From: Pseudacidobacterium ailaaui
GTDB lineage: Bacteria > Acidobacteriota > Terriglobia > Terriglobales > Acidobacteriaceae
Assembly (NCBI RefSeq): GCF_000688455.1
Contig: NZ_JIAL01000001.1
Span: 248,001 to 312,000, forward strand
Direction: 5' to 3'
DNA: 64,000 nucleotides
Positions 1-64,000 of the stretch are shown here, piece after piece (position 1 is the first letter of the stretch; each line of letters begins with the position of its first letter). Below the pieces are notes generated by a model that worked only from the letters and a program-made list of their open reading frames with translations, ran no database searches and was not told the DNA's origin. Made by a program: the position numbers and the translations under genes.

Positions 1-1389
1 CAGGACGTCTGCTCTCTGATCCTGAAGACTATCCGTCCTGATCCTCCCGTAACGCTCGCCGACGGTGGTGTCATTGCACCTGGCGTGGACGCAGAACTCG
101 ATGAACTCCATGGCCTGAGCCAGAGTGGACGCCAGTCCATTGCCGCCATTGAGGAGCGCGAGCGTGCTCGCACGGGCATCGCGTCCCTCAAGGTACGCTT
201 CAATTCAGTCTTTGGCTATTACATTGAAGTGACGAAGGCCAACCTTGCCAGCGTTCCGCCCGAGTACGAGCGCAAACAGACCCTGGCCAACGCGGAGCGT
301 TTCACGACCCCGGAACTGAAGGAATACGAAACAAAGGTACTGACCGCACACGAACGGTCGATTGAAATCGAAAAACGCATCTTCGGGGAGCTCCGCAAAA
401 ATGTCCTCGAACATGCCCGCCGTATCCGCAAGTCAAGTGCTGCCGTAGCAGAGGTCGATATGCTGTCGGCCTTCGCGCATCTGGCCGCCCTCCGCAATTA
501 CAAACGCCCTCAGCTTCTGTCCGGTGCCGTCCTGGAAGTCGCCGCCGGCCGTCATCCGGTCGTAGAATGCCTGATGGAAAAAAGCGGAGAGGGACGTTTT
601 ATGCCCAATGATCTCTATCTCGATGTGCAAGGACCCGCCATTCTGCTGCTGACCGGTCCTAATATGGGCGGCAAATCTACTTATCTTCGGCAGGCCGCGC
701 TTCTCATCATCATGGCCCAGATGGGGTGCTTCGTGCCCGCCGAACAGATGCGCTATGGACTCGTGGACCGTATCTACACGCGCATCGGTGCCAGCGATAA
801 TGTCGCACGGGGCCGCTCGACCTTCATGGTCGAAATGACCGAGACCGCAACCATCCTCAATACCGCAACTGACCGATCTTTGGTCCTTCTGGATGAGATG
901 GGACGCGGGACCGCCACCTTTGACGGCCTCTCTCTGGCATGGGCCACTCTTGAGTATCTGCACGCAAAGATTGGTGCACGCACGCTCTTTGCTACGCATT
1001 ACCACGAACTGACCATCCTGGCCGAACAACTGCCGCGTCTTGAAAACCTTCGCGTGGCCGTAAAGGAAACCCCGCAAGGCATTGTCTTTCTTCATACCAT
1101 CGAACGCGGCCCGGCCAATAAAAGTTATGGCATCGATGTGGCCCGCCTTGCTGGACTACCTTCTGAGGTCATCCAGCGGGCCCGCCAGATACTAAAACAG
1201 CATGAGCGATCAGAGCGCCACAATGTTGCTGCTGAAACCTCTGCACCTTTGCAGCTCACCATGTTCACTCCTCTTTCCCAGCGCGTCGTGGACCGCCTGA
1301 TGGAAACGGACATCAACACCCTGACGCCTTTGCAGGCGCTCAACCTTCTTGAAGAGCTGCAGAACGAAATCAAAGGCGCAAAAGCATGA
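1..1389 (+). CDS. mutS: DNA mismatch repair protein MutS, C-terminal part (5' truncated by window edge)
   Basis: This is the C-terminal 462 residues of the mismatch-recognition ATPase of methyl-independent or MutL-coupled mismatch repair, acting in the cytoplasm on DNA. The frame is open to base 1, so the gene starts outside the window. The GPNMGGKST Walker A motif, the [12 protein letters not shown] Walker B/D-loop region and the ATHYHEL switch histidine are all visible, preceded by the core/lever region with [11 protein letters not shown]. The extreme C-terminus carries a weak dimerisation-type tail ([13 protein letters not shown]). The stop overlaps the start of the next gene as ATGA, which indicates translational coupling with nagZ. 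I see no damage in the visible part. Confidence 0.97.
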
Positions 1390-2483
1390 AAACAACTCTG
1401 CGGAGCCAGGTAGGCCGCCTCTTTCTTGTCGGCCTGGAAGGCACGGAGCTTACTTCCATAGAACGTGCCTGGCTCAGGCTGGTCCGCCCCTCCGGAGTCA
1501 TCCTCTTCCGCAGAAACATTGAGGAAGCAAGACAAACCGCGGCCCTGTTGCGCGAAGCTTCCAAAGTCATCGGCAGTCCTACTCTGCGCTGTGTAGACCT
1601 TGAAGGCGGCCTGGTCGACCGCCTCCGCGACCTCATTGCGCCTATGCCTTCTGCCGCTGAAGTATTTGCCACCGGAAATCCGGTCCACTACAGAGAGCAT
1701 GGCCGTTTGATTGCCAAAGAAGCAAAACTGCTGGGCTTCAATACAGTCTTGGCCCCCGTGCTTGACCTGGCCCTCCCGGAATCCTGCGCAGTCATGCGGA
1801 CCCGCGTGGTTTCTGCTAATCCAGATGACGTCGTCCGTTACGCCTCTGGCTTTCTTGCTGGGTTGCAAGCAGAACGAATTCTGGGCTGCGGGAAACACTT
1901 TCCCGGCCTCGGCGGCGGCAAGCTAGACTCCCATCACGACACCCCTGTGATTCAGCGCTCCTGGCCAGACATGTGGAGAAACGACCTCCTGCCTTTCCGC
2001 GTTCTTGCGCAGCGCCTGCCGATAGTAATGATTTCTCATGCTGCATACCCTCGGGCATCCGGCCTGATGCAGCCAGCATCCATATCACCATTCTGGATTT
2101 CAGGTGTTTTAAGACAAAGAATGGGCTATCGAGGCCTGGTTCTTTCCGACGATATGGAGATGGGCGGCATTTTAAAGCAACTGCAGATCGAGGACGCTGT
2201 TATTTCCGCAATCGCCGCAGGGACGGACTTGATAGAAATATGCAGAAATCCGGCCCTGGTTCTGACTGCTTATGAAGCAGTCCTTTCAGAAGCAGAAAAG
2301 TCCCCCGCCTTTCGCAGGCGTATCACGCAAGCAGAAAAACGTGTTCTGGAGACCGGGGTTTTTCAGCAACCGGGTCCGCAGGGCCGCATTTCCTCGGATC
2401 GTCTCACGCGGCTTCGAGAACAAATAAAAGCTTTTTCCCGGATAAATTCTTCTACTTTTTCATGTTCCGTTGATAGAACTTGA
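1386..2483 (+). CDS. nagZ: Beta-N-acetylhexosaminidase, glycoside hydrolase family 3 (NagZ-like)
   Basis: Encodes a 365-residue GH3 enzyme. The family removes beta-linked N-acetylglucosamine from muropeptides or other amino sugars during peptidoglycan recycling. KHFPG (about residues 170-174), a DSHH loop (about 181-184) that supplies the acid/base histidine in NagZ, and SDDMEMGG (about 254-261) with the presumed nucleophile Asp255 are visible. There is no signal peptide, which fits a cytoplasmic recycling enzyme. It begins inside the mutS stop (ATGA overlap). The long C-terminal tail after residue 320 is polar and not obviously part of the barrel. A broader GH3 specificity cannot be excluded. 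Confidence 0.88.
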
Positions 2484-2600
2484 AATCAAAAGGGTAGGAT
2501 ATAAGGAGTCAGGAAGTTATGAAAAACTTACGCCCCTGATTGTCCTGTCCCCAGCATATTTTAGGGTGTTGACTTTTGTTACTTTAGAAGTTACATGAAT

Positions 2601-2771
2601 ATCGGCAGTTTTTACCTGCCGATGCGTGTTAAGATTAAGACTCTAACTGATCGAGCAACAAAGGTTGTCGACTTGGGTTTCAAGTATCTGACTGCTTCAC
2701 ATCTGGGGCCCAAGTAGAAAAGTAAATAAAAATAACACCCCCCTCATTTTTGGTAAGCCACGATTTCGTGG
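2601..2771 (+). promoter_or_regulatory. Structured leader of the glycosyltransferase gene
   Basis: The 325-base gap between nagZ and the next gene has no plausible gene. It holds two perfect small hairpins: 2601-2623 (8-bp arms ATCGGCAG and CTGCCGAT) and 2758-2771 (CCACGA-TT-TCGTGG). The second lies about 40 bases before the start codon and is followed by an A-rich AAAGCTAAAACGC stretch. A TTGACT at about 2572 could be a -35 box, but the -10 is poor. Whether this is a riboswitch or other RNA element is not decidable by eye. Confidence 0.35.
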
Positions 2772-2808
2772 AAAGCTAAAACGCTCTCTTCAGGGTGACG
2801 CGACTGCA

Positions 2809-4320
2809 ATGGCCACATCAGAATACATTCGGAAAAATACCGGAGCTGGAAAGCAGATTGTAGAGGCATTGCCCAGTCTGGTGGTTCCCGATAACCGGAT
2901 CTCTGGTCCGGCTTTCGCCCCCAAGCTCCTTTTAATGCTGAGCGATGTACTGGTCATCTCCCTGACGTTTGCCTTTGTACTGGTGCTCAAGGTCAGGTTT
3001 TTGCCGGGCTATGGTGAATTTCACTCTCTAAGCCTGTTAAAAGCACCGGTATACTATGCATTTTTTGGGTGGTTCCTGCTTTCTTTGCTTTTTGTTTGCC
3101 GCCGTTATGGACTATACAATCTGACTCGTCCTTTCAGTGGCACACATGAGTTAAGACTGGTCGTCCAGGCCACTTTGACTGCCGGGCTCCTGCTCTGTGG
3201 CGGTCTGTACCTGGCCCATTGGAACATTGCATCGCGGACTGTAGTGGTTTTACTGATTTGCACCAGCGCCTTTTCACTCAGCGTATGGAGATCAGGCCTG
3301 CGGATTGCCCGCTATCGCAATTTTGAAAAAGGTGTTGGCACCAGGAATGTGGTCGTGCTGGGGAACAATTACCTCAGCCACGCACTCGGTCAGCACATCG
3401 CCAGCAATTACAGGCTTGGGTACAGGTTCCTTGGACATATTGCCCCGGGTCGCCTACATACCGACGAGCACACGGTCGTCACAGATGTGCTGGGCACCCT
3501 GGACCGGCTGCATCAGCTCACCCGCCTGCATTTTATTGATGAGGTTGTCATCGCCCAGGCACTCCCTAGTGAAGAGGTCATTGGCCTGCTTGAACAGGCC
3601 CGCGAGTTGGGAATCGACGTACGCACCATATCGGGCCTCTACAGCGATCTGGCGACAAATTCCTCCATCGAGTATCTGGGGGTTTATCCTGTTACCTCGC
3701 TGCATCGCACACGCTCAAAATTCTTTTCCACAGTCATTAAGCGTATCTTCGATATCCTCTTTTCCACCCTTGCGCTGGTCATTGCTGCCCCTCTGATGGT
3801 GATCGTGGCGCTGGCCGTGCGCCTGGATAGCCCAGGACCAATCTTTTACATCTCAGAGCGCGTTGGAAAACGTGGTCGCGTCTTCCCTTGCTTTAAATTC
3901 CGCACCATGGTGAAAGACGCGGAGAAAAAGAAAAAAGAGCTTGTCGCGCTCAACGAACGTGACGGCATTCTCTTTAAGATCTCCAATGACCCACGCATCA
4001 CCCGCGTCGGGCGTTTTCTGCGCAAATACAGCCTGGATGAGTTGCCCCAGTTCTTTAATGTTTTACGTGGAGAAATGAGCATTGTGGGGCCGCGTCCACC
4101 CATCGCAAGTGAAGTGGCGCAATATGAGCTGGAACACTTCCGTCGCCTCGAAGTTACCCCAGGGCTTACGGGTCTCTGGCAGGTCCAGGCCCGTCAGGAT
4201 TCCTCCTTCGCGAAATATATCGAACTGGACACCGCCTATGTGGAAAACTGGAGCTTCTGGCTGGATTTGAAGATCCTGATGCGCACGGCCTTGGTCGTCA
4301 TCCGGGGGACCGGAACATAA
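2809..4320 (+). CDS. Exopolysaccharide biosynthesis polyprenyl glycosylphosphotransferase (WcaJ/WbaP-like)
   Basis: A 503-residue inner-membrane enzyme that loads the first sugar phosphate onto undecaprenyl phosphate to start exopolysaccharide or O-antigen repeat assembly. The N-terminal half has about four hydrophobic segments (roughly residues 40-165), followed by a soluble nucleotide-binding-like region (about 170-300). The C-terminal bacterial sugar transferase domain (from about 305) begins with one more membrane segment. It carries FKFRTM, DELPQFFNVLRGEMS and VGPRPP, all family hallmarks. ATG at 2809 gives MATSEYIRK. The gene stands alone, with no polysaccharide cluster around it. Sugar specificity (glucose or galactose) cannot be read from sequence. 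Confidence 0.92.
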   Translation: MATSEYIRKNTGAGKQIVEALPSLVVPDNRISGPAFAPKLLLMLSDVLVISLTFAFVLVLKVRFLPGYGEFHSLSLLKAPVYYAFFGWFLLSLLFVCRRYGLYNLTRPFSGTHELRLVVQATLTAGLLLCGGLYLAHWNIASRTVVVLLICTSAFSLSVWRSGLRIARYRNFEKGVGTRNVVVLGNNYLSHALGQHIASNYRLGYRFLGHIAPGRLHTDEHTVVTDVLGTLDRLHQLTRLHFIDEVVIAQALPSEEVIGLLEQARELGIDVRTISGLYSDLATNSSIEYLGVYPVTSLHRTRSKFFSTVIKRIFDILFSTLALVIAAPLMVIVALAVRLDSPGPIFYISERVGKRGRVFPCFKFRTMVKDAEKKKKELVALNERDGILFKISNDPRITRVGRFLRKYSLDELPQFFNVLRGEMSIVGPRPPIASEVAQYELEHFRRLEVTPGLTGLWQVQARQDSSFAKYIELDTAYVENWSFWLDLKILMRTALVVIRGTGT

Positions 4321-4325
4321 CTCCT

Positions 4326-4366
4326 GGACCGGAGTGCTTTCGCCACTGCCTGAAGGGCCCCGGTCC
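4326..4366. terminator. Possible bidirectional terminator between convergent genes
   Basis: Seven-base arms GGACCGG (4326-4332) and CCGGTCC (4360-4366) lie between the ends of two convergent genes. The loop is long (27 bases) and there is no clear T-run, so this is weak. Confidence 0.3.
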
Positions 4367-4375
4367 GGTCACAAT

Positions 4376-5629
4376 TCAAACTCCAACCGTCGACAGCAAG
4401 CCATCTTTCAGAAACATCTGCTTGATTCCCCTCAATGCTTGCCGCGTGCGCTCTTCATTTTCGATCAAAGAAAACCGCACATGTCCGTCGCCGAACTCTC
4501 CAAACCCAATTCCCGGACTCACAGCAACCTTGGCGTCTTTCAGCAATTTCGTTGAAAATTCCAGTGAACCAAGAGCACGGTATGGCTCCGGTATGGGTGC
4601 CCACACAAACATGGTCGCCTTGGGCAAAGGCACCTGCCACCCCAGACGGTTGAGGCCCTGCACCAAGACGTCGCGTCGTCTGCGGTAATTCTCGCAGATC
4701 TCCTGCACACATTCCTGCGGCCCTTCCAGCGCCAGAATTGAGGCCACTTGGATCGGTGCAAAGGTTCCATAATCAAAGTAGCTTTTGATGCGGGCCAGCG
4801 CACCGACCAACGCCTTGTTTCCTACCATAAAGCCCACGCGCCATCCCGGCATGTTATAGCTCTTGGACAGAGTAAAAAACTCGACCGCGATGTCCTTTGC
4901 CCCGGGGACCTGAAGGATAGACGGGGCCTTATATCCATCAAAGCAAATGTCGGCATACGCCAGGTCGTGCACAAGGTAGATGTTTTGCTCCTTGCAAAGA
5001 GCCACCACACGCTCAAAGAAGTGCATATCGGCGCACTGTGTCGTGGGATTTGCTGGAAAGTTCAGAATCAACATCTTCGGACGCGGATACATCAGTGGAA
5101 TGTTCCGCTCAAGCTGGGCCAGGAACTCTTCCGTATCATGAATCGCGACGCTGTGAATGTTCGCACCAGCAATCACTGGCCCATAAATATGAATGGGGTA
5201 GCTTGGATTCGGCACCACGACCACATCTCCCTGATCGAGCGTGGCCAGGCAAAGGTGCGCAATCCCTTCCTTGGAGCCAATCGTGACAATGGCCTCCGTC
5301 TCTGGGTCCAGCGCCACTCCATACCGGTCCTGATACCAATGGCAGATTGCCTTGCGAAGCCGCGGAATGCCCCGCGATAAGGAATAGCGGTGGGTTTCCG
5401 GCTTGCGCGCCGCTTCTATCATTTTGTCCACAATGTGCTGCGGCGTTGCCCCGTCAGGATTGCCCATTCCAAAGTCAATAATGTCTTCGCCGCGCTTGCG
5501 GGCAACATTTTTTAGCTCCGACGTGATATTGAAAACATAGGCCGGCAGCCGTTTAATTCTTGGAAACTCGTCCACGCTTCGTTCCTTCCCTGAGTCAACT
5601 GACTTCACTATAGAGGAATGGACCATCAT
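4376..5629 (-). CDS. alaC: Glutamate-pyruvate aminotransferase AlaC (class I/II PLP aminotransferase)
   Basis: A 417-residue fold-type I PLP enzyme. AlaC transfers the amino group of glutamate to pyruvate to make alanine. [11 protein letters not shown] near residue 53, the VTIGSKEG segment, [10 protein letters not shown], the HDLAYAD pocket and the [10 protein letters not shown] motif with the PLP lysine (about K256) follow the AlaC pattern closely. The related LL-diaminopimelate aminotransferases share the fold but not this run of motifs. The reading starts at MMVHSS; either of the two Met codons may be used. It is convergent with the glycosyltransferase gene and divergent from corA. Confidence 0.93.
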
Positions 5630-5702
5630 TTTTCACTTGTTCGCGCACGTTGCCTGAGATTTACGAAAAATCGCTCCAGAATCGGAAGATACAGCCTTTA
5701 CA

Positions 5703-6581
5703 ATGCTTCCAGCGCGTATGGAATGGCACACTGTCCTGGATGCACACAGTCCTGAGCTTGACGAGCTGGCCCTGCGATACCACCTGCATCCTCTCCACGT
5801 TGAGGACTGCCGCCAGCACCTGGAGAGCCCGAAAATCGAAGAGGGTGAAAACTATCTCTTTACTGTCATCCAGTGCGTTGAGTCACAGAGCACCGGCATT
5901 CAGACACATGATATCTGCCTGTTTCTGGGCCGCGACTTCCTGATTTCCATCCTTGAACCCGATGACAAAGATACCCAGCAGCGCCTGGAACGGCTGCGAA
6001 CGGCCAACAACATCTCCCGTGCAGACCAGATCTACTACCGCATCATGGACTCCACGGCTGACGCATACTTCCCTGTCCTCGACAAATACACCGAAGCCAT
6101 CGATGCGCTTGAAGATGAGGCCCTGGAGGCCGCTACCCCGCATACCCTATCGCGTATCTTCGCCATCAAGCGGATTTTGATTGATCTCCGCCGCATCTTT
6201 GTCCATACCCGAGATGTCTGCTCTCATCTGCAGCGTGTAGATTCGCCCTATATCCGCCGCGATATGTGGCCTTTCCTGCGCGACATTTACGACCATATTG
6301 CGCGCAATTTAGATCAGGTGGAGGTCATGCGCGACCTGCTCAGCGGCTGCCTTGATGTCTACCTCTCCAGCGTGGCCAATCGCACCAATCAGGTCATGAA
6401 GGTACTCACTATCCTCAGCACCATCGCCCTGCCTGCACTTGTCATTTCAGGAATTTACGGAATGAATGTGAAAGGATTACCTGCTTCAGAAGCCCAGCAT
6501 GGTCTCTGGATCGTACTCGGACTGATGCTGGCCTGCACTATCGCCCTGCTCTGGTTCCTGCGTAAACGCAAATGGCTTTGA
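5703..6581 (+). CDS. corA: CorA-family divalent metal (Mg2+/Co2+) transporter
   Basis: A 292-residue CorA-like channel of the inner membrane. The long soluble N-terminal domain (about residues 1-230) forms the funnel. Two C-terminal membrane helices follow (about 233-255 and 265-287). The signature YGMN, required for ion selectivity, sits at the end of the first helix, followed by KGLP. The start at 5703 gives MLPARMEWHTVLDAHSP; a second Met five residues in could also be used. The gene is divergent from alaC. The metal preference cannot be inferred. Confidence 0.92.
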   Translation: MLPARMEWHTVLDAHSPELDELALRYHLHPLHVEDCRQHLESPKIEEGENYLFTVIQCVESQSTGIQTHDICLFLGRDFLISILEPDDKDTQQRLERLRTANNISRADQIYYRIMDSTADAYFPVLDKYTEAIDALEDEALEAATPHTLSRIFAIKRILIDLRRIFVHTRDVCSHLQRVDSPYIRRDMWPFLRDIYDHIARNLDQVEVMRDLLSGCLDVYLSSVANRTNQVMKVLTILSTIALPALVISGIYGMNVKGLPASEAQHGLWIVLGLMLACTIALLWFLRKRKWL

Positions 6582-6629
6582 GAAGGGGACCCGTCCGCAG
6601 GCTAAGCGATTGAAATTTTGGGATTTATC

Positions 6630-6704
6630 TGGTGGGCGCAGCAGGATTCGAACCTACGACTTCCACCGTGTGAAGGTGGCACTCTACCGCTGAGTTATGC
6701 GCCC
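6630..6704 (-). tRNA. tRNA-Val (anticodon CAC)
   Basis: Read on the minus strand, the gene has a 7-bp acceptor stem GGGCGCA/TGCGCCC, a D arm with AGCGGTAGAG, the anticodon arm CCACC-TTCACAC-GGTGG with anticodon CAC, and a T arm with GGTTCGAATCC. The terminal CCA is encoded (6630-6632). Structure looks intact. Confidence 0.96.
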
Positions 6705-6811
6705 GAATCGACATTTCTTAGCTTACCATCTACCACGGACCTTGCCAAACTTCTCCCGATTCTGAGTCAAATTTCTCCTTTCCCTGTTTAGAATCGTGTC
6801 AGGCAGGTTTC

Positions 6812-7603
6812 ATGGCGCATCAGGACCCATCCGGCCCTCCGGAAATTAACCCTCCCCTGCCTCCGGAGATCGGGGGAAGCAGTGGAAACCCGATTCCGCA
6901 TTCCGGTTCTCCGCAACCTCCCGGAGAAACTGGTGTTCCTATGAGTAGTATGGCAACCCTAGCCCTTGACCGACCGATCTTTCAGGAGGTCCGGAACGAT
7001 GCCATCCGGCTCGAACGGGCCGCAGACTGGAGCACCCTCAGCGATGCGGAAATCATGTTGCGGGTCAGCCAGGGGGATGAGGCAGGCTTTAACTATCTGA
7101 TTGAAAAATATCGGAAGCCCATCATCCATTTCATGTTTCGCATGGTCCATAACCAGGCGGTTGCTGAAGAGCTGGCCCAGGAGGTCTTCCTGCGCGTCTA
7201 CCGCTCGCGCGAGACTTATCGCGCGGAAGCCCGGTTCAGCACCTGGCTCTACCGCATCGCGACCAATCTCGGCGTTAACTATGCGCGAGATACAAAACAT
7301 GAGAGGGCAGCGCAGAATGTCTACCTTGACCAGCCCGATCCGGAGACAGGTACGACACCCGATCTGGCTGACAGCACACCCTCGGTTGAGCAGGACTTGG
7401 TTCGCGAGGAACGGATGCGCGCCATCCGCCAGCATGTAATGTCTCTGCCCGAACGGCAACGCATGGCCGTGCTCATGCACAAATATCAGGGCATGGACTA
7501 CAAACAGATTGGGGAGGTCCTGAAACTCAGCGAATCTGCAACAAAATCACTACTCTTTCGCGCCTATCAGACCTTGCGCGAAAGACTTAAAGAGTTTGTT
7601 TAA
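6812..7603 (+). CDS. ECF-type RNA polymerase sigma factor
   Basis: A 263-residue sigma-70 family factor. It has region 2 (about residues 80-150, including EELAQEVFLRVYR and FSTWLYRIATN) and region 4 (about 205-258, with LPERQRMAVLMHKYQGMDYKQIG). There is no region 3, so it is ECF class. The first 60 residues are proline/glycine rich and unlike the family. A second ATG at about 6940 (MSSMATLALD) would remove most of that stretch. The next gene, 12 bases downstream, is its likely anti-sigma factor, which suggests control by membrane-anchored sequestration. Confidence 0.93.
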   Translation: MAHQDPSGPPEINPPLPPEIGGSSGNPIPHSGSPQPPGETGVPMSSMATLALDRPIFQEVRNDAIRLERAADWSTLSDAEIMLRVSQGDEAGFNYLIEKYRKPIIHFMFRMVHNQAVAEELAQEVFLRVYRSRETYRAEARFSTWLYRIATNLGVNYARDTKHERAAQNVYLDQPDPETGTTPDLADSTPSVEQDLVREERMRAIRQHVMSLPERQRMAVLMHKYQGMDYKQIGEVLKLSESATKSLLFRAYQTLRERLKEFV

Positions 7604-7615
7604 GTTATTGGGGAA

Positions 7616-8125
7616 ATGTTTATGATCTGCCGTAAAGTAAAAGCGAATCTTGCTGACCTCCTTCTGGATCCCGGAACGGTTTCGGCTGAGGTGCGCAACC
7701 ATATCGACCAATGCGCCGGATGCCGCGCCGAGCTGGACTCTCTGCGGGCAACCATGCAGCTGATGGACACCTGGCAGGCACCGGAACCTTCACCCTATTT
7801 TGATTCCCGGATGATGGCCCGGCTGCGCGAGGAGCAGCGCGCCGAACCGGCTGGCTTCTGGGAGCGCATTCAAGCCCGCCTCCTTTATGGCAGCAATATG
7901 CACTTGCGGCCCATGGCGGCAGGAGCATTGGCGCTTCTGCTGATTATTGGCGGTGGTACCTATGCTGGATGGATGTCCTCATCAACAAGCTCCCGGCCGG
8001 TCCGGGCTTCGGCCGTCGTCGAAGACCTGAAATCGCTGGATGAAAATGCCCAGATCTTGCAGCAATTGAACGCGCTGGATGAAAACGGGCAGGACAATAA
8101 CAGCGCTTCACCTGATAACCTGTAG
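7616..8125 (+). CDS. Zinc-finger anti-sigma factor
   Basis: A 169-residue membrane-anchored anti-sigma candidate. The N-terminal cytoplasmic domain has the ZAS/zf-HC2 signature HxxxCxxC (HIDQCAGC, about residues 30-37). A single membrane segment follows (about residues 101-120, AAGALALLLIIGGG), then a short Gln/Asn-rich periplasmic tail. The gene lies 12 bases after the ECF sigma gene and is surely cotranscribed. By family knowledge, it would hold the sigma factor until an envelope signal releases it. Confidence 0.88.
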   Translation: MFMICRKVKANLADLLLDPGTVSAEVRNHIDQCAGCRAELDSLRATMQLMDTWQAPEPSPYFDSRMMARLREEQRAEPAGFWERIQARLLYGSNMHLRPMAAGALALLLIIGGGTYAGWMSSSTSSRPVRASAVVEDLKSLDENAQILQQLNALDENGQDNNSASPDNL

Positions 8126-8214
8126 GGCGGAAGAGAAATTCATGCAGGGCTTTGCCTCATTTTGCTTTACACTTCGTCCCAGCGGACGAAAAGAGGTCCC
8201 TGAAAGTTACATCC

Positions 8215-8907
8215 ATGAAAGTCATCAGAGAGAAAAATCCGGCCGGACGGAGTAGGAATTCTTACCGTACCGGATTTGTCTCTGCCAGCCTGCTGGCCTT
8301 TGGCTTGGTTCTCTCGTTGTCGGCCCCAGCCCAGCGTGTTGGTGCACGGCCCCATTTTTCGCCTCCTCCGCGGATGCAGCAGCCGCGTTCGCAGCCACGG
8401 CCATCTGCTCCACAGCAAAACGAACCTCGTCTTGCCAACCCGGCAACAAATCAGGCACGGCCTGGCCATCTGCCAGAGTGGCTGAACCGGCACCAGAACC
8501 TGACCCCTCAGCAACAGGAAGATGCCTTGCGCCGCGAGCCGGGCTTTAAAAACCTGCCCCAGGACCAACAGCAGCGCCTGCTCAACCGGCTCCATACCCT
8601 GGACAGCAAACCGCCTCAGGTCCGCCAGCGTCTGGCCATGCGCAATGAGATGTATGAAAGGCTGAGCCCGGAGCAAAAGGCCAATGTGCGGGGGGCACTC
8701 CAGGCATTTCAGCAAATGCCGGCAGACCGTCAGACGGCCATGCGCCGCGCTTTTCAGGACCTGCGCGCTGTCCCCCCGGAACAACGCCAGTCCGTCCTCG
8801 ATTCTTCCCGCTTCCAGCAGCAATTCTCTCCGCGGGAACGGACCATCCTGGGCAATATGCTCAGAATCGAGCCGTATGAGCCGCGCGCAGCAGCACCGCA
8901 GCCGTAG
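8215..8907 (+). CDS. Exported DUF3106-containing protein
   Basis: About 230 residues, function unknown. A signal peptide is visible after the start at 8215 (MKVIREKN..., hydrophobic LLAFGLVLSLSAPAQ). A Pro/Gln/Arg-rich linker follows (about residues 45-100). The rest has repeated short helices of the type LSPEQKAN, MPADRQTAMRRAFQ and PPEQRQSVL that match DUF3106. An upstream in-frame start at 8152 would spoil the signal peptide. It follows the sigma/anti-sigma pair in the same direction, so it is a candidate member of that regulon and perhaps a periplasmic sensor. Confidence 0.8.
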   Translation: MKVIREKNPAGRSRNSYRTGFVSASLLAFGLVLSLSAPAQRVGARPHFSPPPRMQQPRSQPRPSAPQQNEPRLANPATNQARPGHLPEWLNRHQNLTPQQQEDALRREPGFKNLPQDQQQRLLNRLHTLDSKPPQVRQRLAMRNEMYERLSPEQKANVRGALQAFQQMPADRQTAMRRAFQDLRAVPPEQRQSVLDSSRFQQQFSPRERTILGNMLRIEPYEPRAAAPQP

Positions 8908-9010
8908 ACAATACCGACCGCCAGCCTTGCCCTATCCATCGAGTGGGAGACGGGCCTGACTGATCCTTTGCCGAAATGACCGTCACTGCTTAGAGATCGT
9001 TCCTGCCGAC

Positions 9011-12010
9011 TCAGCCCTCGTTGGCACCGTGGCATTTTTTGTATTTTTTGCCTGAGCCGCAGGGGCAGGGATCATTGCGCCCGACTTTTTCTCCGGTCCT
9101 GCGCTGGGCCGGCGCTGAAGCATCACCGCTTCCAGCCATGCGGGCCTGTTCAAGTTCACGCTGCTTTTTGCGTTGGAACTCGCGCTCAATCTCGTCAATC
9201 GTAGTGGAAGGCTGGCGGACGGGGATCGGGACTGCCGGGGGCTCTGCAACTGCCACGGCAGAAGAGGGATGCTGCTGGGCAGCCTCTGCGGAAGCCACCG
9301 GAGGGGCCGCGGGGATTGCAGGACGAGGACGGGACGGAATCTGCAAAGGACGCCCGTCGGGCCCGACAATCTGCATATGGAAAAGGAAGCGCACTGTGTC
9401 TTCCTGGAAGCGCGTCATCATCCCCTCAAACATGTCGAAGGATTCCTTCTTGTAGGCCACCAGCGGGTCCTGCTGCCCATAGCCGCGCAGTCCGATGCCT
9501 TCCTTCAGGTGGTCCATGTTGTAGAGGTGGTCTTTCCACAGGCCATCGAGCACGCTGAGCATAATCATGCGCTCATGGAAGCGCATCTGCTTCTCTCCGA
9601 TGACCTGCTCTTTGGCCTCATAACGCTCTTTCAGGCGCTCAAAGATGGTCTCACCGATTTCGTGCCGCGTCAGCTCCGTGAGCGAGATCCCCTCTGCATC
9701 CAGGTCCAGGCCAAAGTGGCTGACGAGCTTTTCTTTCAGTCCTTTCAGGTCCCACTGCTCGGGATGAATTTTCTCCGGAGTGTGCTCATCGAGAACGTTA
9801 CTCAGAATGGTTGCAACATAGTCCTCAAGAATCAGCTCTTTCTGGTCAAGTCCTTCAAGTAGCTGATGGCGCAGTCCATAAACGGCCTCGCGCTGCTTGT
9901 TCATCACATCGTCGTATTCAAGCAGGTGCTTGCGGGCCTCGAAGTTCTGGGCTTCCACGGCCTTCTGCGCGGCCTCAATGCGCTTTGAGATCATGCGCGA
10001 TTCAATCGGCACGCCTTCTTCCATGCCCAGTCGCTGCAACAGAGTGGAGACCCACTCTTTGGCGAAGATGCGCATCAGGTCATCTTCAAGGGAGAGATAG
10101 AACCGTGATGCGCCAGGATCTCCCTGACGCCCGGCGCGCCCGCGGAGCTGGTTGTCAATCCGCCGCGACTCATGCCGTTCCGTGCCAATAATGTGTAAGC
10201 CGCCTGCAGCGATGACAGCATCATGTTCTTGCTGCGCTCGGGCCGCATGGACAGCGTAGGTTTTGTCCCAGTTTTCCTGGGACGTCTCGAACTCCTGGCC
10301 CTGGTAGTAAAACCGCATCATGCCCGGAGCGGCCATCGGGTTCAGAGCACCCTCGGCCACACTGATGGCACGGGCCATGCCCTTCTTCACCAGTTCCTGC
10401 TTGGCAACAAATTCTGCATTGCCGCCCAGCAAAATGTCAGTACCGCGGCCGGCCATGTTCGTGGCGATGGTGACCATGCCAAGGCGTCCGGCCTGGGCGA
10501 CGATCTCGGCTTCACGCTCGTGGTATTTCGCATTCAGAACAACGTGCTTGACGCCCTTGCGCTGAAGAATCTGCGAAAGCAGCTCCGACTTCTCAATCGA
10601 TGTGGTGCCCACCAAGACAGGCTGGCCTTTTTCGTGCAGGCGCGCAATTTCGTCGGCAACCGCAAAATATTTTTCCTTCGCCGTCCGATAAACCACGTCC
10701 GGATGCTCGATACGCCGCATCGGCTTATTGGTTGGGATGACGACAATTTCCAGCTTGTAGATTTTGTCAAACTCTGCCGCTTCGGTCTCCGCCGTTCCCG
10801 TCATTCCGGCGAGCTTCTGATAAAGCCGGAAATAATTCTGGAAGGTAATCGTAGCCAGTGTCTGGTCTTCGCGGCGGATATTTACGCCTTCCTTGGCCTC
10901 AATGGCCTGGTGCAAACCATCAGACCAGCGCCGCCCTGGCATCAGACGGCCCGTGAACTCATCTACGATAATGACTTCCTTGCCCTGGGGACCATCCTTC
11001 ACCACATATTGCACATCGCGCTTATAGAGAGAATGCGCCTTAATGGCCGTCTCGACGTGGTGCTTGTATTCCCAGTTTTCCGGATCAGCGATATTGCCAA
11101 TGCCAAGGAGCTTTTCAATTTTTTCCCAGCCCTCATCGGTCACGCTGATGGTCTTGTGCTTCTCGTCCACGACATAGTCGCCGGTAAGGATTTTCTCCTC
11201 CCCACGCTCAATCTCTTCACCCTGCACAAGCTGCGGAATGATGCGGTCTACGCGGACGTATTTATCGGTCGTCTGGTCGGTTGGGCCGGAGATAATGAGC
11301 GGCGTACGTGCTTCGTCAATCAGGATCGAGTCCACCTCGTCCACAATGGCGAAGTAATGGCCACGCTGTACGCAGTCGGCCAGCTCAAACTTCATGTTGT
11401 CGCGGAGATAATCAAAGCCGAACTCGTTGTTCGTGCCGTAGGTGATGTCCGCAGCGTAGGCCTGTCGACGCTGGTTGTCGTCCAGATCATGGACAATGAC
11501 GCCGACGGTAAGGCCCAGAAACTCATAAATCTTGCCCATCCACTCGGCGTCACGCTTGGCCAGATAGTCATTGACCGTCACAACATGGACGCCGTGACCG
11601 GCCAGTGCATTCAAATAACAGGGCAGGGTAGCGACCAGCGTCTTGCCTTCGCCGGTCTTCATTTCTGCAATCTTGCCCTGATGCAGCACCATTCCGCCAA
11701 TCAACTGCACGTCAAAATGGCGCATGTTCAAAACGCGGCGGCCTGCTTCTCGCACTACGGCAAAAGCTTCCGGCAATACCTCGTCGAGCGCACGCTTTTC
11801 GGCCGCTTTGCGCTCCTCGGCATCCGCGATGCCTTCCCGGGCTTTCGCAATCCGGGCCTTGAATTCATCTGTTTTCGCGCGAAGCTCACCGTCTGAGAGC
11901 CGCTGGATTTCCGGCTCCATGGCGTTAATTGCCTGGACCACAGGCATCAGCCGCTTTACCGCGCGTTCGTTGCTGGTCCCGAAAATTTTAGTAAGAGCAC
12001 TACCAATCAA
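9011..12010 (-). CDS. secA: Preprotein translocase subunit SecA
   Basis: A 999-residue motor ATPase that drives Sec-dependent protein export through SecYEG. Visible hallmarks are the Walker A region [14 protein letters not shown], the [12 protein letters not shown] Walker B, the helicase-like [10 protein letters not shown], the [10 protein letters not shown] arginine-finger region and the C-terminal zinc motif [15 protein letters not shown] Pro/Ala-rich low-complexity linker of about 60 residues separates the wing domain from the zinc tail. The length is at the long end for the family, and the gene is intact. It starts with ATG at 12010 ([11 protein letters not shown]). Confidence 0.98.
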
Positions 12011-12098
12011 AGCAGGATGTCCTCAAACTCTAGTGTAAATGCTTCAGAGGACCCCCGCCTGAATTTCCGTCTTACCCCTGTGGTAGAAAACAGTACCC

Positions 12099-12311
12099 TT
12101 ATCGTTCTTTCGCGCCAAAAACCAGCAGGGCGCCTCCACCCACAATTGCCACTACGCCCAACACCGGTGGCAGAGGGATGCTGTGGGTCTCCTTTTTCTC
12201 TGCCTGGATTGGACCCATGTCGATCACTTTTTTGTGCGTGGTGTAGGAAATTCCGCCGTAAATCAAAGCTATGACCCCTACAATGATTAGAAGAACACCT
12301 GCAATCTTCAT
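12099..12311 (-). CDS. Small two-helix membrane protein (DUF3185-like)
   Basis: A 70-residue protein with an N-terminal hydrophobic helix (about 4-22), a short polar loop with VIDMGPIQAEKKE, and a second helix (about 48-65) ending in FGAKER. The layout and the DMGP-containing loop fit small DUF3185-type membrane proteins of unknown role. It lies between secA and the ABC permease on the same strand, with about 60-90 bases on each side. Confidence 0.7.
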   Translation of the reverse strand: MKIAGVLLIIVGVIALIYGGISYTTHKKVIDMGPIQAEKKETHSIPLPPVLGVVAIVGGGALLVFGAKER

Positions 12312-12372
12312 GAATTCCTTCCCCTCCTCGGATTCCTCAGGTTAGAGGCGCGGGCCATCAAATCCGTTGTAT

Positions 12373-14940
12373 TTACTCTTCCCGCAGGACCTCCAGCGGC
12401 TTCTGTCCAAGAATGCGGAAGCTGGCTGTCCACCCGGTCAGAACAGCAAGAAAGGCCGTTGCCAGTACAGAAATCACACTGACAAGCACTTCCGGATGAT
12501 AGGAAATCTCCATCCGGCGCAGAAGTATGTCCGCCAACAGATTCGCAAAGACTGCTCCCACAATTCCTGCCAGCAACCCCAGAACGGCAAATTCGATGCT
12601 GAATACGCTGGCGATACGATTGCGTGTGGCACCCAGTGTTTTGAGTACAACAACCTCGCGGATGCGCCGAAAGCGCGTGCTGGCCACACTCGATGCCAAA
12701 ATTACCGCGCCGGTCAGGATCGAAAATCCGGCAAGAAAACGGATCACAATCGTAATCTGGTGAATCACGCTCTGCACAGTTTCCAGAATGTCGGCCACAT
12801 TGATGGTGGTTACCGTAGGGTAAGCGGCAAACAAGGCCCGCTCAAGCGGCGCAATCTGCCCGGGCTGCACATGCACCGTTGCGTACCACACCACGGGCAG
12901 TCCCTGCAGCGGTCCGGACGGAAGAATGAATTCGCTGCGTGCAAAGGCATGCTCTCCTTCAGGCTTATAAATGGCCGCTACATGTGTGCGGACCTGCTTT
13001 TCACCGGCCTGAAAAACCACCTCGGAACCCAGATGTAGATGAAATCGTCTTGCCACACGGTCTACTACAGCAAGCCCATCTGCGTCGCTGCCCTGCCACC
13101 ACCTGCCCGCAACAACTTTTACCCCTTCCGGCGATCTGTCTGACCAGGTTACCGGGACCGAGGACAACATCCGACGCGGATAGTTTTTCAGTTTCAGATC
13201 TGCCACTCCGGCCCCATCAACGTCTGTAATGCGAGCAGTCACAATGGGGATGGTCTCCACTTTCCCTGTAACTCCCGGCTGATGGGCAAGCAGTCCCTCT
13301 ACACCAGCAAGCTCACTTTGTCCGATATCAATGAGGAAAATGTTGGGTGCGCTGGAGCTTGAATCGGAATTCAGCCGATTAAGAATCGCGTGTTGCATGA
13401 GAAACACGCTCAAAATGAGCATGACACCAACACCAAGTGCCGCCAGGACCGCGGCGGACTGGTTTCCGGGTCGATAAAGATTCGCCAGGCCCTGCCGCAG
13501 CACTGAATGCAGATGAAGCCTTGTCCGGTCAAGAAATGCCCGCAGGACCCGCAACGTAAAGGCAGCAAGCGCCAGCAACACAATCAGGACGGAGGCCAGC
13601 GCCGCGGTAAACCATCTTCCGACAATCATGGAGTCGGCCAGACCCGCGGCGATGGCACCCAGTGCGAGAAGCACGACGATCGAAGAGATCCATCGCGCCT
13701 TGTTTTCTTTGAGCCTCGCCGCCCATCCTTGTTTCTCCGCCGATTCCTCCACCGTCTTGCGCAGAACAACATTGGGCCGGACCTTCCGCACATCCAGCAG
13801 CGGAGGCAGACAAAACAGAAGTGTCGTCAGGGTCCCAGTACCAAATGCAGCCACCACAGAACGCAACGGCAATCGCAGCGGCGGATGGATCGGCAGCAAC
13901 CGGCCAAAAAGCGACGGAAGCGCCCACTCCACTCCCACCCCCAAAGCAATGCCGAGCACGGAACCAGCAACGCCCAGCAGCAGGGTCTGAAAAAGATAGA
14001 TCTGCAGAATGTCCCCGGATCGCGCGCCGATGGACTTCATGATGGCAAGCGTGTCCATGCGCTGCTGTAAATGGGCGCGCATCGCCATCGCCACACCAAT
14101 GGCGCCCAACACCATCGCCACCAGACAAATCAGACTTAACAAGCCTGTTGCTCGGTCAAGCCCTTCGGAAATCGCCGGACTGGTCTCACGAAAGTCAGAG
14201 ACCTGCGCATCGGGCAGGACCTTTTCAATCGCTTTGCGGAGATCTTCTACCTTTCCGCTCTGTGGACCGAGCTTGAAAAGATAGCGTTCCGTGGCGCGGC
14301 TTCCCGCTTGCAGCAATCCGGTCCTGTCGAGGGCTGCGCGTGTCATCATTACGCGCGGTCCCATGCCCACTCCGGCCGTTAAACGGTCCGGCTCTTTCTG
14401 GATGACAGCAGCAATGCGGAAAAACTGCCCGCCAATCCGGAGCTGGTCCCCAACATGCGCCTGGAGCCGGACAAGCAAATTGTCGTCGACAACTACAGTC
14501 GAGTCTGTAAGAAAGGTCCGCAGATCGCCCGCCGGAGAAAGCACGACATTTCCATAAAACGGGTACTCCGTAGGGTCTACCACTTTGAGCGATACCAGTA
14601 AGGGCACCAGGTCCCCCTGCCGCGAAGCCATCGAGACCATCTCCGTGACCCATGTGCGCTGAACGGGCATTGCATTCAGCTCCGCGTTTTCCTGTGGAGT
14701 CAGAATACGGAACATGCGCGCCGAAAGGTCCGCTGCCATGATGCTGCGCGCCTGGTTAAGTAGCGCCTTCTGGAAGGACTCGCTGAACCCGCGCACGCCC
14801 GTCAGGGCTGCCACGCCAAGGGCGACGGAAAGCACCACAAAGACAAATTTCGTTCGCGAGGCGTGCAGCTCCCGCCAGGCAATCTTGGCCGCAGTCGTCC
14901 AGCCGAGAGCGGGTTTTTGCTTAGTTTCCATTGGATTCAT
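12373..14940 (-). CDS. ABC transporter permease of the FtsX/MacB (LolC/E-like) family
   Basis: An 855-residue membrane protein. The N-terminal helix is followed by a periplasmic MacB-core-like domain (about 50-240) and a first set of FtsX helices (about 260-380). A second four-helix set closes the protein (about 745-850, with SSVASTRFRRIREVVVLKTLGATRNRI). The LKTLGAT stretch and MKSIGAR are the coupling-helix motifs of the family. The start overlaps the end of the ATPase gene upstream. Such pairs move lipids, lipoproteins or peptides outward across the inner membrane. The substrate is unknown. Confidence 0.9.
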   Translation of the reverse strand: MNPMETKQKPALGWTTAAKIAWRELHASRTKFVFVVLSVALGVAALTGVRGFSESFQKALLNQARSIMAADLSARMFRILTPQENAELNAMPVQRTWVTEMVSMASRQGDLVPLLVSLKVVDPTEYPFYGNVVLSPAGDLRTFLTDSTVVVDDNLLVRLQAHVGDQLRIGGQFFRIAAVIQKEPDRLTAGVGMGPRVMMTRAALDRTGLLQAGSRATERYLFKLGPQSGKVEDLRKAIEKVLPDAQVSDFRETSPAISEGLDRATGLLSLICLVAMVLGAIGVAMAMRAHLQQRMDTLAIMKSIGARSGDILQIYLFQTLLLGVAGSVLGIALGVGVEWALPSLFGRLLPIHPPLRLPLRSVVAAFGTGTLTTLLFCLPPLLDVRKVRPNVVLRKTVEESAEKQGWAARLKENKARWISSIVVLLALGAIAAGLADSMIVGRWFTAALASVLIVLLALAAFTLRVLRAFLDRTRLHLHSVLRQGLANLYRPGNQSAAVLAALGVGVMLILSVFLMQHAILNRLNSDSSSSAPNIFLIDIGQSELAGVEGLLAHQPGVTGKVETIPIVTARITDVDGAGVADLKLKNYPRRMLSSVPVTWSDRSPEGVKVVAGRWWQGSDADGLAVVDRVARRFHLHLGSEVVFQAGEKQVRTHVAAIYKPEGEHAFARSEFILPSGPLQGLPVVWYATVHVQPGQIAPLERALFAAYPTVTTINVADILETVQSVIHQITIVIRFLAGFSILTGAVILASSVASTRFRRIREVVVLKTLGATRNRIASVFSIEFAVLGLLAGIVGAVFANLLADILLRRMEISYHPEVLVSVISVLATAFLAVLTGWTASFRILGQKPLEVLREE

Positions 14941-15598
14941 CCGCGATAATGCGTCCGTCCTTCATCACAATGCGCCGGTCGGCGCGGCCGGCAATCTGTG
15001 CATCGTGCGTCACCATGACCAGCGTGGTCCCGGCCTCGCGCTGGCGCTCCATCAACAAATCAAGCACATGCTGCCCGTTTTTTGAGTCAAGATTTCCCGT
15101 CGGTTCGTCTGCCATGACGATTGGCGGCGCAAGAACAAAGGCACGGGCCAAGGCCACCCGCTGCTGCTCTCCACCGGAAAGCTGGACCGGGTAATGATGC
15201 AGACGGTCGGCCAGACCTACCGTTTCTAGCAAGGAAACCGCCCTCTGCCTACCATCGCCATTCGCATTGAGCTCGTAGGGTAGCAGCACGTTTTCAAGCG
15301 CAGTCAGTGTAGGAATCAGTTGATAGGACTGGAAGACAAACCCAATCTTCTTCCCGCGCACCTGCGCCAGTTTATCTTCCGGCAGATGGCTGATTTCGCT
15401 CCCGTCAATCAACACCTGTCCCCCTGTGGGAGCATCCAGTCCAGCCATCAGCCCCAGCAGCGTGCTCTTGCCGCTGCCGGAGGCACCCATAATCGCCAGA
15501 AATTGTCCCTGCGGCACGGTAAGGTCAATTCCCTTCAGAATCTCTACCACCCGTGGACCGTTGCGGATGGTCTTGGTTAATCCTCGGACTTCAATCAT
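14921..15598 (-). CDS. ABC transporter ATP-binding protein (LolD/MacB type)
   Basis: About 225 residues from the start at 15598 (MIEVRGLTKTI); an upstream in-frame start at 15622 would run into the divergent esterase gene. Walker A GASGSGKST, the Q-loop FQSYQLIP, the signature LSGGEQQRVALARA, Walker B IVMADEPTGNLD and the switch His in VTHD are present. The 3' end overlaps the permease gene by about 20 bases, so the two form one exporter. The ATPase energises the 855-residue permease. Confidence 0.93.
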   Translation of the reverse strand: MIEVRGLTKTIRNGPRVVEILKGIDLTVPQGQFLAIMGASGSGKSTLLGLMAGLDAPTGGQVLIDGSEISHLPEDKLAQVRGKKIGFVFQSYQLIPTLTALENVLLPYELNANGDGRQRAVSLLETVGLADRLHHYPVQLSGGEQQRVALARAFVLAPPIVMADEPTGNLDSKNGQHVLDLLMERQREAGTTLVMVTHDAQIAGRADRRIVMKDGRIIADESNGN

Positions 15599-15623
15599 GC
15601 AAAAACACCTGGCTGCATACAAT

Positions 15624-16256
15624 ATGGATGTGAAGCGACGGCATTTTCTCCTCTTTCTTTTTACGCTGTTCCTCGGAACCGCGTTCCATCATGGGTGGGC
15701 CGCTTCTGCTCCGGTGATTGCCTGCTTTGGAAACTCGCTGACCGCAGGATACGGCGTCAGCCCTGGCCACAGCTATCCCGACGAGTTACAGAAGCTCCTT
15801 GATGCACGTGGATATCACTACCGCGTCGCGAACCTGGGCGTCAGCGGCAATACTTCAAAAGACGGAACAGACCGCTTGAAAGACGTGCTTGCGCTGCGTC
15901 CTCAGATTGTCATACTGGAATTTGGCGGAAACGACGGCCTGCGTGGTCTGCCCCTGAACGCAACGAAGCAGAACCTCGAAGCCATGATCGCGGCATTGCA
16001 GAAGGCCGGCGTCAAGGTCGTGCTGGCTGGCATTACCCTGCCCCCAAATTACGGGCCGGATTACATTCAGCAGTTCAACAACATCTATACATCGCTGGCA
16101 AAGAAATACCGCACACCGCTGATTCCCTTTCTGCTGCAAAGCGTGTATGGGGTTCCCGGATCCATGCAGGAGGACGGGATTCACCCCACCGCTCAGGGGT
16201 GCAGACAAGTGGCGCTGAATGTATTTCAGGCACTACGCCCCCTGCTCAACAAGTAG
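15624..16256 (+). CDS. Secreted SGNH/GDSL-family esterase (arylesterase/TesA-like)
   Basis: 210 residues from ATG 15624. The N-terminal signal peptide (RRHFLLFLFTLFLGTAFHHGWA) sends it to the periplasm. Block I is FGNSLTAGYG, with the nucleophile Ser directly after Asn where most family members have GDS. Block III is GGND and block V is DGIHPTAQG, supplying the catalytic Asp and His. The family hydrolyses esters or lysophospholipids. The gene is divergent from the ABC ATPase gene with only 25 bases between starts, so the promoters must overlap. Confidence 0.88.
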   Translation: MDVKRRHFLLFLFTLFLGTAFHHGWAASAPVIACFGNSLTAGYGVSPGHSYPDELQKLLDARGYHYRVANLGVSGNTSKDGTDRLKDVLALRPQIVILEFGGNDGLRGLPLNATKQNLEAMIAALQKAGVKVVLAGITLPPNYGPDYIQQFNNIYTSLAKKYRTPLIPFLLQSVYGVPGSMQEDGIHPTAQGCRQVALNVFQALRPLLNK

Positions 16257-16290
16257 CCAGCAGGCTTGTCCTGCTCATGGGACTTCACCC

Positions 16291-16830
16291 TCACACTTCA
16301 GCCCTTTGTGCCAGCAGCACTTTGGCCGTTGTCACCACCTGGCCCACATGGCGCTGGGTGTGGTCGGCCACATGCACCAGCAGTCCACCCACCGTCGTAG
16401 GAAGCTGTTTCTTCCCCACAAAGCGCGGCTGCCCCAGATCGCCGGCACCCAACACCCGCACACGCCGGGCCGCATTTTCCAGGCCTCTGTCAAATTCGGC
16501 AAACAGAGCCTCCCGGCTTGTCCCGACATCCATTTCCGTCTTCAGAGCAGCAATCTGATCGCTGGAGAGCTGCTCCCCTTCGGCATAGGTCAACAGCCGG
16601 TCACAGCTCCGCACAATATGTTTCAGATGAAACGCAATCGAAGGCAACTCCAGCGGGCGCATATCCATCTCTTCATCGGCCAGCGGACCACACCACCGCT
16701 GCACATCTTCTTTTGCTAACTCCAGGGCGTGTAAAACCGCCCGGGCCACAGGTAGAACATCGGTCAATGTGCCGCGCAGCCACGGTTCTGGCTGCTGCGC
16801 TGGGGCCACTTTTACTGACTCCATCATCAA
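16291..16830 (-). CDS. DinB/YfiT-like four-helix protein
   Basis: A 179-residue protein of the DinB superfamily, which are metal-binding four-helix bundles. Some act as thiol transferases and most have no assigned role. The presumed metal histidines are visible in FHLKHIVRSCDR (about residue 68) and HVADHTQRHVGQ (about residues 151-162). The start overlaps the 3' end of the substrate-binding protein gene by 4 bases (16827-16830), so it is the last gene of the osmoprotectant transporter operon by position. A functional link is not obvious. Confidence 0.82.
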   Translation of the reverse strand: MMMESVKVAPAQQPEPWLRGTLTDVLPVARAVLHALELAKEDVQRWCGPLADEEMDMRPLELPSIAFHLKHIVRSCDRLLTYAEGEQLSSDQIAALKTEMDVGTSREALFAEFDRGLENAARRVRVLGAGDLGQPRFVGKKQLPTTVGGLLVHVADHTQRHVGQVVTTAKVLLAQRAEV

Positions 16831-17840
16831 AGCCCTTTCTTCTGCCGGAATTCGCGCACCACCTCTGCCGGATCACGATGTTCCGCATCCACGGCCTCAT
16901 TCATGGCGCGCATTTCGTCTACGGATATTTTATTTGCCAGCTCCGCCAGTGCGCCGCGCAGCGCAGGCCAGCGCCGCAGCGCATCTTCTCGCACGAGCGG
17001 AACGGCCTGATAGGGCGGAAACGCATGCTGATCATCTTCCAGGACCTTCAGGCCAAACTCGGCAATCTGGCCATCGGTTGAATTGGCGGCAATCATGTCC
17101 ACTTGATGGGCATTCAGTGCGCGATACAACAGACCGAGGTCCATCGTGCGCGGTGGCCCTTTAAAATGCAGCCCGTAGCTCTTGCTCAGCACAGAAAGTC
17201 CATCCGGGCGCTGCTCAAATTCATAACCCACTCCCAGACGCCATTCCGGAGCATATTTTGCCGCTTCGCTTAACGTGTTCAAATGCAGCCGCTGCGCATC
17301 GTCTCCACGAATGACCATGGCGAACGTATTCTCGAACCCCAGCGACGGCATGACGGAAATCTGATACCGTTGCTGATACAAATTTTGCACGGCATGGAAG
17401 ACTGCCTGCGGATTTCGGCTTGCCGGCTGCCTGAGGATCGCGGTAAGCGCGGTACCGGTGTATTCTACGTATGCGTCAATGCGCCCGGAAATCAGGGCCT
17501 GATGACAGATGTAACTGCCGGCAAGATAAAAACGGCGCTCCACCTTGATTCCGGTGCTGGCTTCAATGTGTTGGGCCAGCAGCTCACCCAGAACCACCTG
17601 CTCTGTAAAGTTTTTGGCTCCGATGACCAGGTGGTCTGCATGTGGCGGAGAACAACTTGTGCATAGAAAAGCCACAATTAAACATGCACAGAGTGTGCAG
17701 GCACATTTCCAAGAGCCGGGTTTCAGATTGCTGAAAAAGAAGGAGGAAATTTTCCGGCACACTGCCTGCTTATGGCCCCGGCTGCTCCATGCATTCGTAC
17801 CGCGAAAAAGCGGAAGTTTCGCCAGACGCTTCCCCTTCAT
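16827..17840 (-). CDS. Osmoprotectant (glycine betaine/choline-type) ABC transporter substrate-binding lipoprotein
   Basis: 337 residues, of the OpuAC/OsmX type. A hydrophobic segment ends in FLCTSCS, a probable lipobox with the lipidated Cys near residue 60. The mature part starts at VIGAKNFTEQVVLGELLAQ, the hallmark of this family, and contains DAYVEYTGTALT. The annotated start (17840) shares ATGA with the permease stop and leaves an unusually long N-region before the lipobox. The true start may be internal and non-ATG. It binds the compatible solute outside the inner membrane for the permease and ATPase. Confidence 0.88.
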   Translation of the reverse strand: MKGKRLAKLPLFRGTNAWSSRGHKQAVCRKISSFFFSNLKPGSWKCACTLCACLIVAFLCTSCSPPHADHLVIGAKNFTEQVVLGELLAQHIEASTGIKVERRFYLAGSYICHQALISGRIDAYVEYTGTALTAILRQPASRNPQAVFHAVQNLYQQRYQISVMPSLGFENTFAMVIRGDDAQRLHLNTLSEAAKYAPEWRLGVGYEFEQRPDGLSVLSKSYGLHFKGPPRTMDLGLLYRALNAHQVDMIAANSTDGQIAEFGLKVLEDDQHAFPPYQAVPLVREDALRRWPALRGALAELANKISVDEMRAMNEAVDAEHRDPAEVVREFRQKKGL

Positions 17841-18478
17841 GGATGTCTCATTCCCGGCACCCGGACCCGGCGCTCCACCAGCCCCAGCAGCCCATCGGCG
17901 CCCAAAGCCAGCAGCGCAGCAGGAATGGCCCCGGCGAGGACCAGCCTGTTGTCCACCGAAGCGACGCCGCGAAAGATCAACTCACCCAGCCCGCCTGCAC
18001 CCACCGCGGCAGCAATTGTCGCGATTCCAACGCAGGTCACCGTGGCCGTGCGCAGTCCGGCAAGAATCACCCCGGCGGCAAGCGGTAGCTCGACTTTCAT
18101 GAGCACTTGCCTCTCCGTCATACCCAGGGCGCGCGCCACGTCTGTGATGGTTGCATCAATCCCTCGAATTCCCGCATAGGTATTGCGAATGATTGGCAGC
18201 AGCGCATATCCGGTAAGTGCAACAATCGCAATCCGTGCAGCCCGCTCGCCCAGCCACGGCAGTGGAAGTAAGAAGCCGAACATCGCGAGGCTGGGGACGG
18301 TCTGAATCACATTTACGAAGCTGATGACAGGTTTCGCCCATCGCTCATGCCGGGTCAGCCAGATTCCCGCGGGGATGCCGATGAACGATGCAAACAGCAT
18401 TGCAGCGCCCGTCAGCCACAGATGCTCCAGCGTCAGCTCGCGGACCTCGATGCCATACTGCGCAAGAAAACCGCTCAC
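17837..18478 (-). CDS. Osmoprotectant ABC transporter permease
   Basis: A 213-residue inner-membrane protein with about five or six helices and the EAA-type coupling motif near DVARALGMTERQVLMKVELPLA, followed by GLRTATV. VGAGGLGELIF is typical of OpuBB/OsmW-like permeases. It overlaps the ATPase gene upstream and the binding-protein gene downstream by 4 bases each. That coupling supports fixed stoichiometry of one uptake system. Confidence 0.92.
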   Translation of the reverse strand: MSGFLAQYGIEVRELTLEHLWLTGAAMLFASFIGIPAGIWLTRHERWAKPVISFVNVIQTVPSLAMFGFLLPLPWLGERAARIAIVALTGYALLPIIRNTYAGIRGIDATITDVARALGMTERQVLMKVELPLAAGVILAGLRTATVTCVGIATIAAAVGAGGLGELIFRGVASVDNRLVLAGAIPAALLALGADGLLGLVERRVRVPGMRHP

Positions 18479-19215
18479 GGCATCACTCCACGATGGATTG
18501 CTTGCACATATGCGCGTACAGCCGGCACCTCAGACCTCGGAAATTCCTCAGCCGGCAGATCAACCACCATGCGCCCCTCTTCCAGCAACACAATGCGCGA
18601 TGCCAGATACAGCGCCTCGTCCAGATCGTGGGTCACCAGCAGCACGGTCTTTTTCAGGCGCTGGAGCAGGCCGCGCAACATCTGCTGCATCTCTGCGCGC
18701 GTCAGCGGGTCAAGCGCACCAAATGGCTCGTCCATCAGTAGAATCTGCGGATCGGCAGCCAGGGCGCGGGCCAGACCGACACGCTGCCGTTGTCCTCCCG
18801 AAAGCTCGTGCGGCCAGCGCTGCGCAAATCTCTGCGGGTCCAGACCCACCAGCTTCAGCAATTCATGGATCCGACCTTTGTCCACGCAGCCTCCGTTTAA
18901 CTCAGGCACAAGGCCGGCATTTCGCTCGACCGTGAAGTGTGGAAACAGGCCTGTCTCCTGGATGACATACCCGGTCCTGCGCCGCAGCCGCACTTGGTCC
19001 TGCGTAGAAACATCCTTCCCGTGGACAAAAACGCTGCCGCTCGTAGGCCGCGCCATGCGGTTTACCATGCGCAACAACGTCGTCTTTCCGGACCCGCTGC
19101 GGCCCAGGATGGCCACCGTGGTCCCTTCCTCAATCCTCAGGCAGAGGCCATCGAGCAGCCTTCGTCCATCTCGTGTTGCGAGCGTGACATCGCGGAATTC
19201 AATAGCGGATGACAT
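18475..19215 (-). CDS. Osmoprotectant ABC transporter ATP-binding protein
   Basis: 246 residues. Walker A GRSGSGKTTLLR, the signature LSGGQRQRVGLARA, Walker B ILLMDEPFGALD and the H-loop VTHDLDEA are present. This subunit is of the OpuA/ProV class, but it ends soon after the ATPase core and lacks the C-terminal CBS pair that senses ionic strength in OpuAA. It is first in the four-gene operon (ATPase, permease, binding protein, DinB-like). Regulation is not evident from the 52-base upstream spacer. Confidence 0.92.
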   Translation of the reverse strand: MSSAIEFRDVTLATRDGRRLLDGLCLRIEEGTTVAILGRSGSGKTTLLRMVNRMARPTSGSVFVHGKDVSTQDQVRLRRRTGYVIQETGLFPHFTVERNAGLVPELNGGCVDKGRIHELLKLVGLDPQRFAQRWPHELSGGQRQRVGLARALAADPQILLMDEPFGALDPLTRAEMQQMLRGLLQRLKKTVLLVTHDLDEALYLASRIVLLEEGRMVVDLPAEEFPRSEVPAVRAYVQAIHRGVMP

Positions 19216-19267
19216 TGGAAATAGGAAAGCCGGACATTGCTGCCCGGCTTCTTGCTTGTTTCGCTGC

Positions 19268-20098
19268 CTAAGAATGGCTTTCGTCTCCCGGAGCGCTTTC
19301 TCCGGAAGACCCAGCCGGGGGTTGTACCGGCGGCGCTCCCTTGACGCGCACCACAGTAATTTTTGAAAAACCCTCTTTAAAAGAGGGCGGACGCAGCCGC
19401 TCAGCCATCTTTTTCATCACCTCGTCGCTGACAACACGTTCGCGGCGGCGGTTCCGTTCCATACAGACTTCAAAGGGTACATCAAAGAACACCGCCTGGA
19501 CATCGTAGCCAAAGCTCTTGGCCATCTTGATCCACTGCCTCCGTTCATGGGGAGACAGGTTGGTGGCGTCCACATAATTCCACGGCATCTTGGCAATCAG
19601 CCTGGCGCGCAGCAGCGAACGCAGAGTGGAAAAGACCAGGCCCTGATAACGCTGCTCAGTGATGTCGTCAAAAAGAATTGTCCGCAGCAGATCACTCGAC
19701 AACGGAGTCACGCCGCGCCGCTTGAACCACGTTGTTTTGCCAGAACCGGGGAGCCCAATGGCCAGAACAACATATCCTCGGGGGCTGCGCTGCGGCGTCG
19801 CCTGGGGCTCTGGCGGAGGAGTCGATGGTGACTCGGGCTGGGTCTCCACCTCAAATTTACCCGTTGCCTCCTGGGCTGGCTCCGGCAGGATCTCGGCCGC
19901 TGGCGCTCCGGCCGCCTCCACCGGAGTGGCCGTTTCTTCTGCCTTTTCTTGCACATGCTGCACCTGGTCCCCATAGCTTGGCTGCAATGGCGGAGGCTGG
20001 TTGGCTGGCAGTTCCTGCCCGATTTTTCCTGTGGACTCGGAGGTGTTCGGTCCACGCTTCAGACGTCTTCTCATGCGTTCGCGCATCCATTCGCGCAT
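19268..20098 (-). CDS. P-loop kinase (AAA_33/polynucleotide-kinase-like) with disordered N-terminus
   Basis: 276 residues. The first 115 are rich in Pro, Glu, Ala and Gln and look disordered. From about residue 117 there is a kinase-like domain with Walker A GLPGSGKTTW. It continues with a Ser-Ser-Asp substrate segment (LSSDLLRTILF), YVDATNLSPHERRQW and a lid-type FEVCMERNRRRERVV. This matches the AAA_33 group (T4 polynucleotide kinase 5'-kinase, zeta-toxin neighbours). The substrate could be RNA/DNA ends or a small molecule, and I cannot choose. It is divergent from gap. Confidence 0.78.
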   Translation of the reverse strand: MREWMRERMRRRLKRGPNTSESTGKIGQELPANQPPPLQPSYGDQVQHVQEKAEETATPVEAAGAPAAEILPEPAQEATGKFEVETQPESPSTPPPEPQATPQRSPRGYVVLAIGLPGSGKTTWFKRRGVTPLSSDLLRTILFDDITEQRYQGLVFSTLRSLLRARLIAKMPWNYVDATNLSPHERRQWIKMAKSFGYDVQAVFFDVPFEVCMERNRRRERVVSDEVMKKMAERLRPPSFKEGFSKITVVRVKGAPPVQPPAGSSGESAPGDESHS

Positions 20099-20324
20099 GA
20101 TGTGGATGTACCACAGCCAACGCCATCAGAGCAAACATCCGGCAAAAATCGGGGGAAATTGCAAAATAAATTTTCCTGATTCGCCCCAAAGGCTTTCTTG
20201 ATATTGACGACAGTGCTAGCATCATTATTGAGTGGCGCTCCGGCGGCGGCCCATCATCACTCTCTGGATCAGCCCTCAAGACTTAAACCTTTCAGCGAAA
20301 AACCTCTTAAGGAGAACTTTTTAA

Positions 20325-21329
<1,005 letters not shown>

Positions 21330-21360
21330 TCCATCATCGTAGTTGCCCTTCCGGGCGTAG

Positions 21361-21399
21361 CCAGGGACCTGCTTCTTCAAGGCAGGAGCAGGTCTCTGG
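21361..21399. repeat. Imperfect palindrome downstream of gap (terminator or REP-like)
   Basis: Thirteen-base arms CCAGGGACCTGCT and AGCAGGTCTCTGG (one G-T position) surround a 13-base loop. It is followed by a second small GC-rich motif (GCGCTTCTTAGCGC) and by CAGGATGACAA. The wording resembles dispersed intergenic repeats. A related stretch (GGCGAAGGACCTGC) occurs near 47422. It could end gap transcription. Confidence 0.5.
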
Positions 21400-21465
21400 A
21401 CCCCGCGCTTCTTAGCGCTCCGCCCAGGATGACAATACAATTCTTACTATCCAGGAGCCACCCCG

Positions 21466-21849
21466 ATGCGCCAGAACATCTCAGGTTCCTCGCCTTATGA
21501 GCCAATCATTGGCTTCTCCCGTGCTGTGCGTGTCGGCAATCGCGTCTATGTGTCCGGCACCGCCCCCGTCGGCGCGGAAAGTGCTGAACCTGCCGCCCAG
21601 ACCCGCCAGTGCCTCTCCCTGATTCAGAATGCGCTTGAAAAGGCCGAAGCAAAGCTTGAAGATGTCGTCCGCACGCGCATCTATCTTACTCATGCTGAGG
21701 ACTGGGAAAGCATCGGCCGCGCGCATGGCGAATTCTTTGGTAACATCCGCCCGGCAGCAACCATGGTCGTTGTGGCAAAACTTCTAAACCCATCATGGCG
21801 TGTTGAAATCGAAGCCGACGCCATCATCTCCAATTCAGAAATCCAGTGA
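21466..21849 (+). CDS. RidA/YjgF family enamine-imine deaminase
   Basis: A 127-residue RidA-fold protein. Family members hydrolyse reactive 2-aminoacrylate and related imines released by PLP enzymes. Visible family features are [15 protein letters not shown], the [11 protein letters not shown] strand, [13 protein letters not shown] with the substrate-binding Arg, and the terminal VEIEADAI. It lies between gap and pgk on the same strand, 9 bases before the pgk start, an unusual partner for glycolytic genes. Confidence 0.9.
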
Positions 21850-21857
21850 GTCTATCT

Positions 21858-23072
21858 ATGTCGAAACTCTCTATCCGCGATCTCGATCTTCAGCACAAGC
21901 ACGTTTTCATGCGTGTTGACTTTAACGTCCCACTCACCGAAGACGGCAGCGAAATTACTGACGATACCCGCATTCGCGAGACACTGCCCACCATTGAATA
22001 CGCGCTGCGTCATAAGGCAAAGCTGATTCTTGCCTCCCACCTTGGTCGCCCCAAAGGCAAGCCAAATCCCAAATACAGCCTGCGGCCTGTGGTTGACAGG
22101 CTGCGCGTCCTGCTAGACCACCAGCTGGGAGAAAGCGTCAATGTTGCCTTCTCGCCGGACTGCGTAGGTGATGTAGCCAGGGAGCTGGCACGGCAGCTCG
22201 AATCAGGCCAGGTGCTGCTGCTTGAAAACCTGCGCTTCCACGCCGAAGAAGAGGCCAATGACCCCGGCTTCGCCAAGCAGCTTGCTTCACTCTGTGAAAT
22301 CTATGTGAATGATGCCTTTGGCAGCGCCCATCGTGCACACGCCTCAACCGAAGGAATCACTCACTTTGTGAGCAAGTCTGCTGCCGGCCTGCTGATGGAA
22401 AAGGAGCTCCAGTACCTGGGCAAGGCCCTCTCTGAGCCGGCACGGCCTTTCGTCGCCATTCTTGGCGGCGCCAAGGTATCCGACAAAATTAAGGTCATTG
22501 ATAATCTTCTCGGCAAAGTGGATTCTCTCCTCATCGGCGGCGGCATGGCCTACACCTTCCTCAAAGCCAGAGGGCAGGACGTCGGCAAGTCCCTTGTCGA
22601 GGCCGACAAGCTGGACATTGCCAAAGACGCCCTGAAGAAGGCTGAAGAAAAGGGCGTCCGCTTCCTGCTGCCCGTGGACCACGTCCTGGCTGACAAGTTC
22701 GCACCCGACGCCAAGACCCAAACCTTTGCCGGAGATGCAGCTTTCCCAGCGGACTGGATGGCCCTTGACATCGGCCCCAAAACGGTCGAGCTCTTCAGCC
22801 AAGAGATCGCCGAGGCCCGCACCCTGGTCTGGAACGGCCCCATGGGCGTCTTTGAAATGCCGGCATTTGCCAAAGGGACCACTCAGGTGGCCAAGGCCGT
22901 GGCCAAAAACAGTGAGGCCATCTCCATCGTCGGCGGAGGTGATTCGGTAGCCGCTGTAAAACAGGCCGGCGTGGCTGATCAGATTACGCACATCTCCACC
23001 GGCGGCGGCGCATCCCTTGAGTTTCTGGAAGGCAAAAAATTGCCTGGCGTCGAAGCCTTGACGGAAAAATAA
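21858..23072 (+). CDS. pgk: Phosphoglycerate kinase
   Basis: A 404-residue cytoplasmic enzyme making ATP and 3-phosphoglycerate from 1,3-bisphosphoglycerate. The start at 21858 ([12 protein letters not shown]) fits the family; an upstream GTG at 21846 overlaps the ridA stop and is unlikely. RVDFNVPL, the SHLGRPKG stretch, [22 protein letters not shown] and the C-terminal GGGDSVAAV nucleotide loop are intact. Confidence 0.97.
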
Positions 23073-23080
23073 ATGGCTGA

Positions 23081-23105
23081 AACTGCGCGGCCCCACCGCG
23101 CAGTT
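23081..23105 (+). terminator. Perfect 10-bp hairpin between pgk and tpiA
   Basis: Arms AACTGCGCGG and CCGCGCAGTT with a CCCCA loop begin 9 bases after the pgk stop and end 26 bases before the tpiA start. It is followed only by CATTTC, so it may be a partial terminator or an mRNA-stabilising stem rather than a full stop. Confidence 0.6.
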
Positions 23106-23130
23106 CATTTCAACTAGAAAGAAAAGACAA

Positions 23131-23880
23131 ATGCGCAAACCTCTCATTGCAGCCAATTGGAAGATGTATAAGACCCCGGCCCAGGCCGCGGAATATGTGC
23201 AGACCTTTCTCCCACTTGTTGCCGGGCACAACCGCGACGAGATCGTCCTCTGTCCATCGGACACCTCTCTGAGCACCGTCATTCCTGCCGTTGCCGGATC
23301 CAACATCGCCGTTGGCGGTCAGAACATGCACTTTGCTGATGAAGGCGCCTACACCGGAGAAACCTCGCCCGTGATGCTGAAAGCCATCGGTGCGACCCAC
23401 GTCATCATCGGCCACTCCGAACGCCGTCAGTACTTCAACGAGACCGACGAGACCGTCAACAAAAAGCTCATCACCGCCCTCAAGCATACGATCGTACCCA
23501 TTGTCTGCATCGGGGAGGTCCTCGCCGAACGCGAAGCTGGACAGACCGATGATGTCCTGCGCCGCCAGGTATCGCTGGCTCTGGCGGGAATCAAGCCAGA
23601 AGAGGCGCAGCCCATCGTCATCGCCTATGAGCCAGTCTGGGCCATCGGGACCGGAAAGACCGCCACCCCGGAGATCGCCGCCGAGGCACACCTTACCATT
23701 CGCAGCGAAATTGCCCGCATTCTGGGCCGCGAAGTTGCCGATGGTATCCGCATCCTCTACGGCGGCAGCGTCAAGCCGGAGAATGCCTCCTCGCTGCTCA
23801 ACCAGCCTGAAATTGATGGCGCACTCGTCGGCGGGGCGAGCCTTGATCCCCAATCTTTTGCAAAAATTGTGAAGTATTGA
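23131..23880 (+). CDS. tpiA: Triosephosphate isomerase
   Basis: A 249-residue TIM barrel interconverting dihydroxyacetone phosphate and glyceraldehyde 3-phosphate. N-terminal AANWKMYK carries the catalytic Lys, GHSERRQYF the catalytic His, and AYEPVWAIGTGKTATP the catalytic Glu with loop 6. YGGSVKPEN and LVGGASLD form the phosphate site. Start ATG at 23131 is preceded by AGAAAGAAAAG, a modest ribosome site. It is the fourth gene of the glycolytic run. Confidence 0.98.
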   Translation: MRKPLIAANWKMYKTPAQAAEYVQTFLPLVAGHNRDEIVLCPSDTSLSTVIPAVAGSNIAVGGQNMHFADEGAYTGETSPVMLKAIGATHVIIGHSERRQYFNETDETVNKKLITALKHTIVPIVCIGEVLAEREAGQTDDVLRRQVSLALAGIKPEEAQPIVIAYEPVWAIGTGKTATPEIAAEAHLTIRSEIARILGREVADGIRILYGGSVKPENASSLLNQPEIDGALVGGASLDPQSFAKIVKY

Positions 23881-23921
23881 CTCGCTTTCCCGCCTGAAAA
23901 AGGACGCCGCTTATCCGGAGG

Positions 23922-24596
23922 ATGACCGAAGTGAAGCTGCAAGTTGGTGGAATTCTGTTTGATATGGACGGCGTCCTGGTCAGCTCCCTGGGTTCTGTCG
24001 AAAGGAGCTGGCGCAAGTGGGCAGAGAAGCGCGGTGTGGACCCGTCCTTGGCCATCAGGACGGCTCACGGACGCCGTGCGATTGAAACGGTGCGCCTGCT
24101 GCGTCCCGATCTCAATGACATCGAGGAGCTTCGACTGATTGAACAGATCGAAGTCGAGGACAAAGAAGACATCGAGGTCCTTAAAGGCGTCTGCCGCATC
24201 CTCGATGTCTTACCCCCATCGTCCTGGACCATCGTCACCTCGGCCACGGACAGGCTGGCCCGCGTGCGTCTTCGCCAGGCTGGCGTCCCCATTCCGGAGC
24301 GCATCGTCACCGGAGATACAGTGACTCATGGCAAGCCCAGCCCAGAACCTTATCTCAGAGGCGCTGCCCTGCTCGGGAAAAAACCGGAAGAGTGCCTCGT
24401 AATTGAAGACTCGGCCTCAGGAGCAAAAGCAGGTCACGCTGCCGGGTGCAAAGTGCTCGCCACCCTCTTTTCCCACACCGTTGAAGACCTGAAAGATGCA
24501 GACTGGATCGTCGAGTCCCTCGATCCTGTGCAGGTGCGCGTGCAGGAGCAAATCATAGAACTTGAATTTGATCCGCTCTTCCAGAAGCAGAACTGA
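23922..24596 (+). CDS. HAD-superfamily sugar-phosphatase/phosphoglucomutase-like hydrolase
   Basis: 224 residues. FDMDGVLV at about residues 14-21 carries the nucleophile and acid/base Asp pair. The switch Thr/Ser is in VTSATD, and the Lys in THGKPSPEPY. The metal-binding EDSASGAKAG closes the core. The small cap and the motif wording fit subfamily I (beta-phosphoglucomutase/GPP-like). It follows tpiA by 41 bases and likely clears small phosphosugars. The exact substrate is unknown. Confidence 0.88.
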   Translation: MTEVKLQVGGILFDMDGVLVSSLGSVERSWRKWAEKRGVDPSLAIRTAHGRRAIETVRLLRPDLNDIEELRLIEQIEVEDKEDIEVLKGVCRILDVLPPSSWTIVTSATDRLARVRLRQAGVPIPERIVTGDTVTHGKPSPEPYLRGAALLGKKPEECLVIEDSASGAKAGHAAGCKVLATLFSHTVEDLKDADWIVESLDPVQVRVQEQIIELEFDPLFQKQN

Positions 24597-24819
24597 TGTG
24601 CCCTTGCAAGTTCCCTGCCCCAAGGCCAGAAGCAGACATTTGGTACCAGTAAAACCGCTACATGACGATTCTTTTTTCCTGGTGCCACCGTACCTACCAG
24701 CATGGCTCCCGGCCTCCCCACGGAAACAACGAACGCACTCAGGCCACCTGCTCGGTCTTCGAAGTCACAGGTTGAGGGGGCGCCTTTGCATTCCTTCCTG
24801 CCGGCACTACAATTCAGTC

Positions 24820-25074
24820 GTGTTTGACTCGCGCTCCAGCATCGTTGATAGGATCTGCACCATCGCCGCAGAGGAGTTCCCCTGCTCTGTTGTGTTCGAT
24901 GCAGCCGCATTGCCCTTGGTACGCTTTCGGATTCTCAATCAGAACGGTAGGGTGTGGTCGAGGGAATATCTGACATTTACGGCGAGGAAGCTGGAAGCGT
25001 TAACTCAAGCGGACCTTCGCGCCATTGTCCCAGGCGCTGTGGGCTTTCTAGGTGACGCGGCATTCCACATTTGA
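24820..25074 (+). CDS. Small hypothetical protein
   Basis: An 84-residue frame from a GTG at 24820 (VFDSRSSIVDRICTI). It reads like a folded protein (ICTIAAEEFPCSVVFDAAALPLVRFRIL, then a charged helix), whereas its upstream in-frame extension is Pro/His/Arg-rich and probably not coding. No family recognised. It lies just ahead of the ADP-ribosylglycohydrolase gene on the same strand. Confidence 0.45.
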   Translation: MFDSRSSIVDRICTIAAEEFPCSVVFDAAALPLVRFRILNQNGRVWSREYLTFTARKLEALTQADLRAIVPGAVGFLGDAAFHI

Positions 25075-25118
25075 GTGCGTGCCCGGCGGACTGATAATTG
25101 AAGTTGAAGGTCACAGTC

Positions 25119-26078
25119 ATGAACGTCGATGCTGAAATCCTCTCGCGTGCGGAAGGTTGTCTCCTCGGGCAGATTGCTGGCGATTCCCTCGGAAGCCTTG
25201 TTGAGTTCCAGTCACCGTCAGACATCCGCTGTCGTTATCCCGATGGTGTTAGAGAGCTTGCCGATGGGGGGACATGGGACACCATCGCTGGACAGCCAAC
25301 CGATGACTCCGAAATGGCGCTGATGCTGGCAAGGATGCTGGTTAAGGAGGGCCGATACGACGCCGAGGAAGCACGCAAAGCCTACCTGTTCTGGCTCAAC
25401 TCACATCCCTTCGATTGCGGTAACACTGTGTCGGCGGGGCTCCGAGGCAGACCCAACCCGGACAGCCAAGCAAATGGAGCGTTGATGCGAATTAGCCCCT
25501 TGGGAATATTTTGCTGGAACTGTGACCTTGAGAGAACATCACGGTTAGCCCAGCAGGATGCAGCGCTGACGCATCCCCATCCAGTTTGTCTCCAGGCCAA
25601 CGCATTGTTCGCCATGGCAATCGCCCAGTTCGTTTCCGGCCAGAAGATCCCACAGGAAGTGTACGAGGACATCAAGGTTTGGGCAACAGAACTGAAGGTT
25701 GAGAAGACACTGATGAATGCGGTGCTCAATGCGGCAGACAGCGTACCAGCCGATTACGTGCATCAGCAAGGTTGGGTCATCATCGCGATTCAGAATGCTC
25801 TATGGCAGTTGCTCCATGCGCCTTCGCTAGAGGAAGGGGTCGTGGACACGGTGATGAGAGGCGGGGATACGGATACAAACGCCGCTATCGCCGGAGCCCT
25901 TTTGGGTGCCGCCTATGGTCGCGATGCCGTGCCTAGGCAGTGGGTCGAGAAGATACTGAGTTGCCGCCCGAAGGCTGGAGAGCCCCGCGTCCGTCGTCCG
26001 CGACCCGAGAGCTTCTGGCCGGTGGATACTCTTGAACTCGCAAGGAAGCTAGTTGCGCGAAGTGCACCTGAGTCGTGA
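25119..26078 (+). CDS. ADP-ribosylglycohydrolase (ARH/DraG-like) family protein
   Basis: 319 residues. The family removes ADP-ribose from proteins or nucleic acids, or hydrolyses related glycosides, using two Mg ions. The N-terminal GCLLGQIAGDSLGSLVE helix, TDDSEMALMLARML with the metal-binding T-D-D-S, and GGDTDTNAAIAGALLGAAYG with the second metal Asp pair are all present. ATG at 25119 is preceded by GAAGG; the TTG at 25098 is less likely. No partner ADP-ribosyltransferase or NAD-linked gene is adjacent, so it could be detoxifying or regulatory. Confidence 0.9.
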   Translation: MNVDAEILSRAEGCLLGQIAGDSLGSLVEFQSPSDIRCRYPDGVRELADGGTWDTIAGQPTDDSEMALMLARMLVKEGRYDAEEARKAYLFWLNSHPFDCGNTVSAGLRGRPNPDSQANGALMRISPLGIFCWNCDLERTSRLAQQDAALTHPHPVCLQANALFAMAIAQFVSGQKIPQEVYEDIKVWATELKVEKTLMNAVLNAADSVPADYVHQQGWVIIAIQNALWQLLHAPSLEEGVVDTVMRGGDTDTNAAIAGALLGAAYGRDAVPRQWVEKILSCRPKAGEPRVRRPRPESFWPVDTLELARKLVARSAPES

Positions 26079-26268
26079 AATCTTCAATGGACAGCACCGA
26101 AACAACGTCTGCCTCTGTCGGTCAACTGGCACAGTGGAAACCCAATTCAGCCTTGACGCCAAGAGTTCAACGCATATGCTTTAAAGGACATTCATGATCG
26201 GCCTCGGTTTTCTTGTACCAGAAGGAATGTTAGTCTTCGGCCAGAACTGAGCCTTTGAAGGCGGAGGG

Positions 26269-26448
26269 TTGGCTCTCGATTGGTCGAAAGCAACGGTAGG
26301 CAAATGGCGGCAGCGTTTTGTCGAGCATCGGATTCAGGGACTCTACGATGAGTTGCGGCCGGGGCGCCCGCCGAGCATCTCCGATGAGAAAGTGGCACCG
26401 CTTCTGCGTTGTACGCTGAAGAGCAAGCCGCCTGCCGGAATGCACTAA
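26269..26448 (+). pseudogene. IS630-family transposase remnant (N-terminal HTH part)
   Basis: The frame reads LALDWSKATVGKWRQRF, then GLYDELRPGRPPSISDEKV, the DNA-binding helix-turn-helix and linker typical of IS630/Tc1-type transposases. It stops at TAA 26446-26448 just where the DDE domain should begin. The start is also missing. No inverted repeats were found. The fragment directly precedes and overlaps, in another frame, the Ig-like gene at 26409-27659, so this element probably removed that gene's 5' end. The 190 bases before it (26079-26268) hold nothing else I can identify. Confidence 0.75.
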
Positions 26449-27659
26449 CACTCTCACTGGTACAAATTACCGGGCAGGCCAGGATCGACGTGGGTAATCT
26501 GATCTACAACGGCGTACCGGATGATGCGGGTAATGTTCTTCCGCGCAACTTGACCACCGGTGCCTATCAACTACTCGATGTATCCGATAAGCCATCCCCC
26601 TCGCTTTACGAGGGTAAAGTCGTTACCGACAAGACCTATGGCCATGCCACCTACGGCTGCATGGTATGCTGTGGTTATCGCGGCGCTGAATTGCTTCCCG
26701 CAATTGCTTACGTCGGAGTTGACGAGGAGGGCGGGATCGATGTCCAGGGAATGAACGCCTGTGGAGGCGGCTGGGTGAATCTTGATGGTTATGCCAGTAG
26801 CTGGTGGTCTGGGGATACATCCATCTTGACGATGACGCCCCGTCATCTGACTGGCATCAGCATCGGCTCAACATCCACTAACTCCGTACTGACAAACATC
26901 ATCTATGGGCCTGTCAGAGATGGCCAGACATGTCCGCTAAGCAATGTTCCTGTAGTCGGCCAGGGGAATGTTACACCGTCGGTGACCATCAGCGGTCCTC
27001 AGAATGTTCCGGTGACAGCATCGGGCTCCGGAGGAATCAACACGATCCAGTTGACCGCAACCGGTACTCCATCCGGCGGCACCTATTCGTGGTCATCCAG
27101 TAGTTCTGCCGTGACACTGCAGGATTCGACCGGGGCAAAAGTAACCGTTCAGGGAGCATCGGCAGGTAGCTCAACTATCACAGTTCAGTACACATTGAAT
27201 GGTCAATCCGGAACGGCAACGCAGAGCGTAACAGCGCAGCAACCGACAAGTCTGAGCGCAAGTCCCGCCACTGTGTCATTTTCGTGTACGCAAATGGCGC
27301 CGGCCCTTGCCTATACAACAGACGAAGCGCAAATCACGTATACGGTCAAGGATCAAAACGGCAATGCAATCCAATTTGCTGGAATGCCCGTTGTCGAGAG
27401 CTTTTCAGAAATCAGTAACAACTGTGCCGGCGTGCCCAGCACACCTACAGCTTCCAGTGGCCAAACCCTGGCGAATGGGAGCTTCCCCACGCCTGACTAT
27501 TTGGTGATGTGCTCTAGCAGTTGTATGCCAGCCAATGCCAACGGTCAACCAACTGGCTCCTGCACTTTACAGGTCAGTCAGACATGGAAAGCAAACGGAC
27601 TTTCTGTTCAGACAAGAACTGTTACATACACTTGCCCAGGCCCGCCCACGGTGCAATAG
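26409..27659 (+). CDS. Secreted Ig-like protein, probably 5'-truncated
   Basis: 416 residues as an open frame, but the first about 20 come from the IS630 remnant in another frame and there is no signal peptide. The genuine part begins near VGNLIYNGVPDDAGNVLP. It has a globular Cys-containing domain (GCMVCCGYRG, VQGMNACGGGW). A bacterial Ig-like domain follows at about residues 195-280 (TPSVTISGPQNVPV, SWSSSSSAVTL). The C-terminus is a Cys-rich beta-type domain. Such architectures are typical acidobacterial surface proteins. Start codon and export are doubtful, so it may be a pseudogene. Confidence 0.6.
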   Translation: MYAEEQAACRNALTLSLVQITGQARIDVGNLIYNGVPDDAGNVLPRNLTTGAYQLLDVSDKPSPSLYEGKVVTDKTYGHATYGCMVCCGYRGAELLPAIAYVGVDEEGGIDVQGMNACGGGWVNLDGYASSWWSGDTSILTMTPRHLTGISIGSTSTNSVLTNIIYGPVRDGQTCPLSNVPVVGQGNVTPSVTISGPQNVPVTASGSGGINTIQLTATGTPSGGTYSWSSSSSAVTLQDSTGAKVTVQGASAGSSTITVQYTLNGQSGTATQSVTAQQPTSLSASPATVSFSCTQMAPALAYTTDEAQITYTVKDQNGNAIQFAGMPVVESFSEISNNCAGVPSTPTASSGQTLANGSFPTPDYLVMCSSSCMPANANGQPTGSCTLQVSQTWKANGLSVQTRTVTYTCPGPPTVQ

Positions 27660-27666
27660 GAGACCT

Positions 27667-28323
27667 ATGTCACGCTATTTCATTTGTGTTTTCGCAGTCG
27701 CGACTCTCTGCAGCTGCCAAACTTCGCGCGATGCAACATTCCACGGCAACTTGCCCCAGGCACTGTTGATGGTGGACCAACATTTCCATGTGTCGGTTGT
27801 AGCTGAGCTCGTGGATCCCGTTCCATCTAATTTGTCAGTGCAGATAAAGCCGACCATGGATGCGTCCGCTGTGGTTACCGCCATTGTAGCGAGATGTCCC
27901 GGGTATGTCTGGACCAGAAAAGACGGCGTCTTCCTCATTGCACAAAAAACACTGCTGAGGGATTCGGCAAATCCGATGAACCAAGTGGTGCCAGAGTACC
28001 AGATACCAAACAACCTGAGCCTGTTTAAACTCAGTTTTCCAAATGCTGTAGCTGCCGCGGCACTGCACGTTTCAGGAAGCGGAGGCTTACTAAACGGGTT
28101 CTCCCTTCCGGACAATTTGTCGCCGTCACTCATCGTGCAGGATCTGCACAATAAGACGGCGAGAGAAATACTCCTTCACGTAGCCAGGGAGGTCGGCAAC
28201 CTATATTCAGTTCTGATTTTACCGGATGCTCATCCCGAGAAGCAGAGGTTGGCAAACACTGATTTTCGAGACTGGGAAATTGCAGGGGGGGCCGGCATTG
28301 AACAATACAAAACGCGCTTCTGA
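27667..28323 (+). CDS. Putative lipoprotein with STN (secretin/TonB short N-terminal)-like domain
   Basis: 218 residues from ATG 27667, preceded by an AGGAGA ribosome site. The signal sequence MSRYFICVFAVATLCSCQTS ends in a lipobox-like LCSC. Residues of about 25-95 (LPQALLMVDQHFHVSVV, then ...VTAIVARCPGYVWTRKDGVFLIAQK) follow the strand-helix pattern of the STN domain found before secretins and TonB receptors. No barrel follows, so it is a free periplasmic or lipid-anchored module. It starts 8 bases after the Ig-like gene and is probably cotranscribed with it. Confidence 0.65.
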   Translation: MSRYFICVFAVATLCSCQTSRDATFHGNLPQALLMVDQHFHVSVVAELVDPVPSNLSVQIKPTMDASAVVTAIVARCPGYVWTRKDGVFLIAQKTLLRDSANPMNQVVPEYQIPNNLSLFKLSFPNAVAAAALHVSGSGGLLNGFSLPDNLSPSLIVQDLHNKTAREILLHVAREVGNLYSVLILPDAHPEKQRLANTDFRDWEIAGGAGIEQYKTRF

Positions 28324-28357
28324 CGAGGTATCCGGCACCCTCCTGAGTGAGCAGCCT

Positions 28358-28684
28358 ATGGTTGACAGCCCATGGTTACAGCCACTACTCCCCGGCACCA
28401 TTGCTTTCCTGATTCTCGTGGCGTCCTGTGCCGGAACGATGGCAGCTGCAGAGGTACCGCAGAAGGCCACGGCCGCGGTCAGCGGGACGAGCCTATCGAA
28501 CTGTGTAGTCGAGACAACAGCCACGGGTCCAGTGCATCGTTGCGCACTTGTTGTCGCCGTGAGAACGCCTCGCGCTTCCACGCCCGTGTCGATCACATTG
28601 CCGATCGAAGTCAAAACGGTGACGCAAGCCGCTGTGACACCACTAGATTGGTCAGCCGGATCTTTTGTGCCAGTGAAGAGTTAG
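28358..28684 (+). CDS. Hypothetical exported protein, 3' end replaced by the IS3 insertion
   Basis: About 108 residues from ATG 28358. A hydrophobic segment (PGTIAFLILVASCAGTMAAA) looks like a signal peptide. The body is a Thr/Val-rich beta-type sequence with two Cys. The last codons (VPVKS-stop) lie inside the IS3 left end. Removing the IS and one copy of the 3-bp target duplication lets the frame run on for 15 more residues (QDRHSKIRFLENPTQ) to a TAA at 29972-29974, which is probably the ancestral end. An earlier in-frame start exists at 28226. Function unknown. Confidence 0.55.
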   Translation: MVDSPWLQPLLPGTIAFLILVASCAGTMAAAEVPQKATAAVSGTSLSNCVVETTATGPVHRCALVVAVRTPRASTPVSITLPIEVKTVTQAAVTPLDWSAGSFVPVKS

Positions 28685-29616
28685 TGTAGCGCAGTTATCT
28701 TTGATTTCAGATAGCCGCCGTCGGGGGTGTGGAGAAGTGGGAAACGCGTAGCGGTTTCCACTTCTCCATGCCCCTTGTTGCTTGTGAGCCGTGCTTCTGG
28801 TGCTGGTGGCCGATACCCCAGCGACGAGTGCGGCCGAACTGTGTTGTAGTGGACGCGCCAGCGTTCGGCCAGCACGCGCAGTTCCTTCAGCGAGTAGAAA
28901 ATCTCTCCATTCAAAAACTCATCCCGGAGCTTCGAGTTGAACGACTCGCAATAGCCGTTTTCCCATGGCGAGCCAGGTTCGATATACAGTGTCTTCGCGC
29001 CCGTGTTGATCAGCCACTGACGCAGGTCTTTGGCTACGAACTCGGGGCCGTTGTCCGAACGTAGGTGCTCAGGCACGCCACGCTCAATCATCACATCGGC
29101 CAAGGATTCGATCACCCGGGCCGAGGTCCAGCGTCGTTCGGCGCGGATCAACAGACATTCGCGGCTGTATTCATCGATCAGGTTTAACAGCCGCACGCTG
29201 CGACCATTATGGGTACGCACGCTCACGAAGTCATAGCTCCACACATGGTTTCTGTGCGTTGGCCGCAGCCTTACGCACGATCCATCGTTGAGCCACAACC
29301 GCCCGCGTGGTTTCTGCTTCTTCGGTACTTTCAGCCCCTCGCGACGCCAGATACGCTCGACCCGATCCTTGCCCACCGGCCAGCCTGCATGATTGAGCAG
29401 CGCTGTGACCCGGCGGTAACCATATCGCCCATACTGTTTGGCTAATGCGATGATGGCCTGCGTCAGTTGATCTTCGTCGGCTCGCTGTGTCGGTTGGTAG
29501 CGTTGCGTGCCGCGTGGCTGATTCACCAATCGACACGCATGCCGCTCCGCCATCCCATACTGTTGCTGCGCATGAAATACCGCACGACGGCGTCGTTCAG
29601 GGCTTAGAAGTTTCCC
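28681..29616 (-). CDS. IS3 transposase OrfB (catalytic part of OrfAB)
   Basis: The DDE integrase-fold half of the transposase. As an independent frame it has an ATG at 29553. Its frame is open back to the slippery site at 29610-29616, where the upstream residues KLLSPERRRR continue the family sequence, so the functional product is OrfAB made by -1 frameshifting. HTH_21 region (YGRYGYRRVTALL), first catalytic Asp in WSYDFVS, second in SDNGPEF, and Glu in ENGYCESFN are present. Looks active. Confidence 0.92.
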   Translation of the reverse strand, partial: GKLLSPERRRRAVFHAQQQYGMAERHACRLVNQPRGTQRYQPTQRADEDQLTQAIIALAKQYGRYGYRRVTALLNHAGWPVGKDRVERIWRREGLKVPKKQKPRGRLWLNDGSCVRLRPTHRNHVWSYDFVSVRTHNGRSVRLLNLIDEYSRECLLIRAERRWTSARVIESLADVMIERGVPEHLRSDNGPEFVAKDLRQWLINTGAKTLYIEPGSPWENGYCESFNSKLRDEFLNGEIFYSLKELRVLAERWRVHYNTVRPHSSLGYRPPAPEARLTSNKGHGEVETATRFPLLHTPDGGYLKSKITALH

Positions 29617-29882
29617 GATGCGATGTCCTTGAGTACCAGTTTCTCCAGGCTTAACTCGCTCACCAGGCGCTTCAGCTTACCGTTTTCCTGCTCCAGTTCC
29701 TTCAGCCGCCGCGCCTGGTCCACCTTCATGCCGCCGTACTCTCTACGCCAGCGGTAGTAGGTCTGCTCCACGATTCCAGCATCCCTGCAAGCCTGCTCCG
29801 TCGCTTTCCCGTTCGCTACTGCCACTTCAATCTGCCGCAGCAGGTTCACCACCTGCTCCGGCGTATAACGCCTCCGTGCCAT
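29604..29882 (-). CDS. IS3 transposase OrfA
   Basis: A 92-residue helix-turn-helix/leucine-zipper protein (RRRYTPEQVVNLLRQIE, then RRLKELEQENGKLKRLV). Near its 3' end the bases G_GGA_AAC (minus strand; plus 29610-29616) form a classical -1 slippery heptamer just before its TAA, putting ribosomes into the OrfB frame. OrfA alone usually binds the IS ends and inhibits transposition. Confidence 0.92.
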   Translation of the reverse strand: MARRRYTPEQVVNLLRQIEVAVANGKATEQACRDAGIVEQTYYRWRREYGGMKVDQARRLKELEQENGKLKRLVSELSLEKLVLKDIASGNF

Positions 29883-29925
29883 CTGTCCTCTCCTTGTCCA
29901 GTTCTCGCTGATTCACTGGTACATT

Positions 29926-30323
29926 TCAAGACCGGCACTCCAAAATACGTTTTCTGGAAAATCCGACACAATAACCCATGTAGCGACAGGCCATTTTGGG
30001 GCCGCTTACGCCGACTTCGCTTTGGGCGGAACTGCTCAAGGTCTGCCCATCGGAACTGCCGTGGCAGGAAAGCTGGACATGGACGCCGCTGGGCACAGAG
30101 GTCACAACAGGAGCATCGCACTGCATATTGGATATTGGCGTGCTGCTGCTTCCAGAAGTCGGACGCGTTGCTGTGAAGAAATGGCCCGTCCATCGGCGGT
30201 CACAGTCGAGTTGATTTGCCATTCGCCGGACTTAAACCTGGTAGTGCCGCTCTGCCCAAATGCCGCTGAGCTGAGCATGACAAGGACGTATGAAAGAGTA
30301 GAGAGAATTCTGAGGTTCGGCAT
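29926..30323 (-). pseudogene. Frameshifted exported DUF3617-like protein
   Basis: Minus-strand ATG at 30323 opens a signal peptide (MPNLRILSTLSYVLVMLSSAAFGQ) and RFKSGEWQINSTVTADG, like the start of DUF3617 proteins. That frame stops at 30102. The rest (MQCDAPVVTSVPSGVHVQLSC..., with paired Cys) continues in a second frame to a stop at 29926, right at the IS3 boundary. One indel near 30150 would join them. No membrane or enzymatic motif. The frameshift could be recent or a sequencing error. Confidence 0.5.
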
Positions 30324-30486
30324 ATCCCGAAATGCTAGCACACTTCCGTGTACCCAAACCTTCACGACCCTCCGTGCCATTGAATGTTTATCCCGCCTTG
30401 GTCGATGCATTTGTTAGGCAGGACACAGTCATGATTTTCTACATTTCACGAGAATCGCGTATCGCGTAAGCGCAGAGCATATCACT

Positions 30487-30939
30487 CTATGAGTTTTGAT
30501 TTAACAATGCTTCCAGCAGAGGATGTCTGGGCCGTGCAAACGGATTGATGATTGTCACACCTTTCCAGATAAATCCATCCTGCATGTCCTCGGATAAAAG
30601 AATTCGGCAATCCACCTCTGCAGCCGCGCAAACAATGACCGCATCCCAGATGCCTAATTGGTTGTTGACCGCAAGATCGGAAGCGGCCAGCATGATTTCA
30701 GCCGAGGTTTCAATCAGCGCAAACGCATTGCGCCAACTGAGGATTGCGGCTCGTGCATCGGCTGGCGGGCGGGCTGCTTTGCGAACCAATACATGGAAAA
30801 GTTCGCCGAGCGCCTGTACCGGCAATACCACGGAAGCCTGGGGCAATTTGCGCACAAGATCCACCGCCGCCTTCTTCATGGAGGTGCCGTTTATGCCTTC
30901 GGCATAGGCCAGAATGTTTGTGTCCAGTGCAACTTTCAC
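30487..30939 (-). CDS. vapC: PIN-domain ribonuclease toxin (VapC-like)
   Basis: 150 residues. The PIN acidic triad-plus layout is visible: the N-terminal LDTNILAYAEG with the first Asp, a mid-protein GELFHVL Glu, and IWDAVIVCAA followed by LLSEDMQDG with the last Asps. VapC toxins cleave tRNA or rRNA until bound by their antitoxin. Its start overlaps the antitoxin stop by 4 bases (30936-30939), the normal order with antitoxin first. Confidence 0.9.
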   Translation of the reverse strand: MKVALDTNILAYAEGINGTSMKKAAVDLVRKLPQASVVLPVQALGELFHVLVRKAARPPADARAAILSWRNAFALIETSAEIMLAASDLAVNNQLGIWDAVIVCAAAEVDCRILLSEDMQDGFIWKGVTIINPFARPRHPLLEALLNQNS

Positions 30940-31181
30940 CGTGCATCCTCATACAGTTCGTCCCGGGTCCAGCGGCCAATTTTTACCGCGGTCTGATGAC
31001 GCAAACGGTCGAGAAGGGCCTTCCGCGCACCGGCTTCGATATTTCCAGGTTCGTCGGCAGGAGAGATTTTCGCTACGGGTCTTCCGTGACTGGTCACGAT
31101 ATAGCTACGCCCTTGCCGCACGCCGTGCAGTAGTTGAGAGAATCTGCGATTGGCATCTGCCGCCGAAACAGCCTTTTCCAT
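30936..31181 (-). CDS. Phd/YefM-type antitoxin of the VapC pair
   Basis: 81 residues from ATG 31181, chosen because a GGAGG lies five bases upstream. A GTG at 31208 would start inside the operator palindrome. The N-terminal MEKAVSAADANRRFSQLL and YIVTSHGRPVAKISP form the Phd DNA-binding fold. The C-terminal charged helix (KIGRWTRDELYED) is the usual toxin-wrapping tail. It should repress its own operon through the palindrome just upstream. Confidence 0.9.
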   Translation of the reverse strand: MEKAVSAADANRRFSQLLHGVRQGRSYIVTSHGRPVAKISPADEPGNIEAGARKALLDRLRHQTAVKIGRWTRDELYEDAR

Positions 31182-31191
31182 GTCAACCTCC

Positions 31192-31214
31192 ATAGTAGTG
31201 ATATTCACTACTAT
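31192..31214. promoter_or_regulatory. Palindromic operator of the vapBC pair
   Basis: Perfect 10-base arms ATAGTAGTGA and TCACTACTAT around a TAT spacer lie immediately upstream of the antitoxin ribosome site. A TATAGT -10-like box overlaps it on the minus strand. This is the expected position for autoregulation by the Phd-type antitoxin. Confidence 0.8.
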
Positions 31215-31352
31215 ACTTTATGCGGATTCGCTAGGCAAAGGCCCTGCTTCCGGCAGCAGGACGCCATTATTCTTGGGCCGTGTTCTCAGCGAGTGTAAGG
31301 CGATAAGAATTATGAATTGCAACTCTCGATTTCTGATCCGGTGCGCGGCAAG

Positions 31353-31400
31353 CCCCGCCGTTCAGGGCGGGGAAGGATAGCGCGGACGGCGTAGCCGTCC
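31353..31400. repeat. Left-end hairpins of the IS200/IS605 element
   Basis: CCCCGCC-GTTCAG-GGCGGGG (31353-31372), followed by GGACGGC-GTA-GCCGTCC (31384-31400), just past the tnpA stop. The first is the likely TnpA recognition hairpin. Confidence 0.75.
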
Positions 31401-31407
31401 TTGGGTT

Positions 31408-31803
31408 TTAGTGGGGTGTCTGCTGTTGTTCGATGTACTGCCGCACGATGGAGATTGGCGCTCCGCCGCAAGATGAGGCGAAGTAAGACGGCGACCAGAG
31501 AACGCCACGCCAGTAGCGTTTCTGGATGTCGGGCCGCTCCTTGCGCAGCAGGCGGCTGGAAACGCCCTTGAGGCTGTTCACGAGATTGGAGACGGCAACC
31601 TTGGGCGGGTACTCGACCAGCAGATGCACATGATCGTCCTCGCCGTCCATCTCGATCAGTTGCGCCTCGAAGTCGGCGCAGACTTTGGCGAACATCGTGC
31701 GCAGCCGGTTGATGGCGTCGCCATCGAACACGTCGCGACGATACTTCGATACAAAGACCAAGTGAACGTGCATCTTGAAAACGCAATGCCTGCCATGCCG
31801 CAT
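31408..31803 (-). CDS. tnpA: IS200/IS605 transposase TnpA (Y1 HUH single-strand transposase)
   Basis: 131 residues from ATG 31803. The HUH metal motif is HVH (about residues 58-60) in DDHVHLLVEYPP. The nucleophilic Tyr is at about residue 123 in IVRQYIEQQ. VSKYRRDVF and the LNSLKGVSSRLLRK-like helix are typical. The longer open frame upstream on this strand is antisense to tnpB and not coding. All catalytic residues are present. Confidence 0.93.
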   Translation of the reverse strand: MRHGRHCVFKMHVHLVFVSKYRRDVFDGDAINRLRTMFAKVCADFEAQLIEMDGEDDHVHLLVEYPPKVAVSNLVNSLKGVSSRLLRKERPDIQKRYWRGVLWSPSYFASSCGGAPISIVRQYIEQQQTPH

Positions 31804-31809
31804 ATCGTT

Positions 31810-33090
31810 ATGCAGCGACTCCAAGCCTTCCAATACGAACTGATGCCAACCGGCGAACAGCAGCGCCAAATGCGCCGCTTCGCCGGATCGTGCCGGTTCG
31901 TGTTCAACAAGGCGCTGGCGTTGCAGAAAGAACGCTACGAGCAAGGTGAGAAGAAGCTCGGTTATGCGGGCCTGTGCAAGCTGCTCACCGAATGGCGCAA
32001 CAGCCCGGACACAGCGTGGCTGGCTGATGCGCCCATCCACCCGCTGCAACAAACGCTCAAGGACTTGGAGCGCGCGTATTCCAACTTCTTCGCCAAGCGG
32101 GCCGGCTTCCCGCGCTTCAAGAAGAAAGGCCAGTCGGACGGCTTCCGCTACCCCGACCCGAAACAGATCAAACTGGAGCAGCACAACAACCGCATCTTGC
32201 TGCCCAAGCTCGGCTGGCTGCGCTACCGCAACAGCCGGGAGGCGCTGGGCAGGGTGAAAAACGTCACCGTGAGCCATCGGTGCGGCAAATGGTTCGTGAG
32301 CATCCAGACCGCGCGCGAGGTCGAGCAGCCCGTGCCGCAGGGTGGCGCGGTCGGTATCGACATGGGCATTGCCCGATTCGCCACTCTCTCGGACGGCACG
32401 TTCGTTGCCCCGCTCAACAGCTTCAAGCGGCACGAAACAGCCTTGCGCAAGGAGCAGCAGGCGATGAGTCGCAAGGTGAAATTCAGCAACAACTGGAAAA
32501 AGGCGAAAGCCCGCGTCCAGAAGATTCATGTCCGCATCGCCAACGCCCGCCGCGACTTCCTCCATAAGACCTCAACCACGATCAGCAAAAACCACGCGAT
32601 GGTGTGTATCGAGGATTTGCGGGTCAGGAATATGTCTAAGTCGGCGGCAGGCGCGGCCGAAAAACCGGGCAGGAATGTTCGGGCCAAGTCTGGCCTGAAC
32701 AAATCCATCCTCGATCAGGGCTGGTTTGAGTTTCGCCGCCAACTGGATTACAAGCTGGCGTGGCGTGGCGGCTGGCTCATTGTTCTACCGCCGCAGAACA
32801 CGAGCCGTACCTGCCCGTGCTGCGGCCATGTCTCGACGGACAACCGCCAGACACAAGCCCGGTTTGAGTGCGTAGAATGTGGTTTCGAGGAAAACGCCGA
32901 TGTCGTCGCCGCAATCAACATCCTCTCTCGCGGGATGAAAAAATTGCGAGACGAAGGGCAGGACATGGCGCACGCTTGCGTCGGGTGCGAAAGCACAGCC
33001 CGGATCGCTTGTGAAGTGAGCGATGCAGTAGGGTCGCCAGCAGCAGGAACCCACCGAAGCGACTCAGGGGCGGCTCGATGCCGCGCCTGA
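31810..33090 (+). CDS. tnpB: RNA-guided nuclease TnpB of the IS200/IS605 element
   Basis: 426 residues from ATG 31810. The RuvC catalytic residues are D184 (GIDMG), E268 (CIEDL) and D364 (ENADVVAA). The zinc ribbon CPCCGH...CVECG sits at about residues 335-357. TnpB proteins are the likely ancestors of Cas12 and cut DNA using an RNA made from the element's right end. Here the coding sequence runs almost to the right-end hairpin, so the guide scaffold overlaps the 3' part of the gene. The C-terminal 40 residues beyond the RuvC core are low-complexity. Confidence 0.94.
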   Translation: MQRLQAFQYELMPTGEQQRQMRRFAGSCRFVFNKALALQKERYEQGEKKLGYAGLCKLLTEWRNSPDTAWLADAPIHPLQQTLKDLERAYSNFFAKRAGFPRFKKKGQSDGFRYPDPKQIKLEQHNNRILLPKLGWLRYRNSREALGRVKNVTVSHRCGKWFVSIQTAREVEQPVPQGGAVGIDMGIARFATLSDGTFVAPLNSFKRHETALRKEQQAMSRKVKFSNNWKKAKARVQKIHVRIANARRDFLHKTSTTISKNHAMVCIEDLRVRNMSKSAAGAAEKPGRNVRAKSGLNKSILDQGWFEFRRQLDYKLAWRGGWLIVLPPQNTSRTCPCCGHVSTDNRQTQARFECVECGFEENADVVAAINILSRGMKKLRDEGQDMAHACVGCESTARIACEVSDAVGSPAAGTHRSDSGAARCRA

Positions 33091-33103
33091 GCGCTGTAGG
33101 AAT

Positions 33104-33133
33104 CTCCGGCCTTCAGGCCGGGGAGGATGTCAA
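33104..33133 (+). repeat. Right end of the IS200/IS605 element (3' end of the predicted TnpB guide RNA scaffold)
   Basis: Hairpin CTCCGGCC-TTCA-GGCCGGGG (one T-G pair), then AGGATGTCAA, the usual right-end ending. In characterised elements the guide RNA scaffold ends here and the guide is read from the flanking DNA (from 33134 onward). Confidence 0.75.
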
Positions 33134-33256
33134 GCGCGCTGGTATGTGCCTTCCGCGATGCAATCTGGAAATCGCCGGCGCGATCCGATGAAAATGGACC
33201 TGATCAAATGTCCCATGAGTTGAATTGGCAGAGCGGTTTCCAGCCCGCCGGCGGGA

Positions 33257-33367
33257 TGTCCTGAAATGGGACGCGTATTTCTGATGTCCCATTCTGGGAA
33301 GTATGGACCGCATAACAATATCAATCACTTAAAAGGCAGGGCTTGATTCAGCTTCCCATTTTGGGAA
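33257..33367 (+). promoter_or_regulatory. Cluster of three similar palindromes, probable upstream activator sites
   Basis: Site A at 33257-33272 (GTCC...GGAC arms, degenerate), site B at 33287-33299 (TCCCA-TTC-TGGGA) and site C at 33353-33367 (TTCCCA-TTT-TGGGAA) share the plan TCCCA-N3-TGGGA. A TCCCA half-site lies at 33211-33215. They lie 75-190 bases before a sigma-54 promoter, the normal place for activator binding. Confidence 0.65.
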
Positions 33368-33442
33368 TGAGCCCTCTTCACCGCCAATTCCCTTTTCCGA
33401 ACAAGTCGTTTTGTTTGAACCGTTTACGGAAAGGTCGCAGTT

Positions 33443-33458
33443 TGGCAAGAAGCCTGCA
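33443..33458 (+). promoter_or_regulatory. Sigma-54 (-24/-12) promoter of the DUF1800/DUF1501 genes
   Basis: TGGCAAGAAGCCTGCA has the invariant GG and GC with the correct 12-base spacing and matches the consensus (TGGCACR-N4-TTGCW) at most positions. It lies about 270 bases before the DUF1800 start. Transcription from it would also cover the small frame at 33504. Confidence 0.75.
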
Positions 33459-33503
33459 CATTCCTGTGAGCAGAAGATGTCAGCTCGACACTAAAGGAAC
33501 ATC

Positions 33504-33659
33504 ATGCACATTTCTTCTTGCTGTTATTACTGCCTTGCCGAAAACTCACGCGAGCCCATTTGCTGGTTTCCAGCCGACGCATTCGTCTACCGATTGAACC
33601 AGCACTTCGGACGACCCAGCCCTCATTGCTTGCCGATGGCGCAAGTTGGTGCGCCCTGA
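33504..33659 (+). CDS. Possible 51-residue Cys-rich leader peptide
   Basis: ATG 33504 is preceded by AAAGGA at a good distance. The product starts MHISSCCYYCLAENS and has five Cys, several aromatic residues and no membrane segment. It would be the first frame of the sigma-54 transcript. A chance frame cannot be ruled out. Confidence 0.35.
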   Translation: MHISSCCYYCLAENSREPICWFPADAFVYRLNQHFGRPSPHCLPMAQVGAP

Positions 33660-33727
33660 TTTCACGGTTCTTGATCGACGATGAACCAACCATAAGTCAG
33701 AAATGTGAGCCTTAAAGGATTTTGCCT

Positions 33728-35902
33728 ATGGCTATACGTGTGTATTCGTGTATAGGAAGAGCTCTCTTGCCTTTAATTTTTGCTGGATATTGTATCGGAT
33801 GCGGAAGCAAAGGCGGGACAGGAGCCCCAACACTGTCGATTACTGGCCCGGCACAGGTACGCCTTGGCGGAACAGCACAGTATGCAATCACCGATACAGG
33901 TGCTTCAAGCCCGTCTGTGGTGTGGACAGTGACGGGTGGCGGAACAATTTCTTCTGCGGGTCTTTACACAGCACCTCCAGTTACGGGGTCAGTCGGAGTA
34001 GCCACGATATCTGCCTACCTCGCCAGCAATCCGAGCATTGCGGCGTCGGTCAGCGTATCGGTGATTAACCCAATACCATCTATCAGCACGGTGTCCGTGG
34101 ATGTGGGCGAGTTAGCATCATCGATCACAGTGAAAGGATCCGGCTTTGTCCCCGGATCCACGTTGCTCATCGGCCAGACAGCGGTGACGCCAAGCTCTAT
34201 TACCTCTACTTCAATGGTCGCTCGAATATCGACATTGAGTCTTCAAATGAATAGCATTCCCGTCCAGGTGACGAATCCTGATCCCGGATCAGCTTCGTCA
34301 AACGTGGCTACGCTCGCAATCCCGCAACCAGCAGCAACGATCACCGCTGCGACGCGACTTCTGGATCAGGCGAGCTTTGGGCCAACTCTCGCGGCTGTCT
34401 CCCATGTACAAAGCGTGGGCATTAATGGGTACCTGCAAGAGCAGTTTGCCATGCAGCCCTCATTGGTTACTGAAATGCCGAATACCTACGATCAGTATGC
34501 CCACATGTACCCAAGCTGCCAAAATATACCCGACTGCGCATCCGATGACTATTTCATACAAAATATGATCTTTGCCCCGGATCAGCTGCGCCAACGGGTC
34601 GTCTTTGCATTATCCAAGATTTGGACCGTATCTCTAACGAGCGTGCCATCGTTTTATTTTCCTCATTTTCTCAATCTTCTGAGCGAGGATGCATTTAGCA
34701 ATTGGCGGCAGATCATGCAGGACGTCACAATGTCTCCTGCGATGGGGATCTTTCTGAATTCGGTCAACAACATGGTCCAGAGCCCCACCGACCGCCCGAA
34801 TGAGAATTATGCGCGCGAATTACTGCAGGTATTTTCTACTGGGACCTCACGCCTCAATGAAGATGGAAGTTTGCAGGTGGATGGATCTGGAAATCCGATT
34901 CCCATATACACTCAGGCGCAGATCACAGCCATGGCTAAGGTCTTTACCGGTCTTACGTTTGCTAACGAAGATTGTTCAACTCCATCGGCTCCGATTTATT
35001 TGCCACCGAATGACAACACTGTGTTCGGTGCGAATTGTCCGATGGCCATCCTGGATTCATATCACGATCACACCGAAAAGCACATCATTAACGGTGTGGT
35101 TCTACCTGCAGGGCAGAACACTCAGGCTGACATTTCACAAACTCTGGATGCCATCTTTCAGGACCCAGACCTGCCCCCTTTCATTGTTAAGCAGTTGATC
35201 CAGAATCTGGTAAAGAGTGACCCCAGTCCGGACTATGTGCAGCGGATTGTCAATGTATTTAAAGACAACGGCTCAGGCGTGCGTGGTGACATGAAAGCCG
35301 TCCTTCAGGCGATTCTGCTCGACCCAGAGGCGCGTGCTGGGGATGACCCCAGTGCAGAAAGGACGGATGCCGGCCATCTCAGAGACCCAATTCTTTGGTT
35401 CATGGCAGTCACGAGAGCACTCAATCCATCGTTACTGGGCCCGCCCAATGATATTAGCGCGGTCAACTACCTCGACTACTATTTGTATCTGTTCGGTGAA
35501 CAGCCCAATGATGCTCCTAGCGTTTTTGGTTACTATTCGCCACAGTATCGAATCTCTGGAGCCAACATCCCAGCACCGGAATTTGAGTTGGAACTACCAG
35601 CCACTCTGTTCAATGAGGCGCAGATTCTCGACGCATATATTCTTACGAACCGCATGAGCCCTCAATCCGATGGAGCCACGATATATTTTGACACTTCGGC
35701 CAGCGGTACTCTTGGCACACTTGCATCGCAAGGGCCCGATGCCCTACTGGATGCCATCAGCGTGCTGTTCTATCACGGTCAGATGACTTCGGCGATGCGG
35801 ACTGCGTTCGAGGGTGCCTTGCAAGGGCTTCCTCCGGACCAAATGGTTCGTGTTGCTGTATATCTGGCGGCAACATCTCCACAATTTCGGGTCATTCAAT
35901 AA
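33728..35902 (+). CDS. DUF1800-family lipoprotein with N-terminal Ig-like and IPT domains
   Basis: 724 residues from ATG 33728 (AAAGGA eight bases before; the TTG at 33722 is less likely). The signal peptide ends at a lipobox-like YCIGC. An Ig-like domain spans about residues 35-115 (TLSITGPAQVRLGGTAQY). An IPT/TIG-like domain follows at about 118-200. The DUF1800 domain starts at about residue 205 (AATRLLDQASFGPTLAAV) and includes LRQRVVFALSKIW and NENYARELLQVFSTG. DUF1800 proteins are secreted, of unknown activity, and are nearly always paired with a DUF1501 protein, as here. Expression probably depends on sigma-54. Confidence 0.9.
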   Translation: MAIRVYSCIGRALLPLIFAGYCIGCGSKGGTGAPTLSITGPAQVRLGGTAQYAITDTGASSPSVVWTVTGGGTISSAGLYTAPPVTGSVGVATISAYLASNPSIAASVSVSVINPIPSISTVSVDVGELASSITVKGSGFVPGSTLLIGQTAVTPSSITSTSMVARISTLSLQMNSIPVQVTNPDPGSASSNVATLAIPQPAATITAATRLLDQASFGPTLAAVSHVQSVGINGYLQEQFAMQPSLVTEMPNTYDQYAHMYPSCQNIPDCASDDYFIQNMIFAPDQLRQRVVFALSKIWTVSLTSVPSFYFPHFLNLLSEDAFSNWRQIMQDVTMSPAMGIFLNSVNNMVQSPTDRPNENYARELLQVFSTGTSRLNEDGSLQVDGSGNPIPIYTQAQITAMAKVFTGLTFANEDCSTPSAPIYLPPNDNTVFGANCPMAILDSYHDHTEKHIINGVVLPAGQNTQADISQTLDAIFQDPDLPPFIVKQLIQNLVKSDPSPDYVQRIVNVFKDNGSGVRGDMKAVLQAILLDPEARAGDDPSAERTDAGHLRDPILWFMAVTRALNPSLLGPPNDISAVNYLDYYLYLFGEQPNDAPSVFGYYSPQYRISGANIPAPEFELELPATLFNEAQILDAYILTNRMSPQSDGATIYFDTSASGTLGTLASQGPDALLDAISVLFYHGQMTSAMRTAFEGALQGLPPDQMVRVAVYLAATSPQFRVIQ

Positions 35903-35912
35903 GGGGGAGCTT

Positions 35913-37250
35913 ATGAATCAATCACGGAGAGAGTTTATAAAGCACCTGGGATTTCTGAGCGGCGCAGCAGCCTTCTCGCAATTGGCTGCGCTGGCCCATG
36001 CGCCTGCACAAACTATATCGGGTAACGACTACAAAGCCATTGTGTGCCTGTTTCTGTATGGCGGCAACGACTCTGGCAATATGCTGGTACCCTTTGATGC
36101 AACAAACTACGCCCTGTATTCAAAGAGCCGCGGTTCCCTGGCCTTAGGGCAATCGCAGTTACTTCCCTTGCAGGGCTTACCATATGCAATCCATCCCAGT
36201 ATGCCTGAAGTGCAAACGATGTTTGCTCAAAAGGACTTGGCCTTCGTCGTTAACATGGGCCCGCTGGTTACCCCATTATCGAAGAATCAGTACCTCGCTG
36301 GCTCGGTACCCTTACCCCAGAATCTCTTTTCTCATCCGGATCAGCAGTCCCTCATGCAGACAGGCGCCTTTGTATCCGGGGCCGGCAATGGGTGGGGAGG
36401 AAGTTTCATCGATGCGTTGCCAACAAACTGTAAAGGGGGGGTGCTCCCCCAGGCCATATCATATGCGGGTGGCACTGTCTTTATTAACGGGCCGCAGTCC
36501 ACAGGATTTATCGCGCCCAGTAATCCAGGAGCGAGTGCATGCCAGGAAGGCGCCGCATGCGCTGCCGTGCAAGAGGCTGCTGCGAAGATCGCGGCATGTG
36601 AAAACAGTGTTGTGCTTGTGCAACAAGACGCAAGCATTATAAACACCATTAATCAAGAGAACCAAGCATATGCTCAAGTCCTTTCGGGTGTGTCGCCTCT
36701 GCAGACTCAATTCTCACCAGGCGTTGGCTCAGCTCTACAGCAAGTGGCGCAACTGATCCAGGTAAGAGATAAGGTTGGTGCTCCGCGCCAAGTGTTCTTC
36801 GTAGGGCTTGGGAGCTTCGACACTCACGCGACACAATTGGATTATCACGCGCAGCTGTTAAAGAACCTGAGCAGTGGACTCTCCTCTTGGAAGCAGGCCG
36901 CTGAAGAGCTCGGAATCTGGAATAACGTAGTGTTGCTGACCTTGTCGGACTTCAACCGGACGCTGATGGCGAATTCTTCTGGAGGCAGCGATCATGCCTG
37001 GGGAGGCCACCAGATCGTGATGGGTGGGCCAGTGCAAGGCGGATCTGTATACGGCACTTTCCCAACACTGGAGTTGGGCGGCCCAGACGATGTTGATACC
37101 GTTGGACGCTTGCTACCCACTACATCTCTTACGCAGGTCTTGGCCGAGCTCGCGACCTGGTTTGGCGTGCCAGCAAGCAGTATTGCTTCCTTGCTGCCCA
37201 ATCTCATTAATTTTCAAAGTCCAAGCGTCGGCTTTATTCGAGCAAGCTGA
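35913..37250 (+). CDS. DUF1501 (sulfatase-like) Tat-secreted protein
   Basis: 445 residues from ATG 35913, with AAGGGGGA just upstream. The twin-arginine signal (SRREFIKHLGFLSGAAAF) predicts Tat export. The body has VCLFLYGGNDSGNMLVP and the metal-type motifs GLGSFDTHATQ, LLTLSDFNRTL and SDHAWGGHQIVMGG, of the alkaline-phosphatase/sulfatase-like fold. It is 10 bases after the DUF1800 gene, so the pair is an operon. The joint function is unknown; a hydrolase acting on surface material is the usual guess. Confidence 0.9.
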   Translation: MNQSRREFIKHLGFLSGAAAFSQLAALAHAPAQTISGNDYKAIVCLFLYGGNDSGNMLVPFDATNYALYSKSRGSLALGQSQLLPLQGLPYAIHPSMPEVQTMFAQKDLAFVVNMGPLVTPLSKNQYLAGSVPLPQNLFSHPDQQSLMQTGAFVSGAGNGWGGSFIDALPTNCKGGVLPQAISYAGGTVFINGPQSTGFIAPSNPGASACQEGAACAAVQEAAAKIAACENSVVLVQQDASIINTINQENQAYAQVLSGVSPLQTQFSPGVGSALQQVAQLIQVRDKVGAPRQVFFVGLGSFDTHATQLDYHAQLLKNLSSGLSSWKQAAEELGIWNNVVLLTLSDFNRTLMANSSGGSDHAWGGHQIVMGGPVQGGSVYGTFPTLELGGPDDVDTVGRLLPTTSLTQVLAELATWFGVPASSIASLLPNLINFQSPSVGFIRAS

Positions 37251-37335
37251 TTGCCGCTGTACCGCGGGCATTCGATGAGGCCGTACTCATTCGTAGGGGC
37301 CATGGCTGTAGAGATCGAGCGCCAGGCCAATTATG

Positions 37336-37350
37336 CGCGCCTGAGGCGCG
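37336..37350 (+). terminator. Hairpin after the DUF1501 gene
   Basis: CGCGCC-TGA-GGCGCG, 85 bases after the stop, followed 11 bases later by TTTTCTT. The rest of the 350-base gap up to the tRNA remnant at 37598 shows no gene. Confidence 0.4.
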
Positions 37351-37597
37351 AGTGATCAGATTTTCTTCCCTGTGGCCCTTGCTCGACCACCCAAGAGAGG
37401 CGAACGGCCGACCACGGATCGTGGCGATTGAAGCCGTGGTACATCGGAGATTCCGTCGAAGACCTTGCCCGCAGGTCGTTTATGCCCTCTTGCCATGCCA
37501 GCAGCATCCGCAGATCCAATCCATCCGACGAAACTGAACTAGGCGGGTGTGTCGGCCGAGATAGGCCGCCTCGCTTGAATCAATAGCAGGATCTCAA

Positions 37598-37645
37598 TGG
37601 TCGGGGCGGAGGGATTCGAACCCCCGACCCTCTGCTCCCAAAATA
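37598..37645 (-). pseudogene. 3' half of tRNA-Pro (TGG), attachment-site remnant
   Basis: On the minus strand TTTGGGA (anticodon loop, TGG), the 3' anticodon arm, a complete T arm GGGGG-TTCGAAT-CCCTC and acceptor strand CGCCCCG-A-CCA are intact, but the 5' half is replaced by unrelated AT-rich sequence. Such 3' fragments mark an att site. By orientation the integrated DNA should lie at higher coordinates. Confidence 0.85.
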
Positions 37646-37883
37646 AATTATTTACGGAATTTCCAAGGACTTAGCGGGAGCGGTTGGCGCTGTAAGTCCC
37701 GCAAAAGAGCCCTGAGAAATCGTTACTGTGGGGCTAAAGTGGGGGCGAGTGAGGATGGATGTCGGAGATCTCTGGAAGCAACCTGCAGTTTGTGCAGACC
37801 GTAGCGTGAAGTATATATGCGCTATTGGGAACCAGCAGGTCGGCTGGACCGAACGGTGACTTCTTGGGTTGCATCTCCAACAT

Positions 37884-38306
37884 TCAAGAGCTTTCTGCAA
37901 TAGAAACATCTGCCCAGTTCCCGAACCTATATGGACGCTCACCAAAGTAGTTCTCCTGCCAAACGTCCTCCCATGAGATTCGCTTGCCCTGGTACCGAAG
38001 TTTCTCGGCCAATCTGGGAAGAACGCGGGCATGGATTGCAGCGTGGTTAGGGATGACGACAAGCCCGAATAGGTCATAGCAAGACTTGCGCTGTGACTTC
38101 TGAAGATATCGCCTGATTTCCCTTTCAAAATTGGGACCGTTTGCGGTGACAATAATGTATCCCGACTGGTGAGCGCTAACAACAACGGAAGAATCGCGTG
38201 TAGACTGGCTCAACTTCGCCTGAGCAAATGTAACTACGCGCTTCTCTCGGAAATAGGACGAAGCGGCCTGGCTGTCGTCGTCTATGAGAAATCTGTAACC
38301 CCGCAT
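37884..38306 (-). CDS. DUF5615-like PIN-fold protein
   Basis: 140 residues. MRGYRFLIDDDSQ... and IIVTANGPNFEREIRRY, then FGLVVIPN, follow the plan of DUF5615 (Mut7-C/PIN-like) proteins, which have an N-terminal acidic pair and a D/N nuclease-like site. These are often toxins paired with a small DNA-binding antitoxin such as DUF433. The gene upstream (12 bases away) encodes a 70-residue protein that could fill that role but is not DUF433. Moderately sure of the fold. Confidence 0.6.
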   Translation of the reverse strand: MRGYRFLIDDDSQAASSYFREKRVVTFAQAKLSQSTRDSSVVVSAHQSGYIIVTANGPNFEREIRRYLQKSQRKSCYDLFGLVVIPNHAAIHARVLPRLAEKLRYQGKRISWEDVWQENYFGERPYRFGNWADVSIAESS

Positions 38307-38318
38307 TTGTTCCCTTAC

Positions 38319-38531
38319 TCAGTCGAAGAGGTCGAACCGTCGATCACCCGATAAGTTGCCGAAAAGGTTTGGATTGCAGTTCTTGGACCGAAACTCGAAA
38401 ATTGCGCGCGAGGTCATTGGCTGCGTCTCGATATTCTCTGGTACCTGGGACATCGTCGAGTTGCTCACGTGTGAGACAAAAGTCTGACTCTTTTCCATAC
38501 GCGGTGACGATGAAGGCGTAGGAATTGCCAT
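38319..38531 (-). CDS. Small hypothetical protein upstream of the DUF5615-like gene
   Basis: 70 residues, Ser/Asn/Pro-rich, ending SGDRRFDLFD. No family recognised. Same strand and only 12 bases before the PIN-like gene, which suggests an operon and a possible antitoxin role. Could also be a chance frame. Confidence 0.4.
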   Translation of the reverse strand: MAIPTPSSSPRMEKSQTFVSHVSNSTMSQVPENIETQPMTSRAIFEFRSKNCNPNLFGNLSGDRRFDLFD

Positions 38532-38803
38532 TACTGAGCCGGTTGCGGATCGGACAGTTTCAGCGTCTTGCCGCTTTCAGAGATATTGCGGAAGTAATCT
38601 GCTGCGCGGGATGTCTCCTGAGAGAGTTGCACGACATATCCTTAATGTTTTTGCCAAGGGATCAGGTGGAAGGTGCCACTTTGCATCCACTTCGGCCTCC
38701 CGGGTGCATTCAGGCCCCAATTTGGGTCTCGGAAGCATCCTTTCCGGGCCGCATGCGTCTATTATATTGAAAATCTGTAAAGTCGTGTGTAAAGTTGCTT
38801 GAG

Positions 38804-39622
38804 ATGAAAAGAACCCATCCACCACTGAGACTTCCCGGATCACCCCTGATCTACGTGGTCGCGCAGGTGAATATTTCTGCTGTCGTTGCGATAGAGCGCT
38901 ATGTCCCAGAGATCCAAGAAAAACTGCGCAAGAATGGATTTCCAGGTTACGCGAACGCGCAGGTACCGGAACTTGTCTTTGAGGCTATTGGCGCTCGACC
39001 GGTCATTAGCCCGTTGTCGCGATATGAATTCCAAGACAAGGAGGGACGGACGGCGATCGTTCTGACTCCAAAATCGATTGCCGTTCATACCAACCGCTAT
39101 ACGACTTTCGATAATTTTCACTCGATCATTGGGCTTGCCCTAGAGACCATCCACGGTGCCGCTGACCTTCAGTTGCATGAGCGGATCGGCTTACGGTATG
39201 TGGATTTGATCGAGCTGGAGACCGGAGAAGAACTGAAGGATTATCTGGCGCCGCGTCTTTTGGGCTATAACCAAGCCGAAATAGGTGTATCAGAGGGATC
39301 ATTTAATTTTCACTTCGAGGGAAAAACTCCCTATGGGCGGCTGGTCGCACGGCACTACCCGCCGCAGATTAGGAACATGCTACCTCCAGATCTGGCAGGC
39401 CTTTCGTTGAACTATAGTTATCGCCCCGATCCCTTACCAGGTCGAGCTTCACTGCTCGATTTTGATCATGCAGCTGACTATAAGAGCGATTTCGTGATTG
39501 AGGAAATCCTTGAAACTCTTGAGAATCTTCATGACGGCCTCGATATCATTTTCAGAGATTCGGTAACTGCAGCGGCACTCAAGAAATGGGGAAGAGAGAA
39601 TGTTGCAGGCATTAAAATCTGA
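38804..39622 (+). CDS. TIGR04255-like protein of unknown function
   Basis: 272 residues from ATG 38804 (a TTG at 38795 is possible). The sequence LPGSPLIYVVAQVNIS at the N-terminus, the central EGRTAIVLTPKSIAVHTNRYTTFDNF, and RIGLRYVDLIEL match the sporadically distributed TIGR04255 family. That family is known from islands and has no assigned activity. The protein looks cytoplasmic and beta-rich, with no nuclease motif. Its 3' end overlaps the next gene by 23 bases, so it is the first gene of a three-gene unit. Confidence 0.75.
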   Translation: MKRTHPPLRLPGSPLIYVVAQVNISAVVAIERYVPEIQEKLRKNGFPGYANAQVPELVFEAIGARPVISPLSRYEFQDKEGRTAIVLTPKSIAVHTNRYTTFDNFHSIIGLALETIHGAADLQLHERIGLRYVDLIELETGEELKDYLAPRLLGYNQAEIGVSEGSFNFHFEGKTPYGRLVARHYPPQIRNMLPPDLAGLSLNYSYRPDPLPGRASLLDFDHAADYKSDFVIEEILETLENLHDGLDIIFRDSVTAAALKKWGRENVAGIKI

Positions 39623-40373
39623 GCCAATTTCTGCGAAGCGTTCATTTCCGCATCTTCCTGCGTCAGTTCTTTGTGATGTTCAGAGAAGTGTACCCGCAAT
39701 CAATTTCATAGATATCACTGATGTCACTGGGAGGCACGAAACAGAGCCAGGGCTCTTTGCGTTCTATGATCGGGCTCTTGAGAGTCTCGTCCAAACGACC
39801 TACTACGGTACCGGCGGCGAGCCTCTCTGGGCGGGAACGATGCAGAACTTATTCTCCGCGAGTGGGGCATACATCGTAGTACGGAATCCTCCGCTGATAG
39901 GTCCAGCGACGGGATCTGGCGTTGCTGCGCCGCTAGATATCGGTAGGCAGCTTGCTTTTGTACGTCATTACCTGTCACTAAACACGACCGACCTATCGAG
40001 AATACTGCTGGTCGAGCGCCCGACGGTCTATGCCTGGCTAGACGGCAAGTGGGATCCGAAACAGGAGAACAAGGGAAGAATCAGAAAACTCTATCAGGTC
40101 GCGCGTACCTGGCATGAAATGTCGAAGCAGCCTCTTGGCAAGCTGTTGCGTGAGCCCATTGAGGGGGATGTCAATCTCATGGATTACCTTGTTCGCGAGA
40201 CACTTGAAATGGCAGCGATCAACCGAGCTTTGGAACTGATGCGCGAACAGTCTGAGCGGATGGCTAAATCCAAACGTGTACGCAGTGTTCGTGAAGTTGC
40301 CAAGCAGCGCGGGTTCAAGCCGCTTTCCTCTGCCCAAGAAGATGAGCGTTTTGATCAAATCACCAAGTTCTGA
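39600..40373 (+). CDS. Helix-turn-helix protein, second gene of the TIGR04255 operon
   Basis: 257 residues. The N-terminal 110 residues are unrecognised (GLFAFYDRALESLVQTTYYG). At about residues 112-165 there is a clear HTH: LAFVRHYLSLNTTDLSRILLV, then RPTVYAWLDG, resembling Xre-like antitoxin domains. A basic C-terminus follows (MAKSKRVRSVREVAKQRGFK). It overlaps the TIGR04255 gene. It could regulate the operon or be the antitoxin-like partner. No toxin activity is evident in its neighbours. Confidence 0.7.
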   Translation: MLQALKSEPISAKRSFPHLPASVLCDVQRSVPAINFIDITDVTGRHETEPGLFAFYDRALESLVQTTYYGTGGEPLWAGTMQNLFSASGAYIVVRNPPLIGPATGSGVAAPLDIGRQLAFVRHYLSLNTTDLSRILLVERPTVYAWLDGKWDPKQENKGRIRKLYQVARTWHEMSKQPLGKLLREPIEGDVNLMDYLVRETLEMAAINRALELMREQSERMAKSKRVRSVREVAKQRGFKPLSSAQEDERFDQITKF

Positions 40374-40394
40374 GTAAAGTGAGGAGCAAGGTAA

Positions 40395-41189
40395 CTGGCC
40401 ACAAACCCGCAAATTCCGGATCGTCGTTGGCGGCAAGGCAGCATCGTTCCCCACGAAGCACTTGCCGCTCATTTGCGGGTTGTTGATCCCGAGGCACTCT
40501 ACATCCTTCTTACGCAGGACTGTGACATCCTGCACCACGATTATGATGCTGAGCCGGATATTGAGCTTCATATCGCTCGAATAGTGGGTGAAGCGGACGG
40601 CAATCTGTTCCACGCTAAAAATCCACGTCGGCTGCAATTCACGGTTGCCAATCAAACATACGAGATCAAAATGCACGAGCGGAGCTATGCCCCGCGCGAA
40701 TGCCTCCTGGGTCATGTGCCTCGGGATTTGAATCTTGAAGAGGACCTGATTCGAACCATCATCCGATGGACCGCAAATCGGTATCTCCGTAGTGCATTCC
40801 CGGATGGCTTCAATGAACGTTTAGCCACCGCTAAGAGGTCGATGATGAGAATTGAAACAGCCCTGAAACGTGGGGGAACCCTGATCACCGGAATCTTTCT
40901 GCGGGTTGATCCGGCAGAAGAGATTCCTGCGGAGGAACCGTATCAAGTAATCATGCGGCTCACGGCGCGAGAGGAAATCTTCGAACAGCGAGAATTGGAA
41001 ACCAGGGCGTTGGAACTGACTGAGGCGATCCGACGGGAATTCGACAATATTGATGGAATCGAGGTCGTCGATTATGCGTTGGTCTCCGAAGCGGACTTCA
41101 GCTTGGCAGATGTCCGCGCCACGCTGCGGTGGGACTACGATTATCTCAGCTACCGAGGGGGAACTCCCGATGACCCCGCTCCAGCCTGA
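40395..41189 (+). CDS. QDCD-motif protein, third gene of the TIGR04255 operon, non-canonical start
   Basis: Up to 264 residues. The first standard start (TTG 40473) would cut off PDRRWRQGSIVPHEALAAHL, which reads as genuine protein. In frame after the TAA at 40392-40394 the only initiator-like codon is CTG 40395, with GGAGCAAGG just upstream. The core shows LYILLTQDCDIL near residue 37, later RWTANRYLRSAFPDGFNERL, and an acidic C-terminus. No enzyme family recognised. It follows the HTH gene by 21 bases and is probably in the same operon. Confidence 0.6.
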   Translation: MATNPQIPDRRWRQGSIVPHEALAAHLRVVDPEALYILLTQDCDILHHDYDAEPDIELHIARIVGEADGNLFHAKNPRRLQFTVANQTYEIKMHERSYAPRECLLGHVPRDLNLEEDLIRTIIRWTANRYLRSAFPDGFNERLATAKRSMMRIETALKRGGTLITGIFLRVDPAEEIPAEEPYQVIMRLTAREEIFEQRELETRALELTEAIRREFDNIDGIEVVDYALVSEADFSLADVRATLRWDYDYLSYRGGTPDDPAPA

Positions 41190-41408
41190 TTTCTCTCATC
41201 AGCGGCAGGTCAAGCACAATCAGCAAGCGAAATGCCCTTACATTGAATCCCACCTTCCAGGAGCGTTTCCATCGCGAAGCTCCGCCATTTTATCTCTTGC
41301 ATTGAGGGAATCAGCCAGCATCCGTTTGCCCGTGTCTTTGAACTCCAGAAGATCTGACATTTGAATGTCCTGCTCTCGGCCTTCGCTTCGCCACTGCCGG
41401 AGGCAAGA

Positions 41409-42044
41409 TTAAGCCGTATCTGATAGCAGATTTGAAGGAAACAATTGATTTTGCGCAGCAAAAAGCGCCAAACTCAATCGATCAAATGTTCCTGTCTTAC
41501 GATAAACGCTGCGCAGATGATTCTTAACTGTCTGTTCAGTGGTCTGCATCTTCGCGGCAATATCGCTGGTTTTCCAGTTCTGCAGCACATAGGCAACAAT
41601 CAGCCTTTCTTTGCGAGAAAGCATACTGAAGATTTGGCTGCTGATTGCTTGCCGATAAAGAGACGCCAAAATATCAGCCGGCATCTGCAGATACCTGTCG
41701 TTTTTCAAAACCTTTTGCACACAGTCAATGAGTGCGAGAGAACTCGATTGACGATAAAAAATGCCATTCACTCCGAGTTCCAGCCAAGAGCGGGGTGATT
41801 CTCCGCTTTCAAGAAGGACGATAGAACGACATCCCATAGTTTGCATGTGAGGAATTAGGGCCTGCCAATCGAATGCTGAAGAACAAAGGAGAATAGAGTG
41901 GCGGAAATAATTTAGCAACTGATGCAAGCGAACCTGGTTATCACATTTCGCAATGACTTGAATATTGTCCTCGTGCGCAAGGATGTGTTCCATCCCAGCA
42001 CAAAAAAGAGATTGATTATCTGCGAGTATGACATTTGTTTTCAA
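41409..42044 (-). CDS. LuxR-type response regulator with degenerate receiver domain
   Basis: 211 residues. The N-terminal receiver-like domain (1-120) keeps one acidic residue of the first pair (D9), but the phospho-acceptor position is Cys54 (SILLCSSAF) and the conserved Lys is replaced (GIFYRQSS). It cannot be phosphorylated in the usual way. The C-terminal LuxR HTH (LSRKERLIVAYVLQNWKTSDIAAKM, then TVKNHLRSVYRKTG) is intact. It is divergent from the sigma-54 activator gene. Confidence 0.85.
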   Translation of the reverse strand: MKTNVILADNQSLFCAGMEHILAHEDNIQVIAKCDNQVRLHQLLNYFRHSILLCSSAFDWQALIPHMQTMGCRSIVLLESGESPRSWLELGVNGIFYRQSSSLALIDCVQKVLKNDRYLQMPADILASLYRQAISSQIFSMLSRKERLIVAYVLQNWKTSDIAAKMQTTEQTVKNHLRSVYRKTGTFDRLSLALFAAQNQLFPSNLLSDTA

Positions 42045-42236
42045 GGGAAATGTCCTACCTTATCACGTGAGTTGGGCTAATAGGCTAATTTTTGTCGAGT
42101 CATAGCCGCATGTCTAGTTACCGAAGTGTGGAGGGTTTAAGCGAAAACCGCAAATTGCTGCTTGTAGGAAGCGGCATTCCCTAGAATGCTAACCACAACC
42201 CCCTTTTCCACTATGTCTGAAGAAATCTGTATCTTG

Positions 42237-43622
42237 ATGTCTGTTCTGATTGTGGATGAAGATGCAGCGGTGCGTTCAGCCTGCTGTGAAATTGTTTCAT
42301 CCAAAGGATGGGCCACCTACAGCGCCCAGGACACAGCCTCTGCGCTTGCTCTTCTCAGAGGAAACAGTATGGATGTGGTGCTTCTTGGTCTGAAGGGCAC
42401 GGACATTCCTGGACTGGAACTCCTGAAGCAGGTGCGGGACCTGCACCCGGAAACGGCCATCGTCGTCATGACCGCTTATGCCACGGTCCCCTCTGCGGTA
42501 GAAGCCATGCGTCTGGGTGCTTCTGATTACCTTACCAAGCCCTTTACCATGGATGAGCTGCTGGCGGTCCTGGACCGTGCTGCAGAGAAACGTGCGCTGG
42601 ACATTGCCAGTCGGCGTCTGCGAGAAAAGCTACGCACGCAGCAGGGTCTGAGCAACATCATAGGCCGCAGTGCGGAAATGGACAGGATCTACCGCATCCT
42701 CTCCAAAGTGGCGCTGACGACGCACCCGGTCCTCATTATGGGAGAGAGCGGCACGGGCAAGGAGCTGGTGGCGCGGGCCATTCACAATCACGGCCCGAAT
42801 GCCGGAAAACCATTCGTCCCGGTGGACTGCAGCTCGATTGTACCCACGCTGATCGAAAATGAGCTTTTTGGGCATGTAAAGGGAGCATTTACCGGGGCAA
42901 ACCGCTCGCGGGACGGTCTGCTGGTTTCTGCTGCCGGGGGCACGGTCTTTCTCGATGAGATTGGTGAAATGCCACTGGACCTTCAGGCAAAACTTCTGCG
43001 CGCCCTGCAGGAAAAAGAGGTGCGACCGGTAGGGGCCACGCACCGCGTCCCCATTCACGTCCGCATTCTGGCTGCTACCAACCGAAACCTTCCGGAAATG
43101 GTGGAACAGGGACGCTTTCGCAAAGACCTTTTTTATCGCCTGAATGTGGTCAATCTGCGGCTGCCGCCTCTGCGGCAGCGGCGCGAGGACATTCCCCTGC
43201 TCATTGCCCACTTTCTGGAGCGCAAAAACCGTGAGTACGGCAAGACCTTCCGTGTGAGTGATGAGATGATGCGCGTGTTGATGGAATACGATTGGCCGGG
43301 AAATGTCCGTGAACTGGAACATCTGATTGACCGTTCCTGCGCGTATTGCTCCGGCAACCTGCTTCAGCTGGGCGATGCCCCGACGGCGCTCATTGAATTC
43401 TATGCAAACACACGTCCGCGTCCCCTGACTACAGAGGCCGCTCCATCGGATACTTCGCTGCTCTCTCCCTCGGTGACCCCTCTGGTGGAACTGGAAAAAC
43501 AGGCCATCCTGAGTGCTTTGCAGGCATTGCAGGGCGATAAGCTGGCCGCGGCCAGGCTGCTTGGCATTGGCAAAACCACCCTCTACCGCAAAATCAAGGA
43601 ATATGGCCTCGGCAATGCATGA
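42237..43622 (+). CDS. Sigma-54-dependent activator (NtrC family) lacking the receiver Asp
   Basis: 461 residues from ATG 42237 ([14 protein letters not shown]); 42186 and 42213 are alternative starts. The receiver domain (1-115) has the acidic pocket and YLTKPF, but the phospho-acceptor Asp is Gly51 ([10 protein letters not shown]). The AAA+ domain (about 135-370) has Walker A GESGTGKE, the sigma-54 contact loop GAFTGA, and Walker [13 protein letters not shown] Fis-type HTH ([22 protein letters not shown]) ends the protein. It should activate -24/-12 promoters without classical phosphorylation. The promoter at 33443 is the only good candidate target seen in the window. Confidence 0.93.
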
Positions 43623-43638
43623 GAAAGGGCAATCCATA

Positions 43639-44430
43639 TTACGGCCAGTTTGGAAATGGCTGTCGTGAAGAGTAACGAAATTCCAGGATCAGGTCTCTGA
43701 CGCGACTGCGGCGGAGATCGAGATCATGCACTAAGCGCTCAAGGGCTGGTATGTCGTTACCGAACCACTCCGGCGGAATGGAAAAGGCGAAGTTCAGAAG
43801 TGTCTCAAGGGAGCATTCTTCGATCCGCGTGAGCCATGGTTCAAAACTGTGCCATCCCGTCACCTGCCGGTACACGACATTTCGCGCATAGGCTCCGCGA
43901 AGCGGAGCATCTTTAAAGCGCCATTCGCCTCCGTTAAAGCACATCCCCTGGTCGATGTGAATCGCTTGATAACGGTTGCGGACTTTGACAAACACCGCTT
44001 GTCGTCCATCAGCGTTTCCCGTCCATCGATCAAAGGCCAAGGCTCCGGCAAACGAGGAAAGATTGGTCACGGCCAGAAGCAGATGTTCGGGCAGGTAATC
44101 AACGACTGTACCGGGCAGCAATCCTCCACACAATCGGGATCCGAACTGCACACCTGGTTGGCAAGGCTCATAGTGTTGTCCTAGGTGGAAGTTCAATTCC
44201 GGATGGTCGTCGAGAAATTCTTGGGAAACGAGGACTCGTTCGTAATCAGGAATTGGGAGTCCTATATGCTTCATCAGCAATGCCCCAAACCATTCATTGG
44301 CCAACACCCGCGGATGCTGCGGATTGTTCTGAAACTTGACAATATAGGGGTGACCGTCTGAGCAAAGCAATAAAAAGCTCTGGGTTTCTCCCCGCATTTT
44401 GCGCAACACCTGTGTCGCTGTAACCATCAT
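43639..44430 (-). CDS. HipA-like kinase domain protein (HipA_2 type)
   Basis: 263 residues. FLLLCSDGHPYIVKFQNN with a likely nucleotide Lys, LANEWFGALLMKHIGLP, FDRWTGNADGRQAVF (catalytic loop D...N-A-D) and IHIDQGMCFN (metal Asp) follow the reduced HipA-kinase plan. HipA proteins phosphorylate tRNA synthetases or other targets. In this subgroup the targets are unknown. It follows a DUF3037-like gene by 72 bases, a pairing seen in this subgroup, and could be a toxin-like module. Confidence 0.8.
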   Translation of the reverse strand: MMVTATQVLRKMRGETQSFLLLCSDGHPYIVKFQNNPQHPRVLANEWFGALLMKHIGLPIPDYERVLVSQEFLDDHPELNFHLGQHYEPCQPGVQFGSRLCGGLLPGTVVDYLPEHLLLAVTNLSSFAGALAFDRWTGNADGRQAVFVKVRNRYQAIHIDQGMCFNGGEWRFKDAPLRGAYARNVVYRQVTGWHSFEPWLTRIEECSLETLLNFAFSIPPEWFGNDIPALERLVHDLDLRRSRVRDLILEFRYSSRQPFPNWP

Positions 44431-44502
44431 TTCCTCGTTCGCTTAGTCGGACAGAGTTCGCTTAGTCAGACAGATGGTTCGCTTCAAGACACAGCAATGG
44501 AC

Positions 44503-44841
44503 TTAATCGGTCCAAATGCGGTTCAGCAAGGTCTCCAGCTCTGCGCGGTCGCAGGAACCTGTTTCGACCGTCTGGATCGGTCCCACAGAGCTGTCCATGA
44601 TGTCTTCGAACAACATCGTGGCCTCTCGGGGATCGCAACGGTCCCATTCCTCTAAAGTTGTGCGGGCCATGTCCAGTAGCGGGCTGGGATGGTATTGGCT
44701 GTCCCAAGCTGGTCGCTGAAACACACGCAGCGATCCATCCCCGCTTTCTGCTGGGAAAAGCACCACAGCTGCCACGATCTTCCCGCCGGTAGACAACGGG
44801 TCTGGAGCAAATTGGACGAGGCTGTAGAGAATCTTCTGCAT
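44503..44841 (-). CDS. DUF3037-like partner of the HipA-like kinase
   Basis: 112 residues. MQKILYSLVQFAPDPLSTGGKIV and the following AAVVLFPA resemble the N-terminal strand of DUF3037, which in family members reads YSxVRxVPDP...VNVGVVLF. The rest is acidic and helical. Upstream of and on the same strand as the HipA-like gene. Role unknown; regulatory subunit or antitoxin is a guess. Confidence 0.6.
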   Translation of the reverse strand: MQKILYSLVQFAPDPLSTGGKIVAAVVLFPAESGDGSLRVFQRPAWDSQYHPSPLLDMARTTLEEWDRCDPREATMLFEDIMDSSVGPIQTVETGSCDRAELETLLNRIWTD

Positions 44842-45337
44842 AATTTAGCCTGCGAGGCTGGAACGACAGGGAGGGAGTGCCTTCCCAGTCTAGCATTTGA
44901 ACTGCGCCACCAACCAGACGCTCTGGAGAACTATTCGTATTTGTCGTCATCTTTCTCTGGAACCTTAAGCAGAAAAAATAAGAAAATACTTCGCAGACCT
45001 GGATTGGGAAAATGTTTCTTAGTCCTGCTTTAATACGTTTTTTTTGGTGTTTTGTGGGGAGCATAGCCGTTTTGTATGGATCCAGTAAACAAACCAAAGT
45101 AACGACTGAACCAGATGCGACAATGTAACTACAAAATTGGCTGGTTAGGAACCGATCTCGAAGTATTGTCCGGTCCTTAGATTTGCGATCCGGAAGGTGA
45201 GGCTATCGGTATTCCGGATATCCAGAATGTCGACCACTGGAACGACTGCCGTCACTTCTCACCGAAAAAATCCTTGTACTGTATCTTTGTTGCCACCCTG
45301 TCCATCGGCTAACGTTGCCCCTGAAAGGGGACCGTGC
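44842..45337. other. AT-richer spacer with no gene
   Basis: About 500 bases between the divergent DUF3037-like and TadG-like genes. It includes an A/T-rich stretch around 44975-45060 (AAAAAATAAGAAAATA and TTTTTTTT), likely promoter territory. The in-frame extension of the downstream frame to 45197 has no export signal and is unlikely to be translated. No RNA gene seen. Confidence 0.5.
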
Positions 45338-46813
45338 GTGAACTTTCTGACATTTACCCGCCGGGTGGTCTGTTTTCTATCCCGCTTCCTTCACGAGGAA
45401 ACCGGACAGATGGCGCCGACGATCATGACGGCCATGCTTCTTGGCTGGGCCATGTTCCTAGGAGCAGCCGTGGATATGTCGAATCTGTGGGTGCATAAGT
45501 ACCGCGCGATGACAGCGGCGAGGTCCGCGTGCTTAGCAGGCGCTGGGGACCTAGCCTGGGCGGCAGCGCAGGGAACGGCTCAGGCCATCACAAATTTTCA
45601 GGCCAGTCCTACAGGCTTTCCTATAGCAGTGAAGAGCAACACCGGTGGCTATGTGATTCCCAACCAAAGTGTCTCGCTGTCGGGCACATGCTCGACTGGG
45701 ACCAATAATGCGATCTGTGCCTATGCATCGGCAAATGGATATAACACTTCATCGGGCGCCAGCGTGAGCTGGACGGTCAGCAATGTGCCTCCTTCGGGAG
45801 GCACCATCAATCCCAATAGTGCTGGCGGTATACCTTCCTATACGTATGCAGCCAACATTGGCACACCGGCGTCTCCAGCAAATGGTGTTCTGCCGTATCT
45901 ACACGTGAGTGTGGCAGAGAAGGTGTCGACGTATTTGCTGTCGATTTTCCCCTATTTTCATTCTCCTGTTACGGTCCAGGCGGGGTGCGATTGCGGCTTG
46001 GAAGGCTCTCCGGGTCCAGAGCAGTCCATTACCGCTGCCTGCCCATTCAATGAGTGGGCATACAATCCTGCCGAATGGCAATCGGTCCAGGCCGGGCAGA
46101 TCCGAACCCGAGGGAACAACTTCGGATACGGTGATTCTGCTAGTTATGTGTTCTTCAATTGCGATGACGACTGGATTGATCAATCGGGCGCACATCATCC
46201 GTGGAACTATTTATCAACCTTGCCGAATGTGACGGTGGACAACGTTGCCATGAGGCAATCTGTCGGCAACCAGGAGACAGGTGCGGGCCATGCCGTAATT
46301 ATCTCTGTAGCCTTGGCTGCCAGCGCCACGCCCTTTACTCCGCAGCCATGTTCCTACGCTTCCGCCCAGCCGAATATCCCTGGACTGATCGATTGGCTCT
46401 CGTCTGATTATTTGGTGGAGAGTGTAAACAAGACCGCTACATACCTGTACGAAGCAGATACGAATCCGACGTACTCTCCCTGGAGGACGCAGCCGCCTAC
46501 GTGGACTGAATCTCTGCCGCCGAGCGGGTATGGATATCCATTCATATCGAACCCAGATACTTCCAGCCAGCAATATGAGCCAGCGATCGCATTTGTGGCC
46601 ACATCTGGTCAGCCCAGCTCGCGCTGGAGCCTCGGCGTTGATACCACCGCTATCCTGACTGCGCTCCGCACCAAAAGATATTTTGGTTTTGGATGGTGCT
46701 TCCAGGGCAACGGCAAGCGCGACTTTATTGGCAACCCCTCTGGGTCCATCGGGTCACTCACAATCTACTTCCACCAGGGAGGCACGAAGGTTTCCACGTT
46801 TGCCAACTACTGA
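45338..46813 (+). CDS. TadE/TadG-like pilus-associated or surface protein
   Basis: 491 residues from GTG 45338, chosen for the GAAAGGGG ribosome site seven bases upstream. The N-terminus has the TadG plan: basic stretch, HEETGQMAPTIM, then a membrane helix (TAMLLGWAMFLGAAVDMSNLWVHK), continuing AMTAARSACLAGAGDLAWAAAQG. The extracellular part is Ser/Thr/Pro-rich beta sequence with Cys pairs (CDCGLEG). No other Tad/Flp genes are nearby, so it may act alone or use a distant machinery. Confidence 0.8.
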   Translation: MNFLTFTRRVVCFLSRFLHEETGQMAPTIMTAMLLGWAMFLGAAVDMSNLWVHKYRAMTAARSACLAGAGDLAWAAAQGTAQAITNFQASPTGFPIAVKSNTGGYVIPNQSVSLSGTCSTGTNNAICAYASANGYNTSSGASVSWTVSNVPPSGGTINPNSAGGIPSYTYAANIGTPASPANGVLPYLHVSVAEKVSTYLLSIFPYFHSPVTVQAGCDCGLEGSPGPEQSITAACPFNEWAYNPAEWQSVQAGQIRTRGNNFGYGDSASYVFFNCDDDWIDQSGAHHPWNYLSTLPNVTVDNVAMRQSVGNQETGAGHAVIISVALAASATPFTPQPCSYASAQPNIPGLIDWLSSDYLVESVNKTATYLYEADTNPTYSPWRTQPPTWTESLPPSGYGYPFISNPDTSSQQYEPAIAFVATSGQPSSRWSLGVDTTAILTALRTKRYFGFGWCFQGNGKRDFIGNPSGSIGSLTIYFHQGGTKVSTFANY

Positions 46814-47186
46814 GGCGAGTTCAGGAAAACCACGGCTCACTAGGAAAAGCGGAGGCGAGGCAGCACGTCTTCAGAACTAAACGTGAACTAGATACAACGC
46901 CAGATATGGCGTCACGGATGCCTGCTCTTCGCCACTGACATCACTCGGAATAGTCGTTTCCACTCACCATGACTAAATCTTGCATGCAATCCGAACAAAG
47001 TTAATATAGGCTCCAGCAATTCACACCTGTTCATGACGGCGTGACATAAACGTGACGTACAGGCTCAAATCTCTCCATATTTTTCAAGTATTTCCAGCGC
47101 TTCCAACATCGCATCCGTGCGGGCGTTCGTTATTGCAAGCTACTGTTTCAGAATGAGTTAGCTGGCAACTTCCTGTTTACTGTCTC
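46814..47186. other. Spacer with no gene
   Basis: About 370 bases between the TadG-like gene and the tRNA-Lys remnant. Two overlapping short frames are not convincing. A GTGACATAAACGTGACG stretch near 47040 is the only notable motif. Confidence 0.5.
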
Positions 47187-47235
47187 TTGACTCTTAATCG
47201 ACAGGTTGTAGGTTCGATTCCTACCGCGTCCACCA
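47187..47235 (+). pseudogene. 3' part of tRNA-Lys (CTT), attachment-site remnant
   Basis: TTGA-CTCTTAA-TCGA (anticodon arm, CTT), the T arm GTAGG-TTCGATT-CCTAC and acceptor strand CGCGTCC-A-CCA are intact. The matching 5' acceptor GGACGCG and D arm are absent upstream. As with the tRNA-Pro fragment, this is the signature of integration. By orientation the inserted DNA lies at lower coordinates. Confidence 0.85.
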
Positions 47236-47465
47236 TCTAGCTATTCTGTCGAGCAGTTGCAACGTATATACCATCGAGTCCCAGAAGACTGAGAACGTCA
47301 GCGGACAGCGAGCGCTGTAAGAGTTACTGGACGTGATCGCTGTACCGCCGCTTCCACGACAGCGTGATAACTATGACGGTGGTTATTCATGCGCAGCACA
47401 AATGTTATCCTCCCTGAGCAAGGCGAAGGACCTGCCTTTTCTTCGTATTGGCATCAGCTTTAGCC

Positions 47466-49751
47466 CTAATCTCCATGCGTCCTCCCGACAAGCTCCCAGC
47501 TCCCCTCTTCGACATGCAGGTTCTCATCATACGAATGGCCAGTCAGCAGTCCCAGTAGGAACCAGCAGAAGGCAAACATGCCGATGGCGAAGATGGTGTC
47601 GCCGGGAACACGCAGCCATCGCAGGTCATTCATCGCACCTGTTTGCAGAAACTCGGAAGAGCGTGCATACCAGGTGCCATACTTCACTGATGCCCACGCC
47701 TGCAGCAGGCCCACGGGCAAAAGGCTCAACAGGACCATCAGAGAAAGGCCAATATTGATGCTCCAGAAGGCGAATGCCAGTGGTTTGTCTTTCCATGCCT
47801 TTCCTGGCTGCAATGCACGCAGGCAGAAGAGCATCAGACCGAGGCCGAGCATTCCATAAACTCCAAACAAGGCAGTGTGTCCGTGAACGGCCGTTGTGTT
47901 CAACCCCTGCATGTAATACAGCGCAATCGGAGGATTGATAAAAAAGCCGAACAATCCTGCACCAACGAAGTTCCAGAAGGCCACGGCGACAAAAAACAGG
48001 ATGGGCCACTTGTAAGCAGCAACCCACACCGCCCGATTGCTTTGCCGGCTCAACCGGATGTTCTCCCAAGCCTCAAAGCCGATCAGCACCAGCGGCACGA
48101 CTTCCAGCGCGCTGAAGACCGACCCCAGAGCGATCACCGCTGGACCTGTACCGCTGAAATAGAGGTGATGAAAGGTGCCGATAATTCCACCCGAAAGAAA
48201 GACGACGGTTGAGAACAACACTGCCTTCGTTGCTGTCTCTGTGCGCAGCAGTTTGAGCCGCGTGAAGAGAAAAGCAATCACAACTGTTGCAAAGACCTCA
48301 AAAAATCCTTCCACCCAAAGATGAACGACCCACCAGCGCCAGTATTCTGCCGTGACCAAATTGCTGCGCTGTCCGTACATCAACCCTGAAGCATAGAATA
48401 GCGGAATAGCGATACTACTGATGAGAAAAAGCACAAGCAGTGGACGGCTCTCCGATGGTTTTGCCAAGGCCGGACGCAGTGCGCGCCACATCAGCCAAAG
48501 CCAGAAGGTCAATCCGACAAAAAGCAGTATTTGCCAGAAGCGGCCCAGGTCAACATATTCGTACCCCTGGCTGCCGAACCAGAACCAGAGGTTACCGAGC
48601 TTTTGCTCGATGCCGAACCACTCTCCAGCAAGCGAACCAACTACGACCAGCACCAGTGCAACAAAGAGCACGTTTACCCCAAAGCGCTGGCCTTTCGGCT
48701 CATGGCCGCTGACAGCCGGAGCGACATAAAGGCCAGTCGCCAGCCATGATGTGGCAATCCAGAAGATGGCAAGTTGCAAATGCCACGTGCGGGTGATGGA
48801 ATACGGCAGCCACTTGGCCAGCGGAATACCGTAGAAACCGGAGCCTTCTACTCCGTAATGGGCCGTGATGATGCCCACCGCAATTTGAACGAGGACCAAG
48901 GCAGCAGCAATATAGAAATACTTAATTGTAGCTTTTTGTGATGGAGTGGGATTTAACCCAAGCAGCGGATCACGCTGAGGAGGCGGCACATGATTTGTCT
49001 CCGGCTCTCTGGAGGCGAAGTGCCAGACCATGCCGCCTACTCCAGCCAGCAGCAACACAAAACTGATCACGCTCCAGACAATGGCCCCAGGAGTCGGTTG
49101 GTTTCCAACCAATGGCTCATGCGGCCAGTTGTTTGTGTAGGTTACTTCTTCACCAGGGCGTTCGGTTGTGGCGGCCCACGCCGTCCACCAGAAGAATGCG
49201 GCCATCTGGCGCTGCTTGACCGTATCAGTCAGCGCGCCCGCAGGAATTGCGTAATTGCTCCGGCCATGGGCGAAGATGTCAGCATAATACCGTTCGAGTT
49301 CTTCGAAGGCCGCAGCGCGGACCTGACTGATGGTCAGAGTCTGCGTGGCAGGATCGAAGGTATTGCGGCGTATTTCACCGCGCAGGCGTGCCTGAAGTGC
49401 GCCCTTTCCTTCATCGGAGAGCGCCTCATATGAAATACCACCTTCCTCGCGTGCCCACTCATTCAGCGTAAAGAGAGACTCGCGATGCAGCCAGTCGGCA
49501 GTCCAGTCCGGGGCAACGTAAGCGCCATGCCCCCACACGGTCCCTATCTCCTGGCCCCCAATGGACTGCCATACCCCTTGACCGTTGACGATATCGCTGC
49601 CAGTAAACAGTATCTTGCCATCGGGCGTCGTCACGCGTGCCGGAATAGGCGGAGCGTGGCTGATGATGTGTCGGCCAATTCCGCCGAGCACTGCAAATGA
49701 AATTCCTAAGACCATGATCAATGCAATCCAGAGCCGTTTGTATGAGTTCAT
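47466..49751 (-). CDS. norZ: Quinol-dependent nitric oxide reductase (qNor, single-subunit NorB)
   Basis: 761 residues, inner membrane. It reduces two NO to N2O with quinol. The N-terminal helix and the periplasmic domain (about 35-220, with GQEIGTVWGHGAYVAPDWTA) are the qNor-specific fused NorC-like extension, here without a haem c motif. About 13 helices follow, with the haem and FeB histidines in HLQLAIFW, HLWVEGFFEV, FHHLYFSGTGP and HGHTALFGVYGM. First detoxification enzyme of the cluster nnrS-like/ric. Its start touches the stop of the NnrS-like gene upstream. Confidence 0.93.
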   Translation of the reverse strand: MNSYKRLWIALIMVLGISFAVLGGIGRHIISHAPPIPARVTTPDGKILFTGSDIVNGQGVWQSIGGQEIGTVWGHGAYVAPDWTADWLHRESLFTLNEWAREEGGISYEALSDEGKGALQARLRGEIRRNTFDPATQTLTISQVRAAAFEELERYYADIFAHGRSNYAIPAGALTDTVKQRQMAAFFWWTAWAATTERPGEEVTYTNNWPHEPLVGNQPTPGAIVWSVISFVLLLAGVGGMVWHFASREPETNHVPPPQRDPLLGLNPTPSQKATIKYFYIAAALVLVQIAVGIITAHYGVEGSGFYGIPLAKWLPYSITRTWHLQLAIFWIATSWLATGLYVAPAVSGHEPKGQRFGVNVLFVALVLVVVGSLAGEWFGIEQKLGNLWFWFGSQGYEYVDLGRFWQILLFVGLTFWLWLMWRALRPALAKPSESRPLLVLFLISSIAIPLFYASGLMYGQRSNLVTAEYWRWWVVHLWVEGFFEVFATVVIAFLFTRLKLLRTETATKAVLFSTVVFLSGGIIGTFHHLYFSGTGPAVIALGSVFSALEVVPLVLIGFEAWENIRLSRQSNRAVWVAAYKWPILFFVAVAFWNFVGAGLFGFFINPPIALYYMQGLNTTAVHGHTALFGVYGMLGLGLMLFCLRALQPGKAWKDKPLAFAFWSINIGLSLMVLLSLLPVGLLQAWASVKYGTWYARSSEFLQTGAMNDLRWLRVPGDTIFAIGMFAFCWFLLGLLTGHSYDENLHVEEGSWELVGRTHGD

Positions 49752-51052
49752 TAACGCCCTCGTGACGTGAGATTTGGTTTGAGATGTACAAGCAGATGAG
49801 CAGGGGGACGGAGCAAGGTTACAGAGATGTTAAGCGCAAACAGCGTGACGGCGAGCAGTTCGAGCACAGCGGAAGCAGGAAGGACCTTCCATGCCGGTGC
49901 CCATAGATTTTCGTAGGCCAAGGGTTCAAATGAAACTCGAAGCGCGCATCCGGCGAAAAGAAGCAGCAGCGACCAGAACATGAGCTTCTTGCTCCAGAGG
50001 ACCCGCATGCCGCAGAAGGCGGGCAAGATGCGTTGCCCAACCGTAAACACCATTCCTGCCACAAATCCGACTGTCAGAGCATGGCGGCTCGCGCCCCAGA
50101 ATCCTCCAGACTGATCAAAACGGACTGCCAGCAAAGTAAGAGCACACGAAACCAGAAGCCAGATATAGGCAAGCCTTGCAAACCAGGCAAAGCTGGGATG
50201 GACATTCAGCAGCTTGGGCGGGTTGACCGCCGGTTCCCACACATGCAGCGCAAGAATGGAAAGTATAGCAGCAGCAAGAAAGAGGACGGACGCTATCGGC
50301 AACAAAGAAAGAAATGTTGCAGCGACGCCGGCAAGACCCAGGAAATACGCAGAGAGAAGGCCCCAATCGTCAGGCTGCTTGAGTCCGGCAAAAATGGGCA
50401 GCCAACGCGCGTTGAATCCCCAGATGGTGGGTACCAGCACGCCCCAGACCGCCAGGACAATGAACTGCTGATCAGGAACGTGCGACAGGGCAGGCGACCC
50501 TCCCCGAAGTGCCTGCCCCACAAGCAACCAGCAGTTCACCGTCAACGCCAGCAAAAAGACGATGGTGGAATAACCTACCAGACGCATCCATGCTTCCGGC
50601 TTGTTGCCGGAGTTCGTCCGGTGCCGGCGCACCGAACGGTAAAACAGAACGAACGCCGCCAATTCAAGGACGCCAGACAATGGCAGCAGAATGCGCCAAT
50701 ATGCATGTATGATCCCCGTCGTCCATCGCAAAGATACGCCAAGCGTCCAGAGCACCCAGGCTGCCCAGGCGGCGAGAGAAGGAAAGGCGCGGCTGCTCTG
50801 CATCTTGGTGAGTGAATAGAAGCCGATGCCAAGTATGAAAGAGCCGATCCAGCCAAAAATCTGCGCCTGCCCATGCGCCTGTAACCATGCTTGCGGCAGT
50901 GCCGATGGCAGATGCGCTTGCGAGATGTTCAGCAGGTTCCAGACCCCGAGAAATGTGCCCGGAAGCAGCATAAAAAACATGCCGCTCACGATATAAGCGG
51001 TCACCAGCCGCTGACTCTGCCGCTCAGATTGAATACGAGCCGCGTCGCTCAC
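49751..51052 (-). CDS. NnrS-like multi-helix membrane protein
   Basis: 433 residues with about 12 hydrophobic helices. An N-terminal AHGQAQIFGWIGSFILGIGFYS recalls the HGH-type helix of NnrS haem proteins that protect against NO. Placed between ric and norZ, overlapping both (4 bases with ric, 1 base with norZ), so translation is coupled. A general haem-copper-like membrane protein is the alternative reading. Confidence 0.72.
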   Translation of the reverse strand: MSDAARIQSERQSQRLVTAYIVSGMFFMLLPGTFLGVWNLLNISQAHLPSALPQAWLQAHGQAQIFGWIGSFILGIGFYSLTKMQSSRAFPSLAAWAAWVLWTLGVSLRWTTGIIHAYWRILLPLSGVLELAAFVLFYRSVRRHRTNSGNKPEAWMRLVGYSTIVFLLALTVNCWLLVGQALRGGSPALSHVPDQQFIVLAVWGVLVPTIWGFNARWLPIFAGLKQPDDWGLLSAYFLGLAGVAATFLSLLPIASVLFLAAAILSILALHVWEPAVNPPKLLNVHPSFAWFARLAYIWLLVSCALTLLAVRFDQSGGFWGASRHALTVGFVAGMVFTVGQRILPAFCGMRVLWSKKLMFWSLLLLFAGCALRVSFEPLAYENLWAPAWKVLPASAVLELLAVTLFALNISVTLLRPPAHLLVHLKPNLTSRGR

Positions 51053-51756
51053 CCCTGCTTCTCCGTCAACTTGAGCGCACGTGGAAAGAGAATGTTGTTT
51101 TCAAGATGAACGTGTAGATGCATATCCTTTTCCAGGTCTTCGAACGCCTTCCAAAGGGCGCGAAACGTGGTACAGGCATCTGCGGGCGGTTGGTAGTTAT
51201 TTGTCTTCTCGCGTATCTGGCTTAGTTTTTCGCCTGTCTGGTCATGCTCCGTGAGCATGCGACGGACAGGGTATTCAACACTTTGGAACACGGGAAGTTG
51301 GGCCGATCCCGGCTCCTTTTCTGTCTGCGTGATGTAGGGGAACAGCACATCTTCTTCACAATGGAAGTGGTGCCCTATCTCCGCTGCGACTGTTGCAAAG
51401 ATCTGGCCGATGAGAAAGAGTTCAGGATGACCCGCGCCGTGCCGCTGTTGCACCTTTGTGAGAAGATTGCCGATCAGCTCAATCTGCTGTCGTGCGTAGG
51501 CGTGATGCCGGTCAATAATATGAGTGCAGAGTTCTCCCAAGGACATCTGCGCCCAGGACAGTGCTTGTGGCCTTGTATTTTGCTTTTCCAATTCCGTTAC
51601 AACAGCCGCCACGGGAATATTCCGTTTCGAGCACGCCTGGGCGAGCGTGTGCCCTCCGTTACAGCAATAATCAATTCCCAGGCTTTCCAGCAGGGGGATC
51701 GCCTCTGGACGTTCTATGGCAATTTCGCGAACGGGTGTTTCAGCAGTGAAGCTCAT
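51049..51756 (-). CDS. ric: Iron-sulfur cluster repair di-iron protein (Ric/YtfE/ScdA)
   Basis: 235 residues. It repairs Fe-S clusters damaged by NO or oxidants. The N-terminal ScdA_N domain has LGIDYCCNGGHTL. The hemerythrin-like domain supplies His/Glu ligands in RHHAYARQQ, GHHFHCEEDVLF, EHDQTGEKL and HLHVHLENNILFPR. It is the first gene of the minus-strand NO operon and faces the Crp/Fnr regulator across about 120 bases. Confidence 0.95.
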   Translation of the reverse strand: MSFTAETPVREIAIERPEAIPLLESLGIDYCCNGGHTLAQACSKRNIPVAAVVTELEKQNTRPQALSWAQMSLGELCTHIIDRHHAYARQQIELIGNLLTKVQQRHGAGHPELFLIGQIFATVAAEIGHHFHCEEDVLFPYITQTEKEPGSAQLPVFQSVEYPVRRMLTEHDQTGEKLSQIREKTNNYQPPADACTTFRALWKAFEDLEKDMHLHVHLENNILFPRALKLTEKQG

Positions 51757-51826
51757 GGTTACCTCTGGGCTTCATCTTCGCAGTGGACAGGAGCAGCAGG
51801 CAGTGACTTAGATCACATTTCTATCC

Positions 51827-51842
51827 GATCATATAGATGATC
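51827..51842. promoter_or_regulatory. Inverted repeat in the ric / Crp-Fnr intergenic region
   Basis: GATCATATAGATGATC has perfect 6-base arms and a 4-base centre, and lies between the two divergent genes. It is not the TTGAT-N4-ATCAA FNR box, but it is well placed for the adjacent regulator. Confidence 0.5.
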
Positions 51843-51875
51843 AGTTGTAGTCTGCGAGGTGAGGCCAGAAAAGAT

Positions 51876-52574
51876 ATGTCAGCTCAGGAAAAAATAAATG
51901 CCCTAAAAAGGACAGAACTTTTCGGCCAGGTATCAGCAAGCGCGCTCAAGCAACTTGCCGAGACAACCATTGAACGGCGGCTCAGCCGGGAGGAAATTCT
52001 CTTCAGCGCTGGCGATCCGGCCCGTGGGCTGTTTGTGATTGTGTCCGGAGCTTTGCGGGCCTTCCGGCAAAACTCGGACGGCCGGGAGCAGACGATCCAC
52101 GTAGAGCGCGCTGGTGCAACTTTGGCCGAGGTTCCAGTATTTGATCAGGGTACATATCCTTCCACGGTTGTAGCGGAAGAAGATTCGGTAGTGTTGTTTC
52201 TGCCCAAGGAGCAGGTGCGGGAGTTTCTGATGGAGAACCCGGATGCAGCCCTTTCTGCCTTAGGCGTCCTGGCAAAGCGCTTGCGCCATGTGGCGACCCT
52301 GGCGGAACAGCTTTCCTTAAGAGACGTTGCCCAGAGGCTTGCAGCCATGTTTGCCGAAGAGGCAGCCCGTCAAGCAGGCGAATTGAAGGATGGCATTTCG
52401 TTCTCTCTGCCGCTTTCTCACCAGAGGATCGCCGCACAGTTAGGCTCGGTGCGTGAAGTTGTCACCCGAAACCTGCATAAGCTTGTGGATGAAAAGGTCA
52501 TTGCCATTCGGGGCCACCGGATTGTCATTCTCAATGCCGCGAAACTCCTGGCGCGGGCCAAGACAGATCGTTAG
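51876..52574 (+). CDS. Crp/Fnr-family transcriptional regulator (NO/redox type)
   Basis: 232 residues from ATG 51876 (MSAQEKINALKRTELF). An upstream ATG at 51837 would lie in the palindrome. It has a cyclic-nucleotide-binding-like beta roll (LSREEILFSAGDPARGLFVI), a dimer helix and a C-terminal Crp-type winged helix (LSHQRIAAQLGSVREVVTRNLHKL). No N-terminal Fe-S cysteines, so it is unlike true Fnr and closer to Dnr/NnrR types. Presumably controls the divergent NO operon. Its stop TAG is made with the first base of the IS5 insertion. Confidence 0.9.
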   Translation: MSAQEKINALKRTELFGQVSASALKQLAETTIERRLSREEILFSAGDPARGLFVIVSGALRAFRQNSDGREQTIHVERAGATLAEVPVFDQGTYPSTVVAEEDSVVLFLPKEQVREFLMENPDAALSALGVLAKRLRHVATLAEQLSLRDVAQRLAAMFAEEAARQAGELKDGISFSLPLSHQRIAAQLGSVREVVTRNLHKLVDEKVIAIRGHRIVILNAAKLLARAKTDR

Positions 52575-53738
52575 GGAAGCTTTGCACAAGTCAGCAGGCC
52601 GCGTAGGGATTGCATAAAGTAGAGAGATGAAGGGTAAGGCGCATTTTCAGCAGACTTTGGCGAGCCAGCCGGGTTTTGAGCGGTACTCACGGAAGAGCCG
52701 TCGGGAAGAGTTTCTAAGCCTAATGGAGACAGTGGTTCCGTGGCGGGAATTGGAGGCGGTGATTGGGCCGTACGATCCGAAGGCGGGCAGCGGGCGTCAG
52801 CCGGTGGGCCTGTCAATCATGCTGCGGGTGTATTTTCTGCCGCAGTGGTCCAATCTGTCCGACCCCGGCGCGGAAGATGCTCTTTATGAGTCGCCGGCAT
52901 TGCGGCGCTTTGCGGGCGTGGACCTGGGCCGCGCGCCGGCGCCGGACGAGACGACGATCCTTCGCTTTCGGCGCCTGCTGGAGACGCACGAGTTATGCGG
53001 CCAGATCCTCGACACGGTCAATGACTATCTGGCGAGCCGGGGCTGCGTATCTCGACGGGCACGATTGTGGATGCGACGATCATCGCCGCGCCCAGCTCAA
53101 CGAAGAACAGCCGTCAGGAGCGCGATCCGGAGATGCACCAGACGCGCAAGGGCAACGAGTGGCATTTTGGCATGAAGGCGCACATCGGCGTGGACTCGAA
53201 GGAAATGATCGTGCACTCGGTCTGCACTTCGGCGGCGTCAGTGGCCGACAAGCACATGCTGCCCGACCTGCTGCATGGTGAGGAGCGGAAAGTGTGGGGC
53301 GACGGCGGGTATCAGGGACAGAGCAGTGCGATTCGCGAGGCGGCTCCGCATGCGCAGGACATGACCTCGCGGCGAACCCGATACAGGGGCGGCGGGGATG
53401 AAAAGCAGAGAAGAAAGGACCGCACCAAGGCCCGGGTGCGGGCGAAGGTGGAGTGGCCCTTCCGCATCCTGAAGCGGGTGTTTGGATTTACCAAAACGCG
53501 CTATCGCGGCCTGAAGAAAAACCACGAGTGGCTGCTGGCCGCCTTCGCGCTGGTGAATCTCTACCAGCACCGCAAACGGCTGGCCCCGCTCGGGGCGTAG
53601 TGTGTCCGGGGGGGGCCGAAAGAAGGCCTTCCGAGAGAAAAATCAGCACACAATCACGCAAAAATCCGCTCAGAAACCTGCCAGAAAAACACCGCTGCGG
53701 CCAATCTCCACGGATCAGTGACCTGTGCAGAGCTTCCC
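52574..53738 (+). mobile_element. IS5-family insertion sequence, 1165 bp
   Basis: Left end GGGAAGCTTTGCACAAGTCA and right end (minus) GGGAAGCTCTGCACAGGTCA are inverted repeats with two mismatches. TA flanks both sides (52572-52573 and 53739-53740). It carries one transposase gene, now frameshifted. Confidence 0.9.
52627..53600 (+). pseudogene. IS5-family DDE transposase, frameshifted
   Basis: Frame 1 (52627 on) gives the DUF772 N-terminal domain (ETVVPWRELEAVIGPYDP, GRQPVGLSIMLRVYFL). It leaves frame at a run of four G (53039-53042). Frame 2 carries the catalytic domain with Asp in GTIVDATII, Asp in WGDGGYQGQ, Glu in RAKVEWPFRILKR and a stop at 53598-53600. A fifth G would restore one frame, so this is most simply a 1-base deletion; -1 slippage on the G-run is possible. 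Confidence 0.88.
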
Positions 53739-53770
53739 TAAGAGCGAGAGAATGATCTTGTCGATCTCAT

Positions 53771-53911
53771 CTACACGAGCGTCGGTGCAAGTATTCCTCT
53801 CGGCCAGGAGAGCACGCACTTGATATGAGCTGGGACATCATCTCGCTCCCGACAACCACCCGGGAGAGGGACGCGATAATCGAGAATAGTCGTGATGGGA
53901 TATGGGTCCAC
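53771..53911 (-). CDS. Possible small protein, 46 residues
   Basis: GTG at 53911 with an excellent AAGGAG ribosome site. The product VDPYPITTILDYRVPLPGG continues to a stop at 53771. No family recognised. It sits 30 bases right of the IS5 end, before the next minus-strand gene in coordinate order. Confidence 0.3.
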   Translation of the reverse strand: MDPYPITTILDYRVPLPGGCRERDDVPAHIKCVLSWPRGILAPTLV

Positions 53912-53935
53912 TGCTAATCTCCTTGTGCGCCAAAT

Positions 53936-54406
53936 TTATATAGCAGGTAGGCACGCATTGCAGGAAGGATTCAAGGAACGGCCTTCGATCTCTTCTAGAA
54001 AGTCCTGAAATGAGATCCAGTGTGCCGTCCTGCGTGTAATTGCACCTATCAATTGAGGGGCATGAGGATCGAATCCACTGAAATAGTGGATCCGGACTTC
54101 AGGCCCGCGTTCTTGTGCGATGATGGCCTCTACATTGTTTTTGCTCTGCTCTCCTTCACCGTCCCAGAGTTTTCCCGAGCATTCGACACACACATGCTCA
54201 ATAGAGCAGGTGCGCGTAAGTATGTCCGTAGAATTACGAGGCGCATCGGACCATACTCCAATGGTGGGATGGTATCCGGCTTTGATGAGCCAACGGGCCA
54301 AAGCGAGGGCGAACATTCCGCAGTTCCCGGATACTGTGTTGGAGCTTCCCCCGACCCTCCAAATCGCCTCGTTCACCAATGCAGCAACAGATGCGTTGTT
54401 TCCCAT
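53936..54406 (-). CDS. Hypothetical protein with possible Cys-His-Asp protease/transglutaminase-like fold
   Basis: 156 residues. SGNCGMFALALARWLIKAGY puts a Cys at the start of a helix. Further on, SIEHVCVECSGKLWDGEGEQ gives a His strand followed by Asp, the order and spacing seen in papain/transglutaminase-type hydrolases. No signal peptide. It is divergent from the RHH-like gene. The activity is an inference from this pattern only. Confidence 0.55.
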   Translation of the reverse strand: MGNNASVAALVNEAIWRVGGSSNTVSGNCGMFALALARWLIKAGYHPTIGVWSDAPRNSTDILTRTCSIEHVCVECSGKLWDGEGEQSKNNVEAIIAQERGPEVRIHYFSGFDPHAPQLIGAITRRTAHWISFQDFLEEIEGRSLNPSCNACLPAI

Positions 54407-54466
54407 GGCCTTATGATTCCCTTGATATGCTGGAGAGGCCGAAATGAGTGAAATGGAGACAAACTG

Positions 54467-55300
54467 GTGTCGAAAGCGAAACCAGATGCCACGAGAGTAT
54501 TCATTAAGCTTCCTTCAGAGGTCTACGAGAAGCTCGCGGTGCATGAAATGCAATTGCGCAAGGCTTCTGCACTTTTCCGCAGCATCGTCCAGGAAACTGT
54601 GGCGGATCCATCACGCAGAGAGGAGTTGCGGCGTTATTACCGCCAGCACTCAGAATTCTTTGACAGATCGGTTCCCAATGCTCGGTCCATCCAGCCATAT
54701 CTGTCCACGGAATTGTTGCAAGAACTCCTGGCCCTGGCGTGTGATGTCGTGAGACGACCGAATTTGTGTCTGGTGTCGCGGATTCTGTTCTACAGGTATG
54801 CCGTTCAGACCGGCTGGGCACCGCCGCCTCCAGCAAATAAGCAAAAGGCTCGTTTGTGCCATTTGCCGGTCCCTGCCGTTCAAATAACTCCCGTAGGACC
54901 TTTGTTAGACCGCCGGTCAAGCCGCAGGATATCTGCATTTTCCATCGACAGGATATTCATGGGCAGTTCCCAGACCCGCAGTGACTTAGTGGGCCTTGGC
55001 CTACTTCTGCATCTTGGCCAATCTGCCACGATTCGGTATCTGATCGAAAAGTGCGCTGAGGGTAGCACCTATCTCGATGTCAGGAGATTTTTCTATAGGG
55101 AATATGCAAAGCTGGACTCCGTGGCCAGACTGGACCAACGACTCCGATACCGGACGACCAAGGCAATGAACGCGCTGTTGGATAAGCTCTCCCAACAGGT
55201 GCTCGGTAAAAACAACCATAGCCGCGCTTTGAGGACCATCATAGCGTGGGCGGCCCATGAGTATGGGCTGCGCGGCAACCGCAAGCGTAAAAGCAAATAG
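54467..55300 (+). CDS. Hypothetical protein with RHH-like N-terminus
   Basis: 277 residues from GTG 54467. The first 45 residues (TRVFIKLPSEVYEKLAVHEMQ) have the strand-helix-helix plan of ribbon-helix-helix DNA-binding proteins. The middle is Pro-rich (WAPPPPANKQK). The C-terminal 100 residues are helical and basic, ending in GNRKRKSK. No known family. It could be a DNA-binding replication or partition-type protein of an integrated element. It is convergent with the next gene, with no gap. Confidence 0.6.
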   Translation: MSKAKPDATRVFIKLPSEVYEKLAVHEMQLRKASALFRSIVQETVADPSRREELRRYYRQHSEFFDRSVPNARSIQPYLSTELLQELLALACDVVRRPNLCLVSRILFYRYAVQTGWAPPPPANKQKARLCHLPVPAVQITPVGPLLDRRSSRRISAFSIDRIFMGSSQTRSDLVGLGLLLHLGQSATIRYLIEKCAEGSTYLDVRRFFYREYAKLDSVARLDQRLRYRTTKAMNALLDKLSQQVLGKNNHSRALRTIIAWAAHEYGLRGNRKRKSK

Positions 55301-55657
55301 TTAGACCACTTGTTCGAGGACCTGCCTGGGCCGGCCCTTAGTTTTTGTTGCCGGTTTCTTGGCAGAGGCATTGGCGTTACGGGAGAGGATCTCCTGGATC
55401 GTCTTTGCCTTTTCTTCAAGGAAGCGGATCTTGTTTCGCGCAAAATCCCGGGCGTCCTCTTCCGTGGCAAACGTCTGGAGGTCTGCGTTGCCACAGGCAA
55501 CAGCATCGTAGAACTCTTCTTCGGACGGAAAAGAGGCCCGGCTCCTCGCCACGCTGCTTTCGCCCATCAGGGCAGCAATTGTGCTGCCTTGAGCGAGGAC
55601 AGAGGTGCCTGGGAATCGGTGGATTTCAGACAGTGGTACAATTACAACCTTTTTCAT
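55301..55657 (-). CDS. Small protein with AT-hook-like C-terminus
   Basis: 118 residues. N-terminal MKKVVIVPLSEIHRFP is followed by a charged helix (EEDARDFARNKIRFLEEKAKTIQEIL) and a Lys/Ala-rich tail with TKGRPRQ, similar to an AT-hook core (GRP). A perfect palindrome lies 8 bases before its start, which suggests self-regulation. Family unknown. Confidence 0.55.
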   Translation of the reverse strand: MKKVVIVPLSEIHRFPGTSVLAQGSTIAALMGESSVARSRASFPSEEEFYDAVACGNADLQTFATEEDARDFARNKIRFLEEKAKTIQEILSRNANASAKKPATKTKGRPRQVLEQVV

Positions 55658-55664
55658 CAGGCAC

Positions 55665-55680
55665 CTTCGTTATTACGAAG
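55665..55680. promoter_or_regulatory. Palindrome upstream of the AT-hook-like gene
   Basis: CTTCGT-TATT-ACGAAG, perfect 6-base arms, 8 bases before the minus-strand start codon: operator-like. Confidence 0.55.
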
Positions 55681-55748
55681 ATACCCCGAAATCGGCTAAA
55701 TGCAACAAAAATTTGGATAAAACGTGCTTGCAACATGTCGGATGTCCG

Positions 55749-56906
55749 CTATGCGAGCACAACCTGATATTCGAGCGGATCATCCGGAGCAGGATTCCAG
55801 CCTCGTCCATCGCATCTGTCGCATTCGAGCTGTCCGCGATGGACATCAGCCAAGAAACCGGTGCCACGGCAATGAGTACAGGGTGTAGACCGTGGCCATA
55901 CCCCAAAGCACGCCAAGTCGAGCCTGGCTTGATCTCGGCCAATCGGTAAATACCGCGTTACCGTCTTTCTTGGTTTTTGCGACACAGGCGCCACCTTCGG
56001 TTTGGGATCTGGCGCCGGTGTCTCAGGTGGGGGTGCCGACGAGAGTGGGATGGGATCCGGCTTTACCTCTTGGGTAACGGGAAGCTGCATATCAGCCGGT
56101 TGGACAGAATGCTGTTTCGGTTTGGGATCTGGCGCCGGTGTCTCAGGTGGGGCCATGCTAGGAATCGGGAGAGATTTTGGCATATTGAGGGGCTTTGGCC
56201 GCTGCGGCCTGGGTTGCCGGCTGGATTGCGGTGCAACAGTAGTTGGCTGGTCCACTTCCCTACTCAGGGTGTCCGATGGGTGGACTGGAAGTGTATCCTC
56301 ACTAACGGTAGCTACTGCTTCCCGTTCGGGGCCTGCCGAAAAACCGGGTGATGGAGATTCTCCCCGGTCTAAAGGCCGGAAATTCTTACGGCCCTCAGGT
56401 ATGGCATCGGGCTGCCCATGATCAGGGCTTACCGCAGCTGGCAGGGTCTTGGATATCGGGAAAGGCTTGCGGAACACCTTACCCAGCATGTGTTCGACCG
56501 GGCGGAAAACCAAGGCTGGTGACGCAGGTACCTCTTGTGGTGACTCTTGTTCCGGCTGCTGATGAACGGGAACGGGAGCTGTGCCTTCATTCAAGCATTC
56601 CCAATCAATTGTGTCCCATCCGATGGCGAACCGTGTGTTTCGGTCGGCGAAAAGCACAGGATCATCGGTAACCAGATATCCTACGACGTCGGCACCAGAC
56701 TGGCGTCCGGCCTGAATGTATTCGAACACGCCTTTGTAATTGCAAAGCGTCCAGATAAATTCCGGATCAATCCGGCCCAGGAACTGGCGGTCTTCGTGGG
56801 AGTGTCCAAACACCGTGCCACCACATCGCGTATTGGAGCCATTGGGCTTTCGGATGGGACGGTATCGCCTTGCCCAGTCCGCAGCATTTTCAAACAAATC
56901 ACGCAT
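55749..56906 (-). CDS. Proline-rich protein with C-terminal DnaJ-type zinc finger
   Basis: 385 residues. Residues 1-110 form a globular domain (SNTRCGGTVFGHSHEDRQFLG, GYLVTDDPVLFADRNTRFAIG). Residues about 115-325 are Pro/Ser/Gln-rich and probably disordered, including a duplicated PPETPAPDPKPK. The end has two CxxCxGxG motifs (CTHCRGTGF and CDRCDGRGW), half of a DnaJ cysteine-rich domain, which could bind zinc. No J domain. Function unknown. Confidence 0.65.
   Translation of the reverse strand: MRDLFENAADWARRYRPIRKPNGSNTRCGGTVFGHSHEDRQFLGRIDPEFIWTLCNYKGVFEYIQAGRQSGADVVGYLVTDDPVLFADRNTRFAIGWDTIDWECLNEGTAPVPVHQQPEQESPQEVPASPALVFRPVEHMLGKVFRKPFPISKTLPAAVSPDHGQPDAIPEGRKNFRPLDRGESPSPGFSAGPEREAVATVSEDTLPVHPSDTLSREVDQPTTVAPQSSRQPRPQRPKPLNMPKSLPIPSMAPPETPAPDPKPKQHSVQPADMQLPVTQEVKPDPIPLSSAPPPETPAPDPKPKVAPVSQKPRKTVTRYLPIGRDQARLDLACFGVWPRSTPCTHCRGTGFLADVHRGQLECDRCDGRGWNPAPDDPLEYQVVLA
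55996..56152. repeat. Duplicated 37-bp segment, 120 bp apart
   Basis: Positions 55996-56032 and 56116-56152 are identical (TTCGGTTTGGGATCTGGCGC and onward). The 120-bp spacing is 40 codons, so both copies encode the same PPETPAPDPKPK segment in the proline-rich protein. Confidence 0.9.
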
Positions 56907-56967
56907 TTCTCATCCCGCATTTGAGGATACGAAGAAAATGCTTCCTCTGAGGAGATAGAGTGGCGTA

Positions 56968-58128
56968 CTATCCGAGCTCGGTTAGTGGCAGTGCTCGGAA
57001 TCCATCGGACAAAGGGAAGCTATTGGGAGTTCGGGAAATGACTGCCCCGGCCGTTACCCGCGATTTGCCGAACACATTTCGTGCGAACTCAAGATTAACG
57101 GCATCAGCCATATCCGGTACCTCAGTCCACTTCGCCTCATAGAGTTCCACGCGGCCTCCCGCCTCTACCACAAAGTCCACTTCCCGGGTTCGATCGCGCC
57201 AGAAGAACAAACTGCCGACACGACCCGCGCGGCGCTCGCGATCCCGAAGTTGCGTAAAAACGAAGGTTTCCCAGATTGCGCCGATTACGGGAGACTGCCG
57301 CAGCGCATCCTCGGAGCGAATATTGAGTAAGGCACACAGGAGGCCGGTATCGGCAAAGTAAAGCTTTGGGCTTTTGACGATCGACTTGGTGCGATTAGAA
57401 AACCACGGTTCAAGCAGGACGATTTGGCCGGAAGCCTCCAGCATGGACAACCAATGGCTGGCTGTCGAAGGTGCGATGCCAACATCGCGGGCCAAGTCGG
57501 CCTTATTGAGCAGGTTCGCAGAGCGAAGCGCACAGGCGCGTACAAATCGCTCGAAGTCACGCAGACTCCCAACATTTGTGAGCAGGCGCACATCCCGTTC
57601 GAGGTAGGTAGCGAGATAGGAATTGTAAAACGCAATCAGATCGATATCCGGGTTCGCATAAAGTTCCGGAAAGCCGCCGCGCACGATAGCGGTCTCGATG
57701 CCGGTGTCGGGAAGGGCCGCTCGAATCTCGGAGAGCGAGAGCGTTTCGAGTTCCACGATGTCGGCCCGGCCTGCCAACGACTCGGAGACATTCTTCATCA
57801 AGGCGAATTTCTGTGAGCCGGTCAGCAGGAATTGCCCATTGCGGCTACGTTGGCCATCGACCTCAGCTTTAAGATGCCGGAAGAGACCAGGCGCATATTG
57901 CACCTCATCGATGATGACAGGCGGCTGATGGCGTTGCAGAAACGCGCGCGGCTCCCTTTCCGCTTGTTCGGCTTCAGTAGGAAGATCGAGAGACACGAAG
58001 GAATGCTTCGGAAACAGGCGCAGAAGGGTAGAGGTTTTGCCGGTCTGTCTGGCCCCGGTGAGCAGCAGGACGGGCCGCGTCCTTGCGGAGCGTTTCAGAC
58101 GCGGTTCGACCGTACGCGGAATCCACAT
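56968..58128 (-). CDS. AAA_14/DUF4143 ATPase
   Basis: 386 residues from an ATG at 58128 (MWIPRTVEPRLKR); longer in-frame starts reach 58257. Walker A LTGARQTGKTS, Walker B PVIIDEVQYAP and sensor LLTGSQKF are followed by the DUF4143 domain (ERDVRLLTNVGSLRDFERFVRA, a winged helix VGIAPSTASHWLSMLE, and FFWRDRTREVDFVVEAGG, a nuclease-like strand). These stand-alone ATPases are common in accessory DNA and have no settled role. Confidence 0.9.
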   Translation of the reverse strand: MWIPRTVEPRLKRSARTRPVLLLTGARQTGKTSTLLRLFPKHSFVSLDLPTEAEQAEREPRAFLQRHQPPVIIDEVQYAPGLFRHLKAEVDGQRSRNGQFLLTGSQKFALMKNVSESLAGRADIVELETLSLSEIRAALPDTGIETAIVRGGFPELYANPDIDLIAFYNSYLATYLERDVRLLTNVGSLRDFERFVRACALRSANLLNKADLARDVGIAPSTASHWLSMLEASGQIVLLEPWFSNRTKSIVKSPKLYFADTGLLCALLNIRSEDALRQSPVIGAIWETFVFTQLRDRERRAGRVGSLFFWRDRTREVDFVVEAGGRVELYEAKWTEVPDMADAVNLEFARNVFGKSRVTAGAVISRTPNSFPLSDGFRALPLTELG

Positions 58129-58329
58129 AAGTAAGATAAATATACGATAGAATCGCATATTTTGCACCAGACACATCGTCAAAGATCCCGCACCATCGAG
58201 AGGTCGGCCGGAACAGTTTTCGCTCCGGAGACCTGCCGCAAAATAGGACAATAACACTGTTTGTGCTATACACGGCCGTTATATATCCGTTTGATATGAG
58301 CAAGGAAAGCAGGAATAAAGACTATCTAC

Positions 58330-58357
58330 TTGACAGTTACAGAATATCCAGTATAAT
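58330..58357 (+). promoter_or_regulatory. Near-consensus sigma-70 promoter of the FliA-like sigma gene
   Basis: TTGACA (58330-58335), a 16-base spacer and TATAAT (58352-58357). Both hexamers are perfect. The start codon follows at 58386, so the leader is short. Confidence 0.88.
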
Positions 58358-58385
58358 ATTATAAAACCCATAATCCGGAACAAAT

Positions 58386-59192
58386 ATGGAACCAAGTCAC
58401 GATCATGCAGTGACGGATGCGCTGGTGATTTCTTTGTTGCCAACGGTAAAGGGCCTGGCCACCCAGATTCACAGGCATTGTCCACAGCACGACTATCAGG
58501 ATTTGGTGTCTGCCGGTATATGCGGACTTATGGAAGCAGTCCGGCGGTACAATCCAGGACAGGAGCACTCGCTAGAGCGCTTTGCTTTCGCGCGAATTAA
58601 AGGGGCCATGATTGACAGCATTCGCGCCGAAGACCCTGCCAGCCGCGGTTCGCGGCAACAGGCGCGCGAGATTGAGGAGGCCATCCGGAGACTGAGCATC
58701 ATCTTCGGCCGCGGCCCTACAGAAATCGAGGTCGCTTCCTACCTCAATCTCCCTCTGGGTCGGTATCAAGCACAGCTTGCGCAATTGTGGCAATTGCGCA
58801 ACATCCACCTCGATCCAGCTCAGGATGTTTCCTTCCTTCCAATAGCGCAGCGATCGCCATACCCGAACGGAATGAATCCGCATGAGTGCTACGAGCGGAA
58901 GGAGGTAACACAGATTTTGGTGCGCTATATCTCAGGGCTTCCCGCTCGGGAACAAACTGTGATCAAGCTCTACTACTATGAAGAGCTGACGCTGAAAGAG
59001 ATAGGGATACGCTTGGGAATCACCGAAAGCTACGCTTCGAAAATTCATGCGCGCGCCCTTTTACTTCTGAAAGCCGCTGCCCAGCAAAACCTTAAGGCTG
59101 ACGCCATGGGACATCCGGGGAAAAGACCGAAACGTGACGGTAAAAAGTCAGTGTTTCGTAGCAAATGTAGTGAGTTTCGCGCTGCGAGTTAG
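58386..59192 (+). CDS. FliA/SigD-like RNA polymerase sigma factor, orphan
   Basis: 268 residues. Region 2 (YQDLVSAGICGLMEAVRRYNPGQ, FAFARIKGAMIDSIRAEDPASRG), region 3 (RLSIIFGRGPTEIEVASYLNL) and region 4 (LPAREQTVIKLYYYEELTLKEIGIRLGITESYASKIHARA) follow the sigma-28 layout. No flagellar or chemotaxis genes occur in the window, so its regulon is unknown. The C-terminal 30 residues are a basic tail. Driven by a near-perfect sigma-70 promoter, it may be made constitutively. Confidence 0.9.
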   Translation: MEPSHDHAVTDALVISLLPTVKGLATQIHRHCPQHDYQDLVSAGICGLMEAVRRYNPGQEHSLERFAFARIKGAMIDSIRAEDPASRGSRQQAREIEEAIRRLSIIFGRGPTEIEVASYLNLPLGRYQAQLAQLWQLRNIHLDPAQDVSFLPIAQRSPYPNGMNPHECYERKEVTQILVRYISGLPAREQTVIKLYYYEELTLKEIGIRLGITESYASKIHARALLLLKAAAQQNLKADAMGHPGKRPKRDGKKSVFRSKCSEFRAAS

Positions 59193-59216
59193 ACCGGTAA
59201 CACTTAAGGATTGAGT

Positions 59217-59513
59217 TTAGGAGACGCGCTTTTCCAGCGAATCGATGCGGCCCTTGATCTCGCCGGTCAAGCCGTGAAAGTATCGGAGCTCCGCATCCAC
59301 AGCGTCGAAGCGGGCATTGATCTCATCCCTGAACTTGTCAAAGCGGGTATTGATCTCATCCCGGAACTTGTCAAAGCGGGTATTGATCTCGGCTCGCAAG
59401 TCCTTGATCTCGGCGCGCACATCCTTAATATCGGCGCGGTTCAGTAGAATGCCGAGCAGGATGACGAGAATCGGAAGACCCACTGTGATGATATCGTGCA
59501 TAGAGTTACTCAC
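59217..59513 (-). CDS. Small membrane-anchored coiled-coil protein
   Basis: 98 residues: one N-terminal helix (ITVGLPILVILLGILLN), then a long coiled coil built from 11-residue units (INTRFDKFRDE twice, then INARFDAVDAE). The units match a 33-bp tandem repeat in the DNA. Similar short proteins are common and of unknown role. It is convergent with the sigma gene. Confidence 0.75.
   Translation of the reverse strand: MSNSMHDIITVGLPILVILLGILLNRADIKDVRAEIKDLRAEINTRFDKFRDEINTRFDKFRDEINARFDAVDAELRYFHGLTGEIKGRIDSLEKRVS
59308..59390. repeat. 33-bp tandem repeats in the coiled-coil gene
   Basis: Unit 1 59308-59340, unit 2 59341-59373 (two differences), partial unit 3 from 59374. The period of 11 codons keeps the coiled coil in phase. 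Confidence 0.92.
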
Positions 59514-60654
59514 TAGTAGTATACCCCCTTGTTGAAATCAACCGTATTTTGTTTGAGTCGGTCACCGCATTCAGCGCAAGCAAGACAACGGCTGGCAGCG
59601 CAAGAGAAAAGTTACGGAACATATCGCCATACCCAAACACGATAAAGAGGGCCAATAGCGGAAGGAATGCGGCCAGGAAGTACCGGTGCCAGCGTTCCTC
59701 AGAAGCGTGCCATGCATCACGTCCGGCCAGGGCAATGGGCACAGCCAAGAGGGGATTTTCCAATCTGGGCAAGAACACACCTGGTGCGAGCAGATTGTTC
59801 CAATCTAGGTAGTATTTTGGGTTCAGCCAGAAAGCAATATTGTCCCAAAGATGAAATTCGACCATGCCGCCAGGGTTGTGCTCGAATCCACGCATGATGA
59901 GGTGCCGGGCCATGAGCGAGCAGGTTAACTGCGCGCCTAGCCACCACAGACGCTTAGAGCGCGGGACCTCATCTTTATGCAGGAAAAGCAACGCAATTGG
60001 TACCAGAAAAAAGGTCTCTTTGACAAGCGAGCCGAGCACGATGATGGCTGTGCAGCGGAACATCCAACCTTCGAGAAAGAAGTACACCGCACCGAAAACC
60101 TCGGCGAACTCCAGAAAATCGTAAAAGAAGACACTCCGCTGAAAAAGAAGAGGGAACAGAAAACTGTATACACAAAGGAAGGTTAGCGCACGCGCGAAGG
60201 ACAGATTGCGCCACCGGGCGATGCGGTAGACAAAAAAGAGGCCGAGAGCGGTGCTCGCCAATATCAAAAAATACATCAGGGTATAGGCTGTCGCTACGGG
60301 GGGTGTCCAATCGATGTCGCGTACATCAGCAAAGTAGCAGCGATGTAGGTGCAGCTGTTCGAAAGAAGCAGCAAGCGATGGATGCCGACGGACGATATGC
60401 TGGGCAAGCGCATAATCGATTCGCGGCAATAAGGACCGGTAGGCAAATGGCCGTGCTGCCGATCCTTGCATGAGTTCCCGAAAGCTAGCGTGCTTGGAAG
60501 CATGGGCTGGCTGGTCGTTGAACCCATATTTCAGCAGCAGAGAGTTTGTGATGTTGGCTGTTGCGACAGAAAGAAACACGCCAAGCAGAGAAAAACGGCT
60601 CAAGACAAAGGCCGCGCGCTGGACTGCACGCGGCGTTGGAAATAGGGTCTTCAT
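59506..60654 (-). CDS. Multi-pass membrane protein of unknown function
   Basis: About 382 residues from an ATG at 60654 (MKTLFPTPRAVQR). Around nine hydrophobic segments are visible, with a periplasmic-looking loop FNDQPAHASKHASFRELMQG after the first. The general plan (HLWDNIAFWLNPKYYLDWNNL, long aromatic helices) is like polyprenyl-dependent glycosyltransferases or EpsG-type proteins, but no catalytic DxD-type motif is clear. It overlaps the coiled-coil gene by 8 bases on the same strand. Confidence 0.7.
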   Translation of the reverse strand: MKTLFPTPRAVQRAAFVLSRFSLLGVFLSVATANITNSLLLKYGFNDQPAHASKHASFRELMQGSAARPFAYRSLLPRIDYALAQHIVRRHPSLAASFEQLHLHRCYFADVRDIDWTPPVATAYTLMYFLILASTALGLFFVYRIARWRNLSFARALTFLCVYSFLFPLLFQRSVFFYDFLEFAEVFGAVYFFLEGWMFRCTAIIVLGSLVKETFFLVPIALLFLHKDEVPRSKRLWWLGAQLTCSLMARHLIMRGFEHNPGGMVEFHLWDNIAFWLNPKYYLDWNNLLAPGVFLPRLENPLLAVPIALAGRDAWHASEERWHRYFLAAFLPLLALFIVFGYGDMFRNFSLALPAVVLLALNAVTDSNKIRLISTRGYTTSE

Positions 60655-60740
60655 AAAACGATTCGTCTTTTCAGCAGCGGGCAGCGCTGCGCAAGGATTG
60701 TCCGTTTGCGCGCGTCGCTGCAATACGCTCCGAAACAGTA

Positions 60741-60995
60741 TTATTGGCGGTCGACAGCCTCAATGATCTGATCGATCTCTTGCAACACTTCCGTGAGCCG
60801 ATGGATACGCGCGGTGTGTTCTTCGACCGCGCGCGTGAATGCTGTACCTCCTTGAGGATAATAGTCTCGCGCATTCGGTCCGCGAGTCTGCAGACAGTGG
60901 ATCGCATCGGCGATGGCACTGCGACTGGCATAAAAGTCTTCTAGTAGGACGTCTTTGGCTGTGCCGTTGCGCTGGACAGTCGGGGTAGATATCAA
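60741..60995 (-). CDS. Small hypothetical helical protein
   Basis: 84 residues from TTG 60995, supported by AAGGAG 11 bases upstream. Sequence MISTPTVQRNG, then a helical region (SAIADAIHCLQTRG, RAVEEHTARIHRLTEVLQEIDQIIEAV). No family recognised. It lies between the membrane protein and lipoprotein genes on the same strand. Confidence 0.5.
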   Translation of the reverse strand: MISTPTVQRNGTAKDVLLEDFYASRSAIADAIHCLQTRGPNARDYYPQGGTAFTRAVEEHTARIHRLTEVLQEIDQIIEAVDRQ

Positions 60996-61040
60996 AGTGA
61001 GGTGATCTCCTTGTAATCGTTCGTATCCACTTTGGCGCGA

Positions 61041-61619
61041 TTAATGATCCATATCTTGTGTGTCACGCCAACCGTTATGCGTTAGCACCAGCATCATGTG
61101 TGCTGTACCTCCTTCGGCATCATTCCCCGCCGCCTTCAAAACTTCTGGATCCCGGACCCAGTCCGGGAGTGGTTTGGACAGCTTCCAGGCGTACGAGACG
61201 TCGACCACTGTGTCCCCCAAGAGAGTCTTGGGCCCCTCGTAATTCAGAATTTTGTCTACTTTGCCTGTGCCATAGCAAAAGTAATAGTCCCCAGGACCCA
61301 TGAGAAGATTGACGATATGGGAACTGTGCATCATCGTTGCTCTCCCAGCTGGTGTGATGTCATAGCGAGTCTGCCACGGGTACGGATGACTGATGGATAC
61401 AAGTCCCTTCTCTGCCAAACGGTCCAGGAGTCGGTCCTGATCACCAGTGATGGGAAAGCTATGTACCCCATAAGTGCCGACACACAGAGGCTGTTTACTT
61501 AGCGCATAGTTGATAGCATCCCGAAAGTTGGACTCCGTGGGGCTTGTCTTCGAAGAACAGGCTATCGGTAGAAGTGCTAGAAAGAGGGTCGCAGCCCAAG
61601 GCGTTTTTATATGCGACAT
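61041..61619 (-). CDS. Putative lipoprotein
   Basis: 192 residues. The signal MSHIKTPWAATLFLALLPIACSSK ends in a clear lipobox (LLPIAC). The mature part includes a winged-helix-like stretch (DQDRLLDRLAEKGLVSISHPYPWQTRYDITPAGRATM) and DTVVDVSYAWKLSKPLPDWV. No family recognised. It is divergent from the large secreted protein gene with about 150 bases between starts. Confidence 0.72.
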   Translation of the reverse strand: MSHIKTPWAATLFLALLPIACSSKTSPTESNFRDAINYALSKQPLCVGTYGVHSFPITGDQDRLLDRLAEKGLVSISHPYPWQTRYDITPAGRATMMHSSHIVNLLMGPGDYYFCYGTGKVDKILNYEGPKTLLGDTVVDVSYAWKLSKPLPDWVRDPEVLKAAGNDAEGGTAHMMLVLTHNGWRDTQDMDH

Positions 61620-61769
61620 GCAAGTACTCCTATTGTGTGATTAACAACGATGTTGTTTTCCTGCCCGGCCCTGGCAAGGATCAGAAATTTTTTCCTAGTG
61701 TCTATCGGCCAAAGCACATAGATGCTCTATCGTGCACCCATGTGCTACAAAGTGCGCCATATCGGCCTC

Positions 61770-64000
61770 ATGCAGAGGTGGTTGCTGGCGGCATGGTTGA
61801 TTTTGTCGGCCCTAGGCAGCATTGCCCAAACTCGTACCATGCCGAACATCAGTGCGACCCGGGCACCTTGGCAACTTACTGAAGCGGTCGGTAATTGGCA
61901 GATAGCAAACGAGTTACAGCTATCATCCGGGCAAGATCCAGTTCATGTCCATCCCGCCAAGTTTCGCCCAGTGTCCTGGAGCGACTTGGTGGTTGTCTCC
62001 GCCAGCAAAGCTATGATGTACAGCGCCAAGCGCGGGGCGGCGTATGTGTTGACAGGAACCGTAACTTCCGATCCGGTCTCCGATGCTGTCCCTGGCCGCT
62101 TTCTGGTGGGGAAAGCCACGCCAGCCGACAGTATCGTTGCCTTACGCTTTGCCGCAGACGGCGGAGTATTGCCATACATTTACCTGAACAATTTGCAGGG
62201 TGGCTTCCTGTCGGGTGCCCCGCTTGCTTTTCCCGATGGGGAATTGTCTTCAAGTGCTTTGTTAGTGTCCGGAGATCTCGATGGAGACGGCAGCGACGAT
62301 ATCGGGATCGTAGATCCCTCGCGAGAAACCTTTTGGTTTGGCCGCGGTGATGGAAGCGGAGCTTTCCAGTTCTCGAAACTTACGGGCTTGCCTGCTGGGA
62401 TTAGCTCCGCCGCCTTCTCCCGTATCAATGACACCGGGGTCGTCGTGCTGCGCACTCCCGATGGTTTGGCTGTGGTGGGCGGTTTCGGCAGCCACTTGTT
62501 TGTGCAAGGGTTGCAGGCGCAGCCTGGGGCTCAATTCTTCGATGATCTGTTTGGCCGTGGGCACGCCATCTTGGGACTGGCAGATTCCGATGGTCTGAAG
62601 GTTATGGATGCGAGCACAACGCAAAGCGCGATCCTCACGGCGAGCACCTGCTCCATTGAGAATGCCCTCCCAGCAAGTGTGGCCACATCAGGGCGGTCTC
62701 TGGCCAAAGATCTGCTGGTGGTGAGCGATTGTGGACAGACGCGGACTGTACGTCTGCTGGTCAACCCAGCGGACGTAATTGTTGGTACCGTTCTGGGAGA
62801 TTACGGAAAGCTATCTGACAATGGGGTCTCGATCGGTGTCGTTGTGCATTCGGTCGCTGGGACACAAGCTCCGAGTGGAGACGTAGTGCTTGGCTATGAG
62901 GGTAAAGTCTTCCAACGGAAGTCGCTGGAAGACGGCAAGGCTGTATTTCACATCCAGCTCCAAGCTGGAGTGAACCATTTGGCGGTGTATTACAGTGGCG
63001 ATCAGCAGTATGCACCGTACCGGGCCAAGTTTACAGTCCGTCTTCCGTCGCCATCTCCGAACCGTCCCCCAAGCCAGCCGCTGGCGCAACCTGGAGAGCA
63101 GCTTTCCTTAAGAAAGCAATGGGATGGTTTGGTGTTCGATCAGCGCTCAGAGGAGCGAGTGCGTTTCCTTGCTACGGCCAATCATTTGTCTGGAAGCTTC
63201 TGGTTGGCAAATGGTCCGTCCTCAGAGAACTGCATCCAGGATCAATTCGATGGAATTCAACTGACGAACTGCACCGCTTCAGCACCAGCGTACACAGCCA
63301 CCGTGTACAGCAATACCAAAGCGTATATCACATTCCAAGACAACTCATACGACTGCGGCGGCGAGACCGGTATTTGTAATACCGGGTATTCCACCTATTC
63401 CAGCTCAGTAACGGACAACGGTGTGGCCCTGGATTCTCTAACGCCCACCCAAGCAACCGAGCAAGGCTGGTGCAATGATCCGTATGGGGATGGGACCTGC
63501 GCGGGCGGGTCAGGCATCGAAGAGACCCAAGAGCAATATCAGACGGCCTGGGGTCCGAATCTGACGGTGGGCAGCCATAATCTTGTGGTCCGGTGGAGCA
63601 ATGGGGACAGCTATAGCTTCACTGAGAATGTGCTGCCTGCAATCTCCTGGAGCACACCGGCCCCCATACCGGTTGGTACGCCACTCTCTAGCACACAATT
63701 AAGTGCCACGTTTCACGAGAGTGGGTCTTGTTCGTACAACTATCCCAACGGATATGTATTTGCATCCCCTGGCACCTATACGCTGACAGTCACCTGTAAT
63801 CCTTCTGACACGACCGACTATGCTCAGGCAACTGCGTCCGTGTCTCTGGTAGTGCAAGGCAAGGCTACTCCGACTTTGAGAGTGAGCTGCTCTCCAACCA
63901 CAATTACGTATGGCTTGCAGACAACGACATGCTCGTCAAGTTTGACGGGCGGATCTTCTCCGACCGGCAGCGAATCTTGGACCATCAATGGTACGACATG
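61770..64000 (+). CDS. Very large secreted protein with FG-GAP and Ig-like domains (3' truncated by window edge)
   Basis: At least 743 codons without a stop, running off the right edge. ATG 61770 opens a good signal peptide (MQRWLLAAWLILSALGSIAQ). An FG-GAP/integrin-type calcium loop DLDGDGSDDIGIVDPS lies near residue 169, in a region resembling a beta-propeller. After about residue 330 come beta-sandwich Ig-like domains (GTVLGDYGKLSDNGVSIGVV). Later there is a Cys-containing domain (CGGETGICNTG) and, near the edge, the repeat type ATPTLRVSCSPTTITYG. Such proteins are typical acidobacterial surface or adhesion proteins. No Shine-Dalgarno is obvious. Confidence 0.88.
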   Translation, partial: MQRWLLAAWLILSALGSIAQTRTMPNISATRAPWQLTEAVGNWQIANELQLSSGQDPVHVHPAKFRPVSWSDLVVVSASKAMMYSAKRGAAYVLTGTVTSDPVSDAVPGRFLVGKATPADSIVALRFAADGGVLPYIYLNNLQGGFLSGAPLAFPDGELSSSALLVSGDLDGDGSDDIGIVDPSRETFWFGRGDGSGAFQFSKLTGLPAGISSAAFSRINDTGVVVLRTPDGLAVVGGFGSHLFVQGLQAQPGAQFFDDLFGRGHAILGLADSDGLKVMDASTTQSAILTASTCSIENALPASVATSGRSLAKDLLVVSDCGQTRTVRLLVNPADVIVGTVLGDYGKLSDNGVSIGVVVHSVAGTQAPSGDVVLGYEGKVFQRKSLEDGKAVFHIQLQAGVNHLAVYYSGDQQYAPYRAKFTVRLPSPSPNRPPSQPLAQPGEQLSLRKQWDGLVFDQRSEERVRFLATANHLSGSFWLANGPSSENCIQDQFDGIQLTNCTASAPAYTATVYSNTKAYITFQDNSYDCGGETGICNTGYSTYSSSVTDNGVALDSLTPTQATEQGWCNDPYGDGTCAGGSGIEETQEQYQTAWGPNLTVGSHNLVVRWSNGDSYSFTENVLPAISWSTPAPIPVGTPLSSTQLSATFHESGSCSYNYPNGYVFASPGTYTLTVTCNPSDTTDYAQATASVSLVVQGKATPTLRVSCSPTTITYGLQTTTCSSSLTGGSSPTGSESWTINGTT

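Follow-up and report, generated by a model that had tools for sequence, protein, structure and literature searches.

A DUF1800 gene and a DUF1501 gene of Pseudacidobacterium ailaaui stand behind a predicted sigma-54 promoter preceded by copies of a short palindrome, TCCCA-N3-TGGGA. This arrangement raises the question of which regulator reads the sites, and whether it belongs to DUF1800/DUF1501 pairs in general or to something else. We examined the window, a stretch of 64,000 nucleotides corresponding to positions 248,001-312,000 of a one-contig genome of 3,686,523 bases (G000), along with the remainder of this genome and the genomes of relatives. The answer we consider likely is that the palindromes are sites for an NtrC-family response regulator, and that the region at 33.2-33.5 kb, before DUF1800-DUF1501, is a diverged duplicate of this regulator's own autoregulated promoter.

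Promoter and sites before the DUF1800 and DUF1501 genes

The features concerned are listed below. Site offsets are counted from the first T of the box TGGCAAGAAGCCTGCA (33443); "native" denotes the promoter or gene of the regulator elsewhere in this genome, and G017 is a sister species.

33211..33215, plus strand: half-site TCCCA, the most distal, read from the sequence; no native-promoter equivalent established
33259..33271, plus strand: palindrome 1, TCCTGAAATGGGA, two mismatches, at -184 from the -24 box (native -187, G017 -185)
33287..33299, plus strand: palindrome 2, TCCCATTCTGGGA, perfect, at -156 (native -158, G017 -158)
33354..33366, plus strand: palindrome 3, TCCCATTTTGGGA, perfect, at -89 (native -90, G017 -90)
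33435..33447, plus strand: palindrome 4, TCGCAGTTTGGCA, two mismatches, at -8, overlapping the -24 box (native -8)
33443..33458, plus strand: predicted -24/-12 sigma-54 promoter, TGGCAAGAAGCCTGCA, from the sequence and the Sigma54_DBD gene in the genome
33441..33513, plus strand: box and leader, homologous by alignment to the leader of the native regulator (76 columns, 71%)
33504..33659, plus strand: possible leader ORF of 51 aa after TAAAGGA, a candidate from the sequence
33728..35902, plus strand: DUF1800 protein with N-terminal TIG/choice-of-anchor-type repeat (Pfam PF08811, PF01833; NF058597)
35913..37250, plus strand: DUF1501 protein, 10 bp after DUF1800 (Pfam PF07394)
42177..43639, plus strand: duplicated coding sequence of an NtrC-family response regulator (CDS 42186-43622), 99.66% identity over 1463 bp

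A sequence-only reading of this region had described the half-site, three TCCCA-N3-TGGGA palindromes (one degenerate) and the -24/-12 box, and every one of these elements lies where it was placed. That count of three palindromes and a half-site stands as far as it goes, but it missed the fourth palindrome, TCGCAGTTTGGCA, which overlies the -24 box and is a possible autorepression site. The reading of the whole as a sigma-54 promoter with activator sites is supported as well, since the -24 GG and -12 GC are correctly spaced and rpoN is present (a Sigma54_DBD gene was found in all five genomes tested, including this one). Transcription from the box TGGCAAGAAGCCTGCA would be expected to start near 33469. 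The TAAAGGA in the leader is a good ribosome site for the 51-aa ORF; reading by eye shows TCATGCACATTT in the native regulator leader too, with a short ORF whose end overlaps the regulator ATG. Two mobile-element genes lie nearby: an IS605-type TnpB gene upstream (31624-33090), its end some 120-170 bp short of the site array, and an IS3-type integrase gene at 28681-29553.

Taken alone, neither a -24/-12 box nor a loose palindrome is unusual in the window, where loose matches number 219 for the box (234 expected) and 29 for the palindrome (32 expected). The perfect palindrome is a different matter, occurring at five places in all 3,686,523 bases compared with one for the reversed control. Two of these five places stand before DUF1800, 67 bp apart, and the expectation that two of five fall within 100 bp of each other is about 0.0005, a figure calculated after the pair was seen. 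The combined pattern TCCCAN3TGGRA-N60-90-TGGCN8TGC has only two matches in the genome, one at the DUF1800 promoter and the other at the regulator's own promoter, and none in the control. The two other perfect palindromes, 638,876 and 223,773, either lack a box that reaches the set score within the expected range or have, on one strand, only a poor one 140 bp away. The former (L032, 4877-4889) is a lone perfect TCCCATTCTGGGA between penicillin-binding-like and FtsZ-like genes, as named by eye, with no -24/-12 box in the expected range.

The two genes downstream had been called a secretion pair, a description that finds no support here. The DUF1501 N-terminus carries a Tat-type signal, SRREFIK, and the DUF1800 signal is lipoprotein-like (both by eye), which suggests exported proteins and not export machinery. 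DUF1501 gave no PDB match by sequence, and its single-sequence structure model, with a mean pLDDT of 33, is too poor to be of use. GC3 values of 0.53 and 0.56 for DUF1800 and DUF1501, compared with 0.63 for the regulator, are no more than suggestive of a horizontal origin. Just after the DUF1501 gene, at 37600-37640 on the minus strand, there is a tRNA 3'-end-like remnant, GGGTTCGAATCCC, a possible attachment site; no full tRNA is present in that interval.

In the passages of the literature that mention them, DUF1800-DUF1501 operons adjoin bacterial chitin synthases (PMC5122149), and the pair appears in a type VI secretion system (T6SS) table (PMC6653060); these mentions carry nothing on regulation. 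The present genes resemble the operons described in PMC5122149, as far as those passages go, in standing together and in the Tat motif on DUF1501, but no chitin synthase was found among the ten window ORFs scanned with Pfam, three of which matched nothing. The main text of PMC5615132 gave no match for the DUF name searched.

The regulator's own promoter and its likeness to the DUF1800 promoter

A second array of the same sites was found around a palindrome at 2,961,509, upstream of the native gene for an NtrC-family response regulator; the gene on its other side, transcribed divergently, is RNase PH-like by eye. Here the sites lie at -187, -158, -90 and -8 relative to the box TGGCAGCACACCTGCA, and the proximal upstream site has the same letters as palindrome 3, TCCCATTTTGGGA. 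In the sister species, whose regulator is 82% identical, the regulator promoter has sites at -185, -158 and -90 before a weak box, TGGCCATCCGCATGCA.

An array model was built from these three arrays, those of the DUF1800 promoter, the native regulator promoter and G017. When it was run on this genome and that of the sister species, only the three arrays rose above noise (E about 1e-35), and the next match had an E of 0.28. Because the model was trained on these very three, the absence of other matches is the informative part of this result. Applied to upstream stretches from 20 relatives, the model recovered just one regulator promoter in the expected orientation, L101 (E 2e-5); its match in L109 was partial and on the opposite strand. 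With one expected-strand promoter among 20 relatives, the exact layout therefore appears to be kept only near this genus.

Likeness between the two promoters extends beyond the sites. The box and leader at 33441-33513 align with the native leader at a blastn E of 8e-4 in a comparison of 1 kb by 1 kb, and the score of the leader alone was reached by none of 500 shuffles. The leader-to-leader score, 39.3, compares with at most 34.2 for other segments of this genome, the window leader itself apart (1170 segments, from the window and three 10-kb stretches, both strands). Between site 3 and the box the two promoters are only weakly alike. The native and G017 leaders are also alike (none of 500 shuffles reached the score), and homology between the DUF1800-side leader and the G017 leader was not detected (473 of 500). 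The DUF1800/DUF1501 control region thus has the look of a copy, since diverged, of the region that controls the regulator itself, and we infer that the regulator promoter was duplicated in this lineage before the near-identical copying of the coding sequence described below.

Sites for the same regulator might instead have arisen before DUF1800 by convergence, with no promoter duplication. Binding sites evolve easily, identity between the sites is low, and for the stretch from site 3 to the box the score is reached by 12 of 500 shuffles. We nevertheless judge convergence unlikely, given that four sites stand at near-identical offsets in both arrays and that the leader downstream of the box is homologous.

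The sequence-only reading had also pointed to a sigma-54 activator gene about 9 kb downstream. The gene is there, and it proves to be a promoterless, 99.7% identical copy of the native regulator coding sequence: 42177..43639 matches L031 3310-4772, at about 2,959,809-2,961,271 of the genome. The two coding copies differ at four third positions, one of which gives Glu compared with Asp in the native protein. The duplicated stretch begins 9 bp before the ATG. DNA upstream of the 42-kb copy has no detectable homology to the native upstream region (343 of 1000 shuffles reach the score), and 41800-42190 contains no palindrome with up to two mismatches. A 169-aa gene on the minus strand (L031 2802-3311) lies after the native regulator, in the same orientation; it has no copy beside the duplicated regulator in the window, and a similar gene lies near the regulator of G043 (L037 885-1394).

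Of possible binders for the predicted sites, the activator of 42186-43622 is the strongest candidate, since the same array of sites precedes its native copy. The earlier guess at the binder is therefore probably right as a prediction, although the evidence for it lies at the native locus, the 42-kb copy being promoterless. The protein has a receiver (PF00072), a Sigma54_activat domain (PF00158) and a Fis-type HTH (PF02954) by Pfam, and the GAFTGA sigma-54 contact loop can be read in its translation. It falls below the cut-off of every NCBIfam model listed (25 of 107 matches), including AtoC (score 420, cut-off 714), NtrC (417, 559), ZraR (359, 760) and PEP-CTERM (350, 503).

Distribution of the sites among relatives

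A regulator match at E 1e-100 is present in 58 of 60 family genomes (weaker matches include paralogues). For 40 of the 57 family genomes with a match besides this genome, chosen mostly by score order and with some loci at contig ends left out, we took up to 4 kb of DNA before the best match. A cluster was defined as two palindromes with at most two mismatches each, 13-120 bp apart, and the expectation was derived from 25 Markov simulations. Clusters occur in 27 of the 40 genomes, compared with 3.1 in the simulations; the other 13 have none by this definition. TCCCA with a spacer of 3 ranks second by z among 1024 half-sites, after its one-base variant TTCCA. A plain inverted-repeat count was swamped by GC-rich codon patterns, with TCCCA-N3 48th of 6144, and for this reason the simulation-based count was used. 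Relatives of the regulator in named genomes, at 80 loci and with identities of 50% or less, lie outside the family, and among the 61 of these loci with the required length one has a cluster.

By distance before the regulator, clusters were counted at 8 of 40 loci within 0-400 bp, 1 of 40 at 400-1000 bp, 13 of 40 at 1000-1900 bp, 5 of 39 at 1900-2800 bp and 1 of 40 at 2800-4000 bp. In the loci whose ORFs were read, the farther clusters precede a kinase gene.

Spacing was studied in 14 promoters picked by eye, not blind, and including the DUF1800 promoter. In 11 of these the nearest upstream palindrome stands 89-104 bp before the box. The picture over all 41 loci is less clean: offsets of 85-104 were found at 12 loci compared with 8 for the mirror control with a loose box, and at 6 compared with 1 with a stricter box; for offsets of 185-204 the corresponding counts are 11 compared with 2, and 5 compared with 0. 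The position of palindrome 4 also recurs: a TCCCA half-site with at least four of five matches stands at -8 in 6 of the 14 promoters, and at any other offset from -22 to 0 in at most one. The TGC at -12 is missing in 5 of the 14, being replaced by TGTA in L102, L103 and L105, TGTT in L111 and TGAT in L107. A CTTAG word stands about 20 bp before the -24 box in seven of these promoters (L102-L106, L081 and the native one, where the variant is CTTAC).

The palindromes could in principle serve another NtrC-type protein or a repressor, the link to the response regulator being coincidental, and at least one more NtrC-type protein, 42% identical, is encoded in this genome. This is improbable in our judgement: the clusters accompany the response regulator across the family, and its C-terminal helix is conserved, with IGKTTLYRK invariant in 30 of 30 aligned orthologues.

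A second possibility, advanced by the sequence-only reading, is a sigma-54 circuit dedicated to DUF1800/DUF1501 pairs generally. Such a pair does sit behind the array here. DUF1800 homologues were found in 13 of 60 family genomes at E 1e-30 and in 64 of 298 genomes of the order at E 1e-80; both counts include this genome. The highest identity among the matches listed is 47%, and none of 12 pattern matches in named genomes proved to be a relative. We took 900 bp upstream of the best-scoring 39 other loci, 38 after setting aside L067, which has no upstream DNA. The comparison of DUF1800 upstream regions that had been proposed as a check yielded no palindrome cluster with a properly spaced box in any of the 38. 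Weak clusters precede two of the genes (L068 and L158), with no sigma-54-like box 60-130 bp behind them; in L153 a single two-mismatch palindrome precedes a poor box by 90 bp, about 600 bp ahead of the DUF1800 gene, and L070 has one perfect palindrome upstream with no box. The sister species has no DUF1800 homologue at E 1e-30. A general DUF1800 circuit is accordingly very improbable, and the sites accompany the regulator's operon instead. The scarcity of clusters elsewhere and the lack of a homologue in G017 make the DUF1800 link particular to this species, as sampled. Because clusters are frequent at the regulator and only weak and rare at other DUF1800 genes, we assign the sites to the regulator's circuit. 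Most likely, they belong to a conserved autoregulated sigma-54 circuit, of which a duplicated promoter drives DUF1800/DUF1501 here, and the regulator's control of the pair looks like a local acquisition.

Wider searches returned the regulator's own operon repeatedly. A palindrome plus box matched in 15 of 150 family genomes (control, 2). Nine of at least 20 such places were inspected: two, L081 and L089, turned out to be the operon of the regulator itself, L087 is intergenic, and the other six lie in genes and appear chance-like. The place in G047 is also the regulator's operon (L101). A palindrome pair matched in 13 of 200 family genomes (control, 3), and of the matches in G000 and G039, the two examined, that in G039 is the regulator's operon by its place. 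In this genome TCCCA plus box occurs at 37 places (control, 11), which hold two perfect palindromes, both already known, one with one mismatch and one with two (3,129,794). TGGGA plus box occurs at 119 or more places (control, 32), of which 30 loci were scanned. A close-pair scan of 92 loci of this genome, some overlapping, gave a weak pair in L010, L018, L029 and L030 besides the two arrays. The one-mismatch palindrome occurs at 127 places genome-wide compared with 46 for its control, an excess that leaves room for a wider regulon and may be compositional in origin. One further place is a candidate third target: at 1,653,234 (L296, position 1501), TCCCATTTTTGGA, with one mismatch, precedes TGGCAAGGTAATTGCA by 88 bp, and the gene that follows looks by eye like one for an outer-membrane receptor. 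It is unproven as a target, because the 37 places would be expected, as we estimate, to yield about 0.6 matches of this kind.

Kinase, phospho-acceptor and proposed control

ZraS/ZraR is described in the sigma-54 regulon survey PMC12316311 as an autoregulated NtrC-family two-component system with sigma-54 promoters. The present system resembles that type in its regulator with receiver, AAA+ and Fis-type HTH domains, in the sigma-54-like box and upstream sites of the regulator operon in several relatives, and in the kinase gene adjoining the regulator in 8 of 11 genomes tested. The last count comes from one query, taken from G019, at E 1e-8, so that a more diverged kinase elsewhere is possible. 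The exceptions are this genome and G012, where the query had no match, and G017, which has one match on another contig, not adjacent to the regulator; in G002 the match has stops inside the matched stretch. In both genomes of the genus, G000 and G017, no kinase gene lies between promoter and regulator.

Unlike the ZraS/ZraR type, the regulator of this species also lacks the phospho-acceptor Asp, a residue usual but not universal in receivers of such activators. Of 30 aligned receivers, 25 have D at this position, three N, one E and one G, the last being this species, in both copies; the Asp is kept in G017. Replacements are found in different genera, with Asn in L042, L043 and L045, Glu in L052 and Gly in the window regulator. 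In the three Asn loci a kinase homologue still adjoins the regulator. Further differences from ZraS/ZraR, in a comparison of proteins and gene arrangement, are the score below the NCBIfam ZraR cut-off and the promoter, which seems to have been copied to a second operon. Neither Acidobacteri nor DUF1800 nor DUF1501 occurs in the main text of PMC12316311. The sites resemble the palindromic response-regulator sites of Desulfovibrio, given in the text of PMC3333781 as inverted repeats of 4-6 bp, 3-8 bp apart, in being short inverted repeats with a short spacer; TCCCA, TGGGA, TTCCC and GGGAA were not found in that main text.

With no adjacent kinase gene and Gly in place of the acceptor Asp, the regulator is probably phosphorylation-independent in this species, and the amount of regulator, supplied by two coding copies of which one stands behind an array, may therefore set the output. 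Oligomers of the regulator would occupy the sites at -184, -156 and -89, looping would bring them to the sigma-54 polymerase at the -24/-12 box, and their ATP hydrolysis would open the promoter. DUF1800 and DUF1501 levels would then follow the regulator's own expression up and down, and at high regulator levels occupancy of weak site 4 over the -24 box may shut the promoter by occlusion, a negative feedback. Against this best explanation we count the weak box of G017, the promoters without TGC, the degenerate site 4, the Asp present in G017, the 13 family genomes with no cluster, the single expected-strand match of the array model among 20 relatives, the small surplus of offsets 85-104 over the mirror control with a loose box, the weak likeness of the spacers, the lack of homology between the DUF1800-side and G017 leaders, and the one-mismatch palindrome excess.

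A more far-reaching history is offered tentatively, as one we hold rather doubtful: a former two-component system may have lost its adjacent kinase and acceptor Asp and become a dosage-set, phosphorylation-independent sigma-54 switch with a regulon of few promoters, its coding sequence duplicated and its autoregulated promoter copied, along with the repressor site over the -24 box, to an operon for exported proteins.

These findings give DUF1800 and DUF1501 a concrete candidate regulator and a predicted promoter that can be switched on, and they define a motif for an NtrC-family response regulator that is itself conserved. If the duplication is true, the regulon of this regulator would have grown through a copy of the regulator's own promoter.
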